Both the position numbers and the translations under genes were made by a program. A stretch of 64,000 nucleotides of DNA. It comes from Bolinopsis microptera. Its lineage: Eukaryota > Ctenophora > Tentaculata > Lobata > Bolinopsidae. The stretch's first letter is position 1, and each line of letters opens with the position of its first letter. A model generated the notes under the pieces. It did not search any database. It worked only from the letters and a program-made list of their open reading frames with translations, and had not been told where the DNA came from. Location: positions 10,355,113 to 10,419,112 of the forward strand of contig NC_087081.1 of the NCBI RefSeq assembly GCF_026151205.1, written 5' to 3'. Shown here piece by piece: positions 1-64,000 of the stretch.

Positions 1-150
1 ACGCTTTGCCAGTCAATTGTAGCCTACATTTAAGTGTCCGTAGATTCAAAAGTATAAACGATACAGTCACCTCGAACCACAGGTTTTAAAGATAATCGTT
101 TAAAATTTAGTTTATACTGTATTGAAAAATAATTTAACGTCATCATCATC

Positions 151-170
151 ACTTGATGACGTCATCAAGT
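151..170. repeat. 20-bp perfect palindrome with a CRE core
   Basis: ACTTGATGACGTCATCAAGT is its own reverse complement and centres on TGACGTCA, the binding site of CREB/ATF-type bZIP proteins. The rest of 1-1012 shows no gene. Confidence 0.8.
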
Positions 171-1015
171 TAAGTGTTTTTAAAACTTGATTTTTGACAA
201 AGTAAGAAATCTTCAAATCGATTTTAAACCATTAAGGAGTAATTTTATTCAAAATCTGAGGACATTTTTAACTTAGATAATTGTTCAAGCATTCTGAAAA
301 TCTACCGGAAAAGTTTCCTACCTTGCTCCTTCATAAAGATATTCGCTATTGAAGTTAGTGCTTTTTTGAAGAATAATTTTATTAAAACACAAAAGTTGTG
401 AATTAGTATTCTCTGGTGTTGGGCCATCCCTTGGGGTGTGGAGCTCAATTGTGCTTTCTAAAGGTCTAAATTGTGTTATAAACTAGTTTTAAAGTTGAAA
501 ATCAAAAAGTTGCACACGTGGGGACACGCCCAAATTGATTTAAAATAGCTAAAATCACTGAAAATTGTTATTTTCACGATTTTTATCAACTTTGGAGTCC
601 CGTTGTGATCCAAGTTATTTTTGAAATCTTCTGAAACTTTGCATGCTTATCAAACTATATATTAAATACCACTATGCAAAAATTTACAGTGATTCAATAT
701 TGTATGCGCATGCAACGTCCACTCAAAGTTTGCACGTGCGAAAGGTGAGAATTTTGCTCATTCGTGATTTCGAATATATTCTGCTTTCCACGATATTTAA
801 ATGGCATTATATATGAATTTAATGCCAACTGGAATGAGTAAAAAGTGCCATATTCAGTCGGTTATCGACAGATATACCTACCTAAACACAAGGAAACGTT
901 TTCAAAGGCAGAATTTCGAAATCGTCGAAATTACCTCCTTATTAATGAAGTTTCGACTGTGTAAATTATCCTGACATTATAATCAAAAAGAGATGATATT
1001 TGACCAAAACCCATA

Positions 1016-1311
1016 ATCATGGGTAGAGTGAACCGCTGCCAGTGTCTCTGATTTTTTCCAAACAAAAGGAAATGATATTAATTTGAGGAACCTTCCGCAA
1101 ATGCAAATTGATACCGAGAATGAAATCGGTCGCTCGCTTTTCCCATTTAATAAGCTTTATTACAATTCGTAAGCCGTGAATGAATGGGAAAAGCGAGCGA
1201 CCGATTTCATTCTCGGTATCAATTTGCATTTGCGGACGGTTCCTTAAATTAATATCATTTCCTTTTGGTTGGAAAAGAGAGACACTGGCAGCGGTTCACT
1301 CTACCCATGAT
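1016..1311. mobile_element. Foldback MITE with about 130-bp arms, TA flanks
   Basis: ATCATGGGTAGAGTGAACCG at 1016 is repeated inverted up to 1311. The arms match almost perfectly for about 130 bp around a 35-bp centre (1147-1181). TA lies outside each end, as in Tc1/mariner-type MITEs. Diverged relatives occur near 6830-6950 and 23070-23150. Confidence 0.85.
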
Positions 1312-1604
1312 TATTGTGTCCATTCACGCAATGTCCAGTCAAATAACGTCTGATAAGGTAATATACTAAATTACAAGACTTTATATTGCTAAATCAATAT
1401 TTTATTATAAGAGAACTGTTGATAATGATTAATAGTTTGAATAAGATACTCTAGAAAGCATTGAGGACGTTACAACAGGAATTAATTTAATGTAGTCCAA
1501 TGAGTGGCATCGCTCTCCTCCCGTCCTAAGATGGCGTTTCTCTTGTCGCATATATGAGAGGCTATAGATTAAGATATTGGGGATACTGTCTTAGTCTAAA
1601 TAAC

Positions 1605-2330
1605 TGTATCTAGACACATTACAGTAACAGTGTCCTGTATTAAATACATCTACTACACTAACAGTATAGTTAGTGTAGTATTACAGTAACAATGTCCTGT
1701 AGTTAGTGTAGTATTACAGTAACAATGTCCTGTCTTTAATACATCTACTACACTTGCACGGTATCTAAACATATTATAATAAAAGTGTCCTGTCTTCAAT
1801 ACGTCTACTACACTTACAGTATCTAAACACATTACAGTAACATTGTCCTGTCTTAAAGACATCTACTACACTTACAGTATCTAGAAGTATTACAGTAACA
1901 GTGTCCTGTCTTCAATACATCTACTACACTAACAGTATCTAGACACATTACAGTAACAGTGTCCTGTCTTAAATACATCTACTACACTTACAGTATCTAG
2001 AAGTATTACAGTAACAATATCCTGTATTAAATATATCTACTACACTTACAGTATCTAGACATATTACAGTAACAGTGTCCTGTCTTAAATACATCTACTA
2101 CACTAACAATATGTAGACATATTACTGTAACAGTGTCCTGTCTTAAATACATTTACTACACTAACAGTATCTAGACATATTACAGTAACAGTGTCATGTC
2201 CTGTCTTAAATACATCTACTACACTAACAATATGTAGACATATTACAGTAACAGTGTCCTGTATTAAATTTATCTACTACACTTACAGTATCTATACACA
2301 TTATACTGAAACTTTCTACTTTTTGTAAGC
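1605..2330. repeat. Tandem array, about 58-bp unit, about 12 copies
   Basis: The unit contains ATCTACTACACTTACAGTAT, CTAGACACATTACAGTAACA and GTGTCCTGTCTTAAATAC, with indels between copies. Reading frames inside it are repeat artefacts. Confidence 0.9.
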
Positions 2331-2339
2331 TAGATTACG

Positions 2340-3420
2340 CCAACGGTAACCACACAATGCGGATTACTCCACACCAGAAAGAATAAAACAAGTTTAAGCA
2401 GCTAAAACTGTGACTCACTATGGTACTCCCCTGTATTGTCCTCTTCTGCTGTGCCCTCGGTTCTCACCCCATGATTAAGCACCAGCGTTAAACTGCGAAT
2501 AGGAAAAGTAAATTAATCAATTCATTACATTTGCATTTATAATAATTGTAAACGTAGGCTAAAAATAACATTTGAATATTTAAATGAAAGTCAAATTTCC
2601 AAAATTCGAATGTACTATAAACTGCTGTATTATGAAGTGACTTCAATGTTAAAACCTGACTTCAATATTATTGCTAAAAGATGAGTATTATAGTTCTCAT
2701 TTGATTCAAATGGAGAATCCGGTCGCTTAATAAATCACTCCTCCAAATGATACGTATCATTCTATACCCCTTACTCTACAGTTTACAGTGTTATTGAGTA
2801 AATTTTAGTAAAACAATTTGTTGAAAAGCATATATAAGCATTTCTTACCCTATTAAACATGAGATCATGAAGCACCTCATATCGTCGTTGTAAAAAGTGG
2901 GCCTAAATTCTCATCAACTGCTAGCAATCTTGAAGAAGTTAAGTAAAATGAACATTTTACCGAACATTTTGAATAAGTTGAGAAAGTTAATAAGTTATAA
3001 TTTAAAGACAGAGGAAGGAATAATTGGTAGCAGTGTGGTAAATAGTCATAATGAAGGGTAGAGTCACGTGATGGGAGGAGTATGATTCGTATTTTAAAGA
3101 TAAATGAGTTTTACCAATTATAAGGGATTGGGAATAATGTTCCACAATGGTGTGTTTATCCGCATTAAAGTGAGTTAATAGTGGGTACGAACTGCGAATG
3201 GAGTGTTCAAGAATCAAGCAAGGGCTGGGGCATGGGTGGTTAACGGTTTTTGTTTTTTATTGTCCAAAAAGTTCGTTTTCGGATAATAAAAATTCGAATC
3301 ACACTTAAATCGCAAAAAACGAACCAATAATTGGACTATTGAATATTGGGTTATACTTATACTAATCTCGCGGCTGGATATTGGAAATGCAAAGGAATTA
3401 TAATATTATTGTATTGTGCG
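2340..3420. other. No gene seen
   Basis: Unique-looking AT-rich DNA between the 58-bp array and the hairpin cluster; no frame with protein-like composition or splice support. Confidence 0.55.
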
Positions 3421-3439
3421 ACTTAAGAAAAATTAAAAG

Positions 3440-3680
3440 TATTATACATTTATCACATGCTATGCCTTCTCATGCGATATCAAAACTTTCGCCCACGAGG
3501 CTTGCCGAGTTAGCGAAAGTTTCGATATTTCCCGAGGCTTGCCGAGGGTTATATCGACATTTTCAATCACGAGGCTTGCCGAGTTTTGAAAATGTTGATA
3601 TCGCATGAGAAGGCATGTGATTAATGTTTTATCACACTTTTTTTGGAGCCAAATTTGGCCGGGAAAGCAGAATTTGATCA
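3440..3680. repeat. Nested hairpin cluster with GAGGCTTGCCGAG tips
   Basis: Three copies of GAGGCTTGCCGAG, each flanked by different complementary arms: CAAAACTTTCGC/GCGAAAGTTTCG, GATATTTC../..GTTATATC and CATTTTCAA/TTTGAAAATG. The whole is enclosed by an outer pair ATGCCTTCTCATGCGATATC/GATATCGCATGAGAAGGCAT. Confidence 0.82.
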
Positions 3681-4280
3681 AACGTTAGTTATAAATCTCA
3701 CCAAAGCAAACTGGACATGTCGAACTTATTTATGTTTATAATGTTCAAGCTATATATAGCTCTCGATGAGTTAGTATTTCAGATATCGAAGATACAATAC
3801 GTACAATTAAGATCTCACGTGCTCATCACATTTATGACACAGTGAATGCTGTATGCCGCGCCCAATTTGCTTTCTACCGATAAGTGATACGTAGTGCATT
3901 GAATATTAATATATTTATCGAGCATGGGACTTGTACGTCTAGAATATTCCGCCACGAGCGCGTTTGATACGTAATTATTACATCCTGCAAATCAATCGAT
4001 GTTTGGTGATTCTAATACTTTATTTCTATTAGATATTTTAGGAGTCATTAAAACTGTAGATGTATAGAACATCCGTTTAAGCGTTGATTATACATCACAG
4101 TCCTTATCGTATAATCTGTATCTGCGATAAGGTGAAAGAATTTCCTAGTTCTTGTATTTGAATAGAGCTGTGGGCTATTTATCAGTCCACATTATACACT
4201 ACACACCCTAATTTATATATATATATATAATAACATCTATAAACAAAAGAGCACCTAAAGAGGCTCAGCAAAGTGCTGGC

Positions 4281-4905
4281 CTATTTACGCTTACGAAGAC
4301 TCATTCGTTCAATATGTCTCAAAGTAAATAAACTCCTCCATCCTACTCTATCTCTTGCTAAGTTCACTAAGTTGGTAAAATCATCTTCATTTTTCAAATA
4401 AATTTGTCTCTTAAATAGGTCCTTTTTTACAATAATATCATACAAATTAGTCCTGTGTCTACCCACTCGTCCCTTTAGTGTTTGACATCCTAGTGTAGCA
4501 AATAACAGAGACTGGTAGACAGGCGTGTCGTTGTCACTGCGTAGAACATGACCTAGCATTGTCCACCGTGCCTTTTCCACTCTCTCGGAAAGGGGCCTGG
4601 TCTGGGTACGAGCGTAGAGGGCCTTATTAGATATTGAGCTAGGCCAATAGATGTGTAGGATGCGCTTGAGGTGCTTCCTCTGAACAACATCTACAGACTC
4701 TAGAACATGCTGAGGTACGGCCCAGCAGCAGCAGTTGTACAGGAGCACTGATACTACTAGTGAGTCGTAGAGTTTGATCTTTCTCTTCTCAGTTATTTGA
4801 CTCCTCTCTGATCCCTGGCACCACAGCTTGTCAAATGACCAGAAGGCAGAGTTAGCTTTATTTATTCTATTAGTAACATCCTGCTCTGATCCAAGCTTTG
4901 TACCA
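4281..4905 (-). pseudogene. 5'-truncated RTE-like LINE fragment
   Basis: Encodes the C-terminal part of the same kind of protein as the element at 7778-10998: LYNCCCWAVPQHVLESVDVV, KHLKRILHIYWPSSISN, KARWTMLGHVLRSDND and GRVGRHRTNLYD. The reading frame can be followed upstream to about 4905 (TKLGSEQDVTNRINKANSAF). A TA dinucleotide run lies past its 3' end near 4215. Confidence 0.88.
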
Positions 4906-6200
4906 AGAATTTACATGAACAATATCATCGTCCGTATTGATTCTTGATTGTCTGTTATTTCAGAATGATTTAATCAATGCAACTTGTAATCGTTGACTTA
5001 GAATTTTATCGAGTATAGTAGCTACTTAGTTCTTAGTCAGTATTCATCTTTACTTGCCATTATTTGCCATTATCTGCTTCGCTAGAAATCATCTGAACTG
5101 GAAATTATCAGAACAGTTGTAATAATTAGATGTATCTCTTCAACATTTTAGAACGCAGTACTCCACCAGCCTATAACCACCCTGGTCATGGGCCATGGCC
5201 AGGTAGTTCACCCGTACTATTACCAATATTGAATTGGTCTAAAGAATGGCAGCACATTAATCATCGGACCTGTTTGCCCTAGTGCCCAGACTGATTTATA
5301 ACCAGATTAGCTGATTAAGTTACGTCATTCGTCCCTTGATATATTTATATAGATAATATATTTTATAGGATGTTTTTATTGCACTTATTTGCACTAACTA
5401 AAATTCAAACTGGTCCTGGGATAGAATTTTCGCTCTTTACTGTACAGAATCTATAAATCTCTTTATCAGTCACGAATTTCGCAAGCTAATCTAGGCGAAA
5501 CCGGTTTGGAAAAGCCAAGTATAATTTCTGCACAATTTCTATATGGAATATGGCTCAAAGAAGGGATCAGAGGGGGTTAAAATTGAGGTCTGAAATGGCT
5601 GAAATCTGGCTTTGTTTTGTGTGTTTTCTTCGTTCGAATTAATCAAACATCGTTTAGTGTTTACTGTTTTTTGTAAGGGTGGCTGTACTCTGTAGTTTGT
5701 TCTGACACTTCCTTTTTAATTTCAAGTAAGCGATTAAGGAAATTAATTATCCTGATTGATTGTATCGCTGACAAGTACCAAAACTTTGTGCAACTTTCAA
5801 GTCTGCTTGTAAACTTTGATCTCGTTTTCAGTAACCTTAAGTCATTTAAAGCTCGTACAAGCCAGGGAGTTTTTACTTAGTTTCATCATCCGAAGCCTAA
5901 TTAGACTTTGAACTATGAACTGCAGTAAAAAAGGAACAGCTTGAAAAAGTTTTACAACAAAAAATTTTATTTCGCTTGACACATCTCAAACGCAAGGAAA
6001 TATTTTTAAAACTAATTATAAATACAAATTTTTCCTAAAGGTGGAAAGTTTATCTGATCATTGCATTTACGGTCATAGACTACTTCAGGTTGTTGATTTA
6101 AATCTTTATTTAAATCAGTACCTCACAGTAGTAGAACAGTTGTTGAGAGTGGGCTCCTTGTTCCTATGGGAATATCGGGCTCTCTCTGAGCAACTGATTG
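4906..6200. other. No gene seen
   Basis: AT-rich sequence without a supported frame. Positions 6062-6140 match, inverted, a repeat at 26540-26630 (ACCTCACAGTAGTA and GTTGATTTAA), so part is interspersed repeat. Confidence 0.6.
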
Positions 6201-7777
6201 ATATTTCATGCCCCCGGGTGAGAGCCAGTGCTCCCCATCGGGGCATGTAATATCAATTCTGCTTTCCTGCCAAATTTGGCTCGAAAGTGTGATAATATTA
6301 TATACCCATCTACTTCTACAGGCTAGGAAACTTGGAGCGGTCAACCAAATATTGATTCTATTCACAGAAATAAACTCGCTGTCCCATTTTGACACTGTAC
6401 TCCGTACAAACTACAAACCATTTTATCCTACTCTATCGCAGATTTGGTGCATAATCCAGCATCATGATGAGGAGAAACAATTACTATCTCATAGTCACGT
6501 GATAGTATCTGGCAGAGTCACGGGGTCGGGGAAGAATTATTAGTGAGATAACAGTCAGCTTATATACGACTAACTGATGTAATCTGGTAATAACATTTTT
6601 GTTGAGTAGACTGAAAAATGCCCCGATTTAAGAGTAATGAGGCTAGCGAAGGGAGTGATTTAAACAGTGTCGCAAAAATACCCCGATATAAGGATGAAAT
6701 TAATTTCAAAACAGTTCCTCCCGTATGAGTTAATTTAATATTGAACAAGGATCACTGAACTTGACAGTACTAATGAAGATGCTTAGGATTAGGAATATGA
6801 TTTAAGGATGACATTTAAAAACTCAAAACTCGGCATGGAGTTGACCGTCGCTAGTGTCTCCTTTTTGTAAACAAAAAAGAATTTATATGCATTTGAATTA
6901 CCGTTCAAAATAATACTGAGAATGAAATCGATAGCTCGCCATTACTATCAGCGAGTGGCGACAGTATGCTTTTGGATAGATATGAGAAAAACTGATATTT
7001 ACTGAAGCGCAAACAAATAAACAAAAAACTACCCTAGCAGCCAGGTTAATTCAAATTTTAAATTTCAACCAATTTTCTGCTCTTCGAGCAGCAGTCACTT
7101 GTTGATATGTTGTGCGAGCAGTGCAGAGGTCACTGATTGATCTGCTGTATGAGCTGAGCTAGAGACGAGTTGGAATAAAATCAAAAGCACATTCCAAGAA
7201 TTCACTGTGTGTTGCCTAGCACAATTGCACAAATTGCTTTAGAAGTAAAGCCAAAGATCCCTCAGCCAGCTCTTATAAGTTCGTGGCGTCGATGTAACCG
7301 AGGATAATTATGTCCAAATTTTGTAACGGCATAATGGCCTTTGTTTTAATCCTTGACATGAGGGGAGTAAGCAACGGGTTTGCTTACCACAATAAAGCAG
7401 GGACCCTCTGATTGAAATGCTCATAAATAAATCATAAATGGTAGCTGTTTTGACTCTCTGTGTTACACAACATCTCGCATGAACGGGTCTCTTGAACATT
7501 CGCTGACAGATAACAAGCGACTGTGGAGGCGCGGAATTTACTGGTCACTGAGAGCACTGACTGGATGCCCCTTAGCAAGAATTTAGACACAAATATACAT
7601 TTCAGGATATGTGCAAATACAAACTAAACACCTCCCTGCTGCTAGAGAGTGGACAACTTCAAAATTTCAGAAATTTGGGTAAATGGGCGTGGTCAGGGTG
7701 CCAACTGCCACTCCACTTTTATTTACCCTCATTTTATTTTATTATCATGTTCTAGTAATTAGTCAGGATGGAATGGA

Positions 7778-10700
7778 GTGACGCCCCCCACTAGCAGAAT
7801 GGCAGTTGTAACAGACGTGCTCGCTAGAAGTCTACCTTTGCTCACCTTACTTCTCCTTATGCCGATGTCTTCGACTCTAAACATTTCAAGTTGGAACCTC
7901 AATGGTATTAAAGGTAACATTCTTAGAAGAGAACATTTAGTAAGTGACGCTAAACGTTATCATTTAGATGTAGTGTGTCTCCAAGAGACAAAATGCCGAG
8001 ACTTCGAGGAAACAATTATTGACGGTCACAAACTTGTAACACTAGCCCAATCAGACAACTGGTATCATTATGGTCTCGGTTTTCTAATCTGCCCAGTCCT
8101 TGTACCTTCTATTGTTGCATGGAGACCACTTAGTAACATTCATTGATATAAGACTCACAGAACCCAACGGATCTCATCGTATGATCAGGATCGTTAACGT
8201 GTACGGACCAACCAAGAAGATTGTCGATGATGACATCAGTAAGGTCACAGGTAACTCCCCATTGTTACAATCATATTTCAATGATCTGAAAACTGCTATC
8301 AATATCCCAGCTCGATACGATTTGTTTGTTGCAGGAGATTTTAACGCCCGACTTGGGAGATGCAGTAGGAAAGAGTATGATGCTGGCCTTAATAATCATA
8401 TTGGTCAGTTCGGTAATGGTCTGAGAAACAGGAACGGTGAGTTTCTACTGGACTTTATTGTTGATAATGGTCTGTTTGCGTGCAATACTGCGTTCCAACA
8501 CAGAGCGAAGTATATTACCACCTGGAAGGCTAGATGTGTTCCCAAGGGCAGACCCAAGGGTTCAAAAGACACTGTGAACTATTTTAAACAAATTGATTAT
8601 ATTTTATGTCGTACTAACTTTAAAGTCTGTTTAACAGACTCCCGCTCTTTTTGCGGTGATTTTGTAAAATCTGACCATAAACCTGTGGTCGCACGTTTTA
8701 AACTTGGTTGTGAAATTGAATACATTGTACATAAGCAGCCCAGGTCTGACAAAATAAGGTTTGATGTCAATCGCCTTAATGATTCTGATATTAAGTCTAA
8801 ATTTTTTGATTCTTTTAAAAGTAATATTGATTGTATAGTTTTAACTAATAATGCTATATTTCTGAAAATTCTGATATTTTTGGTATATTGAGTGAATGTG
8901 CCGTCCAGGTGGTTGGTAAAGTGCCCCCGGCGAAGCCTCATCAGTACAGCGACGATCCAACTGTCGTTAAACTTTCAGCAGAGAGAAAGTCCCTTCAGCA
9001 AGAATGTAGCCTCACAGGGATAAGTGACAGGAGTGACCTCAGAAAAAGAATCAACCATCTCAAACGTACCATCAAAAAGAGGTTGAAATCTATCAACGAG
9101 GCCACTGCTTACGCCCTAGTAGATGTCATCAACAACACCGACAGCTGCAGAAGCATGTTTGAAGCGAATAGAACTTTGGCCCAGTGTAGGATGAAGAAAG
9201 ATGGAGTGACTGTCCACGATGCAGACGGCAACACCTTAGGTTCTGACTCATTAAAAGCAGAAGTTATTAAAGAATACTTTAATAATGAGTTCAATGACAA
9301 AGATGAACCCCACCTCTCAGCATTCATAGACCCTCCTGGAAGCCTCCTCTGTCCCATAACACCTGAAGAAGTTGGCCGTGCTGTTATGAAGCTGAAATCC
9401 GGTAGAGCGTGTGGCCCTGACGGTATACCTAATGAGCTAATGAAAGCTGCTGGATATCCCCTCCACTGTGAGTTGGCTAGGATCTACAATCTCTCCTTTG
9501 AGACCAACACATACATCCCAGCTATTGGAGAAGGTATCCTGACACCCCTTCAGAAGCCAGGAAAACCCCGAGGTCCGGTAAAGTCTATCCGGCCCCTCAC
9601 ATTGCTAAATGGAACTAGAAAAGTCCTATCCCTCGTAGCCTTAAACAGAATCAATTACCACGTTGATATGTACACTGGACCTTGGCAGGCGGCATACAAG
9701 CAGGGTCGCAGTTGTGCTTACCTGAGGACCCCAGGCTATTATGTTCATTAACATATAGAATATAGATTTGGCGGAATGACAGGCTGAGCGCGGCCCAGTA
9801 AAGTTGTGCTGACCTGGTTTGGTCTCAGAGAATGTTGACATCAGTGGTTACCAGGCGCGAGTTTGAGTATAGTAAAATCAACATTGACATGACCGCTGCG
9901 TTTAATACCATCCGCAGACAGACCATCATCAACCTCCTCATTGATGCAGGATGCTCTAGAGACGACATTCGCCTGGTTCAGTACCTCCTCTCAAATACAA
10001 AGCTCAAGGTGACGGTCAACAGAGCTGAGTCTGGTAAATTCGTGATTAATATTGGAGCTTACCAGGGAGACAGTCTGGCAGGTAAAGTGTTTACATTGAC
10101 CCTTGCCGGTGCCCTGAATCACATCAGAGCCGTGATCAGTGTCACAATTCCTAGACCGAACCCCCCAGTCTCTGATAGAGGCCTCCCGTTAGAGTCCGCC
10201 TATGCTGACGATGCTGAGCTTCTGAGTGAAGATGGTCAGAGTCTGGTGAAGATACTAGAGATTGCCAGTGACATACTAAAGGACTGGAGTCTCTTTGTTA
10301 ACGAATCAAAGACGGTGTTTACAAGAGTGTATTTGGCAGAGACATATGCTTTAGATGCCCATGGCAATAAAATCAGAGGAAATGAAGAGTGGCGAGAGTC
10401 AGTACTATTAGGATCAAAGCTCTGTTCAGAAAGGGATATTGTCAACAGACGCAACAAAGCCAATGTTGCCTTCTACACCTACAAGAAAGTCTGGTTGAAT
10501 AGTTCTGTTCAGATCAGTGAGAGTAGAAAGCTGAAGTTGTACGAAGCTCTTGTCACTTCAGTGTTGTTGTATAACTGTAGCAGCTGGGCTGCTCCTGAAA
10601 CCGTAATGGCATCTGTCGACGTTCTTCAAAGGAAGCATCTGAGACAGATCATCAACATCTATTGGCCTACGGTGATCAGTAACGAGAACTTATATAAGAG

Positions 10701-10998
10701 ATGTAATGTCAGTCCCCTTACTGAAAGGATCAAGAAAGCACGATGGAAGATGCTTGGGCACGTTCTCAGAAGCGGTGATGACACTCCCGCTTTCTTATCT
10801 TTTAGATTTGCATGTTTAGGATGTCTTGACTACAAAGGAAGGAGGGGCAGACCTCGTTCAAATTTATTTGATTTATTATTAAAAGACATTATGACGAAGA
10901 ATATTATTGTGATTGTAAATAAAAGATTTAGTTTAAGTAATTTCAACGATTTAGTGTACAAAGCTCATGATAGACGTTTATGGAGAAGCTATGGGTGA
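7778..10998 (+). pseudogene. RTE-like non-LTR retrotransposon, decayed endonuclease-reverse transcriptase
   Basis: One long reading frame broken by small changes. Endonuclease (EEP) motifs: SSWNLNGIKG and CLQETKC near the start, GDFNARLG, QIDYILC and SDHKPV. There is one frame change near 8095 and another near 8862. Reverse transcriptase motifs follow: GRACGPDGIPNEL, INIDMTAAFNTI (motif A), GAYQGDSLAG (motif B) and AYADDAELLSED (motif C). The C terminus reads RKHLRQIINIYWPTVISN and KARWKMLGHVLRSGDD, common in RTE-like LINEs of invertebrates. An 84-bp insertion at 9719-9802 interrupts the RT and changes frame. No ORF1 or tail was recognised. Inactive as it stands. Confidence 0.9.
9719..9802. 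mobile_element. 84-bp insertion with 8-bp target duplication
   Basis: GTTGTGCT is present at 9711-9718 and again at 9803-9810. Removing 92 bp (insert plus one copy) rejoins GRSCA to DLVWSQRMLTSVV in a single reading frame of the RT. Ends are TACCTGAGG and CCCAGTAAA; no clear inverted repeat. An 8-bp duplication is the size made by hAT, P and some other DNA transposons; the family is not identified. Confidence 0.78.
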
Positions 10999-11289
10999 GT
11001 CGAGACTACTCGGCCACTCGATTTTATGATTTATTTCCTATTATCTTGTGTTTGCTGTATATAGTTGATTAATAAGTAATACCGATGGCATCATAACAAG
11101 CCATTTAGAGATCCCCATTTAATATTATATCAAATTTTTCCCACGCTTTTAAAAAGGGTGTGGTCACGGGTTTAAACACACTTACAAAATTATTCACCCA
11201 ATTTATTTTTGAAGTAGAGACCTTAGGGAGCACAAATAACATCTCAAACCTTCTAAACTCGCTGAGTTGTGCCAGGTTTTGACCAGATA

Positions 11290-11642
11290 CTTTATTAAGC
11301 CTTAACACTTAACGATTCCCAATTCCCATAATGTTCAACGGGGTAGTTAACGGGGTCACCTTATCACGTGATTAGGGAAGCCAATCACCTGATCACATGT
11401 AATGAATAAACTCGTTGTGCTTCGTATCTCGGTCATCTGAGAAGCAATTACTCTAATTTTTTCAGGACAAACGTAATTCGAATGGCCAAACACAATTTAG
11501 CTCGATCCGATTATCCAAACTAAATAAATGCTAAAATGAACCTTTATTCGAAAAAAATGAGATGACAAATTCCTCGAACTAGTGGTGGTAGTAAAAGGCT
11601 ATAAAGGCCAACGTATGGGTATTGACTTTTTTGCCCACCCTG
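11290..11642. mobile_element. Truncated copy of the CAGGGTGGGCC MITE
   Basis: Matches 29440-29843 through CCCATAATGTTCAACGGGGT, CATCTGAGAAGC and AGGCCAACGTATGGGTA, ending GCCCACCCTG followed by TA. The left end is missing. Confidence 0.75.
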
Positions 11643-11982
11643 TAGTTCAGGAAGGATAATTCATATTTCAAAAGGAATGTTGAATATTTGATAGTTCAAA
11701 AAGAATATTTGTATTTTTGACTCGTTTGGCTGATGATTTCGCACATTATATATATTATAAAAAATATATATTTTTCCCTTCAAATTGACACATGAATATT
11801 ATAAACATCCAATTCTCTGAGCTTATTTTTACCTAAACTTGATAATATGGTTGTTGCGCTAATTTTTTAGATTTGGTTATCGTAAAATGTTGATTAATGA
11901 TGTCATAAACGAAGTCAAAAGTGAAATTATATGGAAACAATTGCTTAGACAAAATTCACTATTAAGTGGAACAACATCATAA

Positions 11983-12420
11983 TAAATAATAATAATAATA
12001 ACGCTTTATTTGTATACCGCTTAGGCCGTATAAGCGACCAAAGTCCAAAAAATGGAGTTGATACTGGCCAACAAAGCGGTGCAGATAAATTTACCTTAGT
12101 AGTCCCTTTTCTAATCAAAAATTCAAATTTATAAATTGTAGATTGATCTTAAAGTCCTGCGTCCATAACTACTGAATCACCAAAAATACTGTTCGCACAT
12201 ACAGGATAGGCTTGATGAAATAGATGGGTCTTGAGAGCCTTCTTGAAAACATCCAGTCGAGAGATGGAGCGTAGTGAGTAGGGAAGTGTATTCCAGATTT
12301 TAGGAGCAGTGTGAGAGAAAGCACCAGCTGTAGCCCTCAGCCGTGATAAAGGAGGGCGTTCCAGTAGGAAGAAGTCATGGTCCATTCTGACATGATGTTT
12401 ACTAGTGTCCCTAATGTTAA
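11983..12420 (-). pseudogene. 3' end of an L2/CR1-type LINE with (TTA)n tail
   Basis: The minus-strand frame 12385-12149 encodes LRATAGAFSHTAPKIWNTLP and LDVFKKALKTHLFHQAY, the typical C terminus of many LINE ORF2 proteins (AFS.AAP.LWN.LP ... FK..LKTHLF). On the minus strand it is followed by a 3' UTR with AATAAAGCG and a short TTA-rich microsatellite tail (plus-strand 11983-12003). 5'-truncated. Confidence 0.82.
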
Positions 12421-12755
12421 CATTAACTATAAATTTATGAATCGTTTGACATTCGCAGATGGGTGAACGTACGCTGTACGTCGTGCAGAAAGATCCAAAA
12501 GTCAGGCCTAAACTTATTTTCTAAATGATTCCTAAACGGTTTAAGGTAATTCATTTCTGTAAACATTGTTTTGAAGTAGAAGTGTTTAATGGTGGATTTT
12601 CAAGACAATTAAATCAAAATGATTAGACAAATTCAATAAATATCTGATCATATTATGTACATCGTGATATAAATAACCATCAACAAAATCTTTTCACGAT
12701 CCAGAAAGAGGATCATTCTCAACAGCAATACTGTTGCGTGGAATAAAACACCGAA

Positions 12756-12803
12756 GGGGGGGGGGGGGGAGGTCCCCCCTCCCCCCCTCCCCCCCCCCCC
12801 CCC
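12756..12803. repeat. G-run and C-run tract
   Basis: A 14-base G run is followed by C tracts broken by single T bases; it could fold as a hairpin or a G-quadruplex and may be inaccurate in the assembly. Confidence 0.85.
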
Positions 12804-13011
12804 GTAGCTGACTACGAAGAGAAAACGAAAGTTCATTTCAAAACATACCATCCTTTTTCTCAATCGAGACCGCTCAAGAAAATTTTGGGAGTGCCTCAAT
12901 CTCAGTTTAGTCCGGGGTTACTCCTTCTACTAAATCATCTCTCTGTCGCCTCTACAAATTCGTCCATTTATAAACAAACTCTAAATTACTTGTCTTTAAA
13001 TTCTCTTTCGG

Positions 13012-16000
13012 CTAAAAGCCCGCATCTCCAAAGCCAACTTCCTTCTGAATCGACTTGATTTCTCCTAGGAGATCGACATCTTTTAGTCCTACTCTTAGCG
13101 CGTACTTGTATGACTGTTCCGCTTCTAGTTTCCTGAAAAGTCGTCTATCAGTGAAGTGCAATGATTTAATCTGATAACTGATTCTTCAGCGCTGACTCTT
13201 TTAAAGTTAAACGCAAGAAGAAATGATATATTTCACAGAAAAATAATCAGCCAAAGCAATACTGAAATACCGCATTATAAATACCTGCTAGTTTTAAGAC
13301 ACACAAGAGATAAATAGCCCCAAACTTCCGGATCAGTATTGTTGAGAATGTTAGCTTCCGAGAGGGCTTGTTCAGCTTCACTTAGTTCACCAAGTCTGTA
13401 ACAGGAGATTCCGACTCCTGCAATTAATTTTATTTAATTTACTTTCAGTTATATTATAATTACAGGGTGGTATACACCACATTTAGCAAAGTCTCCCCTG
13501 TGCACACAGGGGTGCTAACCTGGCTTTCTACTAACAATATTCCAAACATTTTTCATGTAAGCTTCAAAATAAGACCAGGTTTGTGGATATATATTCTCGG
13601 TTAACTCAGAGATTTTGAGATTCACATCTTCAAACTTTGGTAACGTCAACATTAAGTCCTGTGACATCACCAAACTATCGAAAGACGTCATCACACTCTC
13701 ACTATACTATCACATGACGTCACTATACTATCACATGACGTCACTATACTATAACGTGACGTCACTATACTATCACATGACGTCACTATACTATCACGTG
13801 ACGTCACTATACTATCACGTGACGTCACTATACTATCACATGACGTCACTATACTATCACGTGACGTCACTATACTATAACGTGACGTCACTATACTATC
13901 ACATGACGTCACTATACTATCACGTGACGTCACTATACTATCACGTGACGTCACTATACTATCACGTGACTTCATCTCATTCCTTACCTAACCAGGTGAT
14001 GCAGCTAGGAGAGTCCCTACACGCTAACAAGAACATCTGTTTAGCAGCACCGTACTGCTGTAACTGCAGATAGATGCTGGCCAGTCTGAGACGTATAGAG
14101 TGTGTGTCCGGAGCAGGAGTCTCGTAAGATAGTGTACGTTCGTAGTTGTCTCGGGCTCCTTTTGATTCTCCGCCTGAGGGACCGTTTAAATATTGTCACA
14201 TGACATGACATCACAAATAATGTTCTACAAACAATCGTCAGATATTCGCTTATTTAAGCTCAATGACCAAGGTGAGCTTCTAACATTTAAACATAATAAG
14301 TATCTCCTTCTCGCATAGATAGATAATATGTAAAGCCCACTTACTAAGATAGAGAATATGTCCAAGTAAAGCCCACTTACTAAGATAGAGATAATGTCCA
14401 AGTAAAGCCCACTTACTAAGATAGAGAATATGTCCAAGTAAAGCCCACTTACCAAGATAGAGAATATGTCCAAGTAAAGCCCACTTACCAAGATAGAGAA
14501 TATGTCCAAGTAAAGCCCACTTACCAAGATAGAGAATATGTCCAAGTAAAGCCCACTTACCAAGATAGAGAATATGTCCAAGTAAAGCCCAACCAGCAGG
14601 ATTGGTATGGTTCAGAACAGTGGCCTGTTTAACATAACTCTCAGCTTCGGTCAGCTCTCCTTTAGCCATGTGTAGTTTAGCGAGGAGGAGGTAGTATTCC
14701 TGATTCAGAGTTTTGGGAGAGGAAAGAAGTTCGTGTGATAGCGCACTTTCTACCTGAGGAGGAAAAACCGTGACGTCATCGTGACAATAACGTGACATCA
14801 TCATGACAATAACGTGACGTCATCGTGACAATAACGTGACGTCATCATGACAATAACGTGACGTCATCACGACAATAACGTGACGTCATCACGACAATAG
14901 CGTGATAGTGCACTTTCTACCTGAGGAGGAAAACACGTGACCTTATCAAAAGCAAGTCAATAAATAAAAAATTGGTCTGCAATTCATATGGTTGACTCGA
15001 CACTTTCCGTCTGTAAAACTGGCGGTTTTTCTCTACATATACCTCCCTCGACACAATTTACCGACATCAACCTAAAATAATGTTTCCAGCCTAACGTGAC
15101 GTCATCATTTCCAAATTTCAATACTCACCAGACTGTAAGCGTGCAGTTCTAACAAAGTAGCCGCGCTGGCGAGGAAGATAGAACTGTCGTCTCTGTTGAA
15201 GTGCTTGTTCGCCTCCAAAAACGCCATCTCAGCTCCTGATGAAGAGTTTCCTGGTTTAGTTACCATGTTTATCATGACAACCACGTGATACCACGCGATA
15301 CCACGTGATACCACGTGGTAACTGTAATTCATAAGATTTGTCTCATATCATTTAATTGAAAAGAGAGACAAACAATGTCGAATAGTCCTAAGATTTTCAT
15401 GTAAACAGAAAATACATATTTGAATTGTATTTATTAACCGATATCATTGTCACGTGTATCGTAGAAAAGTCCTAACACCGTCCAGGCCAGGCAATTGTCG
15501 GGCTGAACGCACGTGGAGTCTTCAAAGAACGTTTCTGAGGGAGTTGCGGGTATGATAATTCTATAATTACTACTCATGTGACGTTATTAAACTCACGTGA
15601 CGTTATCAAACTCACGTGACGTTATCAAACTCACGTGACATTATTAACGTGACGTCATTAAAATTACGTGCCGTAATTAAAATTATATACCTGCTACATC
15701 ATATCGTTCCTCCATAACGCAGACGATACCGTACATCAGCAGTGCAAGAATGTAGTTCTGGTCCAGTCCCAAACACTCTCTGTAGTATTATCAATTCAGT
15801 TAATTGATTCAGTTTAATATGATTGAAACCACCTACCAATTTTAAACGGTAAATAAATTCTAAATACTATGATACTTTTCCCTGTACTGGTGTGGTACTT
15901 GGTCCACTTTGGATTAATACAAATTGTATTCTAAACCAAATATTTCCCAAGTTTCAAATCAACAACTGAGGAATTTATTCCTAACAATTTATAAAAGTAA

Positions 16001-18074
16001 AACTATTGTGAGATATAAAACCTGAAGCACTCCCCAGCTTTGGAAACATTCCCCACGAGAAGAGAGAAACAGCCGTAATCAAACCAAGACGAGCTACTGT
16101 TCTGATCCATTGCTAACCTCTCCTAATTATTTAATTAATTAATTAATTAATTAATATTATTATTATCTCCTGGGGAAAGACTTCCATAAGGGAGATGGTG
16201 ATACTTCTAGTGAACTATTGTAATGAGATAATGAGACGAAAAGTTAAGTTCTCAGTCACAAGATATCGATCGTTATAAATTAATAATAAATTAATTATTA
16301 TATAAAGTCAATAAACTCTTACTACAATTAAGTGAACAATAAAGTGAACAATAAAGTGAACAATATAAGGTCATTAACTTAGAGTTTCCAACCATAAAAT
16401 AACAGTATTACTCTAAATAAAGTTAATACCTTACTCGGGATTATTATGACCGGGATAAAGTGGTGGGTTTAGGGTAATTTCGCCATATTTTTCCCGAACC
16501 ACATTTTCACCGGTCGTTAATAAACCCGCCTACTCAGCTTTTAGGGTTCCCAAGGGGTATGGGTGCTCATATTTTAATCGTTGTCTTATATTCACTAAAG
16601 AAGACTATTGGGACACTTGTTGTAGGTTTTTCGACTTCATTTGGCTAAAATTGCAAAAAATTCACCTTTTTGCCCAATTCTTGTCATATATCCTTATTGT
16701 CAAATTTGATTTAAATAGGCCAATTTTTAATTTCTTAGGTATTGACTATCTCTTCATAATGAAATAGGACTCAAAGTAAAAGTAACAGTTAAATTAAAAC
16801 TTGAATTAATTAAAACTGATGAAAGGGATGATCCAGATGAAGATAACGAAGATGATTACAACTTATTGGAAGACTAAACAGCTCTCCCTTTATCTTAATA
16901 TCGATCTGGTTGTTACGCTTCAAATGTTAAAAATTATTTTCCATCTAGTTTGATTAACCACGAGTCATTATTTCTGTCTACTTTCAACAATTTTTGATAA
17001 TTCGACTTGTTTCACAAGTTTTAGCAATGCGAAAATTTCTAAACTTGCTTATCTCTAATAAGGAAATTTACATCTGAGACAAAATTTTTGAATCTAAAAT
17101 TGAAAGGTTGGACACCGGTAAAATGGCGACCGGGAAAATGTGGTGGGTTTTGAGCAATTTCGCCATATTTTTCCCGAACCATATTTTAACCGGTCGTTAA
17201 TAAACCCGTCGTAATAATCCCGAGTAAGGTAGCTACAACCTAAAATAACAGTATTAATCTAAATAAAGTTAATGACTAAAATAAAACGTTATTAACCTGA
17301 TAGTAACGAGCAGCCAGTTCGTAGTTCTGGTTAAGTTCCGCCTCTTTAGCAAAGTGAACAAGAGAGTTCTGGTCAAGGGGTGAGGGGAGTGGGGCGGCGT
17401 TGTTCTGGAGAGAAAACACCTGGGATACACCCTTGTGCATCTGTTCGATCAAGAATACGTACCTAAAGAAGTAAATATAGTGTTACTAGATAAGTTACAA
17501 GGTAAAAATGGACATTTTCTTTTTCGATGATCATCCAAGATGTCATCATTACGTCAGCATGAGGTCATCATGACAATTACGTCACGCCATCATGACGGTA
17601 ACTTCACGTCATCATCACAATAACGTCACGTCATCATCACAATAACGTCACGTCATCATAACAATAACGTGACGTCATCATAACAATAGCGTGACGTCAT
17701 CATAACAATAACGTCACGTCATCATAACAATAACGTGACGTCATCATAACAATAACGTGACGTCATCATAACAATAACGTGACGTCATCATAACAATAAC
17801 GTGACGTCATCATAACAATAACGTGACGTCATCATAACAATAACGTCACGTCATCATAACAGTAATGTGACGTCATCATAACAATAACGTGACGTCATCA
17901 TAACAATAACGTGACGTCATCATAACAATAACGTGACGTCATCATAACAGTAAACAGTAATGTGACCACTCACAGTTCACTGAGGAACTGATGCAGTTCT
18001 TCCTCTTTCTGAAAAGCTGATGTTTTGAAAAACTTCTCTCTTACAACTTTAACCACGCTCTGCTTCAGTTGTTC
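13012..18074 (-). CDS. CFAP70: CFAP70 exons 15-24, TPR region and C terminus
   Basis: This block is the TPR array and is the best conserved part. Exon 15: [21 protein letters not shown]. Exon 16: [14 protein letters not shown] through [12 protein letters not shown]. Exon 17: [21 protein letters not shown]. Exons 18-19: [27 protein letters not shown]. Exon 20: [13 protein letters not shown]. Exon 21: [28 protein letters not shown]. Exon 22: [15 protein letters not shown]. Exon 23: [21 protein letters not shown]. Exon 24: [17 protein letters not shown], ending EVGFGDAGF then TAG at 13014-13012, matching the human C terminus ETVGFGNPSF. Introns 14-23 carry at least five tandem arrays and one MITE. 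Exon 21 has repeat arrays at both of its splice junctions and is listed separately. Confidence 0.95.
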
Positions 18075-21000
18075 CTGAAAAAAAACGGTTTACAATTGCA
18101 ATAATTATAAAATATACGTATTAAACAAATATATCGAATAAGCCATGAACTGTATCACATTTACTTTCTCTTAATTCTTGTTATCTAGAGGTGATTATCC
18201 TGGCTGCAGAATCATTAAATAAATGGAATATTCCACTAATTTTAACTTTTTAATTATTCTGGGATGAAGAAATTAATTCAATAAAAACACGTGCTGTTAG
18301 AAATTGAGAAAAAATCAGATAAGAAGATGCCAAATCCTTATCTATCACAGACAATATGTATATTACAATAATGAACAAATTATCTAGACGGAAACTGTTT
18401 AATTAGATCTCGGAAAGTCTGTGAGATGAATTTCTGCTGTGTGATAAAGAACATGCTCCCTTACTGTTACCAATAATCTCAATTCTTGAGTTCGTGTCAA
18501 CATAAATTTGTCTGCTGCTGATAAATTTGTAGAGCTTTAGATTTGGAACCAAGTTACTTAAATTGGTCATAAACTTATCCGTATTCTGCAACCATTTAAT
18601 CTATTTGGTATTTACTCATCGCATGATCTGTCCAAGTTTATACTTTAAGCACGATTACAATCCTCGTTGTAGTTATCGTTATACCCTTTATTAGCGCTGA
18701 TATTCCTCAAAGTAACACGAGCCCCGTAAGAAGCAGAAATGATCACACAGCTGATGTTGATGACGGTAGTAGCTACCACTTGTAGTACCGCTTTGGTGTC
18801 ACCTTTCGACAAGGGAGTTATAGGCAAAGTTTCCAAACAGTTCTTACAGGACTTTGCGGACGAGGTGGCCGACCTAACATCTACTCTATTGAAGGTAGGG
18901 CTGGGACTCGGGAGGGGGGGGTGCTTTGGCTAGAATTAAAGTCGAAATTACATCTGATATATTCGAAATATTATACAAATTCATGTCAGTCTTAGGAAAT
19001 TATGTGATCATAATGTCATGATCAGGTGATTTTAATGTTTGATAACCCCACCAGGAAACATCATTCAGTGGAAGTGACAGTGGAAGTGACTACTCGTTCA
19101 ACTACTGGGGAGTTAGAGTAACCTCCCTGTCTCTCAACCCCTCCATCACCCTCCGTAATGATGGGAGTCCCCGGAGTGGAACAGGTCAACTTGTAGTGGA
19201 CGGGAGTATTGGAGGGACTATAAGAGCCTCAGGGAGCTGGAGGTACAACAAGAAGTCCTGGTGGTACTCCGTGACACTTGATGGAGGAGTTCACGTTAGC
19301 TCAAACGGGTTTAGTATCTCAAACAGGGTCTATCTTGGGGAAAAGTCGAACGGAAAAGTTGGGTTCTCACATGACTCGGGTTCTTGTAGGTCGAGTATGG
19401 GATCTCTCAACATTGACATTACAGGTTCCTGGTATAGCTGGATCCTTAACATTATTGTATGGATCTTTGAAGATGATCTGAGGGGAGCATTGGAGGAAGT
19501 TGCTTGCGAGAAAGCGAATGAAGTGGTGGGCGAAGCTGCAGTTAACTTCGAAAATGCAATGTTCAACCAGGACTTTTCTATGCCATTGAAATCAGGAGGA
19601 GAACTGAAAGTGGACTTTAACCCATCAGTAATAACAGGGGGACCTAGCTGTGCTGTTATCTCTACACCCGCAGTTATAGAACTGACAGGAGTACCAAACC
19701 CCCCGCAAATAGTCACACCTCCCTTTATCCACCTCCCTGCCACCGAGGAACCAGCTAGAAAGAAAAGACAGGCTAGAGACTGGTGTGGAGTGGTTCCAGG
19801 TCCTAACAGTGGGGTCTCCATCATCCTCACGGAGGACCTCGTCTCTAGAGGTATCCAGAACCTACACCACTTCGACTTACTCAAGTTTTCCTTGGTAGAG
19901 ACAGGCACTGAGGGGAGCAGAACAACTTTCGATGTGTCCCGCAATGGCCAGCGTATAAATACAGTGAGTGTAGAGTTCCCTGAGGACGAGGGACGGACCC
20001 TGGCTGGATTTAGCAGGAAGACCGTGAAGATCAGCAGCACTGAACTCCCGGAAGTAAGCATCACCGACAACGGTATCTCCGTATTGGTTCACCTCAGAGC
20101 ACGGGTCACTCTGAGCAGTGATAACCCAAAACTTGAGATTAGAACGGAGTTCGAGTCCCTGACTAATTGGATAGGAACAGTGAGGATGGTAAAGAAGGAC
20201 GGGGGATACTCGCTAGTCCCCCACGTGACAGCAAATGTAGATATATGGACTGGGAAACTCTACATTGGAGCGGAGAGGGACGGAATGAGAAAGTCCGGCC
20301 AAAGGAGACTGGAGGAGGATAACTTGATACTGGAGGGGATCGAGAGGCTGCTCAACTCGGTGCTGGAGGAGAACCTGGCGAGGGTGCTGGAGGACGATTT
20401 GCAGAGTGGGATCCCTCTAAACATCCCTGAGGAGTATATGACAGTGGGGAGGGCGGATATCAGTTACAGGGAGGATTATATCATCGTATCTGCTGATGAT
20501 ATCACTATCAACCTTCAGTAGAAAACGGGACGCAAGAAAATGGAGATTACTGGTTTGAGGACTTATGAACTGATCAGTTAGGGTCCGATATCAAACATTA
20601 CAGTTATCCGGACATAACTGAACTAAGTGATTTTTCTAGAGTACTACTTAGTAGAATTAGAATGAATTCAAATATAATGATTCCTCATTAATGGTTCTTG
20701 AATTTTGAGCTGGAATAAAATAGCTTCAGCGTTAATTTTAATTTCTTTAAATTTCCGGGATGTATCCTTGAAAAAAGTTATTTTGCTTAAAAGAAACTCG
20801 AAATTCTGGTAAGGGGTACATTTCATCATATGTACACTGTACAGATATAGAGGGTATAGAGGTGTAATAAAACCAGTTCTTTGTAGGCATTTTAGTGGTT
20901 TAAAATGGGAATAAGTATGGTTTATGCTGTATTATTATATGGTTTTTGGCCATCCTTAAATAAAAAGCTGACTTATTTTAGCTAACCTTGAAGGCAAAGT

Positions 21001-24000
21001 ATTTGCCGGAGGAGTTAAGGTCGTAAATCAGTGATCTCTTCCTTTCATCTGAAACTTCGTCTGACTCTGTGGATTCGTTTGAGACTCCGAACTTCTAAAC
21101 AGTATTATAATTAATAAGGAATAATATTCGAGGATTGGTAACTGTGATTTGGTAATGGTGGGAACATCGCCTTAAAAATTTGCACCGTTTATTGCGAATA
21201 AATATACTTAATAATCACCTGATCACACGAATAATCACATGATCACACTAACCTGTCGGTACTCGTTCAGCACTAAGTTAGCCACGTCTCCGATCTGTTT
21301 GTGATATTCTGAGACAGCTTCGTCCGCTCCACAGTGGTGTTTAGTTAGTGAAGACCGTTTTGGAATGTATTCTGCTACCTGAAAACCACGTCATGTCCAA
21401 TTGCTAGAAACAATTTAAACGAAATTGATTTTTAGACAGGTTTTTCTGTGAAGTTTTGACTACTCTATTCTTCAAATGTCGGATTGATCGCAGTATATTC
21501 ACCTTAGCAGCGAGTTGCTCGGGCGGTCTCTTCGAAACAAGTGGCTTCTCCAGAACGATCTCCACAACTACATAACTTCTGGCTTCTGTGTAGATCTGAG
21601 CTTCCTGGTTCTTAGGCTCTTCTGCTCCCTCGACTGGTTCCTTGGCTGCTTTCTTGCTGTCCTGTGGAGGCTAGGTACTAAGCTTAGAGACATTGTTTGT
21701 GATATACCTTCAAGTTAGATAGGTAATTGGATACTTTAATAACAACGTGAAAATATGTGAACATTTACAAATTGCTGACTTATTGGCAATTTCAGTGTTT
21801 AAGAAGATAAAAATGATGATGTGACAACAAGTTAAGTGAGACTGATTCAACTGAAATGAATTATTGGTGATGCTAACATTTGATTGGGTGCTGGTAGAAG
21901 AAGCTGATGGAATGCGTGTGAGTGGTGCTTTGAACGTTATCTGTAAAATTAGTGTGATGGATAACGCAGGTAATATTAAACAGGAATCACCGTGATGCAA
22001 TTTGGGTTATCGTGGGGTTGGGCTCTCTTCCATCCCGCTCTTTCTGTACTTATGACTTTTAAATACGATAAACTGTTACAATTCATCTTCTGCCGCGAAA
22101 TTATGTTGCTTAACCGCGAGGTATGGTAGCAAAAACAAATATTTCTTTGCTTTAATGCCAAGGAATTTATTTCCATTTGTCCAAATTCAGAAAGCAACCA
22201 CTCAGTGGTTGAAAGACTGCCCACGATAACCCAAACACGTGACACCGCGTGACACCACGTGACACCACAGTGTGTTCACCTTAGCCCCCTTTTTAGCGCT
22301 GCTAACCCCCCGTCGGCTGCCCCCGCTACTGACTCGCTGCTGTCCACTATCTTCACCTGATACTGTCCCCGATCTGGTCGTCTTCTTAGTCTGCCAAAAC
22401 GCCTTGATGTTATAGCATGAGAAACGGAGAAAAACCAAGTTGGGGATCAGATACGAAAATAGGCTCTATTAGTAGTAGTAGTTAGGCTCTATTGATTGGT
22501 TCTATTGATTGGCTCTATTGATTGGTTAATCACAGGTATGTGCCGAAACACTCTTTATTAACCTCCTGGTAATCTAGCATATTATTGATGTAATCAATGT
22601 CATTAAGGCAACATACAAAAGTTAGTTAGATGAACATTGTTCATATAATACGCATGTTGGAAGACAGCATTAATCTCGATTATCCAGCGATCAATAACAG
22701 ATAAACATTGAACTACCACCCAATTTCCACCCAATTACCACCTCATTAACATACCCTCTCAAGTACTTCACTTTCAATGTACGGATGTATGAGAGCAGCT
22801 CCCTTGATACGGGTAACCCCCGGGTAGAGAAGTGGTGCCAGGTTAACCCAGGCTATTCCATGACACGAGGTGGCGGTGTCGTCGTCCTTCCCTTTCTTTG
22901 CTCCAGAGGACAAACTCGATCTGAAGATCTGAAAAGTTCGTATGTGAGGTGGCCGCTTAAAGACATTGTGTTTAGTTGATATTATAATGTTTATATTTTA
23001 CTGAGTTAGGATAAAATGATATTGAATTGAATAGACAAATTGTGTGTACTAGAGTGATGTGCGTATTATTTTGCATTTGAGAACGGTAATTTAATTGATT
23101 ATATCATTTCTTTTGTTTGGAAAATGTGACACGGTCCACTCTACCCACTTTTTTTACAATCCTCATATTTTGGTCTACTTTTTGTGTGTTACACTATGAT
23201 CAATTTCTGTCTTAATTCTATGGCTGGAATGTTGGTATAATTTCCACTTGAGTAGCTGCGTCTTTCCTGGGATCGGATTTCTGAGTTCTGACGCTGCAAA
23301 TATGGAAAGTTTCACAGAATTCATAATAATTGGAACAATTGCACGGAGTACAGCCCCCTACGAAGAAAAATTCCTACTCAAGGCATATATTTGAGTGTTT
23401 TCATCATGGCTCAAGTTTTAAAAAAATTGTGGTCACCTTGGCCATGACCACAGGCCCACAGCCCCCTACGAAGAAAAATACTTATACTCAAGGCACATAT
23501 TTCAGTGTTTTCATCATGGCTCAAGTTACAAAATATTTTGAGGATATTAATAAATGGAGTTACATCTGATAAGGTCTACACTACACAATATAAGGCCAGT
23601 TGGTAGATCACCGACCGGCTATAAGCCGGCTACTAACCGGCTATAAGCCGGCTTATAGCCGGCTTATAGCCGGCTACAATTTTTATAGCCGGCTATAAGC
23701 CGGCTTATAGCCGGTTAGTAGCCGCTTACATTTGTTGTTGAGCGACGGCTATTAGCCGGTTATAAGCCGGCTATTAGCCGTTTTGGTATTAAAAGTGGTT
23801 ATAAGCCGGCTATAAGCCGGTTATAAGATATTAACTCAACTACATCGTACTGAACGATAGTCAGGAGCCGGCTATAAGAAATTCAGTGAAAACGGCTATT
23901 AGCCGGTTATAAGCCGGCTATTAGCCGTTTAGGTATCGAAAGTGGTTATAAGCCGGCTATAAGCCGGTTATAAGATATTAACTCAGTTCAGTACGATGAA

Positions 24001-27000
24001 GTTAAGTTAATATCTTATAGCCGGCTTATAGCCGGCTTATAACCACTTTCGATACCTAAACGGCTAATAGCCGGCTTATAACCGGCTAATAGCCGTTTTC
24101 ACTGAATTTCTTATAGCCGGCTCCTGACTATCGTTCAGTACGATGAAGTTGAGTTAATATCTTATAACCGGCTTATAGCCGGCTTATAGCCGGCTTATAA
24201 CCACTTTCGATACCTAAACGGCTAATAGCCGGCTTATAACCGGCTAATAGCCGTTTTCACTGAATTTCTTATAGCCGATACCTAAACGGCTAATATAATA
24301 GCCGGCTTATAACCGGCTAATAGCCGTCGCTCAACAACAAATGTAAGCGGCTACTAACCGGCTATAAGCCGGCTTATAGCCGGCTATAAAAATTGTAGCC
24401 GGCTATAAGCCGGTTTATAGCCGGCTTATAACCGGCTTATAGCCGGTCGGTGATCTACCAATTTCCCCAATATAATATGCAACTTTTTTTACCTTGTTGA
24501 AGCGATTTAAGCTGTTTAAAAACACTTAGCCCATGTAATTACAATTAAGTCCATACTTCATCTAACGGGAATAACCCTTCTCTAAACGTCTAAGTGAGAG
24601 GTGATTCAGATGCTCAAGAGCGGCTTCTGTACTGTCTGCACTATTTCCTACACTTCATTAGAAGAAATAATCTGACCTCGACAGATATGTCGTCAGGGCG
24701 GCCATGATACCGATTCTGAATATGTTGATAACATTTAAGACGTGCCAACATAAAACGAAAAAAACTTAAACTGTCGAACAAAATCGAACATTTTCGAACT
24801 ATGTTTTCGAATTTTTAAGACAAATTCTGGGGAAAGGAATAACCCGCGATAAATTGGTAGTTGCGGAAAATCGGGGGTTAACTTGGAGTCAGGCAAGTGC
24901 AGATATGTCGTCAGGGCGGCCATGATACCGATTCTGAATATGTTGATAACATTTAAGACGTGCCAACATAAAACGAAAAAAAAACTTTAACTGTCGAACA
25001 AAATCGAACATTTTCGAAATATGTTTTCGAATTTTTAAGACAAATTCTGGGGGAAAGGAATAACCCGCGATAAATTGGTAGTTGCGGAAAATCGGGGGTT
25101 AACTTGGAGTCAGGGTAAGTGCACCTTAATGTATTCAAGACGTTATTAATTGATATGAACCTCCGGATTACCATAAATTCAACATACTGGTTTAGGATAA
25201 AACTAATTGTAAAGATGCTCAGCTCTAAATATCACTGATCACAGTATTCTTAGAATCTTCGTTATATCACATACTTCCATGGGCCAGGCTCTACATTTGG
25301 CAATTCTCTCCTGCAATGTTTCTGTAGCAGAGGGAAGAAGGAATACGTTTCTCTCCGAGTTCCAAGTAACTCGAGCTTTGTCAGCTTCTGATTCCTTTCG
25401 GAAACTGTGGTGCTGAAAAGATATTCCACAATTAACATTTTTCTTTTGCTGAATAAGTTTATCAAGCGGCGAGCTTGCAAAAAATTGATTGACGGAAGGA
25501 ATCGTCCAGTTCAGTTTAGAGTCTTTATTAAAGAAATCGGGAAAATATCGAGCAGTTTTCAGTTGTCGCTTATAATGACTTTTACTAACAAGGACTTGTA
25601 CTCCATACTACATAAGGGCCAGCTAAACTTGATAGCTGGTTACTAAGCAGCAAGACATAAAGCGTCACTGCGCGTGAAAAATAGGCGCGTGCGCGTTTAC
25701 ACTAGCTGTTGAAACAAAACTTTATTTATTTTTGTTTTAAGCGCGCGTTTCAAATTTTCCATATGAATCTCACAATTGCCACTGCGTCATCCAAGGTGCA
25801 TGAAAACCAAATTATAATGTAAGAGTTGGGATCAAAGCATTAATCTGTTCGAACGATGAATAGATGTTTACCTCTTTGACCCGCAAATCCCCATCCTCCT
25901 CCTCGTAAACATAACCCTCCACACTTGAGCTAGGAATGTGAACCACTGCTCCTGTCAGACCATTACTGGACGCAAAACGTCGCGGTATTACCTTTTGTGG
26001 GCTCGAGATATCCTGTAAGAAATTATCAAACTGACAATGTTGCAACATTACTTATTATTTTATCAGGACACACATTTCAAACCACTCAATGATCAGATCA
26101 CGTTCCTATATTATTATTACACTGTGCTCAACAACATTTGTGTAGATAATTTACCATATTTTTCTCGGGAGCAGGCCTTATAGACCCAGCTCCGGCATTT
26201 ACGCTAACATCAACTGTGTCACTTAGAGGCACTGTCATTACTGCGTTGAAATTGTGTGTCTGGGGATAAGAAGGTTAATATTAAAATCTATAAAGTAAAT
26301 TAAAGTTATAACTCCACTTTTGACCTATTTGGCGGCCATTTATTAATTCCATAATTGCACCGGTTTTTGTTCCAGGGTGTGCGATTACAAAACTAATTGC
26401 ACTGTTTTGAGAGTGACCGAAATCTTATTAGGTACGATTACTAAACTAATTGCACTGATTCCCTGAAAGATGCTGTAAATCATGGCTCAGGCAGATAATT
26501 AGAGTTAGAGAGAGCACCTCGTAAAATGAGGACCTAATTAAAACCGAGTATTTTACTACTGTGAGGTGCTGATTCAAGTATTGACTTAAATCAACTACCT
26601 GAGGTAGTTTGGCGACCGTTAGTGCAATGGTCGCACGAAATAAAATGATGGGCATAAATTTAAATTTATAGTTTAGGAGAACATCTTTCCTTGTGTTTGG
26701 AATATGTCAATCCTTACATTGCATTAACACAACACAGTATGAGGCTGAGATCTCACTAATTATTTGTAAAACAAAAAGTGGCATAACTTATGTTCTGATA
26801 AATATTTTTGCTTCTAAATTTCACAGAATGTTAATAACAAGTATCTAAACCTTTGTGGCAAGTTTTGTGTGATTGCGAGCTTCACTGAGTTTATTTGACC
26901 AATTTAGCCCCTGAGCGAGCTAGCTTGAATTTCTCACCCAGAACTGTTTACATTGGTTAATAGAAACCACCAAAAAAAATCCTGGGTCACAAAATTAAAA

Positions 27001-30000
27001 AACCAGCGATTTATTCACGTTTTACCAATTCTATTCACATGGATCCATCGCACATTCCATTCTCTCTATATTTTAACTGATAAGGACTATCACAGATGAT
27101 CCTTCCTGCTTGTTTATATCGTTCTTCTTACATGGAATGTGCGATGTATCATGGTGAATAGAATTGGTAAAACATAAATAAATCGGTGGTTTTTTAATTT
27201 TTTTACCCAGGATTTTTTTGGTGGTTTCTATTAACCAATGTAAACAGTTCTGGGTGAGAAATTAAAGCTAGCACACTCAGGAGCTAACTTTGTCAGACAA
27301 GCTCAGACTCACACAAAACTTAGCACGAAGTTGTGTCTAATTATGATTGACATTCTCTAAAAATTTGAATCAAAAATATTAATCAGAACGTAAGTTATGG
27401 CGCTTTTCCATTCTGAAATAAAATAATTAGTGAGATCTCAGCGAGCTGTTACAATTTTAAGAGATAAGGATGGGTAGACTTTTGAGGCCCACCCTGTATA
27501 ACAACAAAGTCGGTGCGATTATAAACTAATTACACTGGTTATAACATCAGAGGCGTGGAGTTATACGTGAATCTAACTGCATGTATAATACGATTACACC
27601 AGTTATTGCACTCGGCTGCGCCTCGTGAAATAACTGCAATAATCGAACTCGGCTTCGCCTCGTGCGATTATTGTATCAATTTCCACTCGGCTGCGCCTCG
27701 TGCAATTAATAGTGTAATCGCATTATACGCAGTTAGATTAGCGTATATAATAATAATTAAAAGTTATAATAATAGTGACGGAGATTACCCAAAGGACGGA
27801 TTAAGAAAGCAGTATTTAATCACTTGGCAAATTATATAAATGCACGAAATCTCACAAATTAGTGATAAGTTGAGAACTTACAGCGTTATTGGACGGCTGC
27901 CAAGTTTCCGGTAGTGAGTAAACACTGTCCACACGGATGGTCATGTGGTTACTAACCCCGTACACTTCAGCTGAGACTAACGGGTTCGTTACTGTTACTT
28001 CAACCTGTAACTCCGGCTGGACAAAATATTAGTGAGTACAGAGCAGTGCTCGCATTCCACGAAGGCACGATATAAATACCGAAATATATTAAAATGCAAA
28101 AGCTTGTTATCGTACATGCAATATGATGAGCTATATTGTCTTACAAAAAAACAATATTATGCATGATTGATTGGGGGACTGGTCCGTAGTACCAGCCAAT
28201 GTTTACTCAAAAGTAATATATATAATTGAAATAAGTTAAATATTCATCCCCGAGGGGCACGCAGATTATAATTGTGATGTTATCTATTAAAACTATTCAA
28301 TTAAAATTTTATTGGTCGAGTCGACTGGCCCTGATCTGCAAACATATTTGATATTAGTAACTTTATGATGCTGCCTCACCGCAATTAGGTGTGTTATCAG
28401 TGTAGATATAATGCGCTATGTGGCAGTGAAATAAGGAATGTGCTGTTAGAATGGCAGGTGGTTTGAAATGTTGTCCTGATTCAGATTGTTTAATTTGAGC
28501 TGTATGAGTTTGGTTTTGAGTGATTATTGACTATGTTTTTTGTGATTTACGTAATCCAGGTAGGTTGTGGAGTAAAAATGGTGGCCATTCGTCGTTGCAG
28601 CTAGCACTTTGCAAGTCTAGTAGTACTTTTTTTGACGAATTCTTATATATGTTGATAGAAAATATACTGGATGGGCATATATGCGAGTGTTATGCTCTGA
28701 AATAGCGAGCATTGGGCCTTTATAAAAGATGCTAGATCTCAGGTCAGTCTGTGAGTAAATTGATAACCAGTCTAAGTTTTGTTCGTGTGTCGTTCCTTGT
28801 TTGGGTGTGTTAGGAGGGAAAAGTTCTGAAATCGATTTAGGTAACAAACTAGACATATTTCGAACTTTGTGCAGTATGTATGCATGTATTTCTCATAACT
28901 ATACACAAAACTGATATTAAAGTATTAACACCAAAATGGAAGTTCGCAGATTGGACTGGCACATAAAATTTAGTAAAAGTTTTAAAATTCTAAAATGTTA
29001 GTGTAACCCTGGCTAGGGTTGGCCCTACATTTTACAACTAAAAGTTACAGGAAAAAGTATAATTTACATGAAAAATACAGGGTGGGCCAAAAGTCAGTAC
29101 CCATACGTTGGCCTTAATAGCTCCGCCGTGTTTTATATTTGAGAGCTGTTGCTTTGCAGATGGCATACTGTACTTACTTGTTCGAGGATTCCGTCGTCAA
29201 AATTTGAAAATTCGAATATTTTAGACCACGCCCATTCAATATTAAAACACCTATATTGTTTTCTCTGAACATGCTGAACGCCTTAATTTTTAGAGACGGT
29301 AGATTATCAAATGTTGCATATGATCTGAAAACATGAGGCAAAACGGATTAGAAATGACGAAGTTATCAAGCATTTTCTGTATCTCGTTAACAATATTGAC
29401 TGGGTGATTATGTGACACCGTGACACGACACCTTATTTGGGCACCCTTAACAATTCCCATAATGTTTAACGGGGTAGTTAACGGGGGCACCTTATCACGT
29501 GATTAGGTAATCCAATCACCTGATCACACGTAATGAATAAACTCGTTATGCTTCATATCTCGGTCATCTGAGAAGCTACAGTTCTAATTCTTTCAGGACA
29601 AACGTAATTCGAATGGCCAAACACAATTCAATAACATTTAGCTTGATCCGACTATCCAAACTATCAAATAAATGTGAAAATGAACCTCCATTTGAAAAAA
29701 ATGAACGCGAATATTTTTCGAGTTGACAAATTCCTCGAACCAGTGGTGGTACTAAGTCATACCAGAAAGAAGTATTTAAATTGGGCACTCAGTGACTGAG
29801 CTATAAAGGCCAACGTATGGGTACTGACTTTTGGCCCACCCTGGATACAAGGATACAAGGATACAAAAGTGATAATTACTTTATTGAGTACACAATAGTT
29901 GTAATTCTGAAATAATTTAAGTTACACAATTCTAATTATTAACAAGTGTGTAGGGATAATTTAGAAATGTTATATAATGCTAGTTTTAGAAAAATAGATA

Positions 30001-32178
30001 AATCGAGTTTGTATGGTTCAATCTTATTTTAAGGTCCTATAGCATTATTTTAAGGTCCTATAGCACCCTGTATATATATTATCTCGGCATATGAAAGTTA
30101 AAATACATATTACATGTAATACCTGAAGGATATTCTGACCAGTGTTCGCAGCAACATTTTCAGCTGTTGTCCCACTATGGATTACAACAGCCTGAGTGAA
30201 CCCATTCTCACCTGAAATACAGAGATACCTTACTGGTGGGGACCATATTTATTCTGATTCTCAGTCTTGATTGGTCAATGATGGAGGTTGATTGGTTCCT
30301 CTCCCACAATTTTTCACATATTTTATTCGCAAAAAGTAAAATCATCCCGGCAAAAATGGTTAACTAAACTATGTACCTCGAGACACACACAAACGGCAAA
30401 AACATCTATAATAATAAATTATTATAGACGTGGATTCTCGTGGGGAGGTGAGTTACATTTGTTTATTCAACATGGAGGTTCTGCTCAGCAGGAGACAGAG
30501 GTGAAGCACATTTTGTATTATGGAACGCTTGTAACGCTTGTAACGCTTGTAACTCCTTCCAGTATAAGATGACGATTGCCTCGATCTTTCGGTTTCAGCT
30601 TAACTCCCTAGGCCCTAGGTCATGAGTAGAACCGAAGGATCAGAATATATGTTGCATGTTGCTCGTATTAACTATAAAATATCAATTTTGAGGGATAAGG
30701 AAGTGTTTATAGGTTCTGAAACCTATTTAAATCGGTTCTGAAACCTATTTAATTCGATTTCTCGTGCAATTTTAGATGAAGAACAGTTATCAAAATGAGT
30801 TAATAAATAGGTCGATTTCGGTAATTTTTGAGCTTTCGTTTAGAAAATAATTCGGGACCTTCAAAGGGGGGTAACAAGAAGGAGTTACAAGCGTTCCATA
30901 ATACAAAATGTGCATCACCTCTTTCTCCTGCTGAGCAGAACCTCCACCTTAAAAGTAAACAAATGTACCTCCCCACGAATCCGCATCTATTATATGGTAG
31001 ATAACTGAGTTATCTGACTATTTATCTGACATTAAACTAATCAACAGTGCATTTAAATTAACCTTTGAGAAGAGATGAGAGATCTAGAACACCTTGACCA
31101 ATTGGAGCAGTCTTCTCTTCCCTTGCCTTTTTCTCCTTCGGCAACACTTCAATCACGTGAAACAGGACTAGCCTAGCAGATGAGAATAAAGAATAGTAAA
31201 GGTTGCTTAATATCATGGTTAAATATTTACTTTTACAGCCAGCAGATTAATAGGTTGTCAAGCTGGGGAAAAACTGATACAAATTGGAAATCATACCTGT
31301 GACATATTTCATCTATAGCTGACGGATCATCTAAATTAACTTCAATACTGGCATTAAAATTGAACTTTGTAATTCCATCAGGTCCGATTTCAGCCTTGTT
31401 CGTTTCTCCAAGGGTCTTGCCAAACTCTACTCTAGCGTACGCAGTTACTGCATCTCCTTTGACACCTCGCTGTAATGCCAAACGATTAATGTAACATTTG
31501 AACTGAACATGAAATATTCAGGTCATTTAAATTTGAGGCAAAATCAAAAGTAATTGGATATATTCATTAGTCATATATATGATATTATATATACATGCCT
31601 AATATGTCTCTTTTTTTTTTATTTTGCCATAAATTTTATAATATGTATATTGTATATATATCGGCTCAATCACTGGAACCATTTAAAGCTCTTCTAAAAA
31701 CTTTTCTGTTTAAATTGCCCCTTCATGAACTTGAAAAACTTTATCGATAATTTATTTTGGTCAATATTGGTGTTCGATTTTTACATATAAGTATCATTTT
31801 CTGTCATTAGACTTAATGATATATTTTCAAGCATACGTTACCAGTCCTTATCTTATTCAAGTACTTTTCTGGGATGTTTAGATTAAACTGCTGAGTACAA
31901 GTTTTATCTTAAAAGTGGTGTTATTAAATTTCAATTTATATATATATATATAACTAGACCTGCTTAAGCCAGGGGAATGGCCCGGTACCCATTAATAAAA
32001 GGTGAGTTATATTTTGTTGGTATTAATTATGTAGAAAATTAGGAACCTGATCAAATGTTAAAAGATAAAATGACCTTATTCCTATTATACTCACTAGATT
32101 CTTAGCCTGAATAATTTTTATCTGTATAGTTGATGTACGTTTTTCTTCACCGGCTGGTGCCCCTCCTTTGTCAGCCAT
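13012..32178 (-). CDS. CFAP70: CFAP70, cilia and flagella associated protein 70 (24 exons)
   Basis: CFAP70 is a motile-cilium axoneme protein with an N-terminal beta-type domain and C-terminal TPR repeats. Exons on the minus strand, 5' to 3': 32178-32095, 31469-31297, 31172-31063, 30211-30123, 28004-27882, 26259-26155, 26012-25872, 25412-25271, 23293-23248, 22920-22755, 22390-22280, 21661-21503, 21378-21253, 21094-20987, 18074-17974, 17462-17297, 16122-16022, 15779-15691, 15534-15439, 15235-15129, 14753-14561, 14173-13988, 13417-13285, 13132-13012. All have AG/GT borders with matching phases, and the sum is 2976 bases (991 residues plus stop). Human CFAP70, from memory, is about 1120 residues, and the order of conserved blocks is the same. 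The least certain junction is the exon 8 donor: GTGATA after 25271 keeps frame, whereas the GTATGT at 25274-25269 does not. Exon 9 (46 bp) is supported mainly by phase. No frameshift or stop was seen, so the gene looks functional. Confidence 0.96.
13691..13975. repeat. 21-bp minisatellite, 13 units, CRE core (CFAP70 intron 22)
   Basis: Unit CACTATACTATCACRTGACGT; each unit contains TGACGTCA and most contain CACGTGAC or CACATGAC. The unit is open in several frames, which gives spurious reading frames on both strands. Confidence 0.93.
14341..14596 (-). repeat. 36-bp minisatellite carrying the CFAP70 exon 21 splice donor
   Basis: The 3' end of CFAP70 exon 21 and its GTAAGT donor are repeated in tandem. 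Plus-strand units start at 14341, 14377, 14413, 14449, 14485, 14521 and 14557, each 36 bp. On the minus strand each unit reads GTAAGTGGGCTTTACTTGG and on into the GHILYL codons. The unit is a multiple of three, so the array reads in frame as a 12-residue repeat ([12 protein letters not shown]), and every one of the seven donors leaves the exon in phase 1. The four exon-proximal units read CTTG|GTAAGT, the three distal ones CTTA|GTAAGT. The first donor gives a product colinear with human CFAP70, so the rest are probably intronic. Confidence 0.93.
14754..14930 (-). repeat. Duplicated acceptor of CFAP70 exon 21 with CRE-type spacer repeats
   Basis: Read on the minus strand, the segment TTCCTCCTCAG|GTAGAAAGTGC occurs twice, with exon starts at 14920 and 14753, 167 bp apart. 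Between them lie about six 22- to 24-bp units with the core ACGTGACGTCATC. Using the upstream copy (14920) gives [17 protein letters not shown] and then a stop, so only the 14753 copy supports the protein. Confidence 0.88.
15580..15680. repeat. Short tandem array ACTCACGTGACGTTATCAA (CFAP70 intron 18)
   Basis: Four to five units of about 19 bp with ACGTGACGTTAT, ending in ACGTGACGTCATTA. Same core as the other CFAP70 intron arrays but a different unit length. Confidence 0.82.
16429..17229. mobile_element. 801-bp MITE with TA flanks (CFAP70 intron 16)
   Basis: Ends CCTTACTCGGGATTATTA and its inverted copy, with TA on both sides. Subterminal direct repeats (GTGGTGGGTTT ... CGCCATATTTTTCCCGAACC) occur at both ends. 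The surrounding DNA is itself duplicated: AAAATAACAGTATTA.TCTAA lies on both sides. Confidence 0.8.
17560..17960. repeat. 22-bp minisatellite, about 16-17 units, CRE core (CFAP70 intron 15)
   Basis: Unit ACGTGACGTCATCATAACAA plus TA; some units read ACGTCACGTCATC. The array ends a few bases before the exon 15 donor at 17973. Confidence 0.93.
18739..20521 (+). CDS. Secreted BPI/LBP/CETP-family (BPI-fold) protein, two exons
   Basis: Exon 1 is 18739-18894 and exon 2 is 19055-20521, with a 160-bp GT-AG phase-0 intron; the protein is 540 residues. Family members bind lipids such as bacterial lipopolysaccharide through two beta barrels. Seen here: a hydrophobic signal peptide ([14 protein letters not shown]...), a first barrel, the family's disulfide cysteines C163 and C203 (40 apart, as in human BPI), a Pro-rich linker, and a second barrel ending [20 protein letters not shown], which matches human BPI GFPLPTPARVQLYNVVL. 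An unusual RKKR (residues 287-290) sits in the linker and looks like a furin-type site; C251 and C296 flank it. The gene lies inside CFAP70 intron 14 on the opposite strand. AATAAA occurs at 20713, about 190 bp past the stop. A defence role is inferred from the family only. Confidence 0.93.
20987..25412 (-). CDS. CFAP70: CFAP70 exons 8-14, middle region
   Basis: Exon 8 encodes [17 protein letters not shown] and ends in [12 protein letters not shown], matching human RIADCRLWPVEI. Exon 10 carries [20 protein letters not shown], matching [20 protein letters not shown]. Exon 11 is a Ser/Gly/Lys-rich linker with no clear counterpart. Exon 12 encodes [19 protein letters not shown] (family GTYIVLEIQLDKALVPKR). 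Exon 13 encodes [15 protein letters not shown] and [17 protein letters not shown]. Exon 14 ends [11 protein letters not shown], identical in spacing to human [11 protein letters not shown]. Phases are all 0 from exon 11 to exon 14. Intron 8 contains the CCGGCTATAAGCCGG foldback element and a 218-bp tandem duplication. Intron 14 (18075-20986) contains the opposite-strand BPI-like gene. Confidence 0.93.
23594..24467. mobile_element. Foldback transposon built of CCGGCTATAAGCCGG palindromes
   Basis: Outer inverted ends contain TTGGTAGATCACCGACCGGC. CAATATAA occurs outside both ends (23586-23593 and 24468-24475), an apparent 8-bp target duplication. The interior is symmetric: GAGCGACGGCTATTAGCCGG on the left, its complement on the right, with many AGCCGGCTTATAGCCGG modules and a GTACTGAACGATAGTCAGGA segment. 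Lies in CFAP70 intron 8. No coding capacity. Confidence 0.85.
24682..25122. repeat. 218-bp tandem duplication (CFAP70 intron 8)
   Basis: Two near-identical units starting with AGATATGTCGTCAGGGCGG at 24683 and 24901 and ending with GGGGGTTAACTTGGAGTCAG. Similar frames on the minus strand in both copies are by-products. Confidence 0.88.
25872..32178 (-). CDS. CFAP70: CFAP70 exons 1-7, N-terminal domain
   Basis: Exon 1 starts with ATG at 32178 and encodes [14 protein letters not shown] followed by a beta strand, [12 protein letters not shown]. Exon 2 carries the [16 protein letters not shown] block that matches the family's LKGFKGDTPVTFIRAEF region. Exon 3 encodes [14 protein letters not shown], nearly identical to human [14 protein letters not shown]. 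Exon 5 carries [16 protein letters not shown] and YSLPETW, matching family LEVKV and YSVPESF. Exons 6 and 7 are the VPL... and [12 protein letters not shown] segments (family GGPYEEEEGELN). Introns 2-6 hold foldback MITEs (26745-27447, 29078-29843, about 30422-30995). Use of the first ATG is supported by the match directly after it. An upstream promoter is not recognisable; a minus-strand LINE 3' end lies only about 400 bp upstream (32573-32745). Confidence 0.95.
26745..27447. mobile_element. Foldback element with about 300-bp inverted arms (CFAP70 intron 5)
   Basis: The left arm begins GATCTCACTAATTATTT and the right arm ends AAATAATTAGTGAGATC. The inner parts TTGGTTAATAGAAACCACCA and its complement, and GGAATGTGCGATG and its complement, confirm the symmetry. 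No gene inside. Confidence 0.82.
27600..27725. repeat. Hairpin cluster with ACTCGGCTKCGCCTCGTG tips (CFAP70 intron 5)
   Basis: Three copies of ACTCGGCTGCGCCTCGTG or ACTCGGCTTCGCCTCGTG, each between its own complementary arms: CAGTTATT/AATAACTG, CAATAATCG/CGATTATTG and AATT-type arms. It resembles the 3440-3680 cluster with a different tip sequence. Confidence 0.82.
29078..29843. mobile_element. 766-bp MITE, CAGGGTGGGCC ends (CFAP70 intron 4)
   Basis: Ends CAGGGTGGGCCAAAAGTCAG and the inverted copy; arms of about 47 bp. A truncated relative ends at 11642 and a further end (GGCCCACCCTGTA) lies at about 27497-27509. Interior matches include ATGTTYAACGGGGTAGTTAA and CACGTGATTAGG. Confidence 0.8.
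29847..30090 (-). mobile_element. LINE 3' end, (ATCCTTGT)n-tailed family, copy in CFAP70 intron 4
   Basis: The plus strand reads GGATACAA repeats, then TTACTTTATTGAGTACACAA, then a 200-bp body with TTTAAGGTCCTATAGC repeated twice near the end. It matches the copy at 32573 over most of its length and is truncated on the right. Confidence 0.72.
30422..30995. mobile_element. Foldback MITE (CFAP70 intron 3)
   Basis: ATTATAGACGTGGATTCTCG, then a 120-bp arm with GGAGGTTCTGCTCAGCAGGA; the inverted arm is at 30870-30995. GTAACGCTT is tripled at the inner end of the left arm. Confidence 0.8.
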
Positions 32179-32572
32179 CCTAACAAGCGAATGGATTATT
32201 CATTTGGTACCAACTATGTACCATGATGCATATAATAACGAATCATATTTTTTGACACGTGACTGAAAGTTTTGGTTGGATGAAGCTGATCGGTGAATCG
32301 GAAAAATATGCCTCACCTCCTGTTCCCCATCACATAAGCATCTAGATTCATAAAAATGGATGTTCTGATCGAAATGACAACGTCTTTCTTCATTAAATAA
32401 ATCAAGAATAACAACAATAATAGTACTCCACTGTGAACTAAATGGGCATAGTAAAGCTTTTTGGAGAATTCTCGTGAGAGTCTGCTTACAACACACCGCC
32501 ATCCAAAGATTACACCTCGAGAGGAGGAATATGCCAAAACGGTATACACTATACAGGCAACTAAAAGAGACT

Positions 32573-32800
32573 AGGATACAAGGTTACAAAAGTGATATAA
32601 TTACTTTATTGAGTACACAATAGTTGTAATTCTGAAATAATTTAAGTTTAAAAACAATTCCAATTATTTACAGATGTGTTGGAATAATTTAGAAATATTA
32701 TATTATGCGAGTTCAATTTTATTTTGAGGTCCTATAGCATTATGCACTGGCCAGTATTTGAGTAGAAATCTGGGCTCTTATAGTAGGCTGTATATTGTTC
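32573..32800 (-). mobile_element. LINE 3' end, (ATCCTTGT)n-tailed family, upstream of CFAP70
   Basis: The plus strand reads AGGATACAAGGTTACAAAAG, then the same body as 29847-30090 including GAGGTCCTATAGCATTATG. It lies between the CFAP70 start and the plus-strand CR1-like LINE, in inverted orientation to that LINE. Confidence 0.7.
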
Positions 32801-33281
32801 GTTCACAGAGAGAATTGAATGGATTGCTCTTGCTGTGGCAGTAAATTTGGTAGGATCGAAAGTTTTATTGGGGAGCAAACCGGTCAGTGATATTTTTGGA
32901 ATGGAAGTTAAATTTTTCCCTAACTGAGTAACCAGTCAGTTAAAACATGATTTTCGTCCTCAATAGGCGTAAGCCCCTTGCTGGAAAAGCATCTTAAGTG
33001 CACTATCGACCTTCTCTTGGTACTAGGGGCGTTTAGTATCGACCCCTCTCAATCAGGGACAAAAGGATTTCGCGGCATGTACGAAATCGCGAAATTTCCC
33101 ATTCTTCGCGACAAATTTTATGTATAGTTTAATGTATATCCTGTTAAATACTTTCAGCGCTGCTATATAACAAATAATTTGAGGGAAAGTATGTCGTAAT
33201 TCCCTCAAAGGGGTGTCGTAAGTTTACACGTTGCCTTAACAGCTGATTGTTTTGACTTTTGCTGGCTGTTTGTTTTAACGT

Positions 33282-35528
33282 TTGCTGAGTATGGGTGACA
33301 ACAACAAGAGTAACAAGAGAGCCTCATCTAATAACAACATGTCACGAATTCTTTCCCCTGCGGACAAAAAGGCAAAGTCCCGGTCCAAGAACAACACTCC
33401 AGGACTAGAGGTGAAAGGAAAAGATGGATCTTGTGAGGCTATTGTTGTAGACAGTGATGTAACACTCCCAAAGATTGACAGTTCACACAGGGACAAGACA
33501 AAATGTCCATGCAATAAGTCAATATCGTCATGGAAGATTGACTGTGTAAAGTGCAAGCAATATTGGCACATAGACTGTCTAACTATGAACGGACTCAATC
33601 AGAAAAACGTCAACAGCATGACCAATTGGCACTGCCCCTTTTGTTTGGTTTTACCAATTCCCACACTCGAAACTGCTGCAGATGTGTGTTATGTGTGTAG
33701 GAACACTCTGACACTTCAAAAATCTAACAGTCAGTGTGAGACAGCTATTGCCACAGAGAAGCTTAATACCATCACAGCTTTTGGTGAAAAGCTTGGCAAA
33801 GTTGACTTTGACAGTCTAAACGACAGCATTGCCGCCATCCAGAACCTTGACCTCCATATCAAGCACCTACTGGTTAGTGACAAGAACACTGCTCCAGCAT
33901 GGGTTGAAATTATGGAAGGAGATCTGAAGCAGCTGAAAACTTCAGTTGACTGCGGACTCGGAAAGGTTTCTGAGACTGATAGTGGCCTAACAGAACAGAT
34001 TAGAGTGTTGAACAAGCAACTGCAGGACTTTTCTATTCCTCAAGTAAGTGCTCAATCTTCATCCAAGACCAAAGATCTCATGGAAAAAATAGAGAAGAAT
34101 CTCCATGAGCTAAATTCCAAGCAGTCTCTGGAGACGAATCAGGAGCTAACAGCCATCAGACAGTCTTTGAACACTCTTGAGCAAAATTCTTTGGCTTCTT
34201 CTGACCATTTAAATGCCCAACTTACCAATTCTTCACTTGCCCCTGGCCCAGACCTAACAGCTAATGAGCATCTCAAATCAAGAGAAGAACCAGTTGTAGG
34301 CGCTATAGAAGAGTTTATCACCACAGAAGAGCAGGATCTTCTCCTCCTTGCCTGTCAATCACTTGACGAGGATTTTGTTGTGGAAGGAGCTCGTGCTGTG
34401 TATTCTCTGGGAGAACCATACAAGTATAATGGCTCCAAGTCACCCAATGGTCAGCTAGAGTCAACCAGCTTCTCCAAACTGATGGACAAAATCAATGGGG
34501 CATTCTGTAGTGGTGAGAAACCGAAGATCAATAGTCTGCTGATCAACCGCTTCAAAGAGGATGGCTCCCTACCAAAACATTCGGATGATGAAGCCACCAT
34601 CCACCCCGAATCCGAAATTTTCACTGTGTCCATCGGAGGCCAGTGCAACATCAAATTCTTTGACAAGAAGACGGATGATATAGCCCTTGACCACCCATGT
34701 GTTCCAAGATCCATGTATCGCATGACACGAAGTAGCCAAGAGTATTACAGCCACTGTATCATGGATGGGGCAATAACTGGTGGGGTCAGATACAGCCTAA
34801 CTTTTCGTTCAGTTAGCTTCAGGAACAAGAACTCTACGTGCATCATAGGAGACAGTCATACAGGGGGGCTTAAGTTTGGGTCAGATGCCAGGAAATCGTT
34901 TGGACAATGGTTCCCTGGGAGGCAATATTTTGCACCAGTGGTTGACCAGATTGACCCATATGTCACATGTGGTTATCGTAACGTTGTTTTGATGTGTGCG
35001 ATTAATGATCTTAAAAAACCCGAGATCAAGAATACAGCTGATATTAAACGAAATGTATTTATTCCCTTTATTAAAAAGATTGAGAAAATTCATGCTATTA
35101 ACCCTAAGGCACATGTATATGTTTGTCCAGCCCTGCCTACAAAGCTTGCTGAACTGAATAGAAAAGTTGTTTGCTTTAACCGCCTTATTTTGACAGAGCT
35201 GATCCCTTCAAATTTTGGTGTGACTTACGTCGATGGGTTCGGTGGGTTCTGTGATGATGCTGGGCTTCTTAGCCAACAGTTCTCCAGAAACATCGGCCGA
35301 GACCAGCGACCAGATTATCTCCACCTTAACTGGAGGGGTACAGCTAAACTAGGCACTTTGATTCGTAACACAGTGCTTCTTAGAATGAATGGAGGAGTTG
35401 ATAGAAGGAAAAGGAGAACAGACGAGGTTGATGGACGCTCATATCGGAACGTGTTGAGTGGGACGGGTTCTACTACTGCTGCTGAGTCTCGACACCAGGA
35501 TGGTTACCAGCCATTCTTACTCCCCTGA
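33282..35528 (+). CDS. CR1-like LINE ORF1: PHD finger, coiled region, AlkB oxygenase, SGNH esterase (748 aa)
   Basis: Intact 748-residue frame. Residues about 74-121 form a PHD-type zinc finger (CPCNKS ... CVKCKQYWHIDC ... HCPFC). Residues about 150-330 are helical and polar, probably coiled coil. Residues about 345-515 are an AlkB-type 2-oxoglutarate/Fe(II) oxygenase: H433-S-D435 (PKHSDDE), distal H491 (YYSHC), and R503-x5-R509 (RYSLTFR). Residues about 520-700 are an SGNH hydrolase: GDSH with Ser525, N575 in CAINDL, and D678-x-x-H681 (DYLHLN). Esterase and PHD domains in CR1 ORF1 are established; the AlkB part is what stands out. ORF2 follows in the +2 frame and its open frame overlaps the ORF1 end. 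Confidence 0.93.
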   Translation: MLSMGDNNKSNKRASSNNNMSRILSPADKKAKSRSKNNTPGLEVKGKDGSCEAIVVDSDVTLPKIDSSHRDKTKCPCNKSISSWKIDCVKCKQYWHIDCLTMNGLNQKNVNSMTNWHCPFCLVLPIPTLETAADVCYVCRNTLTLQKSNSQCETAIATEKLNTITAFGEKLGKVDFDSLNDSIAAIQNLDLHIKHLLVSDKNTAPAWVEIMEGDLKQLKTSVDCGLGKVSETDSGLTEQIRVLNKQLQDFSIPQVSAQSSSKTKDLMEKIEKNLHELNSKQSLETNQELTAIRQSLNTLEQNSLASSDHLNAQLTNSSLAPGPDLTANEHLKSREEPVVGAIEEFITTEEQDLLLLACQSLDEDFVVEGARAVYSLGEPYKYNGSKSPNGQLESTSFSKLMDKINGAFCSGEKPKINSLLINRFKEDGSLPKHSDDEATIHPESEIFTVSIGGQCNIKFFDKKTDDIALDHPCVPRSMYRMTRSSQEYYSHCIMDGAITGGVRYSLTFRSVSFRNKNSTCIIGDSHTGGLKFGSDARKSFGQWFPGRQYFAPVVDQIDPYVTCGYRNVVLMCAINDLKKPEIKNTADIKRNVFIPFIKKIEKIHAINPKAHVYVCPALPTKLAELNRKVVCFNRLILTELIPSNFGVTYVDGFGGFCDDAGLLSQQFSRNIGRDQRPDYLHLNWRGTAKLGTLIRNTVLLRMNGGVDRRKRRTDEVDGRSYRNVLSGTGSTTAAESRHQDGYQPFLLP

Positions 35529-38500
35529 GTAAAGAGGTATGCCTAGTCTGTGCGAAGTTCATTAACGTAGGACAATTCATTGTTGAATGCTGTGAATGCG
35601 ACTGTCCAATGCACCATAAGTGCTATACCAAATCCATTAACAATGACACATTATCTGACGATTTTTACTGTCCCAAGTGCGTACATTTAGCAGTTATTCG
35701 TTACAATCCATTTCGACTTGCATGCACTAATTTAAGTGATATTGAAAGTAGTGAAGTGGATGACACTATCATAAAAGTAGATCAAATACTAAATAACTGC
35801 GTATCGTACAATGTCAAGGAATTCAACAAAGCACTAGATAATCAAATGAATGAATTTTCATCGCTTCTCTTCCAAAACATCGACGGCAATAAGTCAAATT
35901 TCGACACTTTCGCTATTGAATCCCATAGGCTCACCAAGAAATTCTCGATCATAGCCTTAGTGGAAACAAATGAAGGTCCTGAATCCAGCAGTTTGTATCA
36001 ATTAACTGGATACAACAGTTTCTACCAAAACACAATACCAGATAAAAAAAAGGGCACTGGAGTAGCTCTCTATGTTTGTGACACTCTTAGTGCCAGAGTA
36101 AACGGCAATGTATCCCATATCACTGAACATTTAGAAACTCTTTTTGTGGCCGTAAGTAGTACAACTTCCCCAGTAACAGTTGGTGTAATGTACCGTCCTC
36201 CAAGTGGTAATGTCAATGTTGCACTATCTGAACTCTCTGACATCCTTGACAGTCTCCCCAAGTGTAGTTACCTAGCGGGTGATTTTAACATTGATTTACA
36301 CGATAAGAATAGCACAATCGTACAACGCTATGAAGAAATACTATTAAGTAAAGGATTTTTCCCCCTAATTTCGTTAGCAACACATGAGAAAACAGGCTGC
36401 AAAGCATCCTGTATTGATAACATAATAACTAACGACGTAGAGAGTATAGTAGCTTCTGGAATACTGACTGACCGTATATCACACCAATCACCCATCTTCC
36501 AAATCTTTGATAGAAACTTGGACTCTAGCAGAATTGACCTGAAATACAAACAGTATTATGATTACAACAAACCGAATGTAAAAGCTTTTTTACAGACTCT
36601 GGAACATGATCTCAATAATAATGTTATCGACAATTTTACAACATTTCACGACATATTTAAGGACTGTATAGATAGAACTTGTAAGTTAGAAACCCCTAAA
36701 TGCTCTAAAAGAACAGCACTGAACAACCCATGGATTACACCAGACCTTGTGGTCAAAATTTCATATCAGCACGAACTTTACGATAAATGGGTAAAGGTCA
36801 GAAAAGTTAAATGTAAATTTGGGGAAATTGAAAATAAAGGGGGGACATGCCAATGCCCAATATGTTGCTCAAAACGTGACAAGTATAAAAATACAGTGAC
36901 TGCAGGCGGAAGGTCAAAAAAGATCGCCGCAATGCTCAATCTAAGTTCTATGGTGGAAAATTTGCAGAGTTGCACGGAAACAGTAAAAAGACGTGGGAAT
37001 TAATTAACCAAATACGGGGTAAACGAAAACGACAAACCATACCTCTATTTACTATCAATAATGAAAAAATTACTAATCGTAGGGTAATAGCTAATGAGTT
37101 TAATAAGTACTTTGTCTCCCTAGCTTCTAATCTTAACGAGGCATACAATGAAATCGGCGAACTAGTAATTAATGGCATCCCCAGTATCTATGACTACCTA
37201 CCAAAATCCAACACGACCAGTATTTACATGCATGATTGTACAATCGATGAAGTATGTAAAATAATATCAGAATTGAAAAATGGCAAATCGTCTGATATCC
37301 CAATACATGTTGTAAAAGCGTCATCCAGAATTATCGCCCCCCCCCCCTATTATCTGTACTATACAATGAATGTTTGAAGGAGGGAATATTCCCGGACGAT
37401 TTAAAGATTGGCAGGATCAGTCCCATATACAAGAAAGAAAATGAAGAATTACTTGAAAACTATAGACCAGTCTCTACCTTAGCCGTATTTGGTAAGTTAT
37501 TCGAGAAAATTATATATAGTAGGCTATACAGCTTTTTCCAGTCACAAAATATGATCTATGAAAATCAGTGTGGATTCCGTAAAAATCACTCTACAAGTCA
37601 TGCCCTGAATTTCTCAGTGAATTATATAGAATCATGCCTTAATAAAAAGCAGCACGTGCTCGGAATATTCATTGATCTAAGCAAAGCATTCGATACCATC
37701 TCAGCTGACAAATTACTGAGTAAGCTAGATAATTACCGAATTCGAGGCAATGCCAACAAACTCATTGCTAGTTATCTCTCTAATAGATATCAATACGTCT
37801 CGGTCCTAGGAGAAGAGTCTGACAAGCTTCCAGTTCTCTTTGGAGTACCCCAGGGATCTTGTCTTGGTCCGTTACTATTTATTATTTATATCAACGACCT
37901 ATATAGGGCAACTGAACTAGGCAAGTTCATTCTATTTGCTGACGATACAAATATATTTGTTGCGGATGAATGTAAGATAAAGTTATATGAACGAGCAAAC
38001 CAAAGTCTCAAACTGGTACAACTGTATATGAAATGTAATCTCCTGCATATTAACATTAAGAAATGCTGTTACATTCACTTTAAACCAACGAATAGAAAAA
38101 GCAAGGTAGAACATAATGAAGAAGAACACGTACTTACTCTAAACAATGTAGTAATAAAGCAAGTCAAAAAGGTGAAATTTCTTGGTGTTATTATTGATGA
38201 TCAGCTTAAATGGGATGCTCATATACGGTCGCTCAACACAAAGCTGAAATGTGAAAGTGGGAAAATTTGTAGAATACGGCACATTATTTCAGAAAAACTC
38301 TACAAAGAACTGTACTACACACTATTTGAATCACACTTGCGATTTGGGATATCAGTATGGGGTGGCCTTAGTAACAACAGGCTTGAACCAATATTTATCA
38401 CTCAGAAGAAATGTGTTAGAATACTATTTGGTAACCGAGAGGCGTACTTAGAAAAGTTTAGAACTTGTGCTAGAACACGAAGTAAAGACAAGCAAAAATT

Positions 38501-38888
38501 AGGAAGCGACTTCTATGAAAAACAGCACACAAAACCGCTATTTAAGAAAAATGGTTTACTAACCATACACAGTTTGTTCAAACACACTTGTTTATTGGAA
38601 ATGTTCAAAATCAATAAATTAGAATCCCCAGTCCCACTCCTAAATCTATTTCACAGATCATCAAGACGTGCTGATCGATTCATCACTCCAACCCCATCCA
38701 CCTCCTTCATATATCAATCGACAAAAATGTGGAACGATTGTAGAAACACTGCTAGCAATATCAACTTCTCTACATCAACGAACCTTGTAAAATCCACAAT
38801 AAAAAAGGAGTTATTCGGCATGCAGTCCAGGTACGACGAAATAGATTGGTGTGAACTGAACTTCGATTCCAACGAACTGAAATTCTAA
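35486..38888 (+). pseudogene. CR1-like LINE ORF2: PHD finger, endonuclease, reverse transcriptase (two frameshifts)
   Basis: The frame is open from 35486 but has no ATG before 35609, which lies inside the zinc finger (CLVCAKFI ... CCECDCPMHHKC ... CPKC). The best start candidate is CTG at 35525, overlapping the ORF1 TGA. Endonuclease: LFQNIDGN, ALVETNE, GDFNIDL, SCIDNIITN, SHQSPIF. Frame changes occur near 36937 and in an 11-C run at 37337-37347. Reverse transcriptase: GIFIDLSKAFDT, FGVPQGSCLGPLLF, FADDTNIF. The C-terminal region contains CARTR, shared with the minus-strand copy. The C-run could be a sequencing error; if so only one real break remains. Confidence 0.92.
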
Positions 38889-39105
38889 TGTCTACTCAAT
38901 GAAGATATGCTGAGCGCTAAAGCCGATTGAAGTGTTAATGTCTAAAGTATAAAATTTCGGCGGTCACGCCGCGCATTTTGCGCGCTGTGCCGCTATTTTT
39001 GGCCCATCTTATCAGATATTATTTACAATGTACTCGCACAGTACATGCAGGGCATGCCTCAAGATCATATTAGTGTAGGAATCATTATGTTTTCAACAAT
39101 TCATT

Positions 39106-40965
39106 TAGGGACTACCGGTGGGTGATGAATAATTGAGAATCCAACAGGATCTTGTTCTCTTCATTGTGCTGATTCCGGGAAGCATTCGTTTTACGCTCTA
39201 GTCATATTAAAATCGAGATATCGGTCATTGAAAAATGAGTAATTATAGGCCTGTCAATGATTGCAGCCCAATTAAGAGCTGATCAGTTGCAGCTACTTGT
39301 GCCATATAAGGGATAACTGAAGTCACGTGACCGCCAATCCTATCACGTGACCTTGATTCGTAAATCCTTGGTCACGTGATCACATTCGTAACGTGTCGAA
39401 TGCTGACTAGGATATCTCGTGACGTCACCAGAGCTCAAGCTCCCTGACCAGGCCTCATATGGAATAATATAGTGTATCACGTGTAATTGGATCCAATTAA
39501 GAGGAGTTGCGCAATTATCGCAGCATCTCGATCTGGTACCCAGCAGGCAGCTGGGCCAGAGATTTTAAAGATAAAATAGAAGGATTTCTTGTTAAGGTAA
39601 ATCGAAGCGAAAATCATGTAACCCTATGTTTTTGATGACGCTGAACACGATAAAACTGGTTATAATGTTCATACTTCAGGGGAAATTGCTTTAAAATGCA
39701 ATTGAATGTCATCAATTTATTATGAGCTGAGTAGCTTATCGGTTGGTTATACTGCATACTGCAGCATCTCTGCGAATCCTTATAATTGTAAACAACGAAG
39801 CCTGAGCTGTACTTCTCAGGTTGTGTGTGTGGTTATACTTATGCTGTTATGGGACAGATCTCAGGTTGAAAAGACGAAGGAATTGTTTTTCCGAATATTT
39901 GATAAAGTTTCAGTTTAACAAATACAGAGTCAGATATCTACAAATAATATAACAACAAAGCCGGTGCTTATTGCAAATTCTTATTTTTCGCGCAATTTAC
40001 ACGTGGGCACTCATTATTTGGCAACATTACAGCAAATTAAAATGAGCGTGCAATTGCGAAGTAATCGCACAGTTAACCATGGCAACCCTAAATGAAATGT
40101 TGACAGTTGTCTCAATTTGCACGTGGGCGGTCTTAGAGAAAACTTGGATTATAATATGGAGTGATCATTTCTAAAAAAGCTTTCTTGATTTAACAATGAA
40201 GTTGTCTGAGTACATAAACGGAACTATAACTACCCTTCCAAGCCAGCCGCCGTCGAACAAGGATGTTCTTCGGTTTTTTCTGTTTCACAAAGAAGAACGA
40301 CCATTGCACATAATGGAACAAATATCGCTAGCTGCAGAAAAAATGGTCACCCATTTCAGCTCCCTTGAAGTTTACAGCCGAACTGAGTTCTTTTCATCTT
40401 CCAACTTGAACAAGTAAGTGCTAGTTAGACGCTTATATCTTTATATGTAACTGTACAGTGAAATCTTTCTCAGACACACTATAGTTTTGCTAATCGACGT
40501 TGTCCATTTAACAACAAAAGTCGCTTTTAAAAAGAGATTTAAGGATATAATAAGACAGCTCCCTTTTATTCATTTTCTTAATGCTAAGGTAATGTTAATT
40601 CAGGAAGATCAAGGTCCTTTACGAAAAATTAAAAAAGCGTAAAAACATGCGGAAAAGGGAAGCGATCGATAATTTTGAGACCTTCTTGGAGAAGGAGTTC
40701 ATTCTTGGAATCGTGAACGATCCTCAAGCTCATGTTCTTAATCGTGACTTCAGTTATCCCTTATATGGCACAAGTAGCTGCAACTGATCAGCTCTTAATT
40801 GGGCTGCAATCATTGACAGGCCTATAATTACTCATTTTTCAATGACCGATATCTCGATTTTTAATATGACTAGAGCGTAAAACGAATGCTTCCCGGAATC
40901 AGCACAATGAAGAGAACAAGATCCTGTTGGATTCTCAATTATTCATCACCCACCGGTAGTCCCTA
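39106..40965. mobile_element. Mutator-like DNA transposon with 223-bp inverted ends and 9-bp target duplication
   Basis: The left end TAGGGACTACCGGTGGGTGA (39106) is the reverse complement of the right end, which stops at 40965 (GGTAGTCCCTA). The inverted arms are about 39106-39328 and 40743-40965. CAATTCATT flanks the element on both sides (39097-39105 and 40966-40974), a perfect 9-bp duplication as made by Mutator-like elements. It carries a small two-exon gene and CACGTGAC-rich sequence (39318-39420). No transposase was seen. Confidence 0.9.
40196..40787 (+). CDS. Two-exon 133-residue gene inside the Mutator-like element
   Basis: Exon 1 40196-40413 (MKLSEYINGTITTLPSQPPS ... NKDVLRFFLFHKEERP), donor AA|GTAAGT; exon 2 40604-40787 after ATTCAG, phase 2. 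Exon 2 encodes KIKVLYEKLKKRKNMRKREA and NFETFLEKEF, ending TSSCN. The last 14 codons and the stop lie inside the right inverted repeat. The NKDVL..FF..HKE and YEKLKK.KN..KRE..F pattern recalls, from memory, a repeat-encoded protein family abundant in cnidarian genomes; its function is not known to me. Splicing is inferred from the frame only. Confidence 0.62.
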
Positions 40966-40999
40966 CAATTCATTATATGTCGAATTCAGCAGTGGGTCC

Positions 41000-42216
41000 T
41001 CTCTTCGTCCGGTGTGTGTGTTTGTCGCATGTCTGGACTCTCGTAGTCATGTAATTTTTAATTTTTAATTTCTAATTTGTTATTTTAATTTTAATTTTAA
41101 TTTTTCAATTTTCTAAATGTGTGTTCTGCTCCGGGACTCGATTACCGTTTCGGCTTTCTTGAGACTGTAAATTTGGAAAGCCAACTATGCGGGGCGCCTG
41201 CCCACCGGCACTGAAGAGTGATCAAAGAATTAACTAAAATTTCCTAATATAACGATTGAATATAGAGTTGTTTAACCGGCGCGGCCATGGGTGTGTGGCC
41301 TAGCTTTGGCTGCACACCTATGACTGCGCTGTTGCTGGTGGACAGGCGCAGTTTTTGTTGTGCAGTAGTGTTGCAAGAGAATAAAACCAACTTATTATTT
41401 ACTAAATGGAATCAAGAATATTATTGACTATATTTGATAACGATGAATTGTAAATTTCGATCAATTTATATTCTCGGTCTCCAATTATTGAACTGCGGAA
41501 GCTGGTTGCCTCAACAATGTTGACTATGCATGGTATGACTGAATTGTAAACACGTGATAACTGAACGAAAAATAAATGATGAACATGATTCAAAAACTGT
41601 AAACCACCAAATGAATTATCGCTTAAATTTAAATAAGTATTTAAACAAAAACCATCATGTGCCGTTAAACAACAGGGCGCGGCTCATCTGGGCCACAGCA
41701 AATCGGCGAAAATGGGTTTGAAAAAGCCACTATTGGCACTCGAGTCCTTGATCTTTCCGATGGTTCACTGGGGCTTTTGAGCTGCCGTCCTTCAGCTTCT
41801 GTAAACTAAAATTACTACCAATCCAAGTTGAGGCAATCAGCCGACGCGGGGCCTTTATGGTTATATATGATATGTTTAATCTGTAATAAAGATCAAAATT
41901 CAAATTTGTTTCTCTAAAATTTGTTTCTCTAAATTTCGCGGTACCGCGAAGAAATTTAAACGAATAACATCAGTCAAAGCTTAATTACCATGTTTTTGAA
42001 AAATGTTAAAGTTTTCATGTACAACAAATAGTAATGAATGATGCATGCTTCTGGGGAAAAAATAGTAATACATTTTTTATTTTGCGTGATTACTGTTTTT
42101 CGTTTTAATTTAAATGATTATTATATGCATAAAATAAAAATTGAAATAAAAATTGGCGCGCCGCGCATATTTTTGATTTTAACTTATTTATACCGCACTA
42201 TAAAACCAAGCGCTAC
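41000..42216. other. No gene seen; repeat-like sequence
   Basis: Contains TTTTAATTT runs (41047-41110), a CG-rich segment with GCGCAGTTTTTGTTGTGCAG (41346-41365) related to the insertion in the LINE ORF1, and short AT-rich frames without protein character. Confidence 0.55.
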
Positions 42217-43799
42217 ATAAACACTCCTGCGCGCAGTGTTGTGACCTCCCTTCGTCGTAATTAGCTCGTATTCAGATTGAACAATTTTGAAGTCAAATAA
42301 ATGTTGTTTCTTTTAGACTTAAATAAACAATATGGATGTAGTCCGAAAGTAATTTGTCTACTAAATAACATTTTGAAACTATGAACAAAATTGGCGAAAA
42401 TTTGCCGTAGATGTGACCAAAAAACTACGCGCAGAACTAAATATTTCTTCATAGACGCGTGAAAATTTTTGAGTTTAACATTGAATATTTTAGCTTGGTT
42501 ATTGTAATACTTAATTTTCAAGTCTCTATCCGATAACTAAATATTTTATCTTTACGACAGTATAAAATTTGTTTGTATATTTGCTAAATTAAAAAAACAG
42601 TAGGAATAGAAACGTCGAAGGTCTTGCGCTTATTTCAGTCCCAAAATATACTCTAATCATAAACTTCATAAAACCCACTGAAAATGATGTCGACAGGCAT
42701 ATTAAGCCCTTACACCTTCCCAAATCATTTAGCAAGGATTCAGAGCCAGTTTTTAAAATTAGCTTTCGAATATCATTGTTAAGACATAAAACTATAAATA
42801 AATGAGTGCCTTTTTCTCTTTCGTCTCGATAGTTTCTCTTTCATTTTAACATTATACATTAGTAAAAGCAATCAGCGATCTTTATTAATCATATAAAGAG
42901 TAGAGTAATTGGTCCTCGTCAATGTTTAGTGTCTGATTACAGTTTCGGTCCGACCTCCACAACTGAAAAGATATTGGGGGTATTATCAGTTATGTAAATG
43001 GAAAAATTATATTTGCATCATAAAACTATGAAAACATTGAAACTAATGTTTTTGAAGGCTCGCCTATTCGTTTAAGCAATCAAATAGTCAGTGCATGCAC
43101 AGTAAAGAACAGTTGAAGGCACCGGGAATGTTTCAAATATAACCTCTGTCTACTATCAAGTATCAGACCACACACTCCACTATCCACTATGTACTATAAT
43201 GTACAATGGCAATGAAAATGTGTTCCCGCCATTTTATTTTAAAAATGCGCGCATCTTGCGCCGTGACCATGGTGGTCACAGCGCATGCTGGTGAACGGAG
43301 GTAGGCTGGTGAACGAGTTATTGGGACAAAATTGGAACATTTTGGAACATTGGTTACATCGGTTGTAGACATGCAGTGATTCCCAAACTTGGTTTGAGTG
43401 GTCCTAGGACCAATCTAAACGCTTTCCGGCCAGTTTTAAACCGTTCTGAGCACTTTTAGTTTTAGGAGAATATTAATTTTTGTTCATTTTCGTGCATTCC
43501 ATGAACCTGGGTAATTTTCATGCTCATTGGAATTTAGAAGGTAAAATAACTCACACAACAGTGCTCCCGACAAGTTTCACGGATATAGTGATTGAGTTTC
43601 TAGTCACCTAGCCTCTTGGCCTGAAAGATTTCTTGTTCGGCAGGGTGACTGCTTGAACGTCAACTTCAACCTTTCCCACTGTGCACTGCATCGAATCGAG
43701 GTAGAGTTGTTAACTGAAATATTACATTCAGTCTAGCGACCTTTAAATCTGGGTCAAACTTAGTATTTCTGAAAGTTTCGCAAAATTTTATTGATTACA

Positions 43800-44165
43800 G
43801 AGGGTGTGTCACGCCACTCTCTCCTTAAGATCTTGCAGATGTTAGCACCATACCGTACCTGTTCATTATAATAGCCCTAGACTATTGCATGAGACAAGCC
43901 TTAAGCAAGCACCCTGAAATAGGATTTACCATTAAGCCTTATAGGAGTAGGAGAGTCAAGGTGGAGAAGATATCGGTCACTGGTTTTGTGGATGACATTG
44001 CTCTGATAGCAGATACTGAAAAGGAGACAGAGACGCTGATGCAAGAGATAGAAAGGGTTGCTGCCACAGTGGGACTTGGAATGAATGAAGGGAAAAACTA
44101 AATTCATTACTCAGAACATCGAGAACCCTGATACCATCAAGTCTCTGGGTAACCATGCTGAAAGA
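43800..44165 (+). pseudogene. RTE-like reverse transcriptase fragment
   Basis: The frame 43889-44101 encodes HPEIGFTIKPYRSRRVKVEK and VTGFVDDIALIADTEKETET, which is RT motif C (FVDD) and the following helix; the sense continues in another frame to NIENPDTIKSLGNHAERK. It runs directly into the 60-bp hairpin unit at 44166. Confidence 0.75.
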
Positions 44166-44820
44166 AAGCCTGTCTCTGAAGAAGGAGAGACGATAACAAC
44201 GTGATACGATACGGTATGTTGAAATAGGAAAAAAAACAACAATTTCAGGAAAACAACAATTTTATTTAGTATCAGTTACAGCAAACAAAAAATATATTTT
44301 ATATAATATAATATAACTAGGACGAACTTTAGTTTAGAAATCTTGGGGGACTTGGAGTAGCAAGAGATTGACTAGAAGGTATATACCTTTTACCAAAAAC
44401 GTCGAAAAGAATCCTGGGTGATACAGGATCGGAGAGTACAGACCATAAAGTTTACGCACCCACCTTTGCCTCCAGAATTCTTGGTTGGTTGAAAATGTAT
44501 GCTAACTTGGTCGTTTATACTCCAAGTCCCTTTGTTAAAAGAAGTAACATTATGTACGTCTGGAGTTAACTTCATTCAATAATAACAATATCAATATAGT
44601 CAATATCAATATCAGACTAAACTATCAAATAAATTATCAAATATTATTTGTTAATTCGATCTGAATAAAAATTTAGTTAAGTTAAGATATTAAATAATTA
44701 AAAACATTACAACAAGTGGTTAAAAACGCCCAAAATTGATCTGAGAGCTTTTCAGTCTATGATACAATCATGATAGTAATATTAAGTGTGTTAAGTGTGT
44801 GCTGCTGCGATAAGAATAGA

Positions 44821-47800
44821 TTACTGCAATTTAAAATTGTTTGGATTCCAAGTATCTTTTAAATCAGCAGCCTGTACTTGTAATAATAGTGCCTTGGTTC
44901 TCAATTTTATCAAGTTAATGGAAGTTTCTAGGCAATTGCTTGAGGTTAGAATTTTTTTATGAACAGTGTTCCAAAGCTTGGCTGCAGTGAACAAAAAAGT
45001 ATTTGATTTATTAAGAAGAATAACCGTTAAACTCGTTGTACGGTTTGAAATGTTGATGGCCTCATAAAGGGAGTATGGGCAGTGGTACTTGATAATCTTA
45101 GAGAATTCTGAAATGCAATGGTACTTGAACAAGTTTTGAACTGTAAGAATTTTTAGTCTATTAAAAATGGGTTTTGTATGCTCCTTTTCAAAATGTTTAT
45201 GGCCTAATCTTTGCATACCATATGGTCTAGTTCTTGCACATGTTGATTGTTTATCTAGATATGAGTCGAGATCACCAAAAAGGATCCTTATACAGTGCTT
45301 CTGAGTGATAAAAAGACTGTCATTGGACCGTTCCTTGATGACAACACCCCAAACACTTATACCATAACTGAGATGTGATTCAAAAAGAGCATTATATATT
45401 TTCAAGTATAGTTCAGCAGGTATAGAGTGCCGGATTCTACAGATTGCACCAGTCATGGTCCGCAGCTTTTTACGGATGTAGTGCATGTGGGCAATCCAGT
45501 TTAGCTTACTATCTATAACAACACCTAAGAATTTGGTATCCTTGACTTTAGTAATAACCTTACCATCGATGAATATTGATCTAGATTCATCTAGCAGGTT
45601 AGCAAATGGTCTAGTCCGCGCACAGGTGTCATCATATTCAGAGGCAGGTTTAAAATGTATGTAGCAGCATTTGGACATGTTGATATGAAGTAGATTACAT
45701 TTCATGTAAATCGAGACATGTTTAAGTACTAAGTTGGCTTTTTTATATGTTGCTTCTCTAGATGGTCCTGATATGAAGATATTAGTGTCATCAGCATAAA
45801 GTACAAATTTCACCTCACTGTCTGAAAAACAGTTTACTATATCGTTCATATACAGTAGGAAGAGTAGTGGCCCAAGAATTGACCCTTGTGGTACTCCAAA
45901 TTTCACGTCCATTGTTACTGATGGTACATCGTTATACATAACATACTGCTTTCTGTTAGTCAAATAGCTTTTAAGTAAGGTAAGTGCTGAACCCCTAATA
46001 CCGTAGGAATTTAACTTGCTTAGAAGAATATTGTGATCAAGGGTGTCAAAGGCTTTGCTCAAGTCAATGAATATGCCCAATACATGTTTATTGCTAGCCA
46101 GAGACTTTGTAACGGAGTCTATAGATTTGTGTAGAGCATGAGTGGTAGAATGGCCTTTTCTAAATCCAAACTGTGAGTCTGTTAGTACACCTTTAGATGT
46201 GAAGAAATTATAAAGGCGTTTGTAAATGATCTTCTCAAAGATTTTTCCAAATAAAGGTAATATTGATACAGGCCGATAATTTTCAATGCATTCCTTATTG
46301 TCTTTCTTGTAAATAGGAATAACTTTACCAGTTTTAAATATACTTGGGAATGTACCACTTTGTATACATGTGTTGTAAAGCCTGGCCAAGGTACCAGCAA
46401 TGAGCTTTGCCGATTTTTTTACAACGATTATAGGTATGTCACTCGCCTTGCCATTTTGAAAATCTCTGATGACCTCGACAATCTCGTCTTCATTAGTTTC
46501 TTCAAGGTATATGGAGTCAGATACTGAATTAGACATGAACTGAGCAAATGATTCTACTGGTTCCAGAGAAATACTATTGTTTGACAATACATTTTTATTG
46601 AGATTACTTGCAAGAGATGTAAAATATTCACAAAATTTGTTAGCAATTATTCGTCTGCAAGTAACTCTCTGGCCATCTATGACAAAATCGTCCTTACATC
46701 TAGACAAATTTTTACCACGGAGTTCATTTATAACTTCCCAAGTCTTTTTCGAATTCATGCTGTACTTCTCGAATTTTTGAGTATAGCACATAGCCTTTGC
46801 CATATTTATTGACCTTTTGAGAAACTTGTCGAATTCCTTGTAGTAGATGTGCTTGTTTGGGTCCCCGTCAGGTAGTTTTAATGTACAAGTCTTCTTCCAT
46901 TCGAAATACAACCTAGCTTTCTTATCGATGGAATTAATTAGGCCCTGGGTAATCCAAGGGTTGGTTATGCTGTTACGTTTAGTGGTTCTAGGAGTTAGAA
47001 GTTTGCAAGACAAATCTATCTTTTCTTGAAATAACTGCATGAAAGAATCAAATGTGTTACAGCTGTGGTGGAACCTATCTACATCGTTTTCTATTTCAAG
47101 ACAGAGCTTTTCTAAGTTAGCATTACTATAGTCGTAGTGTATAGTAATTTTGTCTGATGAATCAGGTGTTGGCACAGAGTCAGGGGAAAGTTCAATAAGA
47201 GTGAATATAGGGTGATGGTGGGAGATCTTGTCAGATATCACACCAGAAATAAGGGTTTGATCTACTACATTGGTATGGATATTGTCAATACAGGTCCTGG
47301 AACAGCCAGGCATTTGGTGAGTTGGTACTGATATGGTTGGTATGAAGCCGTTGTTGAATATTATTTCTTGGAATTTGTCCTCTGATGGAGATGGGTCCTT
47401 CAACATGTTTATATTGAAATCACCAAGAATATATACTTTTTTGCCATTCAGTTTTGAGAGAATACATTCATATGCTTCGTTGAACAGTTCAAGTGATGCG
47501 TTTGGGGGACGGTATATAACCCCTACAACAGTTGGGTCTTGCAAGCTAGTGATGGATACGAACAGTGATTCTATGTGTTCATTACAGAGAGATAAGCCAG
47601 GGATTTTGTTAAAGTTAAAGGAGTTGTGCAGGTAAAGACACACTCCTGATCCTTTACCCTTGAACTGGTTTTTCTTTTGACAAAAATAACGTGATTGGTA
47701 ACAGGAGGAGTATCCGTTAAGCTGATACAGAGTTCCATTTTCGGGATTAGTATTTGTTTCTGCAAGACCGATAACAGAGAATTTGTGGTCGATACAAGAC

Positions 47801-48225
47801 AGCTCAACTGCAAAGTTGTCAAAGTTTGATGCATTTCCATCAATATTTAGGAATAATTTGGACAAATATTTAGCTGAATTTTTAGGTAGGATGGTAGCAT
47901 TCAACTCAGTTATGGAGAATGTTTTGCAATTTTCAAGAATCTTTGAGCTATTGTAGATAGATTCAATATAATTAACTGGCTCATCATCAATGAGGCCATT
48001 GTTTGCAAAGTGTGGAGCTTGGTAGAAAGGGTTGTACCGTACAATATCATTGGCATCAGTGCATATTTTGCAGTATGTTGCATCTCGAAATTTGGTTATG
48101 TTATCATCAGTTTTACATTTTTTGTGCATTATTTTGTCACACATCTGACAAATCAAAAATGGATGTCCAGCACGCACAGGTCTATCGCAACAGCAGCAGA
48201 TTTCGCATATCAGTTTGACTACCAT
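44821..48225 (-). CDS. CR1-like LINE ORF2, intact (1134 aa)
   Basis: Unbroken frame with ATG at 48225-48223. Residues 7-55: PHD/RING-like zinc finger (CEICCCCD ... CQMCDKIMHKKC ... CKIC). Residues about 120-345: EEP endonuclease, with E156 in LAETN, GDFN at 268-271, CIDNI at 312-316 and SHHHP at 335-339. Residues about 590-860: reverse transcriptase, with FIDLSKAFD at 719-727, FGVPQGS at 776-782 and YADD at 810-813. The C terminus includes CARTRP twice. All catalytic motifs are present, so this copy was active recently, though ORF1 of the same element is interrupted. The ATG overlaps the ORF1 stop as ATGGTAG. Confidence 0.95.
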   Translation of the reverse strand: MVVKLICEICCCCDRPVRAGHPFLICQMCDKIMHKKCKTDDNITKFRDATYCKICTDANDIVRYNPFYQAPHFANNGLIDDEPVNYIESIYNSSKILENCKTFSITELNATILPKNSAKYLSKLFLNIDGNASNFDNFAVELSCIDHKFSVIGLAETNTNPENGTLYQLNGYSSCYQSRYFCQKKNQFKGKGSGVCLYLHNSFNFNKIPGLSLCNEHIESLFVSITSLQDPTVVGVIYRPPNASLELFNEAYECILSKLNGKKVYILGDFNINMLKDPSPSEDKFQEIIFNNGFIPTISVPTHQMPGCSRTCIDNIHTNVVDQTLISGVISDKISHHHPIFTLIELSPDSVPTPDSSDKITIHYDYSNANLEKLCLEIENDVDRFHHSCNTFDSFMQLFQEKIDLSCKLLTPRTTKRNSITNPWITQGLINSIDKKARLYFEWKKTCTLKLPDGDPNKHIYYKEFDKFLKRSINMAKAMCYTQKFEKYSMNSKKTWEVINELRGKNLSRCKDDFVIDGQRVTCRRIIANKFCEYFTSLASNLNKNVLSNNSISLEPVESFAQFMSNSVSDSIYLEETNEDEIVEVIRDFQNGKASDIPIIVVKKSAKLIAGTLARLYNTCIQSGTFPSIFKTGKVIPIYKKDNKECIENYRPVSILPLFGKIFEKIIYKRLYNFFTSKGVLTDSQFGFRKGHSTTHALHKSIDSVTKSLASNKHVLGIFIDLSKAFDTLDHNILLSKLNSYGIRGSALTLLKSYLTNRKQYVMYNDVPSVTMDVKFGVPQGSILGPLLFLLYMNDIVNCFSDSEVKFVLYADDTNIFISGPSREATYKKANLVLKHVSIYMKCNLLHINMSKCCYIHFKPASEYDDTCARTRPFANLLDESRSIFIDGKVITKVKDTKFLGVVIDSKLNWIAHMHYIRKKLRTMTGAICRIRHSIPAELYLKIYNALFESHLSYGISVWGVVIKERSNDSLFITQKHCIRILFGDLDSYLDKQSTCARTRPYGMQRLGHKHFEKEHTKPIFNRLKILTVQNLFKYHCISEFSKIIKYHCPYSLYEAINISNRTTSLTVILLNKSNTFLFTAAKLWNTVHKKILTSSNCLETSINLIKLRTKALLLQVQAADLKDTWNPNNFKLQ

Positions 48226-51132
48226 GACTGGATTACAGATCTACGAGAACGTGGGGAAAATCTATTTTGGGCCTTGGTAACATCACTGAACAACCTCCCA
48301 TCAACGGGGCTACCTAGAATCTTATGGGCAATTGCCCGGGAGAGTTTGAAGATACCGCTTGACCCCAGGTGGATTGGGTCATCCGGCTTCTTGTACCTAC
48401 AAAACTGTTTGTTCAGTAGACCCTCCTCATCGACAAAACTATCAAAATCTAAATTTCCTATTCTAGCGTTGGTATTACAGTACCCAAACAATATACTATT
48501 AAACTCCATGGCTCTCTCATTTAGCCAGGAGGACCTAGTTGGTAGGATTGGTGAAACTATAACTTTAGAGTAAGGACAAATTTCACAAATATTCGTGAGC
48601 TTCTTCGTCAGCTCATTAGCCCAGTGTTTAACATCACCCCCTCCCCTCTTAACGACTGTAATGATTCCATTAAATTTTCTTAGTACATTTAGCTAGTTTA
48701 TAGTAGATACACACGATCACAGAATAGAAGAGCACAATTGGGCTCTTTGTTCTGCGACCGTGTTTCCTCGGTGGGCCGACAGGTTTTTGTTGTGTAGTAG
48801 TGCTGGGGAAAAACACGCTTTGAATATCAATGAATGTAAATATTGTTAATTGACATTAGTGCCACAGTTTCTGTGGTAAAAACAAATTTATGGTTAAACA
48901 TTATATATCGTAGAAGGGCATGATTTACGCACATCACCAAGCATCTGGATGGATAATTAACACACAAGGATAAACTGACCTTTAAACATGACCACCAGCA
49001 ATATCATATAACCATAGCTCCGAAATAAATAAATTGCTCTACATAGAAACATCTGGCCTGATCTTATCACATTGTGGTCCCCAGGGGTTCGGTAAAGCCC
49101 TTACAGGCAACTGGGTCCTTTTACCAGCCACAATTAAACTAGTCATGCCAGTACTGTCATAAACTGTAACCAACTATTTAAAAATAAGATATCTTTTGCT
49201 AGAAGAAGAATAAGATATCTTTTGCTAGAATTTTAAATTGTAAGCCATAGAGCAATCTTCTCAATTTTAAAATTTAAAAATAACATTTTACCCTAACTAT
49301 GATGTGGTGGCATTTCATACTTAACTAAATTTCAACTTTGAAAGTCAATAGATTATTAGTCACAACAAAATTATAGTTTAAGACATCCATTTTGCATTGT
49401 GTTTCCAATATTAGAATTTATGATATGTATTGATTGAATAATTGGTAATAAATTTAACTTTTGTTTTATTAACTTTTGTTTTATTAATATTATTTACACC
49501 ACAGTGTACTACAACATTCTTATATCCTACACAAAGGGCAGGGTCTAACTGATCTATTGTGAAGCATTCAAGTCTTTTTCCAGGCAGTTTGTGACCGAAT
49601 GTCCCTTTTCCAGCACCAAATCGGAGGAACCGGGTATTTGAGTCACCAATAATCAATGTTGCATTGCTACTGCTGCTCACGTAGCGGAATGTTATACTGA
49701 ATCTCACGTCCCTCCTTTCACTGCTCTTATCTATTCTGTGGTCCCAGAGGAACTGAGACTGCTTGCTCATGATATATAGACTGCGTCCCTCTATTGTCTC
49801 AATGACTTCCCCACTTTCTGATCCTTTCATTGAGAACTTAACTGAACACTGGCTTCCTAACGATACAGTGAAAATCGAACTATCATGCACAAGCGAGTTC
49901 TCGTTATCCGAGTGTTTAGGGAGAAAACTGCTCTCATCATTGTACCGGTTGATCAGGCATTGATTAATAACTGTTTCAGGGCAAAGCTTCTTTATCCTTG
50001 AGGCAAGTTCAGCAAGAACTTCAGGCAGGTCTTCTGATATGGGCTTAGCAGCTTTTGCCCCGGGGTAATCATATCGTTCACCAAAGCTTATAACTCCATG
50101 CCCGTTTTCTGTGTTCTTGACAAAATCATCGTTCTGTTGAGCAAGGAAATCTAATAGCTGAGAGTTCAAGGTTGTATCAATGAATTCTGGTAAATAAGAC
50201 ATGATGTGCTTAGACTTAGGGTCGTCTGCACTTGAAGGCTTCTGTGCATCTAGCAGGAGCTGTTCATGGTCTGTTTCACAGGCTGCTGGTGGCCCTATGA
50301 TAAAAGGAGGCATGGGCAGGTCAGGAGTGGATACGTTTGAGGATCTGCTGTTTTTGAAACAGTTAATATCAACTTTGAGCTCAGCAAGCTTGGTGTTTAT
50401 GGAGTCAAGAGTCCTAAGGTGGCTATCATTGTCTTTCAAGTTTTTAATGGATGTTTGAATATCTTCTAAGGACTTGTGTATAGAGCTTTCGTTAGAAGTA
50501 GTATGACCCATTGGAATGCTGGAGGGGGCTGACAAATAAGAAGGGGACTTAACCTCGTGGTCACATCTCTTGCCACTTATTACAGCACAGACATTTTCTG
50601 CAAGGCCAAGCAGGGATAGTAGACCCTCTGCTAAGGTGAGTTTTTTAAGAGATGGGCAGCTCTTAACCATAGATGGCGTTATGATTGCAAATTTGTTCAC
50701 ATCAAGTTTTAGAATGTTACAGATGTTGAGCTTAATGATATCTACCTCTGAGCGCAGGCTCTGCGAGTGAGTCAACAGGAAGTTGTCAAGGGGGGTAGAC
50801 CCTGAGAAGAAACTAAGGAGGCTGCTACAATCTTTATTTTCCTCTGATTCGTGGTATTCTGAAAGAATTATATTTTCAACATCCTTCAGTACTTCGTCAA
50901 TTTCCACCATAATGGTAGGAGTCGTGGGTGCAGGTGTAGTCTGATCCGGAACCGTAGTAGTTGAAGTCTGGTCCGGAACAGATTGAGAAGAGTCAGTGGG
51001 TGTATCGTTCATGGCGTAGAAGCAATTGGGGGTACCAGGCAATCCAGGGGGCACCTTCACGTCCAACCAGCACACTCCCTGGAAAGAAAGAAAAGCAGAT
51101 AACAATTTCAAATGTTCCGTTGTGGAAAACAA
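48219..51132 (-). pseudogene. CR1-like LINE ORF1: helical N terminus, AlkB oxygenase, SGNH esterase, split by an insertion
   Basis: First part 51132-49411 (573 residues; likely real start at Met41, MNDTPTDSSQ). There is no PHD finger; residues about 75-260 are mostly helical. AlkB domain at about 315-485: H407-S-D409 (PKHSDNE), H465 (WDHRID), R477-x5-R483 (RFSITFR). SGNH esterase starts with GDSN (Ser498) and CGVNN, then breaks. It resumes at about 48692 (LRKFNGIITVVKRGGG ... VIVSPILPT ... DPIHLG) and ends VIQSW, TAG at 48221-48219. The break is about 750 bp of unrelated DNA. Confidence 0.9.
48696..49455. mobile_element. About 750-bp insertion in the LINE ORF1 esterase region
   Basis: Separates GVNNINKTKV from LRKFNG of the SGNH domain. 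It holds a TTTTTGTTGTGTAGTAGTG segment (48785-48803) that also occurs at 41352-41370 as TTTTTGTTGTGCAGTAGTG, which suggests a shared repeat family, and a doubled AAGATATCTTTTGCTAGAA. Borders are uncertain and no coding region was found. Confidence 0.55.
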
Positions 51133-51649
51133 TGAAAGTGTATTTAAACTGGATTAGTCAAAATGATTCAAAAGATTGAAAAATTGAACAGACTGACGGA
51201 CTACGACACATGGGACAAGAGAGTGAGTGAGTATGAAAAATATGAGGTGGTTGGACTGGCAAGCCCTATCATTTAATCAGAATACATTAAATATAATCCA
51301 TAAGCCATATATATGTCAGCCTGTTCTTGGAGCACAGCCCCAAAAGTTATCAGAAGTATTGGTTCAAGATTTAAGCTCAAAATTCTTTCAACACTATCTA
51401 TACATTAATCAGGGTTGTCCAATTGTCCAATTGTGGATTGTGGTGTGAATGGAGTTATACATTTCCAAACAGAAACATTATTCACTACAACTACTTAACT
51501 TCTTAACAGGTTAGCGTGCCAGTCTTCTGATTCAGCACCCCCTGGACCATCATAGTACCCCCGATGCAGTTGACTTTAGCAAGCCATGGACATATTGGAC
51601 ATCCTCAATAAATGTAATAGATTTGTAGTGTTGTAATTAGTTTAAAATA

Positions 51650-51762
51650 AAGCCTGTCTCTGAAGAAGGAGAGACGATAAAAACGTGATACGATACGGTA
51701 TATTGAAATAAAGCCAGTCTCTGAAGAAGGAGAGATGATAAATACGTGATACGAAACGGTAT
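51650..51762. repeat. 60-bp hairpin units (copies 2 and 3)
   Basis: AGCCTGTCTCTGAAGAAGGA and following GATAAAAACGTGATACGATA; copy 1 is at 44166-44225 across the LINE. GTCTCT and AGAGAC can pair around GAAGAAGG. Confidence 0.85.
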
Positions 51763-53625
51763 GCGAAAGCTATGTAGTTGATCAGACTTAAAGTTACGTG
51801 TTCTTAAGAGGGTGAGAGGTTCTTTAGTAAGGCCGACTGATTAAATGAGGCTCTGAAATGAACAGGAATCTAGCAATAATAGCATGGAGAGTGGGGAAAA
51901 TCAAAACGCGGAATAATAATCTAACTCTAAGTTAACGATAAACTGGTACAGAAATCAAAAGTCCGAACACGGAGTCTAGGAGTAGGAAATAGCTGTGAAC
52001 CAAACAAACAGAATGGCACCCGTGCATGATATATTAAAATATGTACCGTTCTAGGATGCCTCCGCAAACTTTTGCTCCTCTGTAAATGCATGTGTTAGTG
52101 CTGTAGCGAAAGCTATGTAGTCGATCAGACTTCAAGTTACGTGTTCTTATTAGGGTGAGAGGTTCTTTAGTAAGGCCGACTGATTAAATGAGGCTCTAAA
52201 ATGAACGGGAATCTAGCAATAATAGCATGGAGAGTGGGGAAAATCAAAAAGCGGAATAAATAATCTAACTCTATAAGTTAACGATAAACTGGTACAGAAA
52301 TCAAAAGTCCGAACAAGGAGTCTAGGAGTAGGAAATAGCTGTGAACCAAACAAACAGAATGGCACCCGTGCATGATATATTAAAATATGTACCGTTCTAG
52401 GATGCCTCCGCAAACTTTTGCTCCTCTGTAAATGCACGTGTTAGTGCTGTAGCGAAAGCTATGTAGTTGATCAGACTTCAAGTTACGTGTTCTTATTAGG
52501 GTGATAGGTTCTTTAGTAAGGCCGACTGATTAAATGAGGCTCTGAAATGAACAGGAATCTAGCAATAATAGCATGGAGAGTGGGGAAATCAAAACGCGGA
52601 ATAATAATCTAACTCTAAGTTAATGATAAACTGGTACAGAAATCAAAAGTGTAGGAGTAGGAAATAACTGTGAACCAAACAAACAGAATGGCACCCGTGC
52701 ATGATATGTTAAAATATGTACCGTTCTAGGATGCCTCCGCAAACTTTTGCTCCTCTGTAAATGCACGTGTTAGTGCTGTAGCGAAAGCTATGTAGTCGAT
52801 CAGACTTCAAGTTACGTGTTCTTATTAGGGTGAGAGGTTCTTTAGTAAGGCCGACTGATTAAATGAGGCTCTGAAATGAACGGGAATCTAGCAATAATAG
52901 CATGGAGAGTGGGGAAAATCAAAAAGCGGAATAAATAATCTAACTCTAAGTTAACGATAAACTGGTACAGAAATCAAAAGTCCGAACACGGAGTTTAGGA
53001 GTAGGAAATAGCTGTGAACCTAACAAACAGATTGGCACCCGTGCATGATATATTAAAATATGTACCGTTCTAGGATGCCTCCGCAAACTTTTGCTCCTCT
53101 GTAAATGCACGTGTTAGTGCTGTAGCGAAAGCTATGTAGTTGATCAGACTTAAAGTTACGTGTTCTTAAGAGGGTGAGAGGTTCTTTAGTAAGGCCGACT
53201 GATTAAATGAGGCTCTAAAATGAACGGGAATCTAGCATGGAGAGTGGGGAAAATCAAAACGCGGAATAAATAATCTAACTCTAAGTTAACGATAAACTGG
53301 TACAGAAATCAAAAGTCCGAACACGGAGTCTAGGAGTAGGAAATAGCTGTGAACCAAACAAACAGAATGGCACCTGTGCATGATATGTTAAAATATGTAC
53401 CGTTCTAGGATGCCTCCGCAAACTTTTGCTCCTCTGTAAATGCACGTGTTAGTGCTGTAGCGAAAGCTATGTAGTCGATCAGACTTCAAGTTACGTGTTC
53501 TTATTAGGGTGAGAGGTTCTTTAGTAAGGCCGACTGATTAAATGAGGCTCTAAAATGAACGGGAATCTAGCATGAAGACTGGGGAAAATCAAAAAGCGGA
53601 ATAAATAATCTAACTCTAAGTTCTC
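51763..53625. repeat. Satellite, 5.4 units of about 340 bp
   Basis: Units start with GCGAAAGCTATGTAGT at 51763, 52106, 52452, 52781, 53125 and 53460. Units alternate GTAGTTGATC and GTAGTCGATC, so the repeat appears dimeric. It follows three 60-bp hairpin units interrupted by the LINE. Confidence 0.92.
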
Positions 53626-55728
53626 CACTACCTGAATATTGATCGGGAACAGGTTAGCCGCGTATGTGGAAAGAGTGAGTTAGATTATAGGTAACAACGG
53701 GTAGTCTCAAGCTACCCGTCTTTGCACCGTAACTTAGCCATCTGATCTAGAAGAGGAAGGGAGGTTATCATCTACACATACTGTATTAGGAAGTTAATCG
53801 TGTCCTAGCTACAGATCATACCTTATTAAGAAGTTTATCGTATCCTGAAAAAAATACCTTATTAGGAAGTTTATCGTGTCCTAGAAACAGGCCATATAAC
53901 AGAATTATCACTTTCTCCTCCTCCCAATCCACAGTATTCCGGAGTTTCTGCAACGTCACTAAAACTGCAAAACATTGTAAGTTCATATGTAGATTCTATA
54001 AAAGGTTTGAATTAAAGCAGAGAGGTTAATAAGCACTTATCATATTTAGATTATAGTTCAGTCAGTTTTTTTTGAGACGCCTCCATGAACCACCACGGGG
54101 CGACCTGCCCAGTAGTAAGAGCTGCCCAGTAGTAAGAGCTGCAGGAAATCACAAAAGCAATGAGGAATGTTGAAATTAAATGACTTTTGTCATTTATGGG
54201 TGCTTGTATAATAATTTTACCGCAAGATTTTGATAATCTTTGTAATAAACTAGTGCAATGATTGGACAAGTCACAATCAACAATGATAAAAGTGTTTTAT
54301 ATAAAATAACCTAAAGCGAGAATGTCGTTAGTTGACTATAAAATACAGTACCAAGCGATGTATTAAAGTAACACAATTATACTCGTTCTAATTGATATTA
54401 GCTTACTTTGATTCAACGAAAACCTTCCTTTTATCTGCTTTCGTGAAATTCAAAAGTGATGTTAAAGTAACACGAGCCCTTTAAAGCTTGCAGGGGTTCC
54501 TCCTATTATCGTTGATCAATTATGTACCAAGTACACTATGTAATACAGCAAAGTCGTCAGTCGATAACTGCTGTTAAAGCCATGAAAGTTCAAAGCGAGT
54601 GCAGAAACAAGAAATGGCGCGAAATCATAATGTTCAAGCCACACGTACAACGTATGATCTGCATTATGCTCCTTCATCAACTCATTCTAGTTTTAAACGA
54701 TTTTGACACGCTAAAATGCGCGCGTGGATTTGCGCGGCGCGTAGAAAAATTTTAAAGCTGTCAGATAGAGGTTAATAAATTTTTCTACTGTCAACACAGC
54801 CCAAGTTATTCATGTTTTAATATCAAAAAATGTCCGATTTTTTTGTATTATTTTTAACTAATTTCCTTTTCAAATCGCTGCCACATCAAAATTATTTTAC
54901 GAAAGTACATTAAATTTTCACAGAAAGCAAGCTGAATCGTTTTAGAACTAAATTAAAAAAGAATTTAATATAAAAATGTTAAAACTTTAAAATTATCGAT
55001 GGAATAAATTGCCAACGTCCAAATATGTGTAAAATACGACGAAGGGAGGTCACAACACTGCGCGCAGGAGTGATAAAGAACCATTTGTGTTGAATCCCTT
55101 TTATTTGTTTTCTTTGAATTTTAAGATCTACTTCTTCTCACTTTTTTGAATTTTACTTGGGGATCCAATGCTTTGTTTTTATAGCACCCCGGCGAACGCC
55201 GCGGGCTTCATATTGCTGCGCGTGTTAAAACAAATTTTCGGCATAAATTTGTCAGGAGATCGACTGTAATTCCGTTTATGAACCTTTTAAAGATATTTGA
55301 CAGTGCCGATTATCCCTTAAAGGATTTTCAATAGTGCCGAGGAAAAATAAAACATCAAATTCATTCATCTGAACATTAGTAAAGGTTATAATGATATCAA
55401 ATCAAGATTTCAAACGTTACAATCATTAATTCTAATCAAGTATTGTCAACTGTGATTAAAGATCATAGCAAGGTATGCTATCCTATATGTAAGCTACAAT
55501 GAGGAAGAAACAGCATTATACAACAGTATTACTGCTAGTAAATATAGGTATAATACCAAAATGTAACTATTAAAGATAAACTTATCAAATTTAAAATTGA
55601 CACGAAACTAATACGCGGTTTATATTAGAATGCAACACAAACACTAAACACATCAAATAGAAACAAAAAAAGATATCTCGCACTGTCAGTCATTACATAT
55701 TACAATTATGTAAATAACACCGAAGAAC

Positions 55729-56010
55729 TCATATATCAACAGCTCGAGTAGCGCACACTACTAGTACTAATCTCGAGTGTCTGACAGTGGCAGGGGAAGC
55801 GTCCAAGGTTCGATGCCGCGACCGTGATCTTTTAAACATTTTGTGAAAGTCGTCTTTGTTTAAGAAGGTCCACTTCCAGTAGCCCATTTTCTCCCCACAT
55901 AACATTTCTTCATCCTCAGCAAGACCTGTTTTATTTTCCATTACAGTAATTCCATGTTCCAATGAAATCTAACTCTTCAATTTTAATATCAGCGGTCGGA
56001 TCCTGAAATA
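55729..56010 (-). other. Possible exon-like frames inside the 5.5-kb element
   Basis: After a TTTCAG at about 56008 the minus strand encodes DPTADIKIEELDFIGTW and, in another frame, EMLCGEKMGYWKWTFLNKDD followed by FHKMFKRSRSRHRTLD. Composition looks protein-like, but I recognise no family and the two frames do not join cleanly. Confidence 0.25.
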
Positions 56011-56400
56011 TGGAAGTGAAACTCAGTAAATTTTTACAGTCAAGTAATACTATAACTTCTATTCGTAAAATTTTACAAGATTTGTTTCCAGTTTCGGACA
56101 AATTCACAATATTACTACATAACAACTTAGTAATGTAAGCAGTAAGGGCCCTCTCCTAATTTTAATCTGTAGAAGCGCACGTGCAAATAACGCGCGGCTT
56201 CAATGCAAAAATACGTGTGTGCTCTTGGCGCGCGCTAAAACTCTGCGCTGAAAATATTGGTTTGGTACCACAACGAGAGTTTTAAAATTCCCGCCAATTT
56301 CAAACTCCAGAAAAAGAATCCGAAATTTTGGGACAGCCTAAAACATATTCAGATGATTAATGCTTTTCGACTTTATTTGTCCGTAAACTGACAACTACAG

Positions 56401-56920
56401 CAAATCTATCTTCTCTACGAACTGGGCCCGAGTTACTTGTTTTAAAATACAGCAAATCTATCTTCTCTACGAACTGGGCCCGAGTTACTTGTTTTAAAAT
56501 ACAGCAAATCTATCTTCTCTACGAACTGGGCCCGAGTTACTTGTTTTAAAATACAGCAAATCTATCTTCTCTACGAACTGGGCCCGAGTTACTTGTTTTA
56601 AAATACAGCAAATCTATCTTCTCTACGAACTGGGCCCGAGTTACTTGTTTTAAAATACAGCAAATCTATCTTCTCTACGAACTGGGCCCGAGTTACTTGT
56701 TTTAAAATACAGCAAATCTATCTTCTCTACGAACTGGGCCCGAGTTACTTGTTTTAAAATACAGCAAATCTATCTTCTCTACAAACTGGGCCCGAGTTAC
56801 TTGTTTTAAAATACAGCAAATCTATCTTCTCTACGAACTGGGCCCGAGTTACTTGTTTTAAAATACAGCAAATCTATCTTCTCTACGAACTGGGCCAGAG
56901 TTACTTGTTTTAAAATACGA
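56401..56920. repeat. 52-bp tandem array, 10 near-identical units
   Basis: Unit starts CAAATCTATCTTCTCTACGA and continues ACTGGGCCCGAGTTACTTGT; units start every 52 bp from 56401 to 56869. Only a few substitutions (for example near 56782 and in the last unit). Confidence 0.95.
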
Positions 56921-58035
56921 CAAAGTTAACTGCTGAATGTTCCCGGTCAAAAATTAATTATAGTTTATATTAAAATATTGTCTAGTGTCTATGTTTTACT
57001 ATAATGCTGGGAGCCTTGTTGTAAATAATAGGGTACATACCATTCCTTGAAAGTTGTTATTTCGGAGTGAGCAACCATTTTGTTGACTAGCGAATCTAAA
57101 TTGAAATAGTCGAATATCACTCAATTTCAGTTGCAGGTCGACATCCTTAAAATTAGAGAGCAAATAATTTTATTTTGTACTCTACTTCAGTCAATATAAA
57201 TAGAAATTACAGCAATTTGAAGTAACAGTATATCAAGCTATATCATACATAATTATGAAAGCCTCGCAGAGATCTCGATTAAATCTGTAAACGTACATTT
57301 AACGGTAAGATATATAGATAGCGCGCAATATATGCGCACGCATAAAACCAATATGGCTGCCACACAAAGCTACAAACTGGAACAAGAAATGAAAATTGTG
57401 AATTCAACCAGCTTGGATACTATTATCCAACGCGACATTGGTTTGGGCGCATTATCGACACGTTTTAAATGCGCGGAACATTTTTGTGCGCGGCACTAGC
57501 ATTTTAAATTTTCAAAATTCAAATCATAGCAAGAGTTATGGTTATTTTTCAAGACAAATTTTGAGGCAAATTTTACGTGTAAATTATCCATTTTTCATTC
57601 ATGATCACTCATAATTTGAACAATTTACCTTGGATTTTTTTTTTTTTTTTTTTTTTTTTCAAAATTCAAATAAACTTTACATCAATGTATTACAGTTATA
57701 TTCAATAAAAAGACCACAATATCTCCTGTGAAGCAAAAACATGGAAAAAGAGAGCTAGAAAAATATTCATGATACTCAACACTACCAGACTCAGCTGGAG
57801 TGAGAAACAATTTGTAAAAACATCAAGGTAAAATTTATTTCGGCTGAACCAAAACACGGTGGTAAGACCATAATTACATTGGTGCCGACCCTACATAAAA
57901 TCATTAATAAATAATCAAGAGAACAAATTTAAATGTATACGATACCTTTGCTACTACTCGACAAACTTACACGACATAACAACAAAATAACATAATTAAA
58001 TAATATTATAATAAAACAATCTATAATCTAGCCAC

Positions 58036-58576
58036 TCACGTACTGCGTGACGCGCTTGTTTCGGGTTGTCTCATAAAAGAAAAAACGGCGCGTTCTACTG
58101 CAGGTGCGAGGGGCAAATTATAGAGAGTATGACATTCATAAAGTAAAATATATATATAATAATATTCCATGATGGGCCGTCTAATCAGGCCAGCATACGT
58201 CAGAAGACCAGAGAAATTCAGTAAGCTTTGTTTTGAAAATAGAAATTTTCTCAGTCTGTCTAACATAGGCTGGCAGTGCATTCCACAGAAGCATTGTTCT
58301 ATAAAAGAAGCTGTTTCTGAAACTATCGCAGTTTGGTACAATAGAGCAGGTATATGTGCTGGTGTCAAGTCCTTCAATGACTGATGCCGTGCTCCTTGTG
58401 TACCTCATTGTTCCAGCTTCAACAACAGTAATATATTCAGGTAGAGATATACTTACCAAATCATTTACTATTTTATAGAAGAGCGTTATTGAATTATGGA
58501 TGAACTTAGATCTCACAGTGGGCCGCAAAGGGGGGTCATGATAGTTTAGGCATGAAGGAATGGTCTGATTGGCCAT
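58036..58576 (-). pseudogene. LINE ORF2 C-terminal fragment
   Basis: Minus-strand frames encode NYHDPPLRPTVRSKFIHNSI, LFYKIVNDLVSISLPEYITV and FYRTMLLWNALPAYVRQ, the usual LINE ORF2 C terminus (F..R....WN.LP). A further LINE piece of possibly the same insertion lies at 59882-60540. Confidence 0.78.
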
Positions 58577-58591
58577 ATATACTGTTCTTAA

Positions 58592-59936
58592 GGATTGTTT
58601 GGCCCAAAAAGTCGTTTAAAGACATTTTCAGAGCTCTAGTGTCATCACAAACAAAGTTATTTCGATATTTTGAATTTTCCGAATTTTCAACATTTTCATA
58701 CGCAGACCCTTTATATCCCTATAATTGATGTTTAATGCGGAATTCTGTGCAGGATGATCTTTTCCAGTGGTAATACGATCAGAGAAGGGTGTTTTTTGAT
58801 CAACTTTATGTAAAAGGAAGCCAATTCAATGCTCCCCAACCCGCAAACACGCGCACATAACGCGCGCGCTTTCAGGAGTTTAATCCACTATTTACTTGGT
58901 TTGAAGTAACCAAAGAGATGGTTATATGTATACATTTGGGGATAAGATAAGATAGCTGGAAGGAGCTTCTGAAACTGAATTGTGTCGCTCCATAAGTTGT
59001 AGACACCAAACTGCAAACTCAATTTTAATTAGCTTCTAGAGTAGATTTTTTCACTCTCGCCCCAGTGAAAATCAGTTTTTCTGGATTTTTTCCAAAAGTA
59101 AGCATTTTGGGCCTTCATGACCTTTATAGTGTCAATATAAACATGTGCATTGCGGTCATTTTAGGCCAAAGTTTGAGTCTCTAAGACCTTCAGAAGCTGA
59201 GATACAGATTTCCCATATATGCGCGTAATGAAAAAAATGGGCGTGGCCCCCACAGGGTTGGGAATAGCGACACAACATGTGCCGTTCGGTGAATTGAGTT
59301 ACAAATGACCTATTTAACCCGATTCAGTATCAAAAAACTCTATACATCGAAGTGCACACTCAACCCCTCCCTTTTACTAGAATATTGCTTATTTAGCGCC
59401 AGGAAAATACACCAAAATGAGAGCAAACTGGGGATTTTGAAAAATTCATAAAATGCAAAGCCAGATCCAGCCACAACCATTCTTGGTTGCATTTGTTAGG
59501 AAATTGTCAGTACTTAATGATAAAAGTGGTTTTTAGTGGGCACTAGAAGGCCCTAACAACTATTTCTGGTCTTGAAACTGTGAAAAGATGTGAAAAAGAG
59601 GGTCTAAATTTGCCTCTGCGCGTAAATTTTTCCTAATCAAGAGGCATGATAAGGCCTATTTCACCAGAAAGATCATCCAAAACTGTTCTAGAAGGTATTA
59701 AAATAATCATTAAACCTTATTAGGCCATTTTTCTGAGACACAGGCATTTAGTGGCCATTTTCACTGCCAAAATTGATTTTTTTGGCAGTCAAAAAAATGT
59801 CTATATTTGGCGCGCTGCCAAAACTCAACATTTGAACATTTTTCAATTCGGTTTTTTGCACTTTATGTGTATATCTATTTACTAGGAGATGAGATAAAGA
59901 AAATGGGATTTAAAGAAAGTCGATTTTTGGCCTAAA
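58592..59936. mobile_element. Non-coding insertion with imperfect inverted ends
   Basis: The left end TTTGGCCCAAAAAGTCG and, inverted, the right end TTTAGGCCAAAAATCG are about 30-bp imperfect inverted repeats ending near CATTTTC. No target duplication is clear and no gene is seen. Alternatively, it may be an inversion junction within LINE sequence, because CCTAAACTATCATG occurs at 59929 and inverted at about 58540-58553. Confidence 0.5.
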
Positions 59937-60540
59937 CTATCATGGTGGCCCACTGTGGATCTAATGGGTAGAATTTTAAGCTCCTTCTGCTTCTCATAGA
60001 ATACAATATCACTATAATGATCAAACTGTTGTCCATTGATCCATTTGATCGCTCTTTTCTGGATTGCCTCAAACTTCGACATGTGTGTCGATCGCTGAGG
60101 ACACCATATAACTGAGCAATGTTCAAAGATTGATCTTACAATGGTAAGGTAGAAAGCCCTCTTTTGGCGTTTATCCATGGTAAAATGACAGGTTCTCTTT
60201 AAGAGCCCAAGCTTCGAGCTTGCTTTAGATATCAATTGATCACAATGTGCACCCCACAGAAACCTGTTGTTCATTATTACACCAAGATCTGTATGGGATG
60301 CCACATAATCAATTATGACTTCATTAAGATTATACCAATAAATATTAAAAGGAAGATTGTCTAATACATTTCTTTGCAGAGTTACAGATAACACCTTACA
60401 CTTTGAAGGGTGAAAAGTCATTTTGTTATCGATTGACCAGGCAAACAACCTGTCTATATCTCCTTGGAGAATATAGTGGTCTTCAAAGCATTCGATGACC
60501 CTCCAAATTTTGGTGTCAAAATTGAACTCTTCAGTATTCG
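59882..60540 (-). pseudogene. LINE reverse transcriptase thumb/C-terminal fragment
   Basis: Encodes FAWSIDNKMTFHPSKCKVLS, YVASHTDLGVIMNNRFLWGA, SKLGLLKRTCHF and RAFYLTIVRSIFEHCSVIWC, the region just after the RT catalytic motifs in many LINEs. About 1.35 kb of non-coding DNA with inverted ends separates it from the fragment at 58036-58576. Confidence 0.85.
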
Positions 60541-60697
60541 ATGATTAAAACAATTGTTTTAAGAACAGAGTAGTTTTAAAGCTAAACATTCGCAATTTGT
60601 CTTAACAGGAGTCTTGGGAGAATTATAAAAATGAAATTTAAACGTTTTAGCGGCGCATGAAGCCCGCGGCGTCCGCTGGGGTGTATAGACACGCCGA

Positions 60698-61769
60698 TTG
60701 AAGATAATATTTTTTGATCCCAGCAGCTTACAGTCCCAAATCAACAAACTGGTAGAATATCTATGCCCATTCTGCTATGTAGCACCAATCCCAACCATAA
60801 ATCATGACCTCGACCTCTGCCATGTCTGTATAAACACACTCACGATCCAGCAAGCCAACAGTGTTCATGAAATAGGAATAGCAAGTGAGAAGCTGGAACA
60901 AATGGCATCATTTGGTGACCTGCTCAACAAAGTGAACTTTGACAACCTCAAAGATGGACTATTGGCCATACAGAACCTTGAGCTGCATGTTCAACATATA
61001 TTAATCAGTGAGGAAGGTCTGAAGCATCACCAAAACAAAGTGAGTTAGATAGAGGAACATATGAGCGAAATTGCTAAGCAAAAAGCATCAGAGGATGGTT
61101 CAATCACTGACATGGTAAAACAGACACATCAGTTGGTTGAACAACTCCAGAAGATCAGTGATAAGCCGGAGGTAACATCTCACAAGAACGAGGAGCTAAT
61201 GAAAAGGATCGAAGACAAGCTCCGGGCACTAACCGAAAGTGAGACAACTTTTCAGACCCAACTTAACAGTTTAGGTAGTCAAATATGTGGCTGAGAAACA
61301 CTCTCCTCCACCACATACTCTCTTACAACCTGACCAGCCTACCCCTCATATAGCACATGACCAGGTGCCATGCCTGTAACGGAAATCAAGCCAGATTTCA
61401 TTCTGTCAACTGAATCTGATAAAATTACTGCCTTTCTTCAGTCATGTTTTCAGAATTACAACTATTGTGTACTCAATAAAGTAATTATCACTTTTGTATC
61501 CTTGTATCCTTGTATCCTTGTATCCTTGTTCCTTCGAATCAGAGAACGGTCACTCTGTCATTTCATTTGGCAATACCTACCACTACACTGGTTCTAAATC
61601 TTCAAAAAATGTTCCACCGATTCCTGAGGAACTTAAACCATTATTTGATGAAATGAACAAAGTACAAACTGAGCTGTACAATAAGTGCTACCCGGAGCAG
61701 CCCCACCTGACGGCCCCAGTTAGGAAATATTTGATAAAACTTGGAAATATTCTACACTTACTTGTGTAA
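60698..61769 (+). pseudogene. CR1-like LINE ORF1 fragment (PHD end, coiled region, AlkB start)
   Basis: Third copy of the ORF1 family. Fragments: LCPFCYVAPIPTINHDLDLC (second half of the PHD region), FGDLLNKVNFDNLKDGLLAIQNLELH (matches FDSLNDSIAAIQNLDLH of the 33282 copy), a coiled segment, then GHSVISFGNTYHYTGSKSS from the AlkB N terminus. It has stops and frame changes. The 5' part is missing exactly where the element 55185-60683 ends. A short LINE tail is inserted at about 61449-61531. Confidence 0.88.
61449..61531 (+). mobile_element. Short LINE 3' tail insertion ending in (ATCCTTGT)n
   Basis: About 80 bp: TTCAGAATTACAACTATTG, then CTCAATAAAGTAATTATCAC, then four TATCCTTG units. The reverse complement of the same sequence lies at 29847-29920 and 32573-32640. 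It splits the AlkB region of the ORF1 fragment. An 8-bp terminal repeat is the kind of end CR1-type LINEs have. Confidence 0.8.
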
Positions 61770-61804
61770 CAAGCCCACTTACACTTTTCACTGAAAAGGA
61801 ATAT

Positions 61805-62430
61805 CGTTTACTTTGTCCTCTCTACTGTCTATGAACTATGTCTACTATTTAATGAGAGTATAGAAGATGAGGCATGCTGTCATTATAAATTTGTTGTTTT
61901 CTTGATAATACTGGTATCTTTTGCTTTGCTCGGTTTTACTGATCATGTAAAAAATACAATAGATTCATCTCGGGCATGGACATAAATAATGATGTTATTA
62001 TATGCTGCACTAATAGCAGAAGGAATATATTATTCACCTTGCTTTAGCTCATTATCTTCTGACATGGAAATCAGGTTCTACTATCTTTACATGGTTGTCA
62101 CCACTGTGCTATTCCATGATTTATGTGCAAATAGTTTCCATGGGAGTGGTCCTTGTTTTTTACTTTTTAGCCTACCTCTCGCAATACCTTAACAGACATG
62201 ATAAGTACAACATATATCGCTGTTGGGAATTTAGCTACCGTGTTATTCTTTTATTTTCGGCACTCGATAATAATAATAATTTTTGTTAAATTTATGCTTA
62301 TTTTGTCGAATTCTACTAGATGTTCTGGTAGTCATGATTTAACTACAAAAGTACATGATTCATTAATTATATCCCTTTTTGTTTGTAATTTATTTGTAAT
62401 GATATTGATAATAAAAATAAAGGTTTAATT
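61805..62430 (+). other. Hydrophobic frames, possibly a decayed membrane protein gene
   Basis: Successive frames encode membrane-like stretches: FVVFLIILVSFALLGF, YLYMVVTTVLFHDL, IVSMGVVLVFYFLAYLS and SLIISLFVCNLFVMILIIK, with AATAAAAATAAA near 62410. They are out of frame with each other, with no splice sites I can support. No family recognised. Confidence 0.25.
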
Positions 62431-62897
62431 ACGATTTTGAAAATCTTGAACCTCTAAAAATCAAGGTCCAAGATTTTCAAAATTGAATTAAAAATCTTTA
62501 AAGGCCTATCTCAAAATTCTGGCTCTAGAGTTCTCTTCTAACTGATCCTAAGAACATATCCTGAAAGTTTGAGGGTGATTGCTCAAAAAATGTAGGAGAA
62601 GATAGATTTTTAGACTCGATTTTCAGAACGCGCGATTGAAAATCGCTCATGCAATACAATTACACATAAGCGCTGACCTTTGACCGGCGATAATTTCGGC
62701 TAGGAAAAATATTTTTCCATGGGACCAAAAGCAGCTGATAGATATCACTCCCCTCTATCAGAAACAACTATAAAGTCGATTTCGAGAGAATTTTGATGAA
62801 GACCCCCCCCCCCCTGGCCCCCTTAATTATTATTACATATAAATTATCAAATATTAATATTTCATTAGTTTAGGAATGAAAATAAACAGTCTCTAAA

Positions 62898-64000
62898 ATG
62901 CTTGGAATAACAAAGAAACTTTCTACTCCTCTACAGCTTGGATCCAGGTAGCAAATATTTTAAAGTTCTGTTTTAAATGATGTATAATTTGTATTTCATG
63001 AGATATTATTATAATCATCGATACTTAATTTTAGTTAAATCCCTCAATGCTATTTCAAAAATCTAAGATCAACTTTAATGGAGACTCAGACCCATGGATA
63101 ATTTCATCTACCTAACAAAAAACTTTCATTTCTCACTTGTTCGTGTACAGGTGTATATTCCATTTCTCACTTGTTCGTGTACAGGTGTATATTCCGATGG
63201 AGTGGAGCCAACCTGGAGAAAGCCATGGCACCGGATCCAGAGCAGGGTTTCAGGCGTGACCATCCCCAAACCTTCGACTCTGCTGAGTGGGCCATCCCAG
63301 AGAATGAGATTGTGGGTTTTTTAAATTATTGTTTTCGTAAATTAAGAACGTGTTAGCAATATATTATTATACAGGATGGTCTATAATTAACACGATGTAC
63401 AATTTCAAATTTCATTAAAAGTTATCGTATTTTTTAAATATTGCTTTTTTTCTCTCTGCATTATCACAATTATAATCCAGCCTGATAACCTGATTAAAAC
63501 AACAACCAACTTTGTTACAACTGCAGGACATGGCTGTGCCTCAGTACAAAGCACCTGATGAGCGATTGTTGTCCATTAATTTTGGTCCACAGCACCCTGC
63601 TGCGCACGGCGTACTGCGCCTCATGTTGGAGTGTAAAGGAGAGGTTTAATTATAATTTTATACATTACGTTTGATTCAATTTTTGCAAGTGTTTGGTTTT
63701 AGATTCATATTTAACAAAGTAACAAGTATTTAGTTTCGTTTTGATTTCTAGCTTTTTTTATTAAATACTTTTCAAATTTTACAGAGTACAGCAATAGATG
63801 AATATAAAATAGAATCGTTCAAAATATCGCCCCCATCTGTAAAATATGATGGGCACCCAAACACGGTAAACACATAGTGAACTATGTCCGCAGTAACTTG
63901 GACCCATTACATCGAATTAATCTAAATCCAAAAATTTATGAAAAACTATTTAATAACAAACAAATCCATGGTGAATAACTGTGGATGTAGAGTCAAAATT
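62898..64000 (+). CDS. NDUFS2: NDUFS2, 49 kDa subunit of mitochondrial complex I (5' part)
   Basis: Complex I subunit of the Q-binding arm in the mitochondrial inner membrane. Exon 1, 62898-62947, encodes [16 protein letters not shown], a basic, hydroxylated start typical of a mitochondrial targeting peptide. Exon 2, 63185-63311, encodes [21 protein letters not shown] to [10 protein letters not shown]. Exon 3, 63527-63643, encodes [18 protein letters not shown] and [11 protein letters not shown], the family's invariant [13 protein letters not shown] block. Phases match at both junctions (AG|G, then phase 0). The gene runs off the right edge; no further exon was found before 64000. The exon 2 acceptor lies in a 34-bp tandem duplication. 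The exon 2 donor GTGGGT is slightly unusual. Confidence 0.93.

Follow-up and report, generated by a model that had tools for sequence, protein, structure and literature searches.

The AlkB-type oxygenase and the SGNH hydrolase form, as far as sequence comparison allows us to judge, one enzyme pair that is carried by several unrelated kinds of transposon in the genome of a comb jelly, Bolinopsis microptera. We describe the pair from the LINEs of one 64-kb stretch of this genome (the window), for which the initial annotation, made from the sequence alone, had noted an AlkB-SGNH fusion in the first protein (ORF1). Our results establish the predicted fold and the catalytic residue sets of the enzymes, purifying selection on the AlkB domain and the recurrence of the pair over LINE lineages and Helitrons. 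They suggest that the elements may chemically clean their nucleic acids or unmask them.

The LINE copies in the window

The open frame of copy 1 ORF1 covers 33279-35528 on the forward strand (749 codons) and, read from the ATG at 33291, encodes 745 amino acids (33291..35528) with a PHD finger, a coiled coil, an AlkB domain and an SGNH domain in this order. The AlkB-type 2OG-Fe(II) oxygenase domain comprises residues 338-512 (34302..34826), within which Pfam reported 2OG-FeII_Oxy_2 (PF13532) at residues 363-506 with 43 bits against a cut-off of 31.2 (E=7.8e-11). Its iron ligands H430, D432 and H488 and the 2OG-type R500-x5-R506 lie between 34578 and 34808 (HSD at 34578-34586, the distal H at 34752 and R-x5-R at 34788-34808). 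The SGNH hydrolase domain, recognized by profiles and motifs, occupies residues 514-700 (34830..35390) and has GDS at 520-522 (34848-34856), G543, N572 (35004) and D675 and H678 in the DxxH motif (35313-35324). Structure prediction gave an SGNH fold for the esterase domain and, in agreement with the initial annotation, a double-stranded beta helix for the AlkB domain.

The SGNH domain (Pfam E=0.002) and the PHD-type zinc finger at residues 72-118 (33504..33644; E=0.11) stayed below the cut-off when the copy 1 sequence was scanned singly, and both are backed by profiles and motifs. In the alignment of 30 ORF1 sequences described below, the Cys/His columns of the finger were conserved to at least 90% and eight of the 30 members had a PHD match at E 0.01 or better. 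Long helices were predicted for residues 134-298 (33690..34184) with low confidence, the ten-residue pLDDT means being 31-59. This region also matched designed coiled coils, and it is likely, at the same low confidence, to be a coiled coil.

ORF2 of copy 1 begins with a PHD-like finger and an APE-type endonuclease (35486..37003, forward strand; Exo_endo_phos E=1.7e-4 and PHD E=0.003, both below the cut-off) and continues with a reverse transcriptase (RT) in a different frame (37296..38888; RVT_1 E=5.1e-36). Because the endonuclease and the RT fall in two frames, copy 1 is broken in ORF2. Copy 2 lies on the reverse strand, where its ORF1 (49411..51153, ATG at 51012) holds the AlkB domain (PF13532 E=1.6e-16) and the first half of SGNH; no PHD was seen for it in the 30-sequence alignment. 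Its SGNH frame is interrupted by about 850 bases that are inserted or unalignable, and the second half resumes at approximately 48216..48650. The initial annotation was right that both copies keep GDS and N. It had limited DxxH to copy 1, and in this it erred: copy 2 has DPIH beyond the interruption, and we rejected the idea that this copy is devoid of the SGNH His. Copy 2 ORF2 (44821..48240, reverse strand) is open for 1139 codons with an endonuclease-like region and an RT. A third, degenerate ORF1 copy ends inside AlkB (60731..61718, forward strand). The endonuclease was below the Pfam cut-off in the window copies and above it in other elements. With an APE-like endonuclease and an RT in ORF2 beside ORF1, the window elements are LINEs of the APE type.

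Several smaller features were seen in the same DNA. At the start of ORF2 in both copies (35486-35700 and 48100-48240), the PHD-like, Cys-rich finger precedes the endonuclease. The ORF1 stop overlaps ORF2 as CTGA in copy 1 (35525-35528, no ATG) and as ATGGTAG in copy 2 (48216-48226), an arrangement that looks like termination-reinitiation. Just upstream of ORF1, a pyrimidine-rich tract ending in CAG was present in the window around 51080 and in five other loci (L013, L017, L021, L042 and L044), and it resembles a splice acceptor. A further frame-broken LINE with endonuclease and RT pieces lies at 8088-10998; the frame from 9802 did not match the RT of copy 2. A short exon-like stretch at 63525-63650 bears a resemblance to the 49-kDa subunit of NADH dehydrogenase.

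Conservation of the active sites and selection

We aligned 30 ORF1 sequences, of which two were the window copies and 28 came from protein databases; one of the database homologues, P0001, is B. microptera LOC134813758. The A1 profile search added one further protein. P0023 was left out. It had been considered as an ORF1-endonuclease fusion, which we rejected: its gene model places the endonuclease first and ORF1 second, and it therefore represents two elements joined.

The mean column identity of this alignment was only 36%, and PF13532 was matched at E 0.01 or better by all 30 members. In the AlkB domain, H430, D432, N414, N419 and E434 were each present in 30/30 sequences, and H488, R500 and R506 in 29/29, 29/29 and 28/28 of those having a residue there; S522, G543, N572, D675 and H678 of the SGNH domain were likewise invariant wherever present. 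All five AlkB catalytic columns named beforehand fell among the 22 invariant columns of 170 (P=2.4e-5) and all five SGNH columns among the 23 of 187 (P=1.9e-5), both values being based on 30 rows that include the two window copies, with gaps ignored and the kinship of the sequences uncorrected. The retention of the iron ligands and R-x5-R in both window copies, as first annotated, is thus confirmed residue by residue. In the genome, H-x-D, the distal H and R-x5-R were retained in 40 of 41 AlkB segments, which represent 37 places, three of them host-like; the lone miss is truncated by the end of the locus.

These counts bear on the possibility that AlkB serves only as a structural domain that binds RNA or single-stranded DNA, its catalysis being dispensable. 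Such a domain would fill a gap, since the esterase ORF1s of Repbase are described as lacking an RRM or any other structural RNA-binding domain (the available text of PMC3905857), and in LINE ORF1s with both domains AlkB precedes SGNH. However, the five invariant catalytic columns and the 40 intact segments are not what would be expected if catalysis were dispensable, and we consider a role in binding only to be improbable.

The host assembly (264.65 Mb) was scanned with PF13532, and 150 of 587 first-look candidates were scored. An internal stop was present in only one of the 151 AlkB rows listed, a figure in which intact copies are favoured because the best candidates were scored first. A search with the window ORF1, in which 60 of 1072 candidates were scored, listed 61 rows. 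Besides the window copy itself, 27 rows had 76-99% identity, a figure that includes three fragments of a single place, and the other 33 had 41-46%.

We calculated dN/dS on the AlkB segment by the Nei-Gojobori method with 95% bootstrap bounds. The window copy gave 0.14 (0.06-0.29) against L031, 0.16 (0.06-0.29) against L032 and 0.17 (0.09-0.32) against L033. Over 23 pairs, which qualified by at least 15 synonymous changes and a dS below 1.6 and which, having sequences in common, are not independent of one another, the ratio was 0.04-0.31, with an upper bound of at most 0.59 in all 23. One further pair had 0.19 (0.10-0.30) in AlkB, 0.11 (0.06-0.18) in SGNH and 0.46 (0.14-1.38) in the linker. Outside the 23, pairs with few synonymous changes gave 0.37 (0.09-1.10) for L031/L033, 0.50 (0.10-1.50) for L032/L033 and 0.88, with no bound, for L031/L032; pairs with a dS of at least 1.6 or saturated gave 0.36 (0.17-0.63) for window copy 2/L032, 0.36 (0.18-0.70) for L020/L022 and 0.34 (0.18-0.55) for L038/L019. 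No figure is given between the two window copies because their dS was saturated. The AlkB domain is under purifying selection in these elements; the ratios of the 23 pairs are not near 1, and the suggestion of the initial annotation that the enzyme was retained through selection holds.

The same ratios speak against AlkB being a fragment of a captured host gene that has no function and is decaying. The capture of gene pieces by Helitrons is documented (PMC6431247, in its available part), and the broken SGNH frame of copy 2 and the degenerate third copy have the look of decay. However, besides the low dN/dS, the single stop among the listed AlkB matches (best candidates first) and the spread of the pair over deep RT lineages and to Mnemiopsis leave this explanation barely credible.

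The pair in other LINEs and in Helitrons

We fetched 10 kb around 20 AlkB places. Three of them (L024, L025 and L026) resemble genes of the host or other AlkB genes. L024 encodes a single-frame host ALKBH2-like protein of 234 amino acids (4986-5687) that groups with human ALKBH2 in two trees, and in L026 (4563-7019) an ALKBH3-like frame of 296 amino acids is followed on the same strand, after about 700 bp, by an SGNH frame; the two may belong to a host gene or to a further mobile unit. The remaining 17 places comprised LINEs and Helitrons. The LINEs showed three layouts of ORF1, each together with ORF2. Class 1 has PHD, coiled coil, AlkB and SGNH as in the window; class 2 has a shorter ORF1 (551-646 amino acids) with AlkB and then SGNH; class 3 has 777-884 amino acids with AlkB, a coiled coil and a probable SGNH. 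The RT domains among the classes are 24-38% identical. Since the RT of L020 is only 32-34% identical to the other LINE RTs, class 2 is a class of ORF1 layout and not of RT. The catalytic S, G, N and H of SGNH, as well as the D of DxxH, are complete in class 1, while SSS replaces GDS in class 2 and L020 is without the D. In class 3, SGNH was reported neither by Pfam in the two ORF1s scanned nor in the PDB search; its probable presence is suggested by the motifs HDS, GVND and DQLH and by hhalign (E=2.4e-4, probability 43%).

In addition, four giant frames combine SGNH, AlkB, DUF6570 and Helitron_like_N. The Pfam scans, including that for DUF6570, covered L009, L010 and L029, while L011 and L012 were recognized by Helitron_like_N matches in the genome and by the SGNH profile made here. 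The frame of L009 and its neighbour L029, the only one scanned for a helicase, was followed to its end at 3388 amino acids, where a PIF1 helicase was found. With a Rep (Helitron_like_N) and a PIF1-type helicase in one frame, L009/L029 would qualify by sequence as a Helitron. In this frame (L009 3540-9998 with L029; G000:C10:16874382 onward), an N-terminal SGNH (GDS, GTNN, DNLH) and AlkB stand before Rep and the helicase. The SGNH of L009 scored 26.9 of the 32.9 bits needed in Pfam, and that of L010 was above the cut-off with 43.6. Judged by position and frame length, six of 41 Helitron_like_N matches share a frame with a listed AlkB match; for a seventh, AlkB and SGNH lie some 4-6 kb upstream and in a different frame. 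The order of the domains is AlkB-SGNH in LINEs and SGNH-AlkB in Helitrons, and the pair was also found in Mnemiopsis proteins.

The reverse test started from SGNH, for which 150 of the 424 candidates in the genome were scored. We took one copy each of nine SGNH-picked ORF families for which, as far as we looked, no adjoining AlkB row stood among the PF13532 matches listed. The AlkB profile made here matched in the same frame in seven of the nine (4/4 and 3/5), with H-x-D-x-E and R-x5-R conserved in all seven; the two families without a match to this profile were L046 and L049. Pfam did not report PF13532 in the two of the seven families that were scanned, so that these AlkBs are to be regarded as diverged and known from our own profile. 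The downstream DNA of three of the seven families was searched for ORF2, and two had an RT and an endonuclease; in the third (L051, downstream of L043), the profiles made here detected neither. With seven families having AlkB and two not, the pair is common and not obligatory.

Exchange of modules between elements

At about 34830 in the window, the identity of the window copy to the more distantly related L031, L032, L033 and L040 falls from 88-95% to 61-82% (one edge block of L033 has 78%), which places a putative recombination break point at the AlkB/SGNH border, approximately 34826..34836 on the forward strand. P0002 shows the mirror pattern, being 93% identical to the window copy in SGNH, 70% in AlkB and 42% at the N-terminus. 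L018 is 98-99% identical to L023 and L027 in the RT and only 66-67% in the AlkB segment; ORF1 has therefore been exchanged between elements. As judged from these alignments, modules are swapped between elements and the enzyme pair persists. At L028 (2580-3900), the upstream part of a 1163-aa frame resembles a Penelope-type RT, and the whole looks like an ORF1 element inserted in another retroelement.

That LINEs and Helitrons each keep both enzymes, though not in one order, could point to two enzymes acting on one target other than a nucleic acid, such as a protein or a lipid at a membrane, and the esterase of ZfL2-1 is described as binding phospholipids and not oligo(A) (available text of PMC3905857). 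However, recombination separates AlkB from SGNH, and nucleic acids are the substrates of ALKBH2 and ALKBH3, to which the AlkB domain is most closely related. A shared target of this kind is therefore very improbable in our view.

Kinship of the AlkB domain

ALKBH2 and ALKBH3 are cellular repair enzymes that act on nucleic acids. An AlkB-only profile of the elements matched ALKBH2 at 6e-13, ALKBH3 at 4e-11 and ALKBH5 at 0.24, which bears out the kinship with AlkB demethylases presumed at the outset; the trees nevertheless put the element domains on branches of their own. No element AlkB branched inside ALKBH2 or ALKBH3 in three trees, and they are therefore not filed as either. In a tree of 50 sequences, class 1 and the other database element AlkBs split from the cellular AlkBs at 99. 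When class 2, class 3 and the Helitrons were added, a LINE-Helitron group without class 3 split off at 92/96, but this value fell to 89/54 once seven further, diverged families were included. Because of this drop, a single origin of all element AlkBs is not claimed. The class 3 AlkBs sit among cellular AlkBs in both larger trees, and more than one acquisition of AlkB by the elements is possible.

The elements generally have H-x-D-x-E. ALKBH2 (HRDDE) and ALKBH3 (HSDDE) share this pattern, whereas ALKBH8 (HIDTH) departs from it. The H-x-D-x-E motif and the closeness to ALKBH2/3 favour N1-methyladenine and N3-methylcytosine over m6A as substrates. However, the preference is weakened because the fourth residue varies: E434 is constant, but in many elements the D that precedes it in the ALKBH2/3-type H-x-D-D-E is replaced by N, R, C, K, S or G (among 27 homologues, N occurs in 12, D in 9, R in 4, and C and K in 1 each).

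The variable residue leaves room for an eraser that removes a host-made mark (m6A in RNA; 6mA or another in DNA) used for silencing. A defence common to RNA- and DNA-based elements would fit the presence of the domain in both, the AlkB profile weakly matched a PDB chain named DNA N6-methyl adenine demethylase (E=0.002), and the AlkB of an orchid Ty3/Gypsy element demethylates m6A in RNA in vitro (available text of PMC9289625). The orchid domain is ALKBH5-like, however, and our elements score far better with ALKBH2/3. We therefore regard an anti-silencing eraser as unlikely, although it deserves serious attention.

Possible functions of the pair

The reading to which we give about an even chance is that AlkB strips alkyl marks of the ALKBH2/3 type from the nucleic acid of the element. 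The first protein would then be a multi-domain coat or chaperone in which both enzymes have complete catalytic residues. It may coat the element nucleic acid through the coiled coil, while AlkB would remove N1-methyladenine and N3-methylcytosine from single-stranded RNA or DNA and so make copying possible. The SGNH domain could help at membranes, as proposed for ZfL2-1, or act on an ester. The initial annotation had proposed demethylation of the element's own RNA or cDNA, for which the fold, the residues and the selection speak. The Helitrons use the same pair without reverse transcription, which argues that the copying of template RNA cannot be the sole step served. If the target is shared, single-stranded DNA of the element, or its mRNA in general, is a likelier candidate than LINE template RNA alone; the earlier proposal is partly supported.

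More speculatively, and with considerable doubt on our side, AlkB and SGNH may be a portable cassette of unrelated ctenophore transposon classes, perhaps assembled repeatedly, that answers alkylation or acylation marking of single-stranded nucleic acids as defence or damage. If so, ctenophores would have an unknown defence against transposons based on nucleic-acid modification. Since transposons keep a demethylase fold under selection, the idea that base modification limits transposition becomes directly testable, and the pairing over RNA- and DNA-based elements offers a new handle on the role of the LINE esterase. It also links two facts: the esterase ORF1s have no known structural RNA-binding domain (available text of PMC3905857), and here they are fused to a domain whose relatives act on nucleic acids.

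Comparison with known systems

Among the matches listed in the open-access literature, with Repbase and subscription papers outside the scope, we found no AlkB in LINEs or Helitrons, so that the impression that the domain was undescribed in LINE ORF1 is upheld within this scope; AlkB was found there in orchid Ty3/Gypsy elements and RNA viruses. A survey of 448 Jockey-superfamily ORF1s (Metcalfe and Casane 2014, PMC4120745) distinguishes RRM, CCHC, PHD, CTD and esterase types; in its available text AlkB is not among them and PHD and esterase belong to separate subtypes, unlike in our class 1. The Phalaenopsis Ty3/Gypsy element (Alvarado-Marchena et al. 2022, PMC9289625) is likewise a retroelement with an acquired oxygenase of the AlkB type. 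However, it is a plant LTR element of about 25 kb with its ALKBH5-like AlkB in a separate ORF, and the available text mentions no SGNH partner. The plant RNA viruses cited there (Alpha-/Betaflexiviridae and Closteroviridae) are also mobile elements with AlkB.

The list of extra Helitron domains in Arkhipova and Yushenova (2019, PMC6431247), as available, has no AlkB. In fish, the texim SGNH genes are tied to Helitrons and related to the SGNH of CR1 (Tomaszkiewicz et al. 2014, PMC4021074), but texim is a neighbouring, intron-bearing gene outside the Rep-helicase frame, and AlkB is not named in the available text. The window LINEs share their framework with the CR1/L2 elements of the esterase-ORF1 type (type IV; ZfL2-1, PDB 4c1b; Schneider et al. 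2013, PMC3905857): our SGNH profile matched 4c1b at E=6.6e-5, and both have a coiled coil and then SGNH in ORF1 and an APE endonuclease and RT in ORF2.
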